NCBI GenBank assembly: GCA_964017185.1
Contig: OZ024871.1
Coordinates: forward strand, 31,922,488-31,986,487
Direction of reading: 5' to 3'
DNA: 64,000 bases
Origin: Rugalucina vietnamica
Taxonomy: Eukaryota; Mollusca; Bivalvia; Lucinida; Lucinidae
How positions within the stretch are numbered: the first letter of the stretch is position 1; each line of letters starts with the position of its first letter. The notes beneath the pieces were generated by a model. It saw only the letters and a list, made by a program, of their open reading frames with translations. It ran no database searches and was not told the DNA's origin. Position numbers and translations under genes: made by a program. This document shows positions 1 through 64,000 of the stretch, in pieces.

Positions 1-714
1 GATCTATAGGTTTCAATATTGGAATAAAACCAGAGATATTAGAATACACACATTAAGACACTGATATGAACATTTCTTTTTCGCATCGGCTTTTTCAATG
101 AAGATTTTCCACAGTCAGGGCTCATATGATCTTTTATTTATTGCCTCTTTTCGATAAAAGCAAAATATTGCCTCTAAATCCAGACACAATGTTATGAAAA
201 GGACTGATATTATAGTCTGAATGGTTTAAACCATAAAGTGAAAAAGCCAGTAAAATATTATGCCACTTATGAATCAAATTAAAATCTAGAATGATATATA
301 AAAGCTTACCGAAACAACAGAAAACGGAAATCAATCAGCTGTGGTAAGACTTACTTTAGCTAGAGGCTTTTTGATAAAAATATGATTTTGAAAACACATA
401 CAGATGTTCAAACATAATCTGAAACAAAAAAGCGACTGCACACAAAATTATTATGGCTCAATTTATGAAAACTAATTATTAGAAATTGAGGTTGAACTTC
501 TATCTCTTACAGGATGGATTTACAGCATAACAGTGGACTACTTACACGTAATAGCATTTCCGGACTGTGTGGAATGTGAGCCGTCGGAGGAGTTTTGTGG
601 AAGTCTTCGTGGATGTTTTTCATTTCATCAATGAAACTGAAGAACTATCCGAAGCCATTCAGTGATCATCAGTAAATCAAGCAAGTAAATCAACACAACA
701 AGTTCGACCAAGTA
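1..714. other. 5' flank of first gene
   Basis: No coding region is supported here. A splice-acceptor-like stretch (pyrimidine-rich, ending CTCTTACAG) lies at about 503-511, so the exon carrying the following reading frame may begin near 512 with a 5' UTR. A 22-codon frame opens at about 513 and closes before 580. I cannot tell a spliced leader exon from chance. Confidence 0.3.
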
Positions 715-1482
715 ATGGTATCAAGACTAGAGACATTTCTAGGCATTTCTTCACCACCGATTGACACATATTCATCACCAAAAGGGGCGCATAGCTTTGT
801 GCACGAACGCTTTCCAAGAGCTCCACACATTAGACGAAATGCGAGTGTGATATCAGATTGTGACACAAAGATGCATTCAAGAACACTGACGTCATCACAA
901 TCCTCTGGTCAAGTGAAACTACCTAAACTAGTATTTGACAATACTCCCCTTCCTCCAAGGAGAAGTAACAACTGTTCTTATATCAGTAACCATAAAGCAT
1001 ATCTTAGGATGAAAGGGTTTAAACTGAGTGATGTTTACTCTGTAAAAAGACACAAATCCAACAGTCCACGACTAACCTGTGCTAATGATCGTCGAGGTTC
1101 AAAGGAAAAGATATCTAGAGATTCTGGACTGCCTAACCCAAGTTCTCCGGAAAGCATAACTGCTTTGTTTCACCCTGACAGAAAACACGAGTCGTATGGA
1201 AGGAACAGATTCAAAAAGGACAGCCCTGACTTGTGGAAACCATATGACACTACAGCAAGCAGAGGACCATATGCTAATGTGAGATCACTAAAAGAATTGG
1301 ATGAAGAAATTCCTATACCTGGTCATGTTCCAAGAATAGATCTCCATCAAAGAAGACTTGGGCGAGTGATTACGTCAGCGCGCATGCGCGAACTACTTTC
1401 AGAGAAGGAGCCAATTATTCCACGTGCGTTCTATAGTTTGGAAGCTTCTGGAATTATCAGTCCCAGATATGAAATTAAGTAA
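715..1482 (+). CDS. Unrecognised basic, low-complexity protein (255 aa)
   Basis: An uninterrupted frame of 255 codons. The protein is rich in Ser, Arg, Lys and Pro, has no hydrophobic segment and no signal peptide, and looks largely disordered. Notable parts are a Pro-rich start (residues ~10-25), a block ending LPKLVFDNTPLPPRR (~70-84), and a more conserved-looking C-terminus containing IPIPGHVPRIDLHQRRLG and ARMRELLSEKEPIIPRAFYSLEASG. I do not recognise a family. A second, frameshifted copy lies at about 7290-7977 as part of a duplicated block, and much of its wording survives, so this was a real protein-coding unit. The start is the first ATG of the open frame; an upstream exon is possible. 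Confidence 0.6.
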   Translation: MVSRLETFLGISSPPIDTYSSPKGAHSFVHERFPRAPHIRRNASVISDCDTKMHSRTLTSSQSSGQVKLPKLVFDNTPLPPRRSNNCSYISNHKAYLRMKGFKLSDVYSVKRHKSNSPRLTCANDRRGSKEKISRDSGLPNPSSPESITALFHPDRKHESYGRNRFKKDSPDLWKPYDTTASRGPYANVRSLKELDEEIPIPGHVPRIDLHQRRLGRVITSARMRELLSEKEPIIPRAFYSLEASGIISPRYEIK

Positions 1483-1591
1483 ACAATAATTGTACTTTCT
1501 GTAGTCAAACATTTTAGGATGGTTGTTTCGGCTGTTGGTTTTTTATCATAGTTCATTTTGTAAATTATTACAAACTAATATAATATACCAT

Positions 1592-1628
1592 GTATGTATG
1601 TATGTATGTATGTATGTATGTATGTATT
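1592..1628 (+). repeat. (TGTA)n microsatellite, copy 1
   Basis: Nine or so TGTA/GTAT units directly downstream of the first gene. The same microsatellite recurs at 3800-3845 and, interrupted by GT repeats, at 8079-8117 in the duplicated unit. It marks equivalent points of the duplicated blocks. Confidence 0.9.
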
Positions 1629-1717
1629 CGAAAATGCTTCGTCATTTGACTTGGGCGTCAAACCAACAAACAAATAAGCAAACACTGAGTCCTAAATTTC
1701 GCTTCAAAAGCAATCAT

Positions 1718-3625
1718 AAGATAAGATAATTTTTATTTCAAAATTCCATAAGGCTAACAAGCCCATGAGGATATAATACATACATAGATATTTGATGGCA
1801 TACAGTACAGATACATGCAACTAAATCATATATTCAATCGACAACTTGTAACAATGCAACATTTACCATACACTACATATTAGTCATATTTGATGCGGCA
1901 CAAAAGACAACTAACGACTGGTTTGTGATGAAAATTGAGAAGTCGCGGAGAAGGTGTTTCTAAATAATCAAAAAAGCAACTTTATCAACACATCTGCAAT
2001 GGATATGTTCGTATGACGTTCACTTTTACAACACTCTTTAATATAATAAGTGAAAAAAGGAAACGTGCGCTTTTTCTCAGACCAATCATAGGTTATGTAG
2101 ATATATATAAATATACAACTGAATCTAATATTCCATGTAATGAACTATTGTAGCCATAATGCAATATCAAAATACATCTTTACCACATTCCCATATGAAA
2201 TTCTAACAAATATATTTTCTATTAAACACAGCAAAGAAACATATTTACAAAAAATTCTATATATATCATGCACATTTATTGGTCATTTATAACAAAATCA
2301 TTGTAAGAGAAAACAAATAAAAGGTATATGTACCACACTTATTCATTTCTATGATGCTTAGGTATGATCTACATTAATGATGTTACAGTTAACATTGTTC
2401 TGTCATTGAGAATAACATATTTTGACAGTAAAATATCAAATGGACTTTAACTGCAATACTAAATTGTCAGAAAACTGCATGTAGCAGGCATACTTATTAA
2501 TTATATAATACGTCAGAACGCAATTTGAAAACTTGATGTATAAATGATCCTAATTTTCTGATATAACGACGATTTTCTGAGTTAAGTAATTCTACAAATT
2601 TTGCCATACTTGGTCTTCTCCAATAATATTTAGGTATATATGTTTTACGTTAATCATTATATAATTGACATTCTAAAACAAAATGAAACTCATCTTCAAT
2701 GACGTTACAAACTGAACATTTTCTTTGTTCTATAGGTATTCGTATTGGTCGTACCCATCTCCCAGCTTCAATCTCTAAGCGATGTGAAGACATTCTTAGC
2801 TTACTAAATGCTTGACAAAATTTTTGTATATTTATAATTTCAAGATAAGGTTGAAATCTGAATAATGCTATCGACCTATAACAAAGTACTCGAGAGGAGT
2901 CTTCTAATCTTGAGAACCCGTTCTGTACAAAATTGCCAGTAAGCCTTTGTTTTAACACAGCCAAGAATGCATTAATATTTCCAACCCCTTGGTTTAACCA
3001 GACATTATTAAAACCCAAAGACCTTAAGAGATCACGTAAAAGAGACGCCCAATTTACTTTATTAGGAGACTGGTCGATATCATGTAACATTAAATTATAG
3101 ATAATATGAATATATTTATGGTCAGGTGACGCTAAAACTTTAAACCAGTATTTAACAATGTCAAAATATCTTTTAGTTATCAAGGTTGTCCTTCCCAATT
3201 CTCCATATACGAAATCATTTTGTGCGTTTTTCTTCACACCCAGAACTTTTTTACAAAACTGCAAGTGTACTCTTTCGATAACGTTTGCATGACTAAAACC
3301 CCAAACAGCAGAAGAATAATTCAAAATAGGAGTAATGAGTTTATCAAACAACTCTAACTTATGCTTAGGAGTAATGTATGTAAATTTGTATAAGTATTTA
3401 TTGAGTTCGAAAATTGCCTTTTGTGCTTGGCCTGCTAATGTCGTTTGCGCCTCTGAAAAAGAGCCACCTGGCGTAAATACAATACCTAAATACTTGAACT
3501 GACTTACAATTTCTAATGGAATTCCATTATAGGTAAATGCTAGATTTCCGGGAAGTACTCCCCCTTTACGGAATATCATAACTTTAGTTTTACTGACATT
3601 TATAGTTAATTTTCATTTTAAACAA
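1718..3625 (-). mobile_element. 5'-truncated LINE, minus strand
   Basis: A non-LTR retrotransposon tail about 1.9 kb long. Its 3' end is at the left (A/T-rich tail near 1718-1735). Its 5' truncation point is near 3615-3625, where coding similarity begins with INVSKTKV, the palm/thumb region after the reverse transcriptase core. The unoccupied target is visible at about 4130-4160, where the sequence on both sides of the LINE (AAGCAAACATAA and AAGGACAGATTC) runs together. Confidence 0.75.
2650..3613 (-). pseudogene. LINE ORF2 C-terminal fragment
   Basis: About 320 codons, 309 of them from the first ATG. It has the thumb motif FKYLGIVFTPGGSF, then ITPILNYSSAVWGF, YGELGRTTL and a terminal Cys/His cluster (CSVCNVIEDEFHFVLEC). 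This order is the usual C-terminus of CR1/Jockey-group LINE reverse transcriptases. The fingers and palm with the catalytic aspartates are missing, so it cannot encode an active enzyme. The same element type, cut at almost the same codon, occurs at 27.7 kb. Confidence 0.8.
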
Positions 3626-4320
3626 TAAGGACACATTCTTTATAGATCTAGTATGAATGTTTTAAGTTCATCATGTAATCATCTTATTATTATTGTGCAT
3701 AATTTAGATGAGTCATTACGATGGCGTTAGATGAGATGGGAGAATTGTAAGGTAAGCTACTGTAGATGCGATTAATAATTGGAAGGGACTTGGAAGCTGT
3801 ATGTATGTATGTATGTATGTATGTATGTATGTATGTATGTATGTATTTCGAAAATGCTTCATCAAAAATGAACACAAATATCATGTTTGTGTTCTTTTAT
3901 TAATACATGAACCTCAAACACTGAGTTCAAAGTGGCGGGTGGGAATATGGGTCCCGTCCATTGGGTTCGAGAAATAGATGGACTGCGTGTGCCCCAGGCA
4001 CACTTAAACCTGTTTAAAAATTATTACGCTATGCTGAATAAAACTTTTAGTCCAAATTTACCGCAGCCGTCGACTGGGGCGTCAAACCAACAAACAAACA
4101 AGCAAACACTGAGTCCTAAATTTCGCTTCAAAAGCAAACATAATTAAGGACAGATTCTTTATAAATCTAGTATGAGTGTTTCAAGTCCATCATGTAATCA
4201 TCTTATTATTATTGTATATAATTTAGATGAGTCATTACGATGGCGTTAGATGAGATGGGAGAATTGTAAGGTAAGCTTCTGTAGATGCGATTAAGAATTG
4301 GAAGGGACGTGGAAGCTACT
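3626..4320. repeat. Duplicated flank around the LINE insertion
   Basis: The ~170 bp after the LINE (3626-3798) recurs at 4146-4318 with few differences. The block GGGCGTCAAACCAACAAACA at 4077 recurs at about 1656. The interval is therefore a partial tandem duplication of one segment: microsatellite, unique block, CAAACCAACAAAC block, then TTTAGATGAGTCATTACG block. The LINE sits inside the first copy only. Confidence 0.75.
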
Positions 4321-4742
4321 TAAAATAGTTTATCGCAAGTCGTACACTGTTAAATATTTGTAAGTATGTGTAAAATTGTATGTCGGATGAAATAAATGAC
4401 GTTCGATAAAGAGTACGAGACAGTGGTAGAGTTTGATGAGCTGAATGATTCAATTAAGTCTAACAGTTAGGTCACGGACATTGGCTTGTTACTTGAACAC
4501 CATTTTAAAGTGCACCATTACGATGTTCAAGATGGTGGGAAACCTTGTTTCAAGATCTAGTTTATATACGGAAAGTGAATTGTTCCTTGATAAAGGCCAA
4601 GAGGTCGAATTTGAAGAGTGACTTTAGAAATTAATTGTTTGGGCTCAGATTTTTATTCTGCACAGCGTAGTAAAAAAGTGAAGATGACATTTGGTATCAA
4701 CATTTCATCATTATTTTTCTTTGATTTTTTTAAATATATTTC
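4321..4742. other. Intergenic, nothing recognised
   Basis: No reading frame, repeat match within the window, or structured element was found in this AT-rich interval. Confidence 0.4.
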
Positions 4743-4987
4743 ATTCAATTTTACGACCCTTTCAATATTATTTCAGCTCACATGAGACGGGCCAATTATT
4801 TTGTGGGGCAAATACGGGAGAACCCCAAGAAAAAACACCAGGTACACCCGCAAGCAGAACGGTTTGTCTCAAATGTGCCCAGTGCAGGACTCAAACCCGC
4901 ACCAGACACAGCGGTGAGATGATATAATGATCAACCGCGGTAATGAAATCCAAGCTCTTAACCACTTGGCCACCGGAGGGCCGCCAT
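4743..4987 (-). mobile_element. tRNA-derived SINE (family S1), copy a
   Basis: Read on the minus strand it begins GGCGGCCCTCCGGTGGCCAA, with a box-A-like TGGCCAAGTGG and a box-B-like GGGTTTGAGTCC about 60 bases later. It ends at AAAGGGTCGTAAAATTGAAT. Two other copies share the 3' half: 46731-46915 (minus, 5' part missing) and 53777-53959 (plus). Pol III promoter boxes plus variable 5' truncation indicate a SINE. Confidence 0.75.
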
Positions 4988-5615
4988 TCACATCGTTAGC
5001 TCAATGGCTTATCAAAACAGCGCCACAGCTTGGCTAAAAGTCTGAACCATGAACCCTGTTCGTAGAGTTACAGAGTAACAAAGTCATCAATCAAATTATG
5101 AAATAACTAAATCATTGTGAGACAACAATGCGTTGTCAATTTATTCTTGCCACTATATACATATACGAATATCATATTCTTTGAGATTTTACGTAAAAAC
5201 ATGAATTTTCTTCTGTATTGTTTTTCTTCATTACTGTATGATATTGGTATGGTATGTTTCAGTCTTGACAACTGTTTTGACTTGTGTTTTCTAGTATTGG
5301 CTTTCATGTGAGTGACCTTTCCAATTTAACACCCTCCCTTTATAAAGAAACACACAATTATTACGTTTAGCACGCTTGAAGCGGTGGATTGTCCAGACAT
5401 GGCTGGGCAAACTGTAGCTTCAAACGTTTAATAAGCCTAAACTATGTTGTTGTAACTTTTTTAAATTCGTTTTCTTTTGATAGGGCCGGTGTCAAAATGT
5501 TTTCCTCGTTAATGAGTGGATAAGTGGCTAATTAGAAGGAGACATCCTGCTCAGACACTTACATAAGAACTTTTATCAAACACTTCATTTTGAGAAGTTA
5601 TATATTTTTTATTGA

Positions 5616-6807
5616 ATGGAAAGATATGAAAATGAATCATTGGTCTCATCTTCAATGGCATTGAAGGGACAGAAATCGGGTTTTAATGTTCGAAAACAGT
5701 TTGAGTACCTTGAGTCAATGATCCATAGTAATGCCTTCACTCTTCGGGACGATCTCTACGCATTACAAGAACAAGTCAACGCTTCTTTTCAGGCACATGA
5801 AAACGGTATCGTACAGGAACATGCGGATACGTGTAACGCGAATGGCCTGAATGATGACTTAAAAGACTTTCGTGACAGGATAGACACATTTGCAAGTGGT
5901 CTTGGTAAAGAAAAGAAGATTGCAAATTCTTACAGGAAACAGCAGCAAACCGAACTTCGGTCGGCTGTGGATATGTTTACTTCTAAGTTTATAGAACTGG
6001 AGAATAGAATTAGTTCACTTGAAAACGATTCTCGGTTGACAGCACTAGCGAGCAGTGTTACCAGTATAGAAAACGAGTGTTCTAAATATGCAGACCTGGA
6101 GGTTAGACTTACAGAACAGGACAGTAGAATTGCTGACATGGAAAAACGATTTAGTGGCTTAAATACAGAAGTACTTACGAAACCGAACATAGCGAATACA
6201 GCGCCAAGCTTTTGCAATGCTAGTAATGGCTTTATCTGGGACTCATCGTGCTATGTTTTGAATACTACAAAGATGAATTGGACAGAATATTTAACTCATT
6301 TAAGCCTGGCGTCCCTTTTGTGGGACATAGGCAAACAGCATAGCCCCAGATGTGACGCCGCAGAACGCGGAGTCCCATCTGAGGCTATTCTGTTTGCTCA
6401 GAGGATTTTCATCGAGAAATTATATGAAAAATAAAAATAACTCCTAAAAATGACAGTGGGCTCACCCAAATGATAATGATGGGAAAATCCATTCGACAAA
6501 TATGGGTTAAACGCATGTAGCAAAACAGGTGGCCATCTTGCTACGCTGGAAACCGAAGCTGAGATGCGATATGTCCTACCAAAGCTAGGTTATAACACTT
6601 GGATAGGTGGACACGATCAAGAGAAAGAAGGTCAGTGGCAGTGGATTAAGGCAGTAGGCGAGACCAGAGAACGTGATGAGATACAGCTGCTGTTGTGGTT
6701 ACCAAGGCAACCGAGCAATAATGGTGACTGTTTGGAGGCATATGACGGGTCATTAAATGATGAAGGCTTTGAGATTGAAAACCCATTTGTCTGTGAATAT
6801 AACAAAT
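5616..6807 (+). pseudogene. C-type lectin, broken paralogue
   Basis: Clear paralogue of the intact lectin at 8841-9800. The coiled-coil stalk is preserved (LKGQKSGFNVRKQFEYLESM onward). Two lesions are visible. First, about 28-30 bp that encode the hydrophobic core of the signal peptide in the intact copy are absent just after 5640, so the product would not be secreted. Second, a 216-bp TTAA-flanked MITE (6291-6506) interrupts the lectin domain and introduces a stop at about 6432. After the MITE the lectin frame resumes at 6507 and runs through TWIGGHDQ, an RQPSNNGDC variant of the sugar-site motif and LNDEGF to CEYNK. The Cys expected after LND has been lost. Confidence 0.85.
6291..6510 (+). 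mobile_element. piggyBac-like MITE inside lectin copy 1
   Basis: Bounded by TTAA at 6291-6294 and 6507-6510. One end reads TTAACTCAT and the other, inverted, TTAACCCAT. It has an internal hairpin (GCAAACAGCATAGCCCC at about 6331 against GGCTATTCTGTTTGC near 6383). Removing one TTAA plus the insert leaves a codon string of exactly the same length as the intact lectin, so TTAA is the target duplication, as in piggyBac. A second copy in the opposite orientation is at 18854-19086. Confidence 0.85.
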
Positions 6808-7289
6808 GACATCGGTATTCATCCATCTATGTGACTTACAGATTTTCAGAGACCTCTAAACACCTGCTATTGATATTTGGTTTGTAATGGTGATTGCTTG
6901 CCTATTGAACTATGAAAGTAAGGAGTGGTGTTTAAGCAATACTATTGACTAGGAAAAAATTAAACACGTATTAATGAACAATATGATTACTCTCAGAATG
7001 CGAGGAACAAAGTTAGAGAGACTAATTAAGAAAGGTCTTGTAGTGTGTTTAATGCCCATTGTTCGTCTGAGATTTTGGTATAATAAATTTTTAGAATTAA
7101 CATGCGAAAAGTATTCCTGTAAGAAGCTATATGCCTCTTTTAAAAATCCAGAACAATTTTTTTTTTCATTCTACAAGCATTCTCATCATTAAAACGAACT
7201 GAATAACCATAGACAGAGCATATTTTGCAAGTTTTGGTCTATTTTTGCTCATTTCTGAACACAATTTTTATTTCTAGGCATTTTAAACC
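6808..7289. other. Spacer between duplicated units
   Basis: AT-rich spacer after the broken lectin. No supported gene or repeat was found. The small open frames lack coding character. Confidence 0.35.
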
Positions 7290-7977
7290 ACTGATTGACA
7301 CATATTAATCACCAAAAGGGGCGCAAAGCTTTGTGCACGAACGCTTTCCAAGAGATCCACACATTAGACGAAATGCGAGTGGGATATCAGATTGTGACAC
7401 AAAGATGCGTTCAATAACACTGGCGTCCTCGAAATCCTCTGGTCCAGTGAAACTTCCTAAACTATTGTTTGATAATACGCCTCTTCCTGCAAGAAGAAGT
7501 AATAAATTATCTTACATGTATATCAGTAACCAGGACGAAAGGGTTTAAACTGACTGATGTTTACTCTGTAAAAAGACACAAAAATCCAACATTCCACGAC
7601 TGACCGGTGCTAATAATCGTCGAGATTCAGAGGAAGATATCTAGATATTCTGGATTGTCTAACCCAAACATTCCGGAAATCATAACTGCTTTGTTTCATC
7701 CTGACAGAAAACATGAATCATATGGAAGGAACAGATTCAAAAAGGACAGCCCTGACTTATGTCACTACAGCAAGTAGAGGACCAAGAGTAAAAATGGCCA
7801 AAGTGGTTAACCGATCGGTTAACTTCCTGTATCTGGCCATGTTCAAAGAAGGCTTGGGCGAGTGATTGCGTCAGCGTGTATTCGCGAACTACTTTCAGAG
7901 AAGAAGCCAATTATTCCACGCATGCTTTATAGTGTGGAGGCTTCTGGAATCATCGGTCTCAGATATGAAATTAGATA
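7290..7977 (+). pseudogene. Broken copy of the 715-1482 gene
   Basis: Starts near the codons for the conserved PPIDTY region and reproduces the first gene's order of motifs (HERFPRDPHIRRNASGISDC, VKLPKLLFDNTPLPARR, then the ELLSEKKPIIPR-like tail at about 7890-7920). It has several frame-disrupting indels, for example near 7535, 7590 and 7760-7800. The original ATG region is changed (CTAGGCATTTTAAACC). It is a decayed paralogue. Confidence 0.8.
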
Positions 7978-8078
7978 AACAATAAAAGTTTTACGGTCAT
8001 TTTAGGGTGGTTGTTCCGATTGTTGATTTTTTTATCATAGTATTGCAAATAATTACAAACTAACGTAATATACCAAGT

Positions 8079-8117
8079 ATGTATGTATGTGTGTGTGTGT
8101 GTACATGTATGTATGTT
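8079..8117 (+). repeat. (TGTA)n/(TG)n microsatellite, copy 3
   Basis: Equivalent in position to the microsatellites at 1592 and 3800. The flanking sequence (AATGCTTTATCCAAAA, GTGGCGGAGTGGGA) matches 3846-3960, which confirms the unit duplication. Confidence 0.85.
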
Positions 8118-8840
8118 CAAAAATGCTTTATCCAAAATAAAGACTTATATGATGTTTGTCTTCTTTTAATACATGTAGATGTAAAATTACCTCAAATGCT
8201 GAGTCCAGAGTGGCGGAGTGGGATTATGGGTCCCGCCCATTGAGGCCGCGAGAAATAGAGATGGGCTGCTTGTGCCTCCAGGTAAACTTAAAACCTGTTA
8301 CTATGAGACAACGATGCCTTGTCGTTTTTTATTCTTGCCACAATATTACATATACTGATATATAAGAATATCATTTTTTTTTTTTCAGATTTTACGTAAA
8401 AACATGAATTTTGTTCTGTATTTTTTTTTTTTTTTTTTTTTCTTGATTTACTATGTGATAATGGTCTGTTTCAGTCTTGAGAACATTTTGTTCTGTCTAC
8501 TCTATATACCGGCTTTCATGTGAGTGACCCTCCGAATTTCTAAAGAAATGTTCTATATACATAGTATATACATAGTAAAATAGTGAGTATTCGTTTTGGT
8601 TCCTGGAAGCGGTGGATCGTTTAGGCATGACTGGGCAAACTGTAGATTCAAACGTTTAATAAGCCTAAAATATGTTGTCCCTGTCTTAAAATTCTTTCCG
8701 CTGTCAAAATGCTTTTCCTCGTTGATAAGTGGATAAGTGGCTGATAAGGAGACATCCTGCTTAGTCACTTACATGTACATAAGAATTTTTACCAAACACT
8801 TCGTATCAAGCATTATTTCATTTAGAATGCATGGAAAGAT

Positions 8841-9800
8841 ATGAAAATGAATCTCAAATTAAACATATTTTATCTATTATTATTGGCCTCATCTTCAATA
8901 GCACTGAAGGGACAGAAATCACGATTTAATGCTCGAAAACAGTTTGAGTATCTTGAGTCAATGATTCATAGGAATGCCTTCAGTCTTCGAGACGATCTCT
9001 ACGCATTACAAGAGCAAGTCAACGCTTCTCTTCAGGCCGCAGGAGAATGTTATCGCACAGGAACAGAAGATACGTGTAACATGAACTACCAAAAGGATGA
9101 CTTGGAAGACGTTCGCGAAAGGATGAAATTATTTGTCAATGGATTTGGTAAAGAAAAGAAGATTGCATATTCCTACAGACAACAGCAGCAAAACGAACTT
9201 CAGTCGAGTGTCGATATGTTTAATTCTAAGTTCAGTGAACTGGAGAAGAGGATTAGTTCACTTGAAAATGAATCTCATTTTGCTGAATTAGCGAGCAGAA
9301 TTACAAATCTAGAAACGGCATGCTCTAAATGCAATGATCTTGAAAGTCAGCTGCCTCAAATGGAAATATTTACGAAAATGGACAGTAGAGTTACGGACTT
9401 GGAAAATTATATTCGTCACTTCAATTGTACTAGGAGGAACGGCTTTGTTTGGGGAACATCGTGCTATATTTTGAATACTACCAAGAGGACATGGGATGAT
9501 GCTGTGGAGGGATGCAATGCGACAGGTGGTCATCTTGCTACGTTTGAATCCGAATCGGAGATGCGAAATATTCTACCACAGCTGGGTTCTGACACGTGGA
9601 TAGGTGGACATGACAAAGATGAGAAGAACCGATGGGAGTGGATCAAAGCTGAGAATGGAGAAAATACCGAGATTGACTTTTTACTGTGGATACCAGGACA
9701 GCCTAACAGTTCAGGTGACTGTTTGGAGGTATGGCACGGACAACTGAATGACGACAATTGTGTCAGGAAAAACCAGTTTGCGTGTGAATATGAATTTTGA
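8841..9800 (+). CDS. Secreted coiled-coil C-type lectin (319 aa)
   Basis: Single-exon gene. Residues 1-21 form a signal peptide (KLNIFYLLLLASSSIA core). Residues ~25-190 are a heptad-rich stalk (EYLESM, LYALQEQVNASL, SELEKRISSLENES) that would oligomerise the protein. Residues ~196-317 are a C-type lectin domain with Cys at 196, 208, 225, 294, 307 and 315, the core signature WIGGHD (253-258), a sugar-site motif QPN (287-289) where classical lectins have EPN or QPD, and LNDDNC (302-307) in place of WND. Ca-dependent glycan binding in the extracellular fluid is therefore likely, with specificity open because QPN is neither the mannose nor the galactose standard. The start is chosen because it alone gives the signal peptide. 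N-glycosylation sites (NAS, NES, NCT, NTT, NAT) are frequent. The paralogue 3 kb upstream is broken, so this is the working copy. Confidence 0.88.
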   Translation: MKMNLKLNIFYLLLLASSSIALKGQKSRFNARKQFEYLESMIHRNAFSLRDDLYALQEQVNASLQAAGECYRTGTEDTCNMNYQKDDLEDVRERMKLFVNGFGKEKKIAYSYRQQQQNELQSSVDMFNSKFSELEKRISSLENESHFAELASRITNLETACSKCNDLESQLPQMEIFTKMDSRVTDLENYIRHFNCTRRNGFVWGTSCYILNTTKRTWDDAVEGCNATGGHLATFESESEMRNILPQLGSDTWIGGHDKDEKNRWEWIKAENGENTEIDFLLWIPGQPNSSGDCLEVWHGQLNDDNCVRKNQFACEYEF

Positions 9801-9854
9801 AGCGATATAACTCCGCGTCTATGTATCTTCGTTCATGTTCATTAATACTGTTAG

Positions 9855-9971
9855 AAAAAAGTACAAGTAGGCAATGATCAGGAAATGGCGCATTCAGAAA
9901 GAAATTCCCACTCCATAAACCGAGGGCTGGGAAACAAACTAAAATGACTTAGGTGCGTATACCAAGAAAAC
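9855..9971 (-). mobile_element. Penelope-like 3' tail, outer part (split)
   Basis: Reverse complement of the 3' end of the retroelement at 32023-33513 (GTACAAGTAGGCAATGATCAGG, then the CCCACTCC/CCGAGG block). It continues at 11803-11985 after an insertion. Confidence 0.8.
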
Positions 9972-10672
9972 AATGGAAGGTGGTTTGTACTCACTGGTAC
10001 CGTATGATGCTTATGCCTAGTTCTCGGTTGAATAAACATATTTTTATATGGAGTAGTTCGAAAGCAAATAGGTCTTGTAAAAACTGGTGTTTCAGAGTGA
10101 GTAAACTTTTGTCAGGCCTTGACTTAAATAATTGTGTGTCTGGTCCTTTTCCATTTAGTAAGGCCGCTTTTCTGCAACAAGTAATAGAGAAATTAGAACA
10201 GAGGCATCATGCGGACTGGTTGAGTACAATCCGTAATCAAGAAGGAAGTAGGGGACAAGGAGGTAATAAGCTAAGGACATATTGTCTTTTTAAGTCAAAG
10301 TATCAAGCTGAACCTTACTGTGAGTTGTTTTTGCCTGCAAAACACAGACGTGCTCTTGCTAAGTTTCGATGTGGAGTAGCTCCATTACGCATTGAGACTG
10401 GGAGATATGAGCGTTTAAATGTAAATCAAAGAATCTGTCCAATATGCAATGCTTCTGTTGAAGATGAGAGGCATGTTTTATTTACCTGTCCGTTTTACTC
10501 AGATTTGAGATCAGTTTTATTCATGAAAGCAGATGAAGTAAATGGTAATTTTAGAAATCTCTCGGAAACATATATGTTAGAATTTCTGTTCTCCACAATT
10601 GATTTGGTAAGAATTTTAGCCAAAACCTGTTTTCTTATTTTACAAAGAAGATCACAATTCATGAGCAAATGA
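9972..10672 (+). pseudogene. LINE ORF2 C-terminal fragment
   Basis: About 233 codons of the C-terminal, non-catalytic part of a LINE reverse transcriptase protein. It contains LAKFRCGVAPLRIETGRYER followed by the CCHC-like cluster CPICNASVEDERHVLFTC, which is typical of the end of ORF2. No catalytic motif is present. The frame is open because only the tail was copied. Confidence 0.75.
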
Positions 10673-11159
10673 GTTTATTTAAATATTTGGTATAAAACAT
10701 AATTTTAAATACATTTGTATACCTGTACAGAAGATTTTAAGTCGCAAAGATGTTTTAAAGTCCACTGGGATTTTAATTGTACTACTTATGACAAAATCAA
10801 AATTTCATGAAAATGATTGTTGGGATCCACTTGAAAGGGAGATTTATCTACGTAGCATCACTATCATGTACACCTGGCCTACGAATGCATGCTCGTGTGT
10901 GGTACAGGCTTCAGTAAGTTACATATAATTGAATATTTAGACAACCACTTTGTGCCTCCACGTAACTCAATGTCAGGAGTGCCTCTCATTAAGCAATGTG
11001 GGTCATGGTGTGCATGTTGGTTACATTTCGCATTAATCATTATGCTGCCTGATGAGTCTCCCCTTAGCTTGATCTGTGTCACCCGACGGGCATGTACATA
11101 GGTAAAAATTATCAACATAGTTTTGTTCTTTCTAGGCTTATAATGAATAAGATTAGATA

Positions 11160-11700
11160 ACTGTATGGATTTGGGTTGAAACGCTAAGCAGTATGTTGTG
11201 TGGCATGGGGTGTGGGTGCCCCCCTGTGGTGCTGTTGTCTCTCCTTGGCTCGTGTGGACTGTCCGTACAGTAGGGAGAGCCAGCAGCGCTACGGCGGGGC
11301 TGCGTAGACCCCATGACACACAGGCAACAACTTTTGAAAGTACTGATATGAAATATACTCTTATGTTTTATTATGTGCAATGATATGTTTATTTTAAACC
11401 TGTCTTAAGTCACCTGGTTATGTATATTTTTAAACTGATTATATAGGATGTATCAACAGGAGAAATATCAAACAGCTTGTTGTGTGGCGTGGGATGTGGG
11501 CGGCCCCCTGGTGCTGTTGTCCCTCCTTGGCTCGTGTGGACTGCCCGTACAGTAGGGAGGGGCGGTGGCGCCGCAGTGGGGCTGCGTGTGTTTCGCGACA
11601 CACAACAAGCCACTTTTGAAGATATCACAGTAAAAGATATTCTCATATTTTATTACATGTATGTGCAAAGACATGTTTATTTTAAACCTGTCTGCAAAAA
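11160..11700 (+). repeat. Tandem duplication in LINE 3' UTR
   Basis: Two copies of a ~230-300 bp unit, about 11162-11410 and 11462-11700. Both contain GTTGTGTGGC, GTGGTGCTGTTGTC or its variant, TCCTTGGCTCGTGTGGACTG, CCGTACAGTAGGGAG, and TGTTTATTTTAAACCTGTCT. The units are GC-rich (about 60% locally) in an otherwise AT-rich element. Confidence 0.85.
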
Positions 11701-11802
11701 AGTCTCTTGTAATTCTGTATAGAATGGGTCGATGTATTTTTTAAATTGTTCATATGTATGTAGATGTATATGATATGTCGACACGAGACTTAAATAAACT
11801 AT

Positions 11803-11985
11803 TAAACCTATAGTAAGCCGAGTGAGCAGCTATTCCTCAATAGGCGGCCACTCAGTTACCTGAACTGAACTAAAATATGAAAACGTACATAAGACACAAA
11901 CATAGCACAAACACAGCACAAAAATCGAAACTACCACATAAGGGACTGGGACTTTTGCGACTTCAAGACGGGATTTGTAGGCAGT
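11803..11985 (-). mobile_element. Penelope-like 3' tail, inner part (split)
   Basis: Continues the 9855-9971 fragment (AAGCCGAGTGAGCAGCTATT, then GGCGGCCACTCAGTTACCTG). It matches 38600-38760 in order and orientation. Confidence 0.8.
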
Positions 11986-12883
11986 AGCCGATCTTTTTGG
12001 TTTACTCTTTCATTTTGTTTGTGAATACAAAACTTTTGCATACATTTTGATTATTCTTACATCAAAAATGGAAAATCAGACAAAATCTCTGTTCATTATT
12101 GTACAAATAAATGTCTTAAAATGCAAAAGCAAGTTTGTAATCCAGCATTCGTTGATTGTGTGAAACTAAAGATTACATATTATCACATGAATATGTTATA
12201 ATACCGAGTGGTATAATATTTACTTAAAATAATTTGTTTGATTTACAGAATATGTTGTATCACGTAATATAATAAATTAAATGTCTCTGGTGTTCTTTGT
12301 GAATATATCCAGGAGAATTTGTAAGCAGTCGCGATATAGGAAAGGAACAAAGAAATCAAATTAATATCTAGCTTGCTTCTAGGCACCTTTTGTATTAGAA
12401 GCTTTTCACAAAATAAGGTGAATAATATTATGCATTTCATTCAATATGATTAATATTTTTCACATCAATTTTGAACGGTTTAACATTGAATGTTGGAATA
12501 ATAGATAACTATGTTTTAGCCCAGATAGATTTATAGTGCTATTAATGGAGAATAACTTTTCTGTCATTTGTTACGGCATCAAAATGTGGTGTCTTGTGAT
12601 GACATTTCTTTCCCGCTTTGTATCTGGTTGGGATTCTGAAATGAATTGGATCAATTCCTGATACTTCCATCATTACTTTATTGGGAGTGTCTACGAATAG
12701 CATAAACAAAATAAGAGCGGCTATCCGCACAAAGAACCTTGTCTAAGTATTTGTTGTAAGCATGGGTAACTGACATTTTTCACGCTAAACAGTTTTGATA
12801 GACACGTAAAGCCAGTGATACATGATTTGCTCAGATGTGCATATGCAGTTCTAGCATCAAATATTGTTAAGGAGACCAACTTA
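11986..12883. other. Intergenic, nothing recognised
   Basis: AT-rich. No coding frame of quality, repeat match within the window, or structured element found. Confidence 0.4.
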
Positions 12884-12941
12884 TAACCACAGGACCAATG
12901 GTCCTGTAAACGCCTGAGATCTGATATATATATATACCATA

Positions 12942-13447
12942 CAGTCCAACCTGTCTTAAGCAAGCGATCAAGGGAAACACTAAAATCGCTTGCTTAAGAC
13001 AGGTGCTTGCTTAATAGAGGTTATGTTCTAACACAAGGGTGGGCATCCTAACCAAACTATGTTAGCTAGAAATAAATAATAGCACTGCCACTGTCAGTGG
13101 TAATTGTCACTAAGTTCTCAAAAATCAAAATGCCCAGACAAGTTGTCTAGGATTATCTTTTGAGACAATAAACAATGAATTATGGCATCTGGAAGGTGTG
13201 AAGACAATTTTGACACTTGGCACATTTTAAACATCCATGTCAAAATATTTCTTTTCATGTAATTGATGAAATGAGTGGCTGCTTAAAGCCAAAATTGGGA
13301 CAGAAACTAGTGGCCTCTGGCCACATAAGACAGGTGCTTGCTTAATAGAGGTCCATTTATATGTAAAGTCAATTGGGGGGAAATATAAGTGCTTGCTTAA
13401 GGCAGGTGCTTGCTTAATACAGGGCTTGCTTAAGACAGGTTGGACTG
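12942..13447. mobile_element. Tc1/mariner-type MITE
   Basis: 506 bp with perfect terminal inverted repeats of at least 24 bp (CAGTCCAACCTGTCTTAAGC... at the left, mirrored at the right), flanked by TA on both sides (12940-12941 and 13448-13449). CAGT ends with a TA duplication are the Tc1/mariner signature. It has no transposase frame. Inner copies of the motif CAGGTGCTTGCTTAATA at about 12998, 13331, 13403 suggest subterminal repeats. Confidence 0.9.
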
Positions 13448-13577
13448 TATTTCCTTATGGTATATAGCCCAAGTGAAGACAGAGGGAGCTGAAGCAGTCC
13501 TGTGGTCATATTTTTTTTTCAGAATAATCATTCAATATTCTGTCCATTTAGCAATTTTCCTGCAAGTCTTTGTTTTT

Positions 13578-14098
13578 ATCGCACCTGCTTATAGCAGGGT
13601 GCGATATAGGAGTCCAAATTTCTGTCCGTTCGTTCGTCCGTCCGTTCGTCAACATTTACGTCGAATTTTGGTTTTCTCGACATCAGAGATAACTGTGTGT
13701 CTGAAACCTTGCATAGTAATTGTCCTTGACATACCCTTCAAGCACGCACCTTAACCCGGTGCCCTTGACCTATATATTTCACGGTCCACTGACTTTGATA
13801 ATTTTTACGTCGAAGTTTGGTTTTCTCGTCTCGACATCAGAGATAGCTGCGACTCTGAAACCTTGCATAGTAATTGTCCTTGACATACCCTTCAAGCACG
13901 CACCTTAACCCGGTGCTTTGACCTATATTTCATGGTCCACTGACTTTGAAAATATTTACGTCGAAGTTTGGTTTTCTCGACATCAGAGATAACATTGCAT
14001 AGTAATTGTCCTTGACATACCCTTCAAGCACGCACCTTGACCCGGTGCCCTTGAACTATATTTCACGGTCTATTGACTTTGCCCGATGCAGGTGCGAT
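13578..14098. mobile_element. MITE with ATCGCACCTGC ends and 3 internal repeats
   Basis: Begins ATCGCACCTGC and ends GCAGGTGCGAT. A (TCCG/TTCG)n stretch lies at 13622-13650. Three ~150-bp internal units follow, each with TTTACGTCGAA, TTTTCTCGACATCAGAGATA, GCATAGTAATTGTCCTTGAC and ACCCGGTGC. It contains no transposase frame. Confidence 0.75.
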
Positions 14099-14798
14099 AT
14101 CGACCTCCGCGGAGTTCTTGTTCCTTCAAATGACAATTAAACAGTTTTCCCCCATTCAAATACATAGGTAACACATGTTGACATTGTTGTAAATACGTCA
14201 AGGTCATCACAGGGTCATGATTTATTGTCATGCTCTAGTACCTGATGCACATGCCTAGTTTCCTTAAAATCGTTTCACTGGTTCCGGAGCCTGAAGGTTT
14301 TTGACGGGTCATACCATATGATACGTGAGCATGGCGACCATCTTGGTCATATGAACTGGATTATTTACAAACACATTGGTTCCCCCTTCCTATAGAAGCT
14401 TCAAATTAAATTTGACTTCGATTGGCTAAGCGGTTTCAGAGAAGATCTTTGAGTATTATGGTCATATACATGTATACTGCCCTCGAGCAGGGGCAGACTA
14501 AACCGTGGAGTCCAAAAGGTTCTAAGAGTCATATAAATTCAGTCCATTTGCCCATTTCCTGCAAGTTTTCCACTTCAAAATGACATTTACCTTCAATTGC
14601 ACAGGCGACCAATGGTGACCTTGCCGTAAATCACAGGGTCATGACTATAAACACATTGTACATGTAGTACTTTAGTCGCCGATGCTACATGCCAAGATTC
14701 GTTGAGATCGGTCTCTCGGTTCCGAAGATTTTTGAAGGATTTTTACCATATATGGCGGCCATCTTGGTCATGTGGCCTGAAATTTTTATATTCGTCAT

Positions 14799-14935
14799 TT
14801 TTGCATTATCGGCTGGTTTCCAGCTTATAAATAATCGATATTGGAAAAACATGTAACCAAAACCACCCTGACCTTTGCTACCTGTATTTCCAATATTGAC
14901 TTTTAGTTAGCTGGAAACCAGACGATAAAGCAAAA
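14799..14935. mobile_element. Short hairpin MITE
   Basis: 137 bp with ~45-bp inverted ends: TTTGCATTATCGGCTGGTTT on the left and CTGGAAACCAGACGATAAAGC on the right, both continuing inward to a TTTCCAATAT-type match. Family A sequence resumes on both sides. Confidence 0.75.
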
Positions 14936-15130
14936 GAGGTTCCCCCTTCCTATAGATGCTTAATATAAAATTTGACTGATTGGCCAAGCAGTTTCAGAGG
15001 TGAAGATGTGATTTATATATACTTTGTAAAGCTTGCCCTGGTGTTCATCTTGGTCTAGTGACCTGGACCATTAAAATAAACTTTTGTTCCTGACCTGGAC
15101 CATTTATGAAAACTTTTGTCCCCCCTAAAT

Positions 15131-15827
15131 AAGGATGCTCCACATCAAGCAAATTTCTGAGTTCGAACTCGGATACATATTGTTTTCCAATGTTGTATCT
15201 CATTCAATTTCAGATATTTCGAATACAGCGCGAAATAGAGGCAAGATAATTGATTTCAGATTTAATAACACGAATAACAACATAATGATGAAAAATGTTT
15301 ATCCTGTACAGCATGGCCAAAAGCATGTCCATCTATAATTGTGTGGTCATTCATAAGAACCAAATTTTCGATGACCACACACATTATAGTTTTTTTATGG
15401 ATTTAATACAGTGCAATACGAATCTATTTGTATAAAAATGAGTTATAATTTCTTCGCCAAATATTATTATTCTACATTAATTAGTTAACGTATTAATGAT
15501 CGGAAAAGATGCAGCCAAAATATACATAGAGCATACATGTTTTTGTCATTGCCTATACTTTTCACTTTAAGAAACACTATCCACTAGACATTCTACGTCG
15601 ACGCCAAGTGCACTGAATCGTATATTTTCTAAAGCCCCAAAGACTCCCGGCAGAGACTTTTCAGCCTTTTTCAGTTGGATTTGTCCGCTGTTAACGTTTG
15701 ATTTTGGGGTGTACATTTTTCTACCTGACTTTGAGCATAAACTGTCATATTAGGAACATTAAAAGCCAAGTGTGAGTGTCATACACTGTATATTGCGGCG
15801 ACTAATCATGGACTGTGTTAGTGGCCT
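15131..15827. other. Intergenic, nothing recognised
   Basis: No supported gene. An inverted pair TGTGGTCATTCATAAGAAC / ATGACCACACA near 15340-15385 forms a small hairpin only. Confidence 0.35.
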
Positions 15828-15941
15828 TATCCCAGCAGGCACATGACGTCATAATGACGTCAGATCGACGTCGATGCGACGTCATGACGTCGCATCGACG
15901 TTGATATGACGTCATTATGACGTCATGTGCCCGCTGGGATA
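15828..15941. mobile_element. 114-bp palindromic MITE made of CRE octamers
   Basis: Almost perfect inverted repeat centred at 15884/15885, with ends TATCCCAGCAGGCAC and GTGCCCGCTGGGATA. TGACGTCA occurs at 15844, 15855, 15907 and 15918, with two further GACGTC cores at the centre and two at 15868 and 15897. The palindromic, very short form is that of a MITE. TGACGTCA is the consensus binding site of CREB/ATF bZIP factors. Confidence 0.8.
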
Positions 15942-16546
15942 TATCATGCAAAGACAAACTAACAATTGCAAGCAAATATCCCATATCACAGATTCATGTC
16001 TAGCAATTGGTCTTGGAGAATTTCCTCTAGCTGTACGGAAACAATTTTGTAGCAAGCGGCCACACCATTTCTGAAAAAGTGACAAAAGTTGAAATGAGAA
16101 AAGAAGAAATATCAGAAAATGTCAGAATGTTCACTTCATATGGTGGTATCATTTTCAAATCATCAGAAATTCTATTTTTACAATGATTAACTCATTTCAC
16201 GTTTTGGTTAAAAACATTCATTGTGCATTATTCTAGTCGTTTGAAATATGATGTCGTCGACACGTTTCAGCATTAATACAAAGTTATCAGCTTATGTACC
16301 AGTGCAGAACTTAATCGAAGGTCAGTGTCATCTGAACGAAAACATTCTAATTTAGATAAATGTTCTACTGAAAAAAAAAACAACACAACTTTATTGCACT
16401 TCGTATGCACATCTAGCTACTTCAATGCACAGTTTGATTACCTGCCACATGTATGAAAGAGGTGGAATCCTGGCTGAAAAGACATGATTTCCTCCTTACA
16501 AAGCTAATGTATAGGATTTGCCATAAAGTTTAATAAAAAAAGTTTT
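15942..16546. other. 3' flank of the TEX47-like gene
   Basis: No coding signal. On the minus strand an ATTAAA polyadenylation-signal variant lies at about 16527-16533, just past the stop codon of the last exon. Confidence 0.4.
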
Positions 16547-16665
16547 TCAGTGGATGTACCTACCACTTTCTAGAGTAACATCAAATGGCTTTTCATACAT
16601 AGCAATATATTCATCTGGCAGAATCATACAATCATCATTTTCTTCCATCAAATAATTCAAATGTG
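16547..16665 (-). CDS. TEX47-like last exon
   Basis: Acceptor TTTTTTCTTGCAG. It encodes HLNYLMEENDDCMILPDEYI then AMYEKPFDVTLES and GRYIH followed by stop. A donor-like GTG|GTAGGT at 16563 would allow splicing after TLES, but an ATTAAA signal downstream favours termination here. Confidence 0.7.
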
Positions 16666-16992
16666 CTGCAAGAAAAAAATGAAAACCAGTATGTAGGTAA
16701 GGTATGGTAAGCGAAATGTAACAAGGGCGACACAGGTACAACCAATTAATAGTCATCGGCACCATAAAATCACAGTCTAGTAGTATTAAGAACGCCGGAC
16801 CTAGTTAACATACATGTATTTTTATGCTTTATAGCAAACCGTATTTTTCTTCAAAATTAAGAAAACATTTGAGCTTTAAACTCCAAGTTTGCCACAGAAA
16901 GGACATCGCAAAGGCGTGTTAGTATTTAGCTTATGCAACTTGGTTATATGAATATAATGCATGATGAAGTATATAATTTCGAAATGCAATAC

Positions 16993-17056
16993 CTTGTTGT
17001 GGAAGAAGATCTGGATATTTGTCGTGAAGACTATCTAATGTTTGCTTCAGCGAAAT
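16993..17056 (-). CDS. TEX47-like exon ISLKQTLDSLH
   Basis: 64 bp with acceptor GTTTTGCAG and donor CAACAAG|GTATTG. It encodes ISLKQTLDSLHDKYPDLLPQQ. It ends in phase 1, matching the next exon. Confidence 0.75.
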
Positions 17057-17396
17057 CTGCAAAACAATCGGTACAATATCAAATCAATGGTTTTCTCTCC
17101 GTATCATAAGCACCGTTTAACCTGGAGTTTGACCTTGTGCTTATGAATAAGCTCGTGCAATAAATGGTGTTAAAATGACGGCAATTGAAGTTAATATTCA
17201 ATGTGCATTTTTCATCACAACAGTAACGATTTTCACAAAACATTCGGAGTTCTGTCGATAGATTATGAATAGAATTTGAGAATAAATGTTCAACGAAGCA
17301 GCAAACATTCCCCATCTGTAAGAAAACAAGCATTGACAGTAACTCATGTTCGTAACTGTGAAACAAAAAAAATGAATAAAAAAGGCAAACTATACT

Positions 17397-18104
17397 AGAG
17401 GACTTTGAAAACGCTTCACTGTACATCGGTTATCATTTGGTTAAAAATTCCTTAAAGTCAAGCGGATGTACAAAATAATTATAGAATCGTTTACGTCAAC
17501 TCAATCAGCAATATTTATCAGCAAAGATTCTTAAAAAAATATGCATCGTGTGTATGCTACAGCTGTCTACACAGACGTCATCGAGACGTAAGAAACCCGT
17601 AAAACGGCTACAAAAAGGAATTTGTTTTTAAAACAAACCGTCTTCGGTGATGGCCAACAACTTTAAGCAAAAGAAAAAACAAAATAAAAATGGGGTATTT
17701 CTTTCAATGTCGTTTGAGGCGCTAACGTTATTTAATGACGTCAAAATACCACTAGGTATTCGATTACAGCGTCAAAAGTAATTGTAATTTTTAAGTAAGT
17801 CTGTGCTTATTTATTGTGCACAAAAAACTTTTGAATCTGTTTCATTTTACTCGAAAAAAAAGTTTTCCAAAGAAACGTAAAAGTGACGTAACTACGCGGT
17901 TTTAGTGCAAATGAAAGCAAACTAACAGCATTTGTTTGGCTTTTGGTGTTTCTTTTCATAAATCATCTTGTATCTGATGGATATTTGCCGTCCGCATACT
18001 TTGGTATTGTTGAATTCTGGGTAACGCTTGATATTTTTGCCGATATATTCTGTATTCTGAGAGTAAGGAGCAATAAAACAAGTGAGGCGTTTTCAAAGTC
18101 CTTA
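17397..18104. mobile_element. Intronic element with ~22-bp inverted ends
   Basis: Ends AGGACTTTGAAAACGCTTCACT (17398) and, inverted, AGGACTTTGAAAACGCCTCACT (18103) differ at one base. The 0.7-kb interior is noncoding. A non-autonomous DNA transposon is likely. No clear target duplication was seen. Confidence 0.6.
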
Positions 18105-18853
18105 AGTATATAATATAAATATTTTTGTCTTCCTATGTGTATCTTCTTTCCCCCAGCTGAAAAGCAGTCTGGTGTTCAAGAGAACTAAAACGAGATTTCT
18201 ATGTAAAATAGCTGAAAGGAATGCCCAAAGTTTGTATAATTCGTATATCTATTCACAAGTGTCACAGGAGGTTTTTTATCGTATAATGAGAACTGAATGG
18301 GGGATAAGAGTTTTATTACAAAGAATGGATTATACAATATCCATTCTTTCATACGCAGTTGGTGGTAATGGTCAGTTTTAATGGGAACAACCATGGTCAG
18401 TTTTACTGGGAACAACCAGCATAAGAGCATAACATCAAAATTCAAGGTAAATTCCATTTAACAAAACAAACGATTACTTGTCAGTAGGCGTCTGTAAGGT
18501 ATATCTTCTTGATATAAATTGATTGTAAAAATGATGATTCATCGAATGAAAGCTCGGCTATACAAAAGTAAGTATAAGCAAAAGTAAATATCTGAATTTC
18601 GGATACAGAACTTAGATAACAGAAAGAAAGAAAACAACAAATTAAAGTGCTGGTCGGACTGTGCAACCTGTACAATTGGTGTACGCATATTAAAGCTAAA
18701 AATAAAATTCAAGTGTATTTGTTGGTATTCAGAACAAAACTGCACACAACATAAAATGTAGGTGCTTGTCATATTACCAATGCTTTATCCAAATATACAG
18801 GATCAGTACTAATCTCCTGTCATAAATAAAACAGTAAATAAAACGATCATATA

Positions 18854-19086
18854 TTAACCCATACATATAGTGATGGACTTTCCCATCGTTATCAATTGGA
18901 CGATTCCATTTTCATTTAAGGCGAATCAAGAGCGATCTTAAAATGTTATTCAATTTTTCGATGAATTTTCTCTTTAGAAGCAAACAGAAAAGCACTAGAT
19001 GTGACGCCGCGTTTGCGGCGTCGCATTTGGGGCTATACCGTTTGCCCATGTCCCGTAAAAAGGACGCCAGTCTTATATGAGTTTAA
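18854..19086 (-). mobile_element. piggyBac-like MITE, second copy (intronic)
   Basis: TTAA at both ends (18854 and 19083). The interior is the reverse complement of the element in the broken lectin: GGACGCCAGTCTTATATGAG, TTTGCCCATGTCCCG, GACGCCGCGTTTGCGGCGTC. The palindromic GC-rich core is better preserved here. Confidence 0.85.
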
Positions 19087-19829
19087 AGTTATTTTCGAAT
19101 GATTCGTAGTGAGTCTTAAATAAATGCAACTCGAATAAGTAAACTTGAAACAAAACTAGAAACAAAACTATTAATACAGAAATAAAGATTAACTGGATTC
19201 GTGCTAATGTAATTTGTCGTTTCATCCTGGCTCCAGATCAGTTAGGTATGTGGATAACCCAAAAGAAGATAGGTCATATCAACGCATTAAATAACTAGAT
19301 CAAAATCGATTTAGATTCTAACACTCAATTTTGCTGTAAAATGCCTGTTAACATGCACTGTTTTCATGTGTTATACAAGATGAAAACGTAGAAAGTTTAC
19401 AGGTTGATCAAAAAGCCCTTACATGCATATGACATTGCATGCTTTGCCTGCTGATTTGTAACTTAAATGGACAATATAGATCGATATAATTTTAGTTAAC
19501 CAATGGCTAAATACAGAAAAGAAGTGTTAGAATCAATTATTCTAAAAACATCATGCACAATACCTCCTCGTCCTAATAAATAAAGGGAAACACGGTGAAA
19601 TACAAAACCAGGGAAGAAATATCATATTCAAATAATTTTGTGACTGGGAATACAACAAAAGGATGATGAGGATAAAAAAGGACTACTTATCAAGGAACAT
19701 TACCATTAAATTTGTTTGAACAATATGCCAGTTCTATCCGATAAAATCTACTGTCTTCTAGCGAACCCAATATGGCCTTAATCAAATCGCGTTTATATCA
19801 GTTTACAAATGAAATCATTCATACATTAC

Positions 19830-19964
19830 CTTTGGAGTTATTGCAAGTTTGTTCCCCAGCTTCAGAAGTTGTGTAAGTAAGTCAATAATGACTTTATCTG
19901 CTTCTGATGTTTCGTACGACTCCATTCTGGCTGCTTGGATATCTAGGGTACGGAAGTTCCACTG
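19830..19964 (-). CDS. TEX47-like exon QWNFRTLDIQ
   Basis: 45 codons, phase 0 at both ends. Acceptor ...TTATACCAG and donor CCAAAG|GTAATG. It encodes QWNFRTLDIQAAR, then a helix EADKVIIDLLTQLLKLGNKL. The internal Met could be mistaken for a start, but the frame is open through the acceptor and joins the preceding exon in phase. Confidence 0.8.
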
Positions 19965-20189
19965 CTGGTATAACCGTGAGGAGATGTAGCGGGGGTTAAG
20001 GAAAATGAATTTATTTGGCCATTATGTTACGTTTTTCCTTCGAAAAGTTTCGGTTATAGAAACGAGCTGTTAAGGCGACGCTATCAAATGGTCTTTGACA
20101 TTCCACCACCGCTAACGCTAGCCGAGGAAAGAACAACCCTGCAACCGTCAATGAGTTTAAAACTAGAATTTGTTTTCTATGTGAAAACT

Positions 20190-21375
20190 GATGTCTCCCC
20201 CCTTTCTACGTGCATGTCCAAAATATGCAAGCAAGAGTTATAGTTCTTGTGCATCACATATCCTGTCATTCTGTTTTATAAGTGTACCAAGTTTCATTGA
20301 AATATCTCTTACGGTTTTCAAGTTATAGAGCGGGCACGAAATTGTATGGAAAATAATCAAAGGGAAATAACTCCAAAGATATGAAAGCAAGAGTAATGAT
20401 TCTTGTGCATGACACATCGTCTCATCATGCTTTATAAGTGTACCATGTTTCATTGAAAAAATCTCTAATGGTTTTTGAGTTATAGAGCAGACACAAAATT
20501 GTATGAAAAATAATCAAAGGGAAATAACTCAAAGATATGCAAGCAAGAGTTATGGTTCTTTAGCATGACACATCATCTCATCGTGCTTTATAAGTGTACC
20601 AAGTTTCATTGAAATATTTCGTATAGTTTTCAAGTTATAGAGTGGACATGAATTTAATTGTATGGAAAAATAATCAAAGGGAAATAACTCCAAAGATATG
20701 AAAGCAAGAGTTATAATTCTTGTGCATGACACATAGTCTCATCGTGCTTTATAAGTGTACCAAGTTTCACTGAAATTTCTCTTACGGTTTTCAAGTTATA
20801 GAGTGGACACGAAATTGTATGGAAAATAATCAAAGGGAAATTACTCCAAAGATATGCAAGCAAGAGTTATGGTTTTTAAAACGACACATAATCTCATCGT
20901 GCTTTATAAGTGTACCAAATTTCATTGAAATATCTCTTACGGTTTTTGAGTTATAGAGCGGACACGAAATTGTATGAAAAATAATCAAAGGGAAATAACT
21001 CATAAAATACTCAAGCCAGAGTTATGGTTCTTGTGCATGACACATCATCTGATCATGTTTAATAAGTGTACCAAGTTTTATTGAAAAATCTTAAACGGTT
21101 TTCAAGTTATAGAGCGGACACGAAATTGTATCGAAAATAATCAAAGGGAAATAACTCCAAAAATACTCAAGCTAGAGTTATGGTTTTTGACCATGACACA
21201 TCGTCTCGTCGTGGTTTACGAGTGTACCAAGTTTCATTGAAAAGTCTTTAACGGTTTTCAAGTTATAGAGCGGACACGATTTGTGACGGACAGACAGAAG
21301 GACGGACGGATGGACAGACAGACGCACGGGGAAAAACAATATGTCTCCCGACCCTGAAGGGGAGAGGCATAAAAA
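20190..21375 (-). repeat. 157-bp tandem array (7 units) in an intron
   Basis: Seven units start near 20227, 20383, 20538, 20698, 20855, 21010 and 21167 (periods 155-160). Each holds an AAGCAAGAGTTATGGTTCTT-type start, GACACATCGTCTCATCGTG, TATAAGTGTACCAAGTTTCA, TTTTCAAGTTATAGAG and AATAATCAAAGGGAAATAAC. Edges: ATGTCTCCCCCC left, then (GACGGACAGACAG)n and ATGTCTCCCGACCC right. It looks like a mobile element with internal tandem units. It lies between two exons of the TEX47-like gene. Confidence 0.85.
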
Positions 21376-21452
21376 GCGTCAGTGAGTTAAACAGCGAAAC
21401 AAAAATACATAGAAATGGCGTACATAACTAAAAGGTGACTGCAATTGCTGAC

Positions 21453-21578
21453 TGAGACTTTTGCAAAGGATATATCATGTGATATGACGAGTATTTTAGC
21501 TTGTTCTAGGAAACCATCGCCATTTTTCTGCTCTTTTTCTATGTCTCTCATTATCTCCAGAAACATATCTGATGAAGC
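21453..21578 (-). CDS. TEX47-like exon with ASSD helix and ILVISHDI strand
   Basis: Acceptor CTTTTCTAG. It encodes ASSDMFLEIMRDIEKEQ and then AKILVISHDISFAK. Phase 0 at both ends. Two donors are possible, TCA|GTCAGC (end 21453) or AAA|GTCTCA (end 21459). Both keep the frame and neither is a strong site. Confidence 0.75.
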
Positions 21579-22000
21579 CTAGAAAAGGTAATAGGTTAAA
21601 CAATAAGCAATTTACATTTCTGACTCCATCGGTAGGTATAAAAAATAAAAACTGAATACTATAAATGAGGCGAGTGGCTCAAGAGTCATAATTCATTTAT
21701 TTCTTTAACTCGGTCTTTAAAACCACATACATGTATGCCATTCGAACGAACATATTAAAGAAATCAGCAATTTATATAAAAACACAAATCTGCTAATTGT
21801 TGGAAAGTCTAATTAGTGGCATCATATACCAAAGAAAAATCATTTAACAACATTACCATCTTCTAAAATGTCTTATTTCTTTAAGTCGCATTAAACCAAA
21901 CTTATGCATGGTATCAATGATACAGTCATACGAATTCGGTGCTAACTCAATAAATTACCCATTCAGAAAAATTGTGAACAACCTTGCTAGAGAGACTTAC

Positions 22001-22104
22001 CTCGACAACGTGTACTAGATGTTTGAGGTAGACAAGAAGCATTCCTGTTATTGGTTCTGTGACAAAATTGTTCTGTAAGTTCTTGAACAGTCGCTCATAG
22101 TAAT
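22001..22104 (-). CDS. TEX47-like exon with ITGMLLVY core
   Basis: Acceptor TTTTTATCTAG and a textbook donor GTCGAG|GTAAGT. It encodes YYERLFKNLQNNFV then EPITGMLLVYLKHLVHVVE. The helix followed by an ITG-LL-Y strand is the diagnostic centre of BLUF domains. It starts in phase 1 and ends in phase 0. Confidence 0.8.
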
Positions 22105-23741
22105 CTAGATAAAAAGATAAATACTTTTAGAAAGAATGACCCGAGCAGCTACCTAGACTGGTCTTTGTTGTATACTATACGTTCTTTCTGTTTGCTGGAT
22201 GCAACTATCAAGTTCAAGTTCAAAATAAGAAATCCGATCTAATGGACAGAGCTCTCTGCTTCTAGCATTAACAATACCTTGAAGAACATGTTAAAATATT
22301 TAAAGCTGTGTGTCAGTATTAGCAACCAAAACAGAAAACATGACCTACTCGTCTAAATTGGAGAACAACGTGCGTCTCAATGTGTGCGTCAAAGACATGA
22401 CAGTTATCATCTAACAGTAGTACCAACAACTCGAATCCAGAAAGTGTCAAGCAAATCAAAGATCGATCATCTAGTTGGTCTCATTAATCTGTTATGGTTT
22501 ATGGAATCCACTACAAAACTTACTGCCGACTTCAATCCTATCCTCGACATCATTCTTCAGCTTTCCTATGTAAACCATCCGATGAATAAGATTTTTCTGA
22601 AACAAAAAAGCAGGACAATTCACGTCTTTGAAAGTCTAAATAAAGCACTATTCGCCAGCAATGGGTACCTACTGATTGTCGAACTAGACACTGTCGTGGA
22701 GAAAATGGCCATGCAACGGTTCTTGCATATGGGACTAATTGAAAAGATGTAGCTACAGTCAAGACACATGATTTTGATCGACCACAGCATCTGATCGTAA
22801 AAAATATTCTTGAATACGCTGCACCTGACATATTCAAAACTCGCGAAAACTGATGATAAATAGGTAGCTAATTTAATTCTGAAACCGGTCACAAGTTCTG
22901 ACGGCTATCACGCACACACGGCATGCACAAACAGGTATATTTTGGAAGATTATTTCAGCTGATAATGTAGCAGGACCGAGAAAACCCCGAGGGAACTGCC
23001 GAAAATTGTCGGTCAACAATTCGATCTATAAAAATGATAATGAAAATGTTTGCCAAAACAAAATCTTTAACACGCCTCTAAAAGTCTGGAAATGCATAAA
23101 TGTTCTTTAATTCATGCTTTTCTGATCATATATAGCACCGGCGACCAATGTGGGTTTCATAATTAGTCGTACTTGCAATGAAAATTCATATCAGCTCCAA
23201 ATTTGCAGGTGCATAGGCTTTCTCTACAAATAGTATGCTTGCTTACCATTTATATGGCCTCGAACATGTCCAAAATACCATTTTACGTGTTTTTGATTTT
23301 CTTTTCAGCTTTGGAATGCACTCCTGGTCGATTTTCTCCGGTGTAGCATTTGATCGTCCGGTGAAAAATGCGATCGTTGAATGTATATGTCTTGATTTAA
23401 ACGCCCTTTCTTAGTGTTGCCGCACGTATTGTAATCATAACAGACAAAACTCTGATTTAAATAGACAATGTCACGCTGCATTGTCTCACTATATCTTTAA
23501 TACATGAGTTATTGATCCAATTAGCGAGCAGCGTTATTCTTTAAACGTGCAATCTGTGATGCTATGATGAACTGATAAACTCTCGATGGATAGAAACAGC
23601 AGCTGTTGTTTCGAGGACGATATCTTACATATTCACAACGCACTGAAATGATCCTGTCATTTTAAGAAACCAATTCCTTCAAATACATAATACAATCTTC
23701 TTTGTTGACAGTTAAGCTTAAATTTTTGCGACAGGTTTATG

Positions 23742-24313
23742 GGGTTTTAATCCAATCATGAGTGATAACTACGCTGCCTTCTTTAATTGCACGCCGGTGG
23801 GTCAGGCGTCAGACTCTATGATGGCACCGACTTAATCTCTAATGTCCTCGTTTTTGATTCAACATGGCGGTTATCATGGTATATGTTTGTCCTTGATGAT
23901 TCATTGACTAGATGGAGATTCACCACTAGGACAGAACAACTAACTAAATTTTATGAACCGCTACAGAAGTTTAGGGGTAGAATATGGCCATGTAAAGTAC
24001 ATTTAAACCCGCCAGTAATTTGATATTACTGATCGTTCCAAGGCGATACGTCTGTGGAGGTTATATGTGTTTTTATTTTTATTTGTTTTATGTTTTGGAG
24101 TAGAATTTTATGCTGCTTGAACCTTATGTACGTATTCCTAGTTTTAGTGAAGTTCGTGGCCGCCTGATGTCAAATAACTGCTCACTCGGCTTACGATAAG
24201 TTTTCTAAGTATAAGTACCTGAGTGTCAATTTAGTCTTTTCCCTCCTCGGTTTTTGGGGTGGGAATTTCTTTCTGGTTGCACCTTTTCCTGATCATTTGC
24301 CTCCTTGTACCTT
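23742..24313 (+). mobile_element. Penelope-like 3' tail, copy
   Basis: Begins in the last ~30 codons of the reverse transcriptase ORF (DNYAAFFNCTPVGQASDSMM, stop), then the shared 3' UTR, ending at CCTGATCATTTGCCTCCTTG. 5'-truncated relative to 32023-33513. Confidence 0.8.
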
Positions 24314-24370
24314 ATTTATAGTTTATCATCCTGTCTACGTGCATTTTATTCGTCTGTTTTTGTTTACAGA

Positions 24371-24507
24371 TGTCTGGTAAAAAGCCACCTACAAGTAGTC
24401 ACACATGTGCCACATGTAATAAAGTTTTCTCAAAGAAATCGTTTCTTAAGAGACACATACGGTATATGCATGAAAATTTACAGTTTTCACAAACATGCTC
24501 GTCTAAA
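24371..24507 (+). CDS. Short frame with one C2H2 zinc finger
   Basis: MSGKKPPTSSHTCATCNKVF continues into a finger of the form C-x2-C-x12-H-x4-H, then stops within ~10 codons. A pyrimidine tract and TTTACAG lie just before the ATG, so it could be an exon start. It is short, isolated and surrounded by retroelement tails, so more probably it is a fragment of a mobile element gene. Confidence 0.35.
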
Positions 24508-24669
24508 TAAGCTCGGCGATTTTGAGTTGCAAGATTCTTGTCCATCACGGTTAATTTTTCAACAGCAAATGTTACTTCAATGTTTAAAAATCAGTGCAAT
24601 TCAAATGCGAAATTCCGATGTTCTTTCATCGAATCCTTCATCCTTGTTTAATAGTGCCAGGTTAATATA

Positions 24670-24762
24670 GAAAAGGTAAAAGTAGGCAACGATCAGGAAA
24701 AGGCGCAATCAGAAAGTAAGTCCCACCCCAAAAATCCAAGGTGGGAAAAAAATAAATTTCCG
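24670..24762 (-). mobile_element. Penelope-like 3' tail, shortest copy
   Basis: Only the last ~90 bp of the family (GTAGGCAACGATCAGGAAAA, CGCAATCAGAAAGTAAGTCC, CCAAGGTGGGAAAA), in reverse orientation and pointing at the copy ending at 24313. Confidence 0.75.
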
Positions 24763-24895
24763 AGGTTACAAAAACCTGAATTTAAAATTGGTTCCTGCAA
24801 GGAGCTCCATTTCGCACTTTTTTGTTTTCTTGACATGACATGATTATATACATAAGAACATATAATACATATATAAGAACATATAATACATATAT

Positions 24896-25017
24896 ACATA
24901 TTGAGCTGTGGAAATGTGACTTGCTCAAGGCCACAACAGACGACGCCCCTGACGAGGATCGTACCGGGGACCCTTCGGCCCAAAGTCCGATGCGCTACCA
25001 ACTGCGCCAGTCCGCTC
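24896..25017 (-). mobile_element. tRNA-derived SINE (family S2), copy a
   Basis: Minus strand: AGCGGACTGGCGCAGTTGGT (box A within TGGCGCAGTTGG), GCGCATCGGACTTTGGGCC, a box-B-like GGTACGATCC, then the core motif GTGGCCTTGAGCAAGTCACA. The same head-plus-core layout is seen at 44238-44372. Confidence 0.75.
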
Positions 25018-25996
25018 ATGGATTAAAGATATAGTGAGACAATGCAGCGAGACATTGTCTATTAAAATCAGAGTTATGTCTATTATTACTACAATGCGTG
25101 AGACAACACTAAGAACATGCGTTTAACAGACATACACAATCCCCGATCGAATTTTTCACCAGACGATCTAATGCTTCACCGGAAAAAATCGACCAGGAGT
25201 GCATTCCAAATATGAAAAAAAAAAATCCAAAACACTGAAAATGATATTTTGGACATGTACGAGGCCATAGAAATAGTTAGAAAGCATACTATTTGTAGAG
25301 AAAGCCTTTGCAGCTGCAAATTTGGAGTTGGTATAAATTTTCACTGCAAGAACGACTAATTATGAAACCCATGTGTATCGCCGGTGCTATATGATCAGAC
25401 AAGCACGAATTAAAGAACATTTATGCATTTCAAGACTTTTTGAGACGAGTTAAAGATTTTGTTATGACAAACATTTTCACTATCATTTTTATAGATCGAA
25501 TTGTTGGCCAACAATTTTCGGCAGTTCCCTCGGGGTTTTCTCGGCCCTGCTACATTGTCAGCTGAAATTTCCTTCAAAAATATACCTGAATGTGCATGCC
25601 GTGTGTGCGTGATGGTCGTAAGAACTTGTGACCGGCTTCAGAATTAAATTAGCTTCCTATTTATCATCAGATTTCGCGAGTTTTCAATATCTTCTAGCTA
25701 CTCGTGTGTAGTTTTTGATGAATTAAACCAAAATGCGTCAAGTATATGACCTCAGCTTGACACCACAAGCGTAGAAGTGAATATTACGGGGAATTGTATT
25801 CCCCGATTTTTCACTTTTTTCCTTAAAAATGTATTTTGTGCAAAAAAGATATGAGTATGTAAAATATGTCTACCTTTATGCGTCATCTAATCCTTCACCA
25901 TGTAACAATCGAATCGATTTTACTATATGCACCGGTGGAGAAGTATTTGATCGTTTGGTAGGCGTGATATTAAACAATTATTAAATAGCATATTAC

Positions 25997-26221
25997 CATC
26001 CTCTGGCCAGAATCAGAACTTTCTGCTGCCACGCAAGTCACCTCAAAGTAGTTCTTTTTCGGCCAATCAAATTGGCGTCCAGTTGGTTGAGGTGGCTTAG
26101 TTGCCACCAACTTTGTCTTAGAACCTTTAGGTGGCTTTCTTTTGGACTTTGTTGTTTCCACAGTAACGACTTTATCGTCAACTAAACCTTCGGTTTTTGC
26201 TCTATCACCTTTGTTATCCAT
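25997..26221 (-). CDS. Candidate first coding exon (75 codons)
   Basis: ATG at 26221 followed by a Lys-rich, disordered start (TKSKRKPPKGSKTK) and then FDWPKKNYFEVTCVAAESSD, which could be the approach to the first strand of the fold. A donor (CAGAGGATG|GTAATA) ends the exon in phase 0. Whether it joins the downstream exons is unproved. Confidence 0.55.
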
Positions 26222-27544
26222 TTTTCACTATCTATGATATGCCCACTTGCTTACAAATAAATTTATACATATTTTGGGTATTAAAAAATGAATGGTTTCT
26301 TAAAGAACCATTAGATGGAGAACGTTTTTCACTAATGGTGAATGCCGTAGACCTACTGTTTGAATCAATTTTGATAAAACAAAATAAGAAACTATCCTGA
26401 GCAAATACCAAGTGGATTTCCTTGCTTAAGCAAACAGAACTTCTTGTGCACCACAAACGATAAAATTCACCTGAGAATGATAACGGTTCAATATTGACAT
26501 AAAGAGATGAATTAAAAGAGAAAAGCCATTATCAAAAAGTAATAGCCCTTTTTGTATTGCTTATCAAACTGTTTATCGTCAATCATGACAAACAAGTGAA
26601 ATGTTTGAACGAGGCTACGTACAGCATTTTGTACTTTGGAACATTTGAAGTCACTTTAAAATGTCCCAAACTTTTTAACAACCATGCATTGTAGAAATAA
26701 ATATCTGCATGTCGTTTTTTTTTTTTTTTTTTTTTTTGTTTTTTTGTTTTTTTTTTTGTACAAAACACTATCATATGGATTTAATCAACCATTTGCTCAG
26801 CTTCAGTGTATGTCTCAAAATGGTAAGTTTGCTACTTTAATAGTTTCATTCAATGAGAACAATGTATGAATCCTAAGAAGGTAAGTGAACTGTGATGAAA
26901 TGATACAAATAAAATAAAATAAAACAGAATAAAAATGAAGTCAAAGTAAACATTTATTTAAAGTCGGATATTGTTAACTTATACATCTATCCGACTTTAA
27001 ATAACTTTTGACTTGAGTTCCACTTCATTGAATAGTCATTTTTATTTTGTTTTAATGGTAATATTGTAGTTTAAATATGGGAAACACAAACATTGGTTTT
27101 TGCAAATATGGTTACTTCAGAAACAAAGTTATCTGACTCATTTTGAGTTATCAAACCTTTTAGGCCATGCTTAAAATCATAAAATTGTGGCACGTTGTGT
27201 GTAGGTAATTTGGCCTCATGCGTTACTGCATCAGAAATATATATATTAAATATTGTATCCTTGAATGTTTAAACTGCGTTTATATTTTGTTTCCAGCAGG
27301 GATTATTTTCTGACTTTGCACTTTTCATAATAATATGTACCTTATGTGCCAAAATTTATCACATGAAATTTATTGGTTCTCGCCAGTATCAATTACAATT
27401 GCCTGGCAATTCGTGTAATAAAGATTGTAGCAGGATGAAAAAAAAGAGTGAATATGTAAACACCAAGCATAAATATGATAAACTGCACATATTTTTACAT
27501 GTATATGGCAAACCGTTTAACTATTTATTATGCTTATTAGATAT
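26222..27544. other. Upstream flank with poly(T) and hairpin
   Basis: No gene supported. It contains a poly(T) run at 26715-26756 and a hairpin near 26956-27006 whose arms are TTATTTAAAGTCGGATA and its complement (17-bp stem). The rest is unremarkable AT-rich DNA. Confidence 0.4.
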
Positions 27545-27693
27545 TTTGAATAGTAAATAAAATATCTTAATTAGGATATAAGATATCTTATTTAGCAATA
27601 ACCATGTCTTCTTTATCAAATAAGATATCTTACAGACTATTATATCCTAAATAAGATATATAGTAAAGAAGATATCTAATTTGCTTAATAAGG
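27545..27693. repeat. GATATC palindrome array, left part
   Basis: Contains three exact AGATATCT-type palindromes among AT-rich spacers. It is separated from the main array at 29621 by an inserted LINE. Confidence 0.7.
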
Positions 27694-29002
27694 TGATCTC
27701 TGGAAATTAACCGTTAATGTATCCAAAACGAAAGTTCTCATTATATCGCATGGTAGGCCAAATTCAAGCCAAAGTTTCTACTTCAAAAATATAAAACTCG
27801 AGATAGTAAGCGAATACAAGTACCTCGGCGTTTTCATATCTAGGAGTGGTAGTTTCAATAATGCCAAAAAGCATATAGCTGAGCAAGCAAACAAAGCTCT
27901 ATTTTCGCTTCTTAGAAAAGGTCGCTCGCTAGACCTACCCTTAGAATTACAAATAGATCTATTCGATAAGATGGTAAAACCGATTCTTCTTTACTGCAGC
28001 GAAATCTGGGGCATGGGAAATTGCGATATCATTGAGAGAATCCAGCTCAAATTCATAAAGCATATCTTTAATCTAAAAAAGTCAACACCATCTTATATGA
28101 TATATGGAGAATTGGGTATAACACCATTAAAAGTAGATATACAGTCACGAGCCATATCGTTCTGGTCTAAGGTGTTGGCGCACCATGATCAACCGACGAG
28201 ACTAACTTATCAAATGTATACACTTCTCCATAATCTGCATAAGTCGAAGAAATGTAAATCGCAATACTTAGAAAATATACAAAATATTCTTAATTCCTGT
28301 GGATTTTCCGGAATCTGGCAGACACAGACTACTCACACGGCAAACCCCCGATGGTTATCAATGGCAATAAAGCAAAAACTCAAAGACCAGTTTTTGCAAA
28401 ACTGGCATTCGCTCATTGAAAAATCATCAAGCGGAAAAAATTATAGATTATTTAAGGAAGATTTTGAAAAAAGCAAATACTTAACACTACTTCCGAATAG
28501 TTATTGTAAAACAATGATGAGATTTAGAACCAGAAACACAAAACTCCCGGTAGAAGTTGGGCAATGGAACCGTGAGCACGCCCTTTAACGAACGTATCTG
28601 TACCCTTTGTCAAGCTGACGTCGGTGATGAATATCACTACATTTTAACATGCAAGTCCTTTAAAACGATTCGACCTAAGTTCATTCGCCAACAGTATTTT
28701 CTCAGACCGAATACGCAAACATTCAAAAGCCTTATGAATTCTGAAGATATAGACGAACTGAAGAAATTATGCCAGTTCATCAACATAATAAACGCATCTT
28801 TTACGTAAACATTTATTAGCTTCCATACTTTCATTATTTGTTATAACCAGTATGTTTGTCATAATTGTTTGTCATTACGATATGTGCCAACCCGAGAAAC
28901 CTGGTGCTCTATACTATCTATACGATCATACAAATACATAATTGCTACAGCGATAGCCAAAATTGCACCAGGATCTCGAGATGGAACAATGTAGTTTATA
29001 TA

Positions 29003-29049
<47 letters not shown>

Positions 29050-29582
29050 AGTTGTGTTGTCAAAACTGTATAGACCACTACTTTTATTCAATGTCAACGA
29101 ATAAGCAAACGGTTCCCATAATGATGCTTGAAATGCAGATTGATACCTACCACCATGCACAGTTGTGCATGATCCCTCAAAACAACAATGAACTGTACAA
29201 AAAAGATGAATTCCTACCTTATTAGCGAAAGTTAATTCCATTTATAGTCTGCATGTCTGTCCTAGTTGTAACCGCATGGCTAAAGTGCAGCACGATGTGC
29301 ACGATTTTGACCCCTACTGTGTCAAATGTCTGTCACAGTTACAATACACAATTAGATCCGCCTCTACAGTACACATGCAAAATTAGATAACCTGTGGTAT
29401 TTTGCTTTACATACGTTCTTTTCACAACGCCTGTTGTGCTCCTTTTTCTTTTTCTATCTTTTTCTACCATCTTTCTCTTTGGCTTTTGCCATGATATCAT
29501 GATGAAAATTGCTTTGAAATTATTTGATTCACTTGTTGTTAACCCTGTGTTGACCTAGTGTAATAAAGAATTGAATCAATTT

Positions 29583-29619
<37 letters not shown>
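27694..29619 (+). mobile_element. 5'-truncated LINE with poly(A), splits the array
   Basis: ORF2 tail (27700-28804), a 3' UTR with a (CT)19 run at 29008-29046, and a 36-A tail at 29584-29619. GATATC-rich sequence abuts both ends, so it inserted into the array. Confidence 0.8.
27700..28804 (+). pseudogene. LINE ORF2 C-terminal fragment, one frameshift
   Basis: Reads WKLTVNVSKTKVLIISHGRP, then YKYLGVFISRSGSF, MVKPILLYCSEIWGM, YGELGITPLK and, after a frameshift near 28580, ERICTLCQADVGDEYHYILTC. It is the same C-terminal region as the 2650-3613 fragment but a divergent copy, and is cut at the same codon region. The catalytic palm is absent. Confidence 0.8.
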
Positions 29620-29620
<1 letters not shown>

Positions 29621-29621
<1 letters not shown>

Positions 29622-30620
29622 ATCCCACAATTAAAATATCTTATGTAGCATACAAGATATCCTACGTGATAATTTAGATATCTAATATAATAATTTAGAT
29701 ATCTTAAATACTAAATAAGATAGCTATTATATCTAAAATTTAAACTAAGATATCTTCTTCACAAGATCAATCAAGATCTCTACTTAGATAATAGATATCT
29801 TTATTGCTAAACTAGTTATTTTAATTAGCAAATAAGATATATCTAAACTGGTAATAAAGATATCTTATTTAAAGTGGTAAATAAGATATCTTATTTAATA
29901 ATTCAGATATCTGAATTAATATATAAGGATAATTAATAAAGGCTATAAATAAGATATCTGTATTGACATAGTTTATATCTTATATAACTAAAAAAACAGT
30001 TGTGATTGGTTAAACAAATATGATATCTTATACAATATAAATCTTATTTGTTAAACTAAACAAGATATCTTATATAGGATATAAGTTATCTATTTGTGTA
30101 TATATATAATATATCTTATTTGTCTAATTAATTAGAGATCTTCTTGAGCATATTAGATATCTTATTTGTGAAAGTAATTAAGATATCTACTATGCTAAAG
30201 AAGATATCAAATAATATATCTCTATGTTAAAATAGATATATACTATACTAATTTAGATATCTCATTATGCTTATTAAGATATCTTTTTTAGAAAAAATAT
30301 ATATCTAATTCATTTTATAAGATATCTAATTTGCTATACAAGAGATCTTGATTAACAATTAAAATATCTCAATTGCTATATCGGATATCTAAGACTACAT
30401 TACTAATTAAGATTTCTAATATAATTTTTACAAATGAGATAATAGCTAATATATCAATCAAGAAATCTTATTTGTCAATTTAGATATCTACTTCAACAAA
30501 TAATATATCTTATTTAGCTAAAAAGATATCTTTTATACTACGTAAGATATCTTAATTAACATTTTAGATATCTGATATAATAAAAAATATATCTTAATTG
30601 CTATATTAGATATCTTCTTT
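29621..30620. repeat. Main GATATC palindrome array
   Basis: About 1 kb of very AT-rich DNA with 23 exact GATATC sites, most inside AAGATATCTT or TAGATATCTA, plus many one-base variants (AGAGATCT, AGATATATCT). Spacers of roughly 10-60 bp share no sequence and their lengths vary, so it is not a simple tandem repeat. Confidence 0.85.
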
Positions 30621-30628
30621 ATAACAGA

Positions 30629-31166
30629 TGTGACAAGGGAAAAATAGTAAACTATGCTTTTGATGTAAAGTTGGTACATCTATACATTTCAGAAGAGAAA
30701 TGGTGGTACTAGTTGTCCAATATGAGCAGAAGTAGTAAACAGATGTACAATAATTGTTTAAGTTGAACTCTAAAGATACCTAATTTATAACATATAAGTG
30801 TTGAGCTATTAACAAAAGAAAATGTACAAAATACTAAATTATTCATAAGTGACAATCTGGGCAGTATGTCCATTCTCCAAACAAAAGAAATCTTTGTAAA
30901 GAAAGTTTTACTCTCTGCATCAGATCAGTCTTAGGCTAGATTTTGGAAAGGCAACATCTTATTTCAAAGTGGAGAAATCATAAATACAAAAATGTGACTT
31001 TAAAGATGATTAAGGAAATGCAAGGGCTTCGGCCCTTGCCTAGAAATTATGATTATGTGGAAACAGGACATGTACAACTACATTTAGATAAGAAGTGTTT
31101 AAGAAGTTTTATGATGCATTAAAAGAATAAAAAGAAAACAGAAGAAAGACTTATGTCTCAATTCAA
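30629..31166. repeat. Direct repeat R, copy 1
   Basis: ~540 bp almost identical to 34110-34668: TGTGACAAGGGAAAAATAGT at the start, AGACTTATGTCTCAATT at the end. It holds a perfect hairpin at 31020-31039 (stem GCAAGGGC, loop TTCG). Starting with TG and flanking an internal region it could be an LTR or the pseudo-LTR of a Penelope-like element, but the end does not match a clear CA terminus. Confidence 0.85.
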
Positions 31167-32022
31167 CAACAGCGCCAACATAAAAATAGACATAAAGACA
31201 AAAACTACAACAAAAAGAAAAACTATGCAAAAACTCTTTTACAAATTTTGGTGGATGAACCGTGGTCGAAAGACTTTTTAGCTCTTTCAACGATTCCGGG
31301 ACAGCTCTACAAAAGGATAATCAAAACTTCTAATTCCCCAGGACTCAAAATTTTAAATGGTATTATGATAGAACTCAACAAAGGTACAGAACTAACTCAC
31401 ATGGAGAACTTGACAGAAATTTTAAATGATGGTAATGAGCTAAGCTTTTTTGGAGATCAAGGATTCACTTTATTCGAGAAGGAGGACATTTAATTCTAAA
31501 ATTGTACCTACAAACATTCTTTGGACAAACAATATGTGTGACAATTTTCGAGAAGAAATTCTATTTTAAAGTGACATTTCCTTGGATGATACTGATGAGA
31601 AAATTTTAAGAAACAATTTAGAAACTGGTAAAATACCTACACTGGAACATTTCATTCATACTTCTTATTATATTTAGGACTTAAATTTGCCAATGTTTTA
31701 TTGTTTTCACACATGTATGCTTTATATCTTGTATGGTATGTGTGTCTTATGCCTATGTTTTCATTTGTAGTTGTACAAGTCCTCAATGCCATATTGAAAT
31801 TATTAAAGTCAAAATTAAAAAGCAAATTCCTAAATTAAAATAACTGTAACTTAACAGAACTAAAAGTTTCAATGTAAATAAGTGAAATGCAGAATACATT
31901 AAAAACAAATGACAATAAGTAAACTTCATAATATGTAGTTTTAGATTTGACAATAAGTAAATGACAATAAGTAAACTTCATAATATGTAGTTTTAGTAAA
32001 CTTCATAATATGTAGTTTTGTA
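31167..32022. other. Internal region between the R repeats
   Basis: Holds an 81-codon frame at 31248-31493 (with LTHMENLTEILNDGNELSFF) that continues in other frames to about 31660 as decayed coding-like sequence (TNILWTNNMCDNFREEI). I do not recognise it. Three tandem copies of AAACTTCATAATATGTAGTT lie at 31920-32020, just before the retroelement. Confidence 0.4.
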
Positions 32023-32888
32023 GATTTGGGACCAAGTTATACAGACAAATTGTTGGAATTCCGATGGGTACAAATTGCGCACCTCTCGTAGCTGATTTAT
32101 TTTTATACTGCTACGAAAGAGATTTCATGGATTCTCTTAACCATGATAATCAAGCTGATGTTATCGAGGCTTTTAATTCCACATCTAGGTACCTCGATGA
32201 CCTTTTGAACATTGACAACCCTTATTTTGAAGGTATGGTCAATCAAATTTATCCACCTGAACTTCAGTTGAACAAAGCTAATATCTCAGATACCGAAGCC
32301 CCCTTTTTAGATCTACATCTTTCTGTTGCAAATGGATTTGTTTCTTCTAAAATTTATGATAAGCGCGATGACTATGATTTTGATATAGTAAATTTTCCTT
32401 TTTTGGATGGTGACGTTCCTCGTCGTGCTTCTTATGGTGTATACATTTCGCAACTTATTAGGTTTGCTAGAGTCTGCAATCATGTTACAGACTTCAACGC
32501 TCGAAATAAATGTTTAACGGCAAAACTTCTCCAACAGGGCTATCGGTATCATAAACTTCGAAAAACCTTTTCTAAATTTTATCGTAGACACTATGAATTG
32601 ATTTCCAAATATAATGTTGGGTTAAAGACACTTTTAAGTGAGGGCCTTTCGGAACCTGAATTTTATGGTGACTTGGTTTACAAATTAAAGAAACTTAAAG
32701 GAATAAATGATTTTTCTCTTCAGTTCGGAAAAATCATATCACGTTACAGACGTATAGGTTATAACTTGAATGTTATGCGACAGTCTGCATGCTTAGTTTT
32801 TAACCCAATCATGGTTGATAACTATGCTGCCTTCTTTAATTGCACGCCGGTGGGTCGGGCGTCAGACTCTATGATGGCCCCGACTTAA
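32023..32888 (+). pseudogene. Reverse transcriptase fragment (Penelope-like)
   Basis: Open frame of about 288 codons (274 from the first ATG). It contains VGIPMGTNCAPLVADLFLYC (fingers/palm region B), the catalytic box RYLDDLLN, the ANISDTEAPFLDLHLS block, then a long basic C-terminus (SYGVYISQLIRFARVC, GYRYHKLRKTFSKFYRRHYE). No GIY-YIG endonuclease motif is visible downstream and the 5' half is absent, so it is not functional alone. Assignment to Penelope-like elements rests on the RT wording; a related YLDD reverse transcriptase group is possible. Confidence 0.7.
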
Positions 32889-33513
32889 AGCTATTCATTT
32901 TAGTTGGTTAGGGCCGGAGCTTCTTGTCTGTTGCTTGGCCCACCGGGGTCCAACTGGTGTTTTCTTTTGCTCCGGAGTTAGTAGGTTATTTGGCGCCCAG
33001 GGATCTCCATCGTCGGGCAGCTTACTCAATCTGTGAGTCCTGGTTTTTGATTCATCAGGATGTTTATCATGATTTATTTGTTTGTTCTTGATGATTCATT
33101 GACTAGTTAGAGATTCACCACGAGGACCGAAGAACTAACTAAATGTTGTGAACCACTGCAGAAGCTGAGGGTGAGGTTAGGTACCTGTAAAACCGGTTTA
33201 AGCCCGCCAGTAACTTTGTGTTACTGATCGTTCCAAGTCGATACTTCTGTAGTGGTTCTTTTTGTTTTATGTCTTGGTGTTTAAAATTTTTTGTGCTGTT
33301 GGCGCCTTATGTATGTTTTCATATTTTTAGTTAAGTTAAGGTAACTGAGTGGCCACCTATTGGGAAAATAGCTGCTCATTCGGCTTACGATATGTTTCAT
33401 GGTATAAGTACCTGATTGTTAGTTTGGTTTTTTCCCACCTCGGTTTTTGGAGTGGGAATCTTTTTCTGATTGCGCCTTTTCCTGATCTTTGCCTACTTGT
33501 ACCTTTTTAGGTT
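32023..33513 (+). mobile_element. Penelope-like retroelement 3' half, longest copy
   Basis: 5'-truncated retroelement: reverse transcriptase C-terminal half (to 32888) and a 625-bp 3' UTR ending CCTGATCTTTGCCTACTTGT and then ACCTTTT. Five other tails in the window end at the same point and differ in length at the 5' side, as target-primed reverse transcription produces. Confidence 0.75.
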
Positions 33514-34109
33514 TTGAATGTGGTATAAGGTGATTTCAGCATATTTGTTCATACCGGAGTGAAATAATTATGTTGTTATCTGAAATTAGGTTTATAGAGG
33601 ACTGATCATCCTGCCTATAAACTAAAATCGGTCCACCTTCATATCATGCGCAATAATTACATATATCGCAGAAACATCTTTTTAATATGTAATTTAAAGA
33701 ACTGGATAGTTGTCTCATAATTTTTGTATATTTTATGAAATGTGATGTTCAAAACAATGAAGGGTGAACTTTACAGTAAAATTAAAGATGATGCCATTAA
33801 TGCATTAGACCAAAGATATTACATAAAACTTAAAAAGTAATGGTTTGTAATGCAGAGGATGAGCAGTCATGGGTTGATTAAAGGTGGCACTGCCGAGAAA
33901 TGCCTTTAATATAAAATAAAAATAATTAATAAATAATGTGGATCACTGAAAGTTACCCTGAATGTCTTGCAACGATATTATATCACAGACGATAACTCTA
34001 TACCTTATAACAAATTGCATAAAATGTATGTTTTGTGAAAAATACAAACAAATATATTTAATCAAATGCTGTTTTGAGGACAAAACATTTTCAAAAGGGG
34101 CGGGAAATT
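33514..34109. other. AT-rich interval, nothing recognised
   Basis: No coding frame, no match within the window, and no structured element seen. Confidence 0.35.
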
Positions 34110-34668
34110 TGTGACAAGGGAAAAATAGTAAACTATGCTTTTGATGTAAAGTTGGTACATCTATACATTTCAGAAGAGAAATGGTGGTACTAGTTGTCCA
34201 ATATGAGCAGAAGTAGTAAACAGATGTACAATAATTGTTTAAGTTGAACTCTAAAGATACCTAATTTATAACATATAAGTGTTGAGCTATTAACGAAAGA
34301 AAATGTACAAAATACTAAATTATTCATAAGTGACAATCTGGGCAGTATGTCCATTCTCCAAACAAAAGAAATCTTTGTAAAGAAAGTTTTACTCTCTGCA
34401 TCAGATCAGTCTTAGGCTAGATTTTGGAAAGGCAACATCTTATTTTAAAGTGGAGAAAATAATAAATACAAAAAAAAATGTGACTTTAGAGAGAATTTAG
34501 AAAATGCAAGGGCTTCGGCCCTTGCCTAGAAAATATGTGGAAACAGGACATGTACAGCTACATTCAGATATGTGTTTCAAATGTTTTAAGATGAACCAAA
34601 GTTTTATTACATGTATTAAAAGAATAAATGAAAAGAGAAGAAAGACTTATGTCTCAATTTAACTTCAT
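34110..34668. repeat. Direct repeat R, copy 2
   Basis: Near-identical to 30629-31166, including the hairpin at 34506-34525 and the AGACTTATGTCT end. Three more GATATC palindromes follow at 34738-34800, so the order array-R mirrors the left side. Confidence 0.85.
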
Positions 34669-34800
34669 TGTCAGCAAAAATTGTGCAATTAGAAGAAATC
34701 TCTAAACAACAAGATCTAAGGAAATACACTTTTATACAGATATCCAAAACTAGAGTAGATATCTTATTCATTAATAAAGTATATATTAGATATCTTGAAT

Positions 34801-36264
34801 AAATAGTAAAATGGCTTGCCATATTTTTACCATAGTACTTATTTATATAAATCTTATTTGAAAATTATTTCATGAATACAGATTCTCACTTGCCAAACTT
34901 TAATCAAGCTGATGAAACAGCAAACAAAACAACATATTCTTATAATATTTTAGTTTATTGATAACTTTACTTTTGAATAAATAATTGTAACCTATTTAAC
35001 ATTTAAACAATGTCATGGCTGTTATCATAAGCATTTCAGACTTTATTCAAATATTTCATGTAACAGTTGAAAAAATGCTAATCACCTTTTGTCCCAGCTG
35101 GCGACTGAACCAGGATCTCTTGGTTGCTAATCCAACACTCTACCGCGTCGCTGTAAAAGCCGGCTTGTATTATACCTAGCACTACCACACTTCATAACAG
35201 TGATAAGACATTCACCAGAAGAAAATAAGAAAATTATCTTGAAATAGGCTCCAACAGTGGAACTTCTGCAAATTGTCAGTTTTATCCGTTTCCTATCCAG
35301 AAATGCATGGAAAAGTTATTCAATCGGAATTTTTTATAATCAAATTGAAACTAGATCCAGACCTCCAGCTGTTGTTTACAATCTCCTTGTATACACAGTA
35401 GCATTTGTCATACAGCTTCAGTTCCATGCGTGTATTTAGTGATTTTAATGGGAAAAAAGTTTCACTTTACACATCACCATTTCAAACACGAAACTTACAA
35501 TGAAATACAAAATCCTGCACACCTGCACTTCGCATACTGGTTTAAGAGATATTATATTTTGTTGCTAGATGATGTTTCTTAAGAAAAGTCTCTGATTCTG
35601 CAATATTAAGTCATACAGCTTATGCATTTGCTCTCATTTTTGGGGCGCTCGGCTCAGCCAGTCAAAAAGCACATCACTGACACATGTCTAAAGTGCATTG
35701 TGACGTCAAGGCATGAGCTGTGTGACATCAAGGTGACGGTCCAGTTTTGGTAACTCACCGTGTGTCAACCATGTGTAATCTTTTTTATTCAATCGGATAT
35801 TCTCTTGATCAAATTGAGCCATCAAAATGATAAATCAGTAAATCAAAAATTCATTTTGACGGCTGACCCGCCAGACTAGGGCTGAAAGGGAACGTAGCGG
35901 AGTGAGGTTTCAAAACAAAATTGAAACGACAAGGTCTGCAATGGTTTAAACTTACTCTTGTGGGAGATCGAGACTAATCCCCTCCGATCAAGCCCCCCCC
36001 CTCCCCCCCCCCCCCGCCCCCCCTTCTGTGATATTGTCAAATTGACGTTTCTGCAATAAATTATTCTGATTCTGAACGAGGACGGTTTCGCAACTACCAT
36101 TTACCTATCATAGTTATACCTTGTTCAGTGTTCTGTTCTTATCTTCTATTACTTCCAGTAATGAGGTTCTGTGAGCCTCGAGCATCGAATCTTCTCTTTC
36201 AAGGTGCGCGGTGTCCGCCATCTTGTAAATTATTGTGTTGCCATAACAACACGCACTTGTTTAT
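34801..36264. other. Intergenic with tRNA-like fragment and C-run
   Basis: Contains a tRNA-derived fragment at 35090-35165 (minus: GCGACGCGGTAGAGTGTTGG head and GGTTCAGTCGCCAG) and a C-rich run at 35991-36022. YY1-like GCCATCTTG lies at 36218. No gene supported. Confidence 0.4.
35991..36022 (-). repeat. C-rich run, G-quadruplex potential on minus strand
   Basis: Runs of 10, 14 and 7 C separated by single T or G. The complementary strand has four or more G-tracts within 32 bases, enough for an intramolecular G-quadruplex. Confidence 0.75.
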
Positions 36265-37308
36265 GGGTAAGTGTATTCCTTGGACCAAATCCACTTGGAC
36301 CGCTGGACTTGGACCAGTCCAAGTGAATATCAGATGGACCAAACAGGGTATTCCTTGGACCAGGTAATCCTTGGACTGGTCATTTGGAAGTAATAAACAT
36401 GTTAAAATATGCTATTAAAATGCATACTTGATAATGCCTTATCAGAAAGTGGATCCAAAATATCTTGTAGGTCTCAGATTCCTAAAATATTTTTGGGAAA
36501 AAAAGTATCATTTGAATTTATAACAAAAATTTCCTGAATCTAGATTTTTTTTTTCATTTCTGAGTTTCTTTTTTATCTCTTCAGAACTGTGATAGTTTTC
36601 ATCCATCTGCATGTCATAACTTTGTGAGAGTTGATGGACAAGCAACATGACACTTCTAACACCTTTTATAAATATCCCTGTGTGTATGTTGTTTCAACTG
36701 ATTTTGACACCACTGTATATTTAAAGATGATCTTTAATTAAAGATCCATGTAAAAGTTTTGCTTTTATTTTTAAATTTTGGTAATGTGGAAAAACATGAA
36801 TTTAGACTTGTGAAAAAATTAATCAGCTAGCCACAGAGATTGAAAACAAAAGATTTTGAAAGTCATAATGATTGATCATAGATATTAAATAACCAAAAAC
36901 TGCTGAATTATGTTTTAAATTCATCATTAACTAATCAGTTTTTTTTTGTTTTTTTTTAATCAGTTTTTTTGTTTTTTCTTTTTTTTTTTTTTTTAATTCT
37001 TTGTTATTTTTTATACTTGTTGTTCATACTAAGTCAATATCTGTTCAAATTTAGTGTTTGTTATTCAATAATAAAAAACACATCTAATAGATAGTGACTG
37101 GTCCAACAGGTATATCTGGTCCAAGGTTTACCTGGTCCAAGGAATACCCTGTTTGGTCCATCTGATTTGAACATGTTTATTAGTTTCAAATGACTGGTCC
37201 AAGGATTACCTGGTCCAAGGAATACCTTGTTTGGTCCATCTGATATTTACTTGGACTGGTCCAAGTCCAGCGGTCCAAGTGGATTTGGTCCAAGGAATAC
37301 ACTTACCC
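36265..37308. mobile_element. Non-autonomous DNA transposon, GGGTAAGTG ends
   Basis: 1,044 bp with ~145-bp inverted ends beginning GGGTAAGTGTATTCCTTGGA and built of reiterated CCTTGGACCA words. The flanks CTTGTTTAT (36256-36264) and CTTGTTTTT (37309-37317) form an 8-9 bp target duplication with one or two changes, suggesting hAT or Mutator type. The interior is AT-rich and noncoding. Confidence 0.85.
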
Positions 37309-37606
37309 CTTGTTTTTGCTTTTCATTGATAAAATCCGGACCTATCATTTAGCAGTCTAGACGGAATATTTCCATCGGTATTCCGTTAGACCTCTCTGTC
37401 ACGAGAGAGGAGCGAGGTCACGAAATGTATCGGAGTGCAGGTTAGCCAGCTGATCTATTAGCAGTCCAGTAAGCGACGATATCGATCAGCAGAAGCCCAC
37501 CTATGGAGGACCAAACTCCCCAACAGTGCCAACACCTCCTTTGCTCTCCGATATTGTGTTTTCTGAGAGGACTTTCGTCCGGAAGTAGAACACCGCGGCT
37601 TGGAGT

Positions 37607-38490
37607 TTGATGGAGGACAGGGTAGACGTAATGAAACGTCTTGATCATCCTGATTACGAGTATGTTGCTATACAAGGTCTGAAGGGTAAAGCCAGAATAC
37701 CTACAGATGACCCCAGATTGTCTCAGGGATCATGGTATTGTTTCTGGAACGTTGAAAATTGTTATTCCCCCATCAAAAAACATAGGATGAAGGTGCATCG
37801 GTACCAGAAAGATGATTATGAATCTGTGAGGGCAGATGCATTAAAATTTGCAAAGGAAAAGTATTTCAATGGCTACTCGTATACCCGTTCGGTTCATCTT
37901 ATTACATCTTTTATTCAGGACTCGGCAGATACACTGTAAGCACATCCCATCAAAAGCAAGTCGCTCCGTCTCTTCTGTCCCATGGATAACTCCTGAGATA
38001 AGGAGAGAGATTCGCAGAAAAATGTAACTCATGCAAAAGCTAAGAAAACTGATAGTGCAAAAAATAGATCTAAATTTAACACTTAAGAAGGGAAATTAAA
38101 GCCGATAATATAAGGAAGCAGTATGACCTGTATGTCAATAACTTGGTAGGGGATGTTAAGACTACCAGAGATTTTTACAGGTACATAAATAGTCAGAGGA
38201 GAATACCCTAGGCATCCCCCCTTTGAAAAATAAAAAAATGGAAGTGGTATTGCTCAATCAGATTTCGAAAAAGCAGAATAATTTAAGTAATAGTCAGTTC
38301 ACATATGTATTCACCAAAAATTAAACGGTACACAACCAAGTCCCACTTATGGATAGGTCGGCTCCGTTCATGGATGAAATTTTGTAGTAACAAAACTCCA
38401 TAAACTCCATAAAGGTCTGAACCCTTCTAAAGCCTTAGGACCTGGTGAGCTCCATACTAATGTCCTATAAGAATTGACAAAAGAATTAGA
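37607..38490 (+). pseudogene. LINE-B ORF2, endonuclease-RT linker
   Basis: A frame of 110 codons starting at 37607 runs into the linker typical of a LINE ORF2 (YQKDDYESVRADALKFAKEK, FITSFIQDSAD-type), and continues after a frameshift as HIPSKASRSVSSVPWITPEI and later GLNPSKALGPGELH. Several frameshifts and stops show it is dead. The first ~45 residues of the frame (to about 37740) may not belong to the LINE. The LINE is interrupted at 38491 and continues at 39085. Confidence 0.75.
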
Positions 38491-39084
38491 AAGGTACAAG
38501 TAGGCAAAGATCAGGAAAAGGCGCAATTAGAAAAAGATTCCCACTCCAAAAACCGAGGTGGGAAAAAAACCAAACTAACAATCAGGTACTTATACCATGA
38601 AACATATCGCAAGCCGAATGAGCAGCTATTTCCCCAATAGGTGGCCACTCAGTTAACTTAACTTAACTAAAAATATGAAAACACACATAAGGCGCCAACA
38701 GCACAAAAAAAAATTTAAACACCAAGACATAAAACAAAAAGAACCACCACAGAAGTATCGACTTGGAACGATCAGTAACACAAAGTTACTGGCGGGCTTA
38801 AACCGGTTTTACAGGTACCTAACCTCACCCTCAGCTTCTGCAATGGTTCATAACATTTAGTTAGTTCTTCGTCCTCTTGGTGAATCTCTAACTAGTCAAT
38901 GAATCATCAAGAACAAACAAATAAATCATGATAAACATCCTGATGAATCAAAAACCAGGACCCACAGATTGAGTAAGCTGCCCGACGATGGAGATCCCTG
39001 GGCGCCGAATAACCTACTAACTCCGGAGCAAAAGAAAAACACCAGTTGGACCCCGGTGGGCCAAGCAACAGACAAGAAGCACAT
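38491..39084 (-). mobile_element. Penelope-like 3' tail inserted in LINE-B
   Basis: Reverse complement of 32915-33513 (AAGGTACAAGTAGGCAAAGA left, CCCGGTGGGCCAAGCAACAG right). LINE-B codons end at ELTKELE before it and resume at FQQSINTGEI after it. Confidence 0.85.
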
Positions 39085-39248
39085 CTCTTCCAGCAATCAA
39101 TCAATACGGGTGAAATCCACAAGGAATGGTCACTCGCTATTTAATATTTTTCCACTTTTCAAGAAAAGTGACAGGTCATCTTCACCAACATAATCAACAG
39201 CATGCATTCAGGAAATGGCATAGTTGTGAAACTCAGCTGACTACAGTA
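39085..39248 (+). pseudogene. LINE-B ORF2, RT start
   Basis: FQQSINTGEIHKEWSLA, then a frame slip, then LFKKSDRSS. After a small deletion comes QHAFRKWHSCETQLTTV. These are the first conserved blocks of a non-LTR reverse transcriptase. Confidence 0.75.
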
Positions 39249-39946
39249 ACAAGTTGGTTTCTTTAAAAAGAAACCAATGAAAAGGTCAGCAGCCGTTTGT
39301 TATAAGAGATTCCTTTTGCTCTAGATTTCAGTGTTGTTGTTTCTCTGGTTTGTCATTAATTTCGATGCTCATACGTTTCAGTTTCGTTTCCTATACATGA
39401 ATGTCGTTATTTGTTATAAACGCTTGACCAGTGTGTGTATATGTCACTCAAGGCATTGACCAAAATTTCTGATGTTATGGAATCAAAACCAATACTAAAG
39501 GAAACACGATTACAATCAATATGTCGATGTGTAGAAAACCATTTTGCGGTGCAGTCAATTTGTGACAGAGTTCTGAATTTTGACCTGCAGCCACACTACC
39601 AGAAACAGACACATGGGACCGATGTGATGGTCTAAAAGTCAGCCATATAGAGTTCCTATAGTTTCTGTACCCCTCGTCAGGGTATCTACGATCTAAACCT
39701 AGATGCGCTATGAAAAGCAGTCACCACGATCGAGACTGCTTGCTAGATTTTACCGCTATTTGACGGGGAGTGTCAACAATGGATAAATTTAATTGATTGT
39801 GGTTAACTGTCTAGTCAGTATAGACGGGTTCATTAGTTTTTATTAAGCGCTTTATGTGACAAAACGCGTAATCGAGGGAAAGCAGTCGACCATGGGTAAA
39901 AATTTCTTCATATTCAAAGTAAACACTGTGGAAAAGGGACCTTTTC
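39249..39946. mobile_element. ~0.7-kb insertion in LINE-B, type unknown
   Basis: LINE-B codons for CETQLTTV end at 39248 and INDWAKIL starts at 39947, adjacent blocks in this RT family, so the intervening sequence is an insertion. It starts with a perfect 24-base palindrome TTGGTTTCTTTAAAAAGAAA... (39254-39277). No coding frame or inverted ends recognised. Confidence 0.6.
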
Positions 39947-40023
39947 CAATAAATGACTGGGCAAAAATCTTGGACAAAAAGGGTCAGGTTGACACTTTCA
40001 TTTTGGACTTTGAAAAAAGCTTT
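39947..40023 (+). pseudogene. LINE-B ORF2, RT block ending at KxF
   Basis: Encodes INDWAKILDKKGQVDTFILD and FEKSF, the region leading to the first catalytic aspartate. The next residues of the block (DTPPHELL) lie after the hammerhead insert. Confidence 0.85.
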
Positions 40024-40397
40024 TAGGATCAAACCTTTATATTTTATTTTCATTACTGCAGCTGGCATTGTGTCGTGTGGCGGTCCTAAAAAGTCTCCCC
40101 GTAGATCATATCCATAGTGCAGATTATATTTTTCTTTCGGTCCTTTGAGATCAAAAAAGATATTCAGAGTGTTCAAAACACTTATGTTTAGAAACATACT
40201 TCTAAGCAATGTTTGTTTGACCCCGTTTAGGAATGTGCCTTTGATTTAGACTTCTCGTATAAATTGTCAAACTTGTAGTACAATAGTTCTGGCCTACTGA
40301 TGAGGGTTCATTACCCGAAATTGCGCAATATAGTCCATACTATCTCCTTTTGAATGTTTTTACTGCTTCCATAGGATCAAACCTTTATATTTTATTT
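40024..40397 (+). mobile_element. Hammerhead ribozyme element (retrozyme-like), 374 bp
   Basis: The insert sits between codons TTT (40021-40023) and GAC (40398-40400) of LINE-B. Removing exactly these 374 bp restores the frame and the conserved order KxF-DTPPHELL. Its first 26 bases (40024-40049, TAGGATCAAACCTTTATATT...) recur as its last 26 (40372-40397), so it is one 348-bp unit plus a 26-bp overlap. It has no protein frame of merit. It contains a complete hammerhead ribozyme motif at 40291-40336. A circular or tandem self-cleaving RNA copied slightly more than once around would give exactly this structure. Metazoan retrozymes and Penelope-like elements are known carriers of such ribozymes. 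Confidence 0.75.
40291..40336 (+). ncRNA. Hammerhead self-cleaving ribozyme (type I, short stem III)
   Basis: Stem I 5' strand GGCCTA (40291-40296); core CTGATGA (40297-40303); stem II GGGT/ACCC with loop TCATT (40304-40316); core GAAA (40317-40320); stem III from the palindrome ATTGCGCAAT (40320-40329); cleavage residue A40330; stem I 3' strand TAGTCC (40331-40336), pairing with one internal mismatch. All invariant residues are present and H17 = A is permitted. Predicted cleavage is between 40330 and 40331. The palindromic short stem III is the form that cleaves best as a dimer. Confidence 0.85.
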
Positions 40398-41026
40398 GAC
40401 ACACCTCCACACGAACTTCTTAAAAGCAAATCGTTTAGTAATGTTATAGGTGGAAAGACATTGGAATGGATAAATGCTTTTTTGTGCTTCAGGCAGCAAA
40501 TGGTAGTAGTTAATGGCGTTAAATCTGACTGGGCCTCTGTTGTGTCTGGTGTCCCACAGGGCACCGTTCTCGGTCCAGTGGTGTTCTCCTTGTACATAAA
40601 TGACATACCCGTTGGCATTGACTCTCAAATCAGGCTTTTTGCTGATGACTGTTTGTTACCGGGAAATTAAAACAGTAGAAGATACATTGAAACTTCAGAA
40701 AGACATTGACCTTTTATGGAGTTGGGCCTGAAAATGGGGCATTAGATTTCAACCTGTCAAATGCAACAAGATGCAGCTGACAAATAAACAGATAATCAAA
40801 ATTGAGGCCTCCTACACACCCGAGGGTACAGTATTGGAAAATGTTGATAGCATTAAATATCTAGGTGTAACACTTACAAATGACTTGAAGTGGAATACCC
40901 ATATCATCATATCTGTACTAAAGCCAACAGAACACTTGGATTCTTGAGGAGAAACTTATTTTCTTGCCCTCGAGCTGTTAAAGAAGCAGCTTATAAAGGA
41001 CTGGTGCGCCCTGTCCTGGAATATGT
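40398..41026 (+). pseudogene. LINE-B ORF2, RT palm and thumb
   Basis: DTPPHELLKSK, then SGVPQGTVLGPVVFSLYIND and the catalytic box FADDC, then CNKMQLTNKQ and IKYLGVTLTNDLKW. After a frameshift comes NRTLGFLRRNLFSCPRAVKE and LVRPVLEY. Catalytic motifs are intact, but stops (for example after LLPGN and in WSWA*KWG) kill the frame. This is the CR1/Jockey-like LINE RT common in bivalve genomes. Confidence 0.85.
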
Positions 41027-41367
41027 GTTTCCAAGTTTGCTTCACTCGTGCGTTCTATGGACTAATTTTTCCCCCATCCGAACCCCTGGTGAAATAATGC
41101 CATTTGGCGTGTCACCAGTAAACTATACATATTATGGGAGCCGCATCGTGAGAAAACCGGATTTTTGCCTATGCGAAAACAAAGGCGCAGATCAGCTTCG
41201 CAGTAACTGCGCAGCTGATCAGCGCCTTTGTTTTCACCACTCGGATAGTACAATTCCTCTTCCTCTTAAATCCGAAATTTCAAGCTGCTAGCCCTTGTCT
41301 GTAACTGTACAGGCCGATTTATGTCGGACCTGGTCGGAAACCCCGAAGACCGGTTTTCTCGCGTCGA
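41027..41367. mobile_element. MITE-like insertion with nested palindrome in LINE-B
   Basis: LINE codons break after LVRPVLEY and resume with SSV near 41369. Inverted motifs GTGAGAAAACCGG (41149) and CCGGTTTTCTCGCG (41351), and an inner 61-bp palindrome 41175-41235 (GAAAACAAAGGCGCAGATCA... mirrored). A relative of its right end occurs at about 53630-53680. Confidence 0.65.
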
Positions 41368-41673
41368 GGTTATTGGAAGTTCTGTATGACCTGTAAAGGC
41401 TTTCAGGAGGAATTGGAGAAGGTACAGAGTCGTGCCGCTAGATTGGTAACTAGGAATTATACTTTCGAGGAAGGAAGTATGACTGGCATTCTTGGACAAC
41501 TCAAATGGGAATGTCTCTTTCTTACTTACAGTCTTTACATGGTGCGCTTGGTTCAAAACTCACCAATCATGACCGAAACGACCCGTAACAATGCGAACGG
41601 CGCACAAGTGACAGCGAAAATAATAGAGCGTGCCATAAAAAGTAAACAACGATTTTCATACGAATTACTGTGC
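41368..41673 (+). pseudogene. LINE-B ORF2, C-terminus
   Basis: FQEELEKVQSRAARLVTRNY, then GSMTGILGQLKWECL and the terminal IIERAIKSKQRFSYELLC with a stop at 41674-41676. End of the LINE-B coding region. Confidence 0.8.
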
Positions 41674-41889
41674 TGATTTATAGACGGTAATATTTCCGTC
41701 AGCCCACATCTCAGTATTTCTACCCTCCGGTTTTCTATTTGTACTTTCCCACATGCATGCAGCAAGCGAAAATCTCAGAAATTGTCCACAGGTCGCAGCG
41801 TTATTGCATAAAATTTAGAAAGTGCTATGTATTTGTTAAGTATCTACTGCCATACGCCCTCACGGACATTCTAGGCAGGTATGTACTCA

Positions 41890-42659
41890 CCGTGTCCATT
41901 CGAAACGCATGAAAAGAGGTCGTAACGCATGATCGGCGGCATTTTCACGTATGATTGCGGTAGTTTCCTTCAAATTCGCCGCCAGTTTTGGAGGAAACTT
42001 TAGCGGTAAGTTTTTTGTTTGTTTTGTTTTTGTTTTCTTGTTACTCCCATCAATCAATTTCTGATTATTCTTGGGAGGTGCACATTGTACACTCCGGTGT
42101 GTTTGCAGGATGAGCCTACATGCATGAGGATAGAACCTGTGTAGGGATCTTTAACCTGCACAGGGGATGACTGTCCCTGCACAGGGGGCCTCCAGTTAAC
42201 GTCCCGATCCGAAGGACGTTTTTACAAACTTTTATTTGAATTATTTAAATAGACCTTTCCAACGAACGATCTAGCCTATCCAGATCTACATAAATGCCTC
42301 TAATTGCCGAGTGTTCTACTGATGCATAGGCTTCGATAGGACTTGCAAACATTCGAGGAGATTATTGTTTTGCAAGTTCGGCCATACACGAAAATAACAT
42401 TCGCCCAAAAACGTTTCGTACTTTTCTCATTTTCTTCAAAGTTTTGACTAACTGTTGGATGATTTTGCTTTTTGACATCACACTTTAACTTAAGAAGCCA
42501 ATTTCTCATGATTTTTTTCCCGAACAACCACGGGTTAAAACAAAATACGTCAAAATTAAAGTAACGCACGATAATACGGCAACCTGGTCTTTCGAACTTT
42601 GCAAGTATTTACAATGAATAACATATTTTAAGGGGTAAAAGCAAGCCAAACGCTCATTT
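41890..42659 (-). repeat. Inverted segment pair, left copy
   Basis: Reverse complement of 57297-57858, almost base for base apart from one insertion at 42011-42218. An 89-codon frame (42300-42569, MRYFNFDVFCFNPWLFGKKI...) is preserved in both with two residue differences. The frame has a faint THAP-like spacing of W, P and F residues but lacks the zinc ligands, so I do not call a domain. Confidence 0.85.
42011..42218. mobile_element. SINE-like insertion in the left copy
   Basis: 208 bp absent from the equivalent site at 57735 and flanked by a T5 tract on both sides. It contains CCTACATGCATGAGGATAGA, GGGATCTTTAACCTGCACA and CGTCCCGATCCGAAGGACG, wording I associate with a widespread aquatic-animal repeat. 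No tRNA head was recognised. Confidence 0.65.
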
Positions 42660-43614
42660 GTCTCCAGTTTACACGTTTGGTGCTCGTCAATTGTACAAAG
42701 CTGAATCCTTGCTGTAAAACAGTAATTTGCTGACTATGTTGCTCGGTAGCTCTGTTGGCATAGCTATCAAAGAAGCAGAAGAAGAATGTGGCCCGACCAG
42801 GGCACGAACCAAGGGTCTCTCTCTTACCGTTTGAGCTTATAGTTAGTCCATTACTTTGAGACTGTCAGTAATAAATTACAGAGAGATTAAATCAAATATA
42901 TGGACAAACCTCCTCCCTTTCTACAATTTATCTATATTCTGATGTTGACCGAGTCATATAAATTACTGGAATGACCCCGAGTGGGTACTCTGACATTTTC
43001 GCCATCTCTATACATTTCGGTATTTTTGGGGTTTTCAGAAAAATGGCTATCTTGGGGGTAGGGAGCTATACCTTATGATCTAGCATGAGAACAGTTCTAG
43101 CTCGATTTTGACCTCTGGCAGATCAAAAGTCGTACGAGTTTATGGAGTTGCACGTGAAAGGTAAATCTGAATGAAATACCCCCTCAAGATATTTCGAGTA
43201 GTCCGTTGCACTTCCATAGAGACAACAGAGATATTAGCTTCAACAGCAAACTGTTATAACTCGAATAACCTTTTACGTGCAACTAATTAAGACTTGCCCA
43301 ATCTTTGATCCATCAAATGTCAAAACCGAGCTATGCAGTCTTGATATATATGCTAGACATGATATAATCCGTTACACTGATTGAAGTAGTCAAAACAATG
43401 GTGCTGACAGGATTAATAAGGAAGTATAAAATGCGTTTTATGGAGCGTCTCAAATCTTGTGCTCTCTTCACAATTAAGATGACCACCTACACCCCTTGCT
43501 TTAGAGTGCATACAAGATCTTTACATTTACAACCACTCAATTCCACTCCACACTAACTATATAAATGATCACCTACAAATTAAAGCTCACACTACTCTAA
43601 ATTGTATTTTTTCA
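42660..43614. other. Intergenic with a tRNA-like remnant
   Basis: A possible tRNA-derived remnant at 42790-42842 (minus: AAGCTCAAACGGTAAGAG and GGTTCGTGCCC). Otherwise unremarkable. Confidence 0.35.
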
Positions 43615-43815
43615 CAAGTAGTGGAGATGGAAACGTCAGGATTTTGAGACAATCCTGCACTTCCGGATACAAGTATGAGCCTTTCAGAATAGGTTCTTTA
43701 ATCCTTTCTAATAAATATTTTCTCGTTAGCCATCTCAAATTTGTCCATTTTCAAGGTGGCTAACGCAATTTTCAAGATGGCTGTCAAAATCATTTGATTT
43801 TACGTTTAATTGACA
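43615..43815. repeat. Inverted repeat partner of 48330-48505
   Basis: AGTGGAGATGGAAACGTCAG and AATCCTGCACTTCCGGATAC here are mirrored at 48440-48505, followed on both sides by TTTTCTCGTTAGCCA and TTTTCAAGATGGC. The pair encloses 4.9 kb holding the dead RTE-like LINE. Either two opposed copies of one repeat or the ends of a larger element. Confidence 0.55.
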
Positions 43816-44237
43816 AACTATACTACTGGAATTTGTAAATGGGTGGATTTTATTGCACTACTGATTGTCTTTGATTAAACCATTGTTCTTGGACTCATCA
43901 ACGTGTCCAACAATGCCATAAAACTGCTTTTGTGAAAATATAATACCGTAAATTGCCATGATTTAATCATCACTCAACAAGTACACATTCATATGGATCA
44001 TTACAGGCTCCTGTGTGAAAAGACACAAGATAAATATGATTTAAGCATTACAAATATTTATTATATACTCGACTGATCTTTCAAAGTTGAATAACTGATA
44101 TTTTTTATTTTAATCATAGTAGCATAGGGGTATATTTAGCTACAGTCAACATGTGCGGATGGTCAATATTGTTTTTCTTCTTTGTATCGAGTCAACATTT
44201 TTTGCAGTCATGCCTGCACTGAACTAACACTACTTGG

Positions 44238-44372
44238 TATGATTCAGTTCTGTGATGAGTAAATGTGTCTTGCTCAAGGACACAACACGATGCCCCCAGA
44301 CAGTGGTGACCAAACTCAGGATCTCTCGATGCAGTCAGTCCGACGCTTTACCGCAAGGCTACCACTCTCCCC
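44238..44372 (-). mobile_element. tRNA-derived SINE (family S2), copy b
   Basis: Minus: GAGAGTGGTAGCCTTGCGGT, AAAGCGTCGGACTGACTGCA, GATCCTGAGTTTGGTCACCA (decayed box B), then the core motif TTGTGTCCTTGAGCAAGACA. Same layout as 24896-25017. Confidence 0.75.
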
Positions 44373-45777
44373 TGGTCATAATTGTAGGAAAACATAATAT
44401 TTAACATGAATTTATGTAAAACACATTTATTAAGCAGTCAATATTGTCTCCTAAATACTGAGATGTTAGTCATACCATTGAAGATCGGCAGAGGAATGTT
44501 CGCCCCTTAATAGGTAATCCTGGGTCGACTGGACAACAGCGTAGAACAGTCACTTGTTAGTCACAGTTTAGCAGATAGCTGTACTGAGTGAGACTTACTT
44601 TTTAGAGGTTATGGAAAAAGAGTTGGTGCCGGTTGTACTTTCTCCTAGTGTGGAGGCCAAAGTGAGAAGAGCCATAGAGGAGAATTTGGCTTTGTGTAAG
44701 CTGTCAGGATTGCCATAAGGCATCAATGACCACCTAATGACTTCGATACTTCCTCTGACGGGCGATAAATATGTCAATATTATCCATCTCATACACCTAC
44801 CATGATCAGTCCAGATGAAGCGATATACAAGTGAACATCATGGGTGCATCTGCGATCCAAACACGGGCGTCTCATAAACTGTATGTCATAGTATGGAGAA
44901 AAGACAGGCAGGGTGTCAGAGTGACAAATGTAATGTACAGCAGGGTGCTGGATAGATTATAGACTGGTGTCATCAAACACAAGCCTTAGAGGCGACTTTT
45001 AAGCAAGAAACCACCATAGAGACTGGGTGTCTCGAAATTGAACCAAAATAGAATGGTACATTTGCATCCAACTGGGTGCAATCAATCTCAGTTTGGAAGA
45101 CACAGAAGAAAACTGGAACATTCTTCAGCTATAGAACTTTTATGACATCCATCTCGAAAACTCAATTACTGGTTTGATGAGAATGGTTAAGATATTCGGA
45201 GGCTTCTAGAATCTTGAGGAACAGCACAAGCATTAAGATTAAACTAGCTCCTTATTCAAGAAGACAAATCAGCAGCAATATTTGTCAATCTATATCAAAA
45301 GTCAGAGACATGCAAGACTCTTGAAAGAAAATAGAAGAAATTCAGTTTGTTTGCTTGATAAATACCAAACCGTCATAGATGAAAGACAATAAAATACTAA
45401 TAAAGTGCTAAATCGTCATCAGTGATCTCTTATAAATCGGCAACGATAGCCAGAAAAATATACTTCAAATTAAAATCAAAAATATGCAAGGGTAGTTTAA
45501 AGGAGTCTCTAGCAGTTCAACAGACTCTCAACTGACAAATTTCCATGTTCAAATGCAAGTTCCGCTGCCGTCTGGGGGCTATCCATGACAGAGAGACTGA
45601 AGGAGCTGTTTCACCGTGGCTGCGTGGAGGAAGGAAGAATTCCCACAAGACATTCATCTTTACACACAGAAAGGAAATCCTAAAGTCTTTGACAGACAGG
45701 ATTTATTCCGGAAAGTCAAAGCTGATTCAGAGATGACAGGAAGACAATAGATGATTTTCATATAGCAAGACAACTTA

Positions 45778-46156
45778 AGAACTAACTAAATGTTATGAAC
45801 CACTGCAGAAGCTGAGGGTGAGGTTAGGATCCTGTAAAACCGGTTTAAGCCCGCCAGTAACTTTGTGTTACTGATCGTTCCAAGGCGATACTTCTGTGGT
45901 GGTTCTTTTTGTTTTATGTCTTGGTGTTTAAAATTTTTTTGTGCTGTTGGCGCCTTATGTATGTTTACATATTTTTAATTAAGTTAAGGTAACTGAGTGG
46001 CCACCTATTGGGAAAATAGCTGCTCATTCGGCTTACGATATGTTTCATGGTATAAGTACCTGATTGTTAGTTTGGTTTTTTCCCACCTCGGTTTTTGGAG
46101 TGGGAATCTCTTTCTGATTGCGCCTTTTCCTGATCTTTGCCTACTTGTACCTTTTC
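45778..46156 (+). mobile_element. Penelope-like 3' tail inside RTE-like LINE
   Basis: Matches 33133-33513 closely, from AGAACTAACTAAATGTTATG to GCCTACTTGTACCTTTT. 5'-truncated in the 3' UTR. Confidence 0.85.
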
Positions 46157-46730
46157 ATGAGAAATGTCAGGATCAGAAAGCAGACATATATATGGCGCTT
46201 GTCAACTTCACGAAAAATTTAAACAAAGTTGTGAGAGACTTGCGAAGATATGGGCTGTCAAAGTAGATCATGGTCAAATGGTCATCCTGTGGGAATGATG
46301 ATATGCATGCACAGGACGATGGGGAGTTCTATTAACCTTGTGACATGACAAATGAGGCCAAACAGGGTTGCGCTAGAGGACAACACCGTTTGTATGATAT
46401 CATTTGCAATACTCATTGAAGCCGTTTAAATCTGTGATACTCATTTTCCAATCAGGAACATTTTTGATGGAAAGTTATTCAACCGAAAACTAAAACTAAG
46501 GTGCACATAGATGTGCTGGATGAGATACTCTATGCAGATGACAAACATAAGGGAAATGGCGAAGAATACCAGTTCAAAGGCATCAATGCATGGTGCAACA
46601 GATCCACATGGATTACCTGTGATAGCTATGACCTTACAATCAACAAAAAAGACAAATGTTGTGCTCCAATCGGCACCGAAAAGCTGTACAATAATCCGCT
46701 AATCACTACAAATGGACAAATACTTTTTTA

Positions 46731-46915
46731 ATTCAGTTTTACATCCCTTTCAATATTATTTCAGCTCATATGAGACGGGCCAATCAGTAGGTGGGCGAAA
46801 ACGGGAGATTCTCGGGGGAGATTCCCGAGAAAAACACCTGGCACACCCGCAAGCAGAAGTTGGCTTGTCTCACATGTTGCCAGCGCGGGGCTCGAACCCA
46901 CACCAGACAAAGAGG
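46731..46915 (-). mobile_element. tRNA-derived SINE (family S1), copy b, 5'-truncated
   Basis: Shares ATTCAGTTTTACATCCCTTT, TCATATGAGACGGGCCAATC and ACACCTGGCACACCCGCAAG with copy a. The tRNA box A region is missing; a box-B-like GGGTTCGAGCCC is present on the minus strand near 46895. Confidence 0.75.
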
Positions 46916-47520
46916 ACAAATACTGATTTGTTTAATACATCCATCTACCCGATAAGCAGTTTCTCCAGAACAGTGCGTATTGATGACTAGAATAGCAAAA
47001 GCCAGTGTGGCATTTGGAAGAATATGTGCAAATGTATAAGCGAAATGAAACAAAGGTCGATACCAAGCTGAAAGTCTACATGGCTCAGTCAACTCTCCTA
47101 TATTCATGCGTGGCAAGCCTATTATACCAACATCATTCAAAGAGATCACCATGTCTACTTAAGGTGCTTGAGAAAACTTAAAATCAAGCGTTAAAACAAG
47201 CTTACAGACACAGTGGCCTGGAGAAATCAAGGACGCAAAAAATGCAAATGGTATTATAGTTTCACAGCTAAGATGCACCAACTTTATATAGGAATGCCTT
47301 ATGAGCAACATCTAAAGAAAGGTTTTCTACAGAGACTTATAGGATGGAATCCACTCTCAAGGCGAAAAAAGGGAAATGCTACAAAGACACCCGTAAAGTC
47401 TCATTAAGAATTAAAGACACCGATAGAGTCTAGTGACCAGGCTTCATGAACCAATCAAGCTGGTGCTACTCCTCCAACAGAACAGCAGCACATTATGAAG
47501 AAAATAGAATCTGTGACGAT

Positions 47521-47842
47521 GAAATCTAGAGTGAATGAAAACTTTCTAATAGACTTCCTTAACTTTCAAGCGGGAGGTTAGAGCTTAAATTGTCCTATTC
47601 ATCCACTGTCAAAAATGTACAACTAAAGATTAAAAATGTACACAGAAATTTGCATATGATACATCAAAGATGAAAAGTATTAGTAGTACATGCACTTGTT
47701 GTTGTTTCTGTTGTCGTCGTTGGTGTGAACGAAAACTATTTGGAAGCATCAGTAGCCAGCTTAAGTTTATTGCAATTCTAAGTAGCACTTTTTGGCTGTA
47801 TATAGTTCATTTCATGTTAAAATCGTTTATCATGATATTTTA

Positions 47843-47873
<31 letters not shown>

Positions 47874-49435
47874 AAGAAGATGTAAACGAAGAAGAATTAT
47901 ATTATCAAAATGTGCAGAGCAAAGTGTATTTGCATTATAAATTTTCATATTTCCCAGTAAAGGTTAGAAACTTCACGATTCTTCATAAAAGCCATTCTAA
48001 TCAGTTTCCAATTTTGCCCCTCAGCAACCCCATAATTCAAATAGACCTTATTTCCAGTACCTATTAAAACTGAAACTATGTTATTCATGACTTGAGTAAA
48101 GGCAATAATGACAATTGAATTTAGTTTTTTTCACTAAAGTATAAAAAGAGTTTTGTTGCAAAACAGCTTTTCAGCAAAATTGCGTTACTTTTTCCCATTG
48201 TGGGCCCCTTCTAAAATCCCACAAAGGCAATATTCACTCAATTAAATATTTATTTATTTGCAAATAATCAAGAAATATTATTTTCAGCATTATTAAGTTT
48301 TTTTCTCACTGACTAGAACACCATTTTCTGATTTAATATTCATTTTGGCAGTCATCTTGGAATTACGAGCCGCCATCTTGAAAATTGGAGTAATTTTGAT
48401 TGGCTAACGAGAAAATTTCAAATAGTTCATGCTTATAAACATATCTGCCAAGTTTCATGCTTGTATCCGGAAGTGCAGGATTCATGTCATTTCCATCTCC
48501 ACTAAAAAGGCATCAACCGGGTCCAAACATTTTCTGTATGACTCGACTAAAACTTCAAGAATCCAGCCCTCGAACATCTGAAGGCTGGTCTAGACATGCT
48601 ATGAGCTTAAGAATTAACGTAATAGGGTTGACAAAATGTTGCTAAAATGTAACTGTGTGTTACCTGCGTATATACATGTAACATGAATTTATAACTGTTC
48701 GCCTTCTTTAAGACAGGAGCGTTAAGGCTTTACGTGGTCCGGGACGTGGTCCCTGAAAAGAAAACAAATCAGATTTAGTAGCCATCTATTATCGGAATGC
48801 TAGAACCGATTGATTATCGAATGATTAATCATCAGAAATCCCAGTATTACTTTAGGCCAAACTTTGTTCAGTCCTCCCCTTGTCTGCTCTATCATGCATG
48901 TTATTGCAATACCCTATAGTTGCCCTTCAGTATGTAACATAAAGATTACGCCTTAATGGCTCCCTGCTCTCACCTTGGGCTTGGCGGTGTCATGGTTACA
49001 AATTACTCTCATGATGCACAATGTTACAACAATCTTGTTTTGGATATTGAACAAACCGACAACTTGCAAACAATTAATATTGGAAAAGAAGGAAACCCTT
49101 CCCCATCCCCCTCATTATCTGATTGACATTATTGGTTTCGGCTCCATTGTAAGAACACATTGTTGTAGCCAGACGCATATTAATCATCGTATCTGTAACT
49201 TCCGGATTTCTACTTTCGTTTTCAACAGAATCCAAGTGAATGATTGATCTCAGAGATATTAAACAAGTATTAGCTTTTCATAAAGCTGGTCAACGTTTAG
49301 CTAAAGCTATGTGTTTTTTACGTTCTGGTCAGGCTTGAATTCTTTAATATTTCCAGTTAGCCAAGGTAATCTCACGGGCCCATCAAAAAAGGGAGCGGAA
49401 AGACCAGGAATGTTGCACGATATAAGTGCCAATAG
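47521..49435. other. Intergenic, (AAG)n microsatellite
   Basis: An (AGA)n run at 47846-47880 and the inverted-repeat partner 48330-48505. No gene supported. A short frame SLRDIKQVLAFHKAGQRLAK near 49250-49335 is closed by a stop and unrecognised. Confidence 0.4.
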
Positions 49436-51455
49436 CCTAATTCCACTAGGACAGAGACCAGTAAATGTAACGTTGCCTGTGATTGGCCCGAAGTGTGGGC
49501 AGATCTACCGCGGCAAATTTAAGATGTAACGCTACCTACCGTTGGTCATAAATGCGTATCTATCAAATGTCTTTTGTCACATGATAGTATGGTCGTTCTT
49601 GAATATTTTGCTATATATTTCTATTTAATCGGCTGCTGTTTTGCCATGCTATGGCCGAATTGCGGATGTAGTTATTTTTGAATAATTATTTTTTCATTGT
49701 TGATAGATTTTGGGGTGTCCCTAAACAGCGAAAAGTACCGTCCTTGAATGCTGGCTAACGCCCTATTTTTTAGCTCACCTGAGCCGAAGGCTCATAGGTG
49801 AGCTTATAGTATACCCATGCTCCGGCGTCCGTCGTCGTCCGTCGTCCGTCGTCCGTCGTTCACAATTTCAAAGATCTTCTCCTCTGAAACCACCTGGCCA
49901 ATCAAAGCCAAACTTCACATGGAGCATCCTTAGGAAGGGGGAACGAAAGTTTGTATAAATGGTCCTGGTCACATGACCAAGATGGCCGCCATGGCTATAA
50001 ATAGCCAAAACCTTTAAAAATCTTCTTCTCCAGAACCAGAAGGCCTATGATTTTGAAACTTAGCATGAAGCATCAGGCAATGAAGCTCTACAAAGTTTGT
50101 ATAAATCATGACCTTGGGATGACCTTGACCTTTTTTACAGCAAGGTCAACTTAGGCCGCCCATGCACTTGAATGGAAAAAAACAGGAAAATGTCATTAAA
50201 TGGCAAAAAACTTGCTAGGAATGAACAAATGGACAAAATATTCATGTTTATGAAAATATTTTGGGCTCAGAGGGTTGTCTGCCCCTGTCCCGGGGCTATA
50301 TACTTGTGTATTACCATGATATTCAAACATCTTCTTCTCTGAAACCGCTTGGCCAATCAAAGCCAAACTTTATGTGGAGCATTCTGAGGAAGAGTGAATG
50401 AAAGTTTGTATATATGGTCAAGGTCACATGACTAAGATGGCCGCCATGGCTGTAAATAGCAAAAATCTTTAAAAATCTTCTTCTCCAAAACCAGAAGGCC
50501 TATGATTTTGATACTTGGCATGAAGCATCAGGCAATGAAGCTCTACAAAGTTTGTATAAATCATGACCTTGGGATGACCTTGACCTTTTTTACAGCAAGG
50601 TCAACTTAGGCCGCCCATGCATTTGAATGGAAAAAACAGGAAAATGTCATTAAATGGCAAAAAACTTGCTAGGAATGAACAAATGGACAAAATATTCATG
50701 TTTATGAAAATATTTTGGGCTCAGAGGGTTGTCTGCCCCTGTCCCCGGGCTATATACTTGTGTATTACCATGATATTCAAACATCTTCTTCTCTGAAACC
50801 GCTTGGCCAATCAAAGCCAAACTTTATATGGAGCATTCTGAGGAAGAGTGAATGAAAGTTTGTATATATGGTCAAGGTCACATGACTAAGATGGCCGCCA
50901 TGGCTGTAAATAGCAAAAATCTTTAAAAATCTTCTCCAAAACCAGAAGGCCTATGATTTTGATACTTGGCATGAAGCATCAGGCAATGAAGCTCTACAAA
51001 GTTTGTATAAATCATGACCTTGGGATGACCTTGACCTTTTTACGGCATGGTCAACTTAGGCCGCCCATGCATTTGAATGGAAAAAAACAGGAAAAAATGT
51101 CATTTGAAGGGCAAAACTTGCAGTAAATTGGCAAATGGACTGAATCTTTATGATTTAAAAAAGAAATTGACTCCAGAGGTTGCTCTGACTCTGACCTGGG
51201 GATATATACATAATACCATTCTAGTCAAACAAGTTTATTGGTATATATCTCAGGTCTCAGGTGAGCGTTTACAGGACCATTGGTCCTCTGGTTTGCTGCA
51301 CTTGTACACGGCCTGGCCAGTGGGTCGATCTCTCGTCTGCTGAATGTGTCGGGGTCCACTATAAGCTGTGAAGCCTAAGAATGAGTATTGTTTTGGGGCA
51401 AATTACAATGGGAGTCTATGGGAACGATAATTAGAGGTCTCTGCCCTAAAGAGAA
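49436..51455. repeat. Segmental duplication, copy 1 (occupied)
   Basis: Sequence 49440-49771 plus 51292-51448 matches 52345-52810 continuously. The difference is the family A element between them, which makes copy 2 an empty site. Confidence 0.9.
49772..51291 (+). mobile_element. Family A element, copy 1 (boundaries defined)
   Basis: Begins AGCTCACCTGAGCCGAAGGC, with a (CGTCCGTCGT)n block at 49827-49858. Three ~460-bp units follow, starting near 49866, 50325 and 50790, each with CTCTGAAACCGCTTGGCCAA, AAGATGGCCGCCATGGC, AACCAGAAGGCCTATGATTT and GACCTTGGGATGACCTTGAC. It ends CAGGACCATTGGTCCTCTGG. The short target duplication is TTT. No transposase or RT frame. Confidence 0.85.
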
Positions 51456-52344
51456 TATCACCTTCAGGCGTGCTCCCTGTTTCGACACTGAAATGAAAGT
51501 GTGTTTTCAGGAACCAATACCCCCTTTGTATCTCTTCATGATTTCACATCTGAAGCCCAAGGCGGAACAGACAGAAACTGGCCATCCTCGAATTTTAAAA
51601 TAGAAAAACTCACATAAAAATGCACATACAAACAGATCAATAAACAGACAACATAAATATTTTTCACAACAGAACAGCACTGGAACTGTTATGTAAGAAA
51701 TGACTTGGGTGCTTTAACGAAATCTACTGGACCAAACCTCACCCATTGCATCAGTAGTGGTTCCAAACACCTCTGAGAAGTCAACAAGGTGCATTTATGA
51801 CCCCTATAATGTATAATGTAATCATTAATGATTTTCAAGTTTTTCACGTTCTCTGGTGTAATAATGTTAAACTCACCATGATAGTGCATCATAATGTTAA
51901 AATGAAAAGAACAATATACAAAACAGACAAATTGAAGGTCAAGGTCACAGCTTTTACCCGTTATTTTGTGAAGAATAGGTAATTTTGGTGCAAAAATCCA
52001 ATTTTAAGTGTAGAATTGTGACTATCATAAAGGTCAAGGGTCAAAGGTCAAGGTCGCTGAATTGCCTTATCTAACCTTTCCTGTCATAGTCCTTAACAAA
52101 ACGATACCAGAATTGGTGATGCGCCAATGCTTTGAATTAATTCAGTGGCTGTATCTTTACCATGTAGAGAGGCAAATTTGTCTTATTTTGGACTTATTGA
52201 AGTAGGGGGTCGGTTGACTTTTTGAATAGCTCCAAGACTATGATACGTTTAACCAAGCATCAAACAGCATCGTTGTTATTGTAAGAGCTCCCTTCAATGT
52301 ATAATTGCAATATCTCGTCAAAATAAACGAAATAATGGGTGTCT
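51456..52344. other. Intergenic, nothing recognised
   Basis: No supported gene. A few AAGGTCAAGGTC words at 51935-52050 resemble parts of family A but do not align over length. Confidence 0.35.
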
Positions 52345-52810
52345 TTAGGACAGAGACCAGTAAATGTAACGTTGCCTGTGATTGGCAGTGTGGGCAGATC
52401 TACCGCGGCAAATTTAAGATGTAACGCTACCTACCATTGGTCATAAATGCGTATCTATCAAATGTCTTTTGTCACATGATGGTATGGTCGTTCTTGAATA
52501 TTTTGCTATATATTTCTATTTAATCGGCTGCTGTTTTGCCATGCTATGGCCAAATTGCGGATGTAGTTATTTTTGAATAATTATTTTTTCATTGTTGAGC
52601 GATTTTGGGGTGTCCCTAAACAGCGAAAAGTACCGTCCTTGAATGCTGGCTAATGCCCTATTTTTTTGCTGCACTTGTACACGGCCTGGGTCGATCTCTC
52701 GTCTGCTGAATGTGTCGGGGTCCACTATAAGCTGTGAAGCCTAAGAATGAGTATTGTTTTGGGGCAAATTACAATGGGAGTCTATGGGAACGATAATTAG
52801 AGGTCTCTGC
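52345..52810. repeat. Segmental duplication, copy 2 (empty site)
   Basis: Near-identical to 49436-49771 joined to 51292-51455 (GGACAGAGACCAGTAAATGT, CTGTTTTGCCATGCTATGGC, then at the site CCCTATTTTTTTGCTGCACT). It lacks the family A insertion. Confidence 0.9.
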
Positions 52811-52989
52811 CCATACCAAAATAAAGTACAAAATAGGCACAATTTCTGGGTACAAAATAGGCAAAAAATAGGTATACCTATTTTGTACAAGATTGGCCCA
52901 TTGACTGAAACTGGGCCAAACTGATACAAAATAGGTACATTTATACAAATATAAGAGTGTACCTATTTTGTACTTGAAATTCACTGTAT

Positions 52990-53395
52990 CTATACATGTG
53001 CCTGCAATGTACCCTTTGTACCTGTAACGTGCCTAGTGTATCTTTAATGTGCCTGGTGTACCTGTTATGTGCCTATATACCTATCTTGTGCCTATTGTAT
53101 CTTTTTTGTGCCTATGTACCTATCAAGTACCTAAATTGTGCCCAGTGCACTTATTATGTGCCTTTTGTACCTAATATGTGCCTTTTGTACCTAAAGTGTG
53201 CCCTATGTACATATTATGTGCCTATGCACAAGATTACAATGTGCTTATTGTGCCCTAGAAGTTAAATTGTGTACCTATAATGTGCCTAGTGTACCTAATA
53301 TGTACCTAATGTATCTCATGTGTGCCTGGTGTACCTAATATGTGCCTGTTTGTTTCTAGGGGTACATTTTAGGTACCATACCTTAGTTCTTGAAA
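52990..53395 (+). repeat. Degenerate ~20-bp GTGCCT/GTACCT array
   Basis: Alternating GTGCCT and GTACCT words about 10 bases apart give a ~20-base unit (for example TATGTGCCTTTTGTACCTAA twice at 53155-53196). Some 18-20 units with substitutions. Complementary words occur at 55070-55310 on the other end of the same element. Confidence 0.8.
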
Positions 53396-53776
53396 ACAGC
53401 CAATCATATTGCAGTCTTCAGGTACATTATAGGTACGCAATTTACCCCCCCCCCCCCCCCCACACACACACACTTTAAAAAGCCACATTATAAGAAAACC
53501 TGCCTTTAGTACATTCGAAAACAGCTCTAGGCTCAGATAAGTTATACAAAAAACTGTTAGCTCACAACAACCTCATAGAACCCACCATTTAAAAAAAGAA
53601 ATGTTTTTGAAAACATTTTTGTGGAAATACAGCCTGGTTTATATCAGACCTGGTCAGAACCCCTAAGCCCAGCCGTCCCAATCTCCCATTTTGAGCTGCT
53701 CAAATAAACATATTGTAATCAAAATAGCTTATTTTTTGAGCTGCTCAAATAAACATATTGTAATCAAAATAGCTTA

Positions 53777-53959
53777 CCTGTGGCCAAGTGGTTAAGAGCC
53801 CTTATTTCATTACCATACAATCATCTTAACTGTGTGTCACATGTTCAGCTTGCGGATGTACCAGGTGGTTCTTCTTGGGGTTCTCCTGTTTGCGCCTCAC
53901 GTAATAATTGACCTGTCTAATATGAACTGAAATTATCTTGAAAAGGACATAAAACTGAA
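53777..53959 (+). mobile_element. tRNA-derived SINE (family S1), copy c
   Basis: TGTGGCCAAGTGGTTAAGAG (box A), then GCGGATGTACCAGGTGGTTC, TTCTCCTGTTTGCGCC and the shared end AAAAGGACATAAAACTGAAT. The box B region is partly deleted. Confidence 0.7.
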
Positions 53960-55320
53960 TACAAAATAGCTTTAAATATCACCTAAATCTGCAGTTACAT
54001 GTGACATAATCATCATCGATTGTCAACAATTAAGAAGCTGAATCTCAGTATGGAGTCAAAATATTCAGATATTTACCAAAGTCAAAGAGATAGTACATAT
54101 TATGGGAGGTTTAACTCAGCATACATTTATGATAAAAGTATAATTCTAAACAAACAAATTATTCAGCTGATATAATTTAACAGTATGTTACAGTTTTATT
54201 TGTTTTAAACAGATTGAAAAAGTATAGCAGCAAAAGTGCAAATTTGAAAAAAATACCAGTAAATATGTGTAATCACACCTAGTTTATGAAAATAAAAAGT
54301 CAAATTCTTACTTTCTATATTCTGTTAATTCCTTGCATGCACATGTTAACTGGTGGATGCCTCTCTATAAAATGCAGATTTTTGCATAGATCTGGGGTGT
54401 TTTGTGTACAAGTTAGTGGTCATAAATCTCATTTTACACAGAAAATGTGTTGTGCATGAGATAAGAGTCATTAGAAAGTCATTAAGTGGCTCATAGGCAC
54501 ATTTTAGGTACATCCAGATGACATTGTCATTAGATACATGAATAATAATGTTATGACATATTACAGAATTACTGATAAAATAACATAAGAAAATAAATAC
54601 AAGAAAACAAAACAAAATCATTGTGATTCATTTTATTTCATTCTGGAAGTGAAATATTTCTTTTAGTTCCATATTATAAATTAAGAAACAATTCAATACA
54701 AATTTATTTCATAAATGTTATGAGTTGGCTACTCATTTGTTCTGAGAAGTCTTAGTACAGCCTAGGATGAAATTAAGTTGTTGCTTAAATCTCATGAATT
54801 AAGACTGATTAAAATGCAGCATGCTTTTAAGAAAGATATTTTGACCATTTTTATAATGTATCTTTATTTTCTATTGTTTTCGATCCATATGTCCTTCTGG
54901 CTGATTTTAGTAAAAAAATATTACAAGTCTGTGAAGAGGCACAAAAAAAGTACATCTAAAAATGGTTAAGTCATTACTGGCAGAAAAATCTAAGTTCTTC
55001 AAAGTGGTGAAGTCCAAAATACAGGCAGAAAAATCTAAGTTCTTCAAAAGTACATAAAAAGCACATCAAAAAATGACTAAGTCCAAACTAGGTATAAAAT
55101 AGGCACATGAAAAAATGACTAAGTCCTGAAAGGCACAAAATAGGTATAGGCAAAAAAGTCTAAGTCCGCAAAGGCACATGAAAGGCACATGTAAAATTTC
55201 TAAGTTCTCAGACTGGTACAAAATAGGTATACCTATTTTGTGCCTAAAATGAAAAGGCACATAAATGGTACAAAATAGGTACAAAATTTTGTGCCTATTT
55301 TGTACCTGATTTCGGTATGG

Positions 55321-57296
55321 GTGCCCACTACAAGCTCAGTATGGTAGCAGGGGACAGTTATTTTGGACTTTTTTCTAGTCAACGCCACCTGTCCTCCTAG
55401 AAATCCTATAAACAGGCCCAAAGTCTGCACAGACACACTGTTCCCAATTCAAACTCTTATGTACATGCAGTACTGCTGAAAATGATAGAGAGACACACTC
55501 TGGAATGCATTGCTAGCTGTCAGCTACCAAGTATTAGTACACCAGACCTCCAATTTTCCGTACGAAAATCAGACCGACCCTACACAGGTTGCCCCTAATG
55601 TGGAGAGTTACTTGCAAACACCTGGACATTCACACCGCCTTACATTTATACAGCAACAGAAGGCAATTTCAAAAGTAGAAAGTAAATGGTGTCACGACTA
55701 GTATACTTTTCCAGCATTCAGTCTTGAAATTATACCACCTTTTCAAGCACGGCGGTAACAGAGAAATTTAGAGGTGCCGACATGACCTTGAACCGTCCAA
55801 CAATCTGTGGACCTGCTCTTGAGCACAAATCCGCGTGTTGAGCTACCTAAACAGCATGACTCTAATATATACCAAGTATAAGCTTTTCAAAAAAGCTTGC
55901 GATCTCTCAGCACTTTTTTCAGTGTATGACCACGTATACCGTGACCAAAAGGACTCTTGCAGCTCGGCACGGCACTGCTAAAAATAGTTATGTTCTACGG
56001 TGCCGTAGATACGGAAATACCATGATGAATACCAATAATGATCTAAAATTGAGTTCCCTTGAGCTATGCAAAAATTCAAAAGAAGAGGTTGGGCCAGACA
56101 GATCTGTTTCGAGTAATAAATTCTCCTCAGTGACCCTGAATAAACTGGCAATGAACAGATAAAATATGTACAGTAATTTCAAGCTTCAGCAATGCAGTCA
56201 ATCAAAAGACTGATATAAATCAAATGGTATCCGAATAGTAAAACCTGTAAAAACTCAACTCAAATTAAACCATCAGTCAATCAATTGTACTTGGGAGGGA
56301 TTTAATCATTGCTCAATATATCAGTATTTACACAGAAGTGTGCTACTTTCGTTTTCATGAAAATCGTCATTTTTCTATTTTCTTTCTTTCTTACTATATA
56401 TACTGACTTACTGACTATCGATTGTGAATTCTTTTAATCGATTGCCGCTGTTGACTCGCCGCATAACACTTCTAGATAAGGCTGTAGCATATATGTATAG
56501 GTGGTACCCCCCGCCCTTATAATACACCATCCTGGCTGCGTGAAAGAAACATTGAAACAAATCTGAAACTGTTTTATTATTTGGGCATAAATAGAATACA
56601 GTATTCACAACTTGTGGTTAAACGACCACCGACTTCTGGTCATCTTGATTGGACCATGCAATTGCAGTAGGCCATACGCGCATGCCGAGAGATCTGCCCG
56701 AGCCTTTGCTGATCTTTGACTATTCTGCTATTGATGATGGTTGACACATGATCATACACTTAAGATAGCGATGTGAGATTGCGAGCATCTCTTGGAAAAG
56801 CTTAACTTTTGTTGAATATACATTGTGCAAAGATGATTGAGCGTATATGCGGCGTGACTATTTATGCAATGCAATCTAGACCAGGGGTCCATAACCAACT
56901 CGCACATGCACCTGGCACATGAACACACTATGTTAATATGACCTATGTTTATCTCATCAAGATTGACACAGAGATTGATGAAAAAGAAGACAAACAAAAT
57001 TTACGCGCATGCCTCTTACAAAGATTGGCTTTTGTTCTATTGGCTACCGACCTCAGACCTTGCTGCCCTCATAGTCCAGAAGCACATGATACGGTATTTT
57101 ATTTAAGATTAAACTATGGAATGTTAATAAATGTTAAAATAAATAAGACGTCGCACAAAGTCAACATTCATAAATTGTTGAAGCCCTTTTATATGCTGTT
57201 TATGGACAAGGGATGGAATGCAACTTCAGTAAGATATAACACCTGGAAATGAAGTAACATGGACCTTACTTCAAACTACAACGGGACTTGACAACA
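55321..57296. other. Intergenic, nothing recognised
   Basis: Several short open frames without recognisable content or splice context. No repeats shared within the window were noticed. Confidence 0.35.
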
Positions 57297-57858
57297 AATG
57301 AGCATTTGGCTTGCTTTTACCCCTTAAAATATGTTATTCATTGTAAATACTTGCAAAGTTCGAAAGACCAGGTTGCCGTATTATCGTGCGTTACTTTAAT
57401 TTTGACGTATTTTGTTTTAACCCGTGGTTGTTCGGGAAAAAAATCATGAGAAATTGGCTTCTTAAGTTAAAGTGTGATGTCAAAAAGCAAAATCATCCAA
57501 CAGTTAGTCAAAACTTTGAAGAAAATGAGAAAAGTACGAAACGTTTTTGGGCGAATGTTATTTTCGTGTATGGCCGAACTTGCAAAACAATAATCTCCTC
57601 GAATGTTTGCGAGTCCCATCGAAGCCTATGCATCAGTAGAACACTCGGCAATTAGAGGCATGTATGTAGATCCGGATAGGCTAGATCGTTCGTTGGAAAG
57701 GTCTATTTAAATAATTCAAATAAAAGTTTGTAAAAACTTACCGCTAAAGTTTCCTCCAAAAATGGCGGCGAATCCGAAGGAAACTACCGCAATCATACGT
57801 GAAAATGCCGCTGATCATGCGTTACGACCTCTTTCCATGCGTTTCGAATGGACACGGT
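57297..57858 (+). repeat. Inverted segment pair, right copy
   Basis: See 41890-42659. Carries the 89-codon frame at 57386-57655 and, further along, a frame beginning MAANPKETTAIIRENAADHA at 57763 that runs off the end of the repeat. The SINE-like insertion of the left copy is absent here. Confidence 0.85.
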
Positions 57859-57895
57859 GGCACTACTACTACTGTTAGATGCTAACATTTTTTAA

Positions 57896-58827
57896 GGTGG
57901 GGTATGAAAGACCCTGCCGAGCCGAGCTGTATTAAAAGACCCTGCCGAGCCAGGTTTTTGACTTGTAATCGCCAATAAAACTCAAAATACCAAAAATGAA
58001 TGGTTTCATATGTTGAAACAGACGAAATCGCACAGATGTTTAAGATATTGTTCGTCATGATTAATTTGAAAACTAAATTTGATGACAATTTTCAATTTGA
58101 CTGGTACAAAAGCTGAGATTTTCTGTCAAATCCAATAAATTTGGCAAATTAGCATTACTGAGTTTATGTAATCTCTTTCCAATTACACTTGTTGTAGCCA
58201 TAGCGGATCTGTAGATGATCCGGATCAAAAATAGTTTCAAAATAATTTTACAAAAATATGAAACAAGATTTTTTTAAACGAACTTGGCCACTTGATTCAA
58301 ACATATTTCATTTCATGGTCAATGATCGTGGATAATGACTTCAACATCTTGTTCATGTCAACGGTTCCCGACGCATATACAGAAACACGATGGAAAATGC
58401 GTTCTTTTACACACGGCGGTTCGCCGAATTTCCCGAAAATTAAAGGTACAATGTAAGTTATCTTTCGATTGTTGTTGCTAATATGTTTTCCAATTATTTT
58501 CTGTCATTTTGACGAAGGTTTCGTCCTAAAATCGATTATTGCGACATATTTAATTAGAAACTTTGAAACGGTGGCATTGTAGCTACTCCGGATCACGTTT
58601 AACCGCATACTGTCATTTTATGCTCTCAAAGGACTTGGATTGCGCAGCAATTTTCATGAACTTGATCCGGAATGGGTAGAATAATTGTATATAACATCGT
58701 TTCAAATGTTATAAAATATCATTTTGTATTTTATTTTCCATGAAGATGTCGAGCTTTAAGCAATAATTAGTCAAAAACCTGGCTCAGCATAGTCAGCTCG
58801 GCTCGGCATGGGCTTTCATACCCCACC
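57896..58827. mobile_element. MITE with GGTGGGGTATGAAAG ends
   Basis: 932 bp. Inverted ends of ~65 bp (GGTGGGGTATGAAAGACCCT left; mirrored CATGGGCTTTCATACCCCAC right), containing TGCCGAGCCGAGCTG and GAGCCAGGTTTTTGACT. Flanks CATTTTTTAA and CATTTTTAAC look like a 9-10 bp target duplication with a one-T slip. Noncoding interior. Confidence 0.8.
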
Positions 58828-59054
58828 CATTTTTAACAAGTTTGAATGAATGCAAATCTTTTCATCTTGTTTAAGCAGTCCTACTAACACCGGGTAAACA
58901 TTCCCCTCTTCATGAAGAGCTAGAAATTGCAAGATAGAAACACTACTGAAATAAATTTAAATTCATGTTTGTAAGGCAATGTACTGCACTTTCTGATTAG
59001 ACAAACATAAGATTTGCTTCCATTATCGTATGGGATTAAACAGCCAGTTACCAC

Positions 59055-59138
59055 AAGCTGAGCGATCGCTGGTCCCTGATTGATCACTGGTCCTCTTAGA
59101 GGACCAGTGATCGATAGGGACCAGTGATCGCTCAGCTT
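59055..59138. repeat. 84-bp near-perfect palindrome
   Basis: AAGCTGAGCGATCGCTGGTC on the left is mirrored by GACCAGTGATCGCTCAGCTT on the right, with the centre at TCCTCT-T-AGAGGA. One indel and a few mismatches. It would extrude as a cruciform or fold as a 41-bp hairpin in RNA. Confidence 0.9.
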
Positions 59139-59775
59139 GAGTCTTATGCAAACTTACTTTAAGGGAAGGTCCTGTATTTGAGTCCCTGTCGAGCCGCATT
59201 TTTTTTTTTTTTTTTTTTTGGCCCCTGACCCCTGTGCATTCCGGAACATCTCGGCCCATAACAAACTCGGCCCATGACAAACTGGCCCATGACAAACTCG
59301 GCCACCAAATCTAGGACCATACCAACTCGGCCCATGCCAACTCGGTCCCTATCTACTAGATACTATGATAACATCATTGCTGAGTATTATAGGAAGTTAT
59401 AAACATTGATTTGATAGAAAATATTATTTTTAGTAATAGTATATTTGAAGATGACACAGTTTAGCAACTTCGGGCTGTTTTCTGATCCATATTCTCAATG
59501 AATTATGATTGGTATTAAGATTTGTAGCCTTATCAGACAATTTCAAGTACATGTAATGCAGGCCTTTACGCTGAGTTTATTATCAATGATGGGCATAGTT
59601 GAAAGAAAGAAAAAAGAAAGAAGGAAAGAGATGAACCTGAGTATTATATGTAAAAGAAAGTCAATTACAAAATAATGATCATTGTCGATGCTTTGTCTCA
59701 CCTGACCAGTAATTTGGCAATGACAGTATTTGTTTGGATGAAGAACTCAGTCAATTATATTAAACAAACAATTGG

Positions 59776-60228
59776 GCGTCCGCTTTAGCTCAGTAGGGAG
59801 CGAGGAGGTTTCCTGCTTTGCTACATACCAATTTTGTATGGGTTCGCGCCCCACTGTGGCCAAATGTTTTTCAGAATAGACATGAATTAACCCATCGAAA
59901 TGTATGTGGTCTGGCTGTCGCCAGGCGGACGCGGTGGTTTCACAGGCATATTTCCTCCACCTCAGGCAGCCTGCTTCACTGTTGCATCTGGGGAAAAGGG
60001 GCTTTGGGTAGTATGGTACGACAGTGACGTGGTTAAGGCACAAGGGAGGGAAATCCGCATTGGCAGGATTCTAATATGTGTTAGTCTTAGGGTTATTATT
60101 TTACTGGTGGTGGGCATTAATCCTGTCACTTTGGAGTGGTGATGGTTAGGCGAAGGGTTACCCGTACTTGTGGGTTAAACGAGATGTGCTAATGATGGCA
60201 GAATCTATACAATACAATACAATTAGTG
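59776..60228 (+). mobile_element. tRNA-derived SINE (family S3), ~450 bp
   Basis: tRNA-like head GCGTCCGCTTTAGCTCAGTA (box A TTAGCTCAGTAGG), box B GGGTTCGCGCCCC at 59840-59852, a long body, and a (ATACA)n-like tail AATACAATACAATT. Full-length by appearance. Confidence 0.8.
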
Positions 60229-60367
60229 AACAATATAATTATCACAGTTCTGTCTACATGTAGCATATTAATTAGAAGATAATTGGTATACTTGCATGAC
60301 TTAAATTGTTAAAATAAATATTTATACCTTATCGTGTGTTCTTTTTTGTTTTTACCTTCTTATTGTT

Positions 60368-61824
60368 AGGCTCACAAGGCGAGCTTATAGGATGGCCATG
60401 ATCTGGCGTCCGTCCGTCCGTCCGTCGTCGTCCACCATTTTCAAAGATCTTCTTCTCTGAAACCGCTTGGCCAATCAAAGCCAAATTTTATATGAAGCAT
60501 CTATAGGAAGGGGGAACCAATGTGTTTATAAATAATCCAGGTCCACATGACCAAGATGGCCGCCATGCCCATATATGGTAAAAACCCTTCAAAATTCTTC
60601 TTCTCCGGAACCACTGGACCGATTTCAACGAAAGCATCGGGGACTAGAGTACTACAATGTGTTTATAAATTATGACCTTTGGATGACCTTGACCTATTTT
60701 ACGGCAAGGTCAACATAGGTCGCCCATGCATTTGAATGGGGAAAATTGTTAAAATGTCGTTTGAAAGGCAAATCTTGCAGGAAATTCGCAAATGGACTGA
60801 AGGTAGGTAATTCTGAAAAAGATTTGGACCCCAGGGGTTGGTCTGCCCCCACCCCGGGGCAATATACATGTATATTACAAACATATTCAAAGATCTTCTT
60901 CTCTGAAACCACTTGGCCAATCAAAGCCCAATTTTATAGGAAGCATCTATGGGAAGGGGGAATCAATGTGTTTATAAATGATCCAGGTCACATGACCAAG
61001 ATGGCCGCCATGCCCATATATGGTAAAAACCCTTTAAAATTCTTCTTCTCCTGAACCAATTGATTCGATTTCGACGAAACTTGGCATGAAGCATCGGGGA
61101 CTGAAGTACTACAATGTGTTTATAAATGATGACCTATGGATGACCTTGACCTATTTTACAGCAAGGTCAACATAGGTCGCCAATGCATTTGAATGGGGAA
61201 AACTTTTAAAATGTCATTTAAAGTGAAAGTCTTGCAGGAAATGGGCAGTAGGACTGAATATTAATGATTCTGAATAAAATTGGACCCCAGGGGCTCATTT
61301 GCCCCAGCCCGGGTATTATACATGTATATTACCATAATATTCAAACATCTTTTTCTCTGAAACCGCTTGGCCAATCAAAGCCAAATTTCATGTGAAGCAT
61401 CTTTAGAATGGGGGAATCAATGTATATATAAATTATCAAGGTCACATGACCAAGATGGCCGCCATGCCCATATATGGTATAAACCCTTCAAAAATCTTCT
61501 TCTCCGGAACCGGTGGACCGATTTCGAAGAAACTTGGCATGAAGCATTGATGACTCAAGTACTAAAATGTATGTATAAATCATGGCCCTGTGGTGACCTT
61601 TACCTATTTTAAGGCAAGGTCAACATGGGTTGCCTATATATTTCAATGGGTAAACTGTTAAAATGTCATTTGAAGGGAAAAACTTGTATGGACAGTATAT
61701 TGATTATTCTGAAAAAAAAAATGGCCCAAGGGCTTCATCTGCCCCTATACTGGGACTATTTTCTATAACATTCGTATATACAGCAGATCTCAGGTGAGCG
61801 TTTACAGGACCATTGGTCCTCTGG
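60368..61824 (+). mobile_element. Family A element, copy 2
   Basis: Starts AGGCTCACAAGGCGAGCTTA, then (CCGT)n at 60409-60428 and three ~454-bp units starting near 60437, 60895 and 61349, each with CTCTGAAACC-CTTGGCCAAT and AAGATGGCCGCCATGCCCAT. It ends CAGGACCATTGGTCCTCTGG. Confidence 0.85.
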
Positions 61825-62279
61825 TTTTTGTTCAATACGTCTGTTCTTATTAGACTAATAGAATTATGGTGAAAACTTCTAACTTCCTCGAATGCTTCTC
61901 AAATAAAAAATACCACATTTTACAAGTAGAGTATATAAAGACGAGTTTATAAATGATAAGTATATGAAGACTTTGTAATTTGTATTTATCAATACATGTA
62001 ACTATAACTTTTTAGACAAGACAAATTTTATCTAAAGTCGGAAAGTATACACAGTATAACATTAGCTATGTATAGCTATTTACCGACTACAACATAATCG
62101 TATATTCCTTTAATCATACTATAAAATTCATATTGTATCCGCCTTATAAGTAGAGGCCGAGTTGGATATGGGTCGAGTTTGTCATGGGCCGAGTTTGTTT
62201 GGGCCGAGTTTGTTATGGGCCGAGTTTGTCATCGGCCGAGTTTGTTATAGGCCGAGTTGTCCAGTTACCCACCTGTGAC

Positions 62280-64000
62280 ATCATTGTACTGTTTATACCC
62301 CCGGCATTTATGCTGACGGGTATATAGTTTTCGCTTTTCCATTCATACATTTGTTGGTAATTCTGGAACGTTCGTGGAATTTATGTCAAAGTTTTGGTTA
62401 AAGTTTCTCTGGTGGTGTATATCTCATGAACCAATGTTCAGAAACCATTCATATTTGGACCTTAGGTTACGGTACCCTATAGTATTTGCTTTGTTTCCAT
62501 GAGTTCGGACCCCATGCCCAGGGGTGGGGCAAGTGGTCAAAAACTAGGTCACCTTTAATTTGGGTCACAGTTTTGGTTTCTCTGATCAGAAACCATTCAT
62601 ATTTGGACTTTAGGTACCCTATGAGGTTTGCTTTGTTTACATGAGTTCGGACCGGAGGTTCCTTGCTCGCGGGTGGGGCTCGAGTTCAAAATCTAGGTCA
62701 CATTGAAAATGTGCTATTTACATACCGGGTAGTGTTTTTATGCCCCCAACTTCGAAGAAGTTGAGGGGGCATATTGGTTTGGGTCTGTCCGTGCAGTCAG
62801 TCAGTCTGTCAGTCAGTCAGTCTGTCTGTCTGTGATGCGTGAGCACTCGGTCAGGAACCGTTAGAGCTAGGATCTTGAAATTTGGTATGTAGTTTGTACA
62901 CTGTATATGAAAATTAAGAGGACCCATATTTTTTCTTTCAGGTAAATTCAAGGGGCTAGGGGCCCATTCTGTGAGAGTTATTTCCCTTTTTAATTCTTGA
63001 TAAAGTGAATAGATAGTGGGTACCTTGTGTGCACAACTCCTCCTACAGTTTTATTCCGATTCTCTTGAAACTTTACAGATGTTGTGACCATGCTTTGAAG
63101 ATATGCATGTGGTTTGGATATAATCCTCAGATTAATTTTTGTCACTTTTTTCGCAATTTGAACTTAGCCATTTTTCGAGCATTTTCACAATGAAAGTGAA
63201 TGGACAGTGGGTACCTTGTGTGCACAACTCCTCCTACAGTTTTATGCCAATTCATTTAAAACTTTACATGTGTTATGGGCATGGCCTGAAGATATGCATG
63301 TGGTTTGGATATAATCCTTGGATTATTTTTTGTCATTTTTTTCACAATTTGAACTTAGTCATTCTTTCGGGCATTTAAGTTGAAATGATAGAGGGTACCT
63401 TGTGTGCGCAACTCCTCCTACAATTTTATACCGATACTTTTGAAACTTTGCAGACATTGTGACCATGCTTTGAAGATATGCATGTGGTTTGGATATACTC
63501 CTCAGATTAATTTTTGTCACTTTTTTTTACAATTTGAACTTAGTCTTTTTTTTTGACATTTTTACATCTTGAAAGTGACTTACCAGTTGGGGGCATAGTG
63601 TTTCATAAACACATTTTCTAGTTTCTTCTCTGAGTTCATATCTTAACAAATACTTATAGGAATGTATTCCTATTTGGATCATAGATACCCTTTAGGGTTG
63701 AATCATACTCCATGGCACCAAACTCTAGGGGTGGGGCTGGAGGTCAAAATCTGGGACATTTATAAAATACAGTAGTTATCAAGATTAATATTCTGTAGGT
63801 CTATATCATAACAACCATTTGTCAGAAAGCATTCATGCTTACACCATAGGTACCACATACGGGTTAGACCTAAGGGTCCATGCATGGGGGTGGGGGGTGG
63901 GACTCGAGGTCAAGATCTAGGACATATGGGCCAAGATCTGATAAAAGGGGTCTTATGGCAGAAAAATCAAAATTAAGATATTAATTACATATGAAAGACC
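62280..64000. repeat. Tandem-unit repeat running off the window
   Basis: Begins ACCCCCGGCATTTATGCTGA. Units share a CATTCATATTTGGACTTTAGG-type line, GGGGTGGGGC and AGGTCAAAATCTAGG (near 62440, 62585, 63650, 63815). It is split by the element at 62738-63596 and continues past 64000. Confidence 0.6.
62738..63596. mobile_element. TATGCCCCCAACT-ended element with 3 internal units
   Basis: Inverted ends TATGCCCCCAACTT and AGTTGGGGGCATA. A first hairpin pairs ATGCCCCCAACTTC with GAAGTTGAGGGGGCAT (62739-62772). (TCAGTCTG)n follows, then three ~187-bp units beginning GGGTACCTTGTGTGCACAAC. Flanks GTGTTTT and GTGTTTC give a 6-7 bp target duplication. Confidence 0.8.

Follow-up and report, generated by a model that had tools for sequence, protein, structure and literature searches.

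The window analyzed here, a 64,000-nt stretch of contig OZ024871.1 of the bivalve Rugalucina vietnamica, contains a LINE fragment with a decayed reverse transcriptase part that is interrupted by a short non-coding insert (Table 1). Judged by its sequence, the insert matches a kind of element that is already known, the non-autonomous, non-coding retrozymes published from animals as non-LTR retrozymes. On either side of it, window positions 39949–40024 align to positions 2943–3017 of another LINE copy (L113), and positions 40395–41025 align to 3015–3618. L113 carries RVT_1 and Exo_endo_phos_2 domains, with RVT_1 in its reverse transcriptase frame, a frame that resembles LINE-1 ORF2 chains in the PDB by sequence match. 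The host LINE has 1,581 candidate places in the genome. At the insertion point its copies read GCTTTTGACACC, uninterrupted in all nine that we fetched (two long and seven short, of 39 other places among the matches listed). The empty site proposed in an earlier note on this DNA is thus borne out, and the LINE is ruled out as a natural carrier of the insert sequence, since none of the nine copies has it at that place. Within the LINE region, positions 41140–41370 form a MITE-like stretch with inverted CCGG-type ends, as read by eye.

The earlier note had placed a 374-bp insert at 40024–40397, with 26-base identical ends 348 bp apart. Both the insertion and the repeat are real; however, the repeat begins with a T that is part of the target, which leaves a true overlap of 25 nt, and the LINE copies set the limits at 40025–40397 (373 bp). 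The final TTT of the insert (40395–40397) is common to insert and target. The insert exceeds one unit because the 25-nt overlap is present at both ends; it amounts to 1.07 units of the window copy's own 348-nt unit. Removal of 374 bp had also seemed to mend the reading frame exactly. This repair is only apparent, because the upstream A-run of the window copy has one additional A relative to the LINE copies.

Table 1. Features of the retrozyme locus, in window coordinates.
Feature	Position	Strand	Basis and remarks
Host LINE fragment, decayed reverse transcriptase part	39949..41025	+	Collinear alignment to L113
Retrozyme insert	40025-40397 (373 bp)	+	Empty LINE site; alignment to family unit
Left copy of 25-nt overlap	40025..40049	+	Direct repeat; start set by LINE copies
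Conserved stretch, family phase 36-105	40083..40154	+	62/70 vs L027; candidate recognition site, putative role
Hammerhead motif, type I layout	40291..40336	+	Sequence, descriptor match, stem rules; Rfam below threshold
Stem I	40291-40296 with 40331-40336	+	One mismatch, at fourth pair
Core CTGATGA	40297-40303	+	
Stem II GGGTTCATTACCC	40304-40316	+	
Core GAAA	40317-40320	+	
Stem III ATTGCGCAAT	40320-40329	+	
Predicted self-cleavage	between 40330 and 40331	+	Hammerhead rule; family phase 308/309
Right copy of 25-nt overlap	40373..40397	+	Direct repeat
Fixed 3' end of copies, presumed reverse transcription start	40396..40397	+	Core-selected arrays

The insert carries a putative type I hammerhead with an intact core and three stems. 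Its parts follow the order CTGATGA, stem II, GAAA, stem III, then U-A, the cleavage point and stem I; we assigned the stem layout and the cleavage position by the general hammerhead rules. The core, the three stems and the cleavable TA had been read from the DNA before, and that layout is indeed present, with a mismatch in stem I. A descriptor, hand-written after the element was seen, found one site in the window (at 40297) and none in 200 first-order random windows. A stricter earlier version, which called for at least four pairs in stem I, missed the window copy because of the mismatch at the fourth pair. Covariance models gave no such match: no Rfam family reached its gathering score in the window or in seven relatives (best hammerhead score 14.4 bits, E 5.7), and a consensus-like copy stayed below threshold at 18.4 bits (E 1.5). 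Of the three outcomes that the earlier note had named as refuting, this is the one that did occur, and it counts against its reading. We give it less weight because a second family, represented by L027, keeps the core and changes its stems with pairing kept. Within the core, aligned copies vary most at N7 (T 120, C 22), the one core position that the hammerhead rules leave free. When 33 units were folded as circles, the consensus retained stem II pairs in 26 to 29 of 30 sequences and stem III pairs in 26 to 29 of 31; stem I was absent both from this fold and from the circular fold of lowest energy for the unit. The hammerhead can be imposed on the consensus circle at a cost of about 4 kcal/mol, and shuffled versions of the window unit fold as well as the unit itself (z 0.17). 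The second family, described below, provides stronger evidence.

The insert belongs to a large repeat family. Across the genome (1.09 Gb, 47 contigs), the hammerhead core pattern with up to three mismatches has 9,603 matches, units inside arrays included, and the reversed pattern has none; other copies of the unit, which the reading of the earlier note called for, are therefore plentiful. The 3'-terminal 31-mer of the family occurs 6,930 times. No match to the core was found in viral contigs. The majority unit built from 33 genomic units is about 374 nt long, so the 348-nt unit first described holds for the window copy but not for the family. The window copy, identical to the family unit at 348 of 370 aligned bases, is a deletion variant with a stem I extension shortened by 22 nt and with some minor further losses, and its deletion junction was found in no other fetched locus. 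Many members form head-to-tail arrays of up to 6.2 units, and the 1.07 units of the window copy are one length among many from 0.2 to 6.2. With a GC content of 0.382, and with longest ATG frames of 36 aa in the circular consensus and 61 aa in the window unit, the family has the tandem repeats of 150–450 bp, the GC below 50% and the lack of coding capacity (as the earlier note had it) by which non-LTR retrozymes are defined. A frame for reverse transcriptase and GIY-YIG, which marks autonomous Penelope-like elements, is absent, as no frame in the window unit or the consensus exceeds 61 aa.

Nearly all of the family copies sampled end at one fixed point on their 3' side. This point is family phase 374 (window position 40396), 66 nt 3' of the predicted cleavage site. 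One sample was selected by the hammerhead core alone and consists of the first 30 places in the list for contig C1, which make up 25 distinct arrays (one of them, L071, joined by hand from two collinear pieces). The distance of the array end from phase 374 is at most 13 nt in all 25, at most 8 nt in 24 and at most 2 nt in 18. These arrays are 0.2 to 3.6 units long, and 16 of the 25 are shorter than one unit. In a first sample, comprising the best 40 of 4,296 candidates and biased since its query ended at the suspected site, the end is at most 9 nt from this phase in 38 of the 42 long pieces and at most 2 nt from it in 31. Of the other four pieces, those in L033 and L040 are interrupted, resume, and then end at phase 374 and 9 nt beyond it, and those in L024 and L039 stop at phase 156–157. 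A third sample of 40 places was picked by the 3' end, with listed tandem neighbors excluded, and serves for 5' ends only. Junction counts started from 133 aligned pieces, from which we removed 8 cut by the end of the locus and 20 ending more than 12 nt from phase 374 (interrupted arrays and fragments of the second family among them); 9 of the remaining 105 had no readable terminal motif, which left 96. Duplicate loci (L054, L061, L062, L068 and L069) and two loci replaced by larger fetches (L005 and L008) were excluded.

The 5' ends are scattered across the whole unit. Of the 96, 7 fall at phases 305–309, and several short copies begin near phase 297–309. A genome-wide pattern test revealed no sharp spike of 5' ends at the exact cleavage point, the counts being 41 places in the vicinity of phase 309 and 30 at control phase 289; the places that kept 0, 1, 2, 3 or 4 upstream consensus bases numbered 12, 6, 4, 9 and 10 near phase 309, against 10, 6, 4, 0 and 10 at the control. 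After scaling, 5' ends near the ribozyme are about twice as frequent as at this one control. We reject run-off at a hammerhead-made 5' end as the usual copy end, there being no sharp spike; the counts leave room for the twofold scaled excess. Note that in L014, L015 and L050 retrozyme pieces are joined, at several phases, to a repeat whose end reads TTGTACCTT. In L014 and L015 this repeat sits between two retrozyme pieces, so that a few of the 5' ends are interruptions and not true ends.

Target duplications exceed the level of shuffled pairings in 2 of the 96 insertions (15 and 17 bp), both of which are longer than the 4 bp that retrozyme duplications surpass when present. None was detectable above shuffled pairings in the other 94. 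The base directly after the fixed end is a pyrimidine in 82% of cases, and CA follows in 20 of 96. Our literature searches, which covered few subscription journals, listed no title on a fixed copy end in animal retrozymes; the pattern of copy ends, fixed at 3' and scattered at 5', is the new part of our findings. The fixed 3' end had gone unnoticed in the earlier note. Two retrozyme groups (L082, L084 and L104; L085 and L102) have common 3' flanks at the junction, and are either copied composites or one repeat site that was reused.

Each young array was seeded by one monomer, because the units of the youngest arrays are nearly identical to each other, yet differ by 2 to 6% from the consensus. 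The units of L067 differ by 0.6% and lie 6.2% from the consensus; the corresponding values are 0.6% and 5.6% for L009, and 0.0% and 5.0% for L016. We compared units within the 39 arrays whose overlap is at least 80 nt. In 38 of them, the rate of shared variants exceeds the mean between arrays, 0.0092 per site. The units lie nearer to one another than to the consensus in 20 of the 39, and in 13 at less than half that distance; in the remaining 19, they have drifted apart as far as, or beyond, their distance to the consensus. Arrays differ from one another by 0.093 on average. Copies longer than 66 nt needed an RNA with an intact junction, either a circle or an uncut multimer, since on a linear cut monomer the enzyme would run off after 66 nt. 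The within-array comparison favors the circle as template, and the fixed 3' end together with the near-identical units points to one RNA circle having been reverse transcribed from a single internal position. One-monomer arrays are thus evidence of this process at the level of DNA. The earlier proposal of a retrozyme-like insert, derived from a circular or concatemeric self-cleaving RNA and placed into a LINE, is supported by the thousands of members, the tandem arrays, the empty site and the near-identical units.

A second hammerhead family lies in the flanks of L027, L060 and L064, with a unit of about 357 nt (from L027) and with a hammerhead of its own in L027 and L060. Relative to the first family, L027 differs in CTGANGA at N7 only, has an identical GAAA, and shows at least one two-sided change in every stem with pairing kept, in our reading of the alignment. 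Stems I and II of L060 contain mismatches, and stem III of the second L027 unit contains one, as expected for decayed copies. L027 ends at the homologous ATT, and L064 and L060 end at or near it. Between L027 and the first family, 62 of 70 positions are identical (89%) over phase 36–105, against about half over 106–268 and 9 of 34 over 315–348. This conserved stretch lies 36–105 nt beyond the fixed end, just 3' of the presumed start on the circle. Since it lies beyond the copy end, any effect that it has requires an RNA template that continues past that end, and this fits a recognition site for an enzyme. We therefore regard phase 36–105 as a candidate recognition site for the mobilizing enzyme.

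SINEs mobilized by LINEs are short and non-coding, with a fixed 3' end and 5' truncation. The retrozyme resembles them in all of these respects, but has multi-unit copies made from one monomer, a hammerhead, rare target duplications and a start inside the unit. With plant LTR retrozymes it has in common its non-autonomous nature and a hammerhead, and theirs also form circular RNA (PMC7229834); the LTRs, primer-binding site (PBS), polypurine tract (PPT), type III hammerhead and 4-bp duplications of the plant elements were not seen here. The metazoan non-LTR retrozymes are closer. Like them, our family has a type I hammerhead in non-coding tandem repeats of low GC without LTRs, and a retrozyme of Mytilus galloprovincialis has a size of 350–390 bp and about 5,000 copies (Cervera and de la Peña 2020, PMC7229834). 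Short or palindromic helix III is known from amphibian non-LTR retrozymes (PMC7229834). In contrast to the copies analyzed here, those in the available part of that paper are described as tandem repeats, with the mobilizer left open and with no mention of a fixed 3' end, of 5' ends that scatter or of a conserved stretch past the end. What our analysis adds concerns the mechanism, namely a single start point, a template that is probably one circle, a stop at random, and, in the same genome, a Penelope-like family whose copies have a similar ending.

Candidates for such a family came from GIY-YIG frames, of which 150 of 451 candidates were scored matches, some of them in tandem with a 3,893-bp period. 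One tandem array (C15:425918–437860) includes L122, a 1.5-kb piece (C15:428350–429850) with a predicted minimal hammerhead of palindromic stem III, 364 nt upstream of an ATG. Rfam does not list this hammerhead. We class the family as putatively Penelope-like from the GIY-YIG in a long frame, the tandem copies and the hammerhead in the repeat. Pfam gave nothing useful on frame pieces of L122 and L124, and the loci of two other GIY-YIG families that were probed for hammerheads (L123 and L124) lie in open frames. To locate copy ends in the L122 family, we counted 25-mers across the genome with up to two mismatches, by position from the cleavage site. Copy number drops soon after the hammerhead, from 166 places at +42..66 and 164 at +67..91 to 13 at +163..187 and 14 at +458..482, so that about nine tenths of the copies end in the bracket between +92 and +162. 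The L122 family does not have the same end as the retrozyme, since its copies do not stop at +66, nor is it a partner that shares sequence, as it has no similarity to the retrozyme. A genome-wide search for an abundant element with the last 18 nt of the retrozyme behind other upstream sequence returned 59 places and no large group, with a pattern that would pass only about four in ten partners by our estimate. The largest group with one upstream sequence consists of five copies of one truncated retrozyme end at about 17.4-kb spacing (C18:5895–75399), perhaps part of a large tandem repeat.

The closest parallel for such an end is PAc, a Penelope-like element of Anolis. As described in PMC11167929, its reverse transcription begins inside the RNA, 111–118 nt into the frame, and its hammerhead cut is at +26, which by our arithmetic puts the start 85–92 nt past the cut. 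RNA beyond the start is important as well, since the element needs the first 172 nt of its frame; insertion persisted in ribozyme mutants, and in vitro unprocessed RNA served as the principal substrate (PMC11167929). PAc and the retrozyme are thus alike in an internal start shortly past the hammerhead and in the RNA beyond that start, as well as in a minimal hammerhead, tandem copies and an AT-rich target (PMC11167929). They differ in that the retrozyme has no notable frame (36 aa in the circular consensus), and in the position of the start (+66 nt against 85–92 nt).

The explanation that we prefer, and consider probable as a whole, begins with transcripts of older copies, which the hammerhead would cleave and which would then close to form circles of about 374 nt, as published for relatives. 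A reverse transcriptase would bind the circle at the conserved stretch and start synthesis at a single set position inside it, 66 nt 3' of the cleavage site, presumably primed by nicked target DNA. It would then run around the circle and stop at a random point. With a fixed start and a random stop, the inserts would measure 0.2 to 6 units and would all share one 3' end while their 5' ends scatter. The enzyme most likely comes from a Penelope-like element with a GIY-YIG nuclease. The fixed 3' end, the scattered 5' ends, the single monomer per array and the empty LINE site are shown by the data, as is the drop in Penelope-like copy number soon after the L122 hammerhead; we infer the circle, how copying is primed, that the stretch is bound, and the identity of the enzyme. 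Several observations weigh against it. No partner with the same sequence was found in the genome, the L122 end is bracketed, and Rfam scores are below threshold, L122 included. Stem I is missing from the lowest-energy circular fold, and an uncut multimer could replace the circle. Finally, 5' ends show the roughly twofold scaled excess near the ribozyme, and in PAc, where ribozyme mutants kept the ability to insert, the RNA mainly used in vitro was unprocessed (PMC11167929).

It is an open possibility, a little short of an even chance, that animal retrozymes in general parasitize Penelope-like elements, with a landing stretch 36–105 nt past the fixed start that lets the enzyme copy the circle repeatedly into a nicked site. 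If so, the hammerhead would make the circle and the landing stretch would secure mobilization, a stretch retained in two families despite their different ribozyme stems and bodies. With a fixed 3' end at +66, a conserved stretch and a Penelope-like family of similar ending, the open question of the mobilizer becomes directly testable.

The same circle and fixed start could also serve an APE-type non-LTR LINE enzyme that recognizes the 3' region in the fashion of SINEs. LINEs are abundant, with 1,581 candidate places for the host LINE, 5' truncation with a fixed 3' end is LINE-like too, and two copies carry the 15- and 17-bp duplications. We nevertheless find this unlikely, because the host LINE (the family compared) ends in an ATTCTG-like repeat unlike the retrozyme end, because target duplications rise above the shuffled level in so few insertions, and because the start is internal to the unit and is followed by conserved sequence, as in PAc (PMC11167929). 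Somewhat less likely again is a template consisting of the uncut multimeric transcript of a young homogeneous array, with initiation and enzyme as in our preferred explanation. DNA cannot directly separate circle from multimer, and PAc uses unprocessed RNA in vitro (PMC11167929); however, near-identical units set against a distance of 0.093 between arrays mean that each source array must itself be young, and relatives make abundant circles (PMC7229834).

Two further explanations dispense with the circle. A linear RNA polymerase III transcript that ends near the T-run (phase 368–371) and is copied from its 3' end, as in a SINE, would make the hammerhead incidental. An A-box–like site with one mismatch at phase 309 (window 40331–40341) and an exact B-box match at phase 353 (window 40375–40383) have the spacing of a tRNA and are equalled by 1.1% of shuffles, and several short copies start near phase 297–309. 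Yet copies extend past the T-run to ATT, ARAGORN found no tRNA in eight loci, and both the one-monomer multi-unit arrays and the conservation beyond the end are left unexplained, which makes this improbable. Ordinary satellite DNA, spread by unequal exchange and carrying a chance hammerhead, we consider the most improbable explanation. It would suit the tandem arrays and the sub-threshold Rfam models, but not dispersed single and partial units with one end fixed and the other scattered, nor the clean insertion into the LINE and the compensatory stem changes of the second family.
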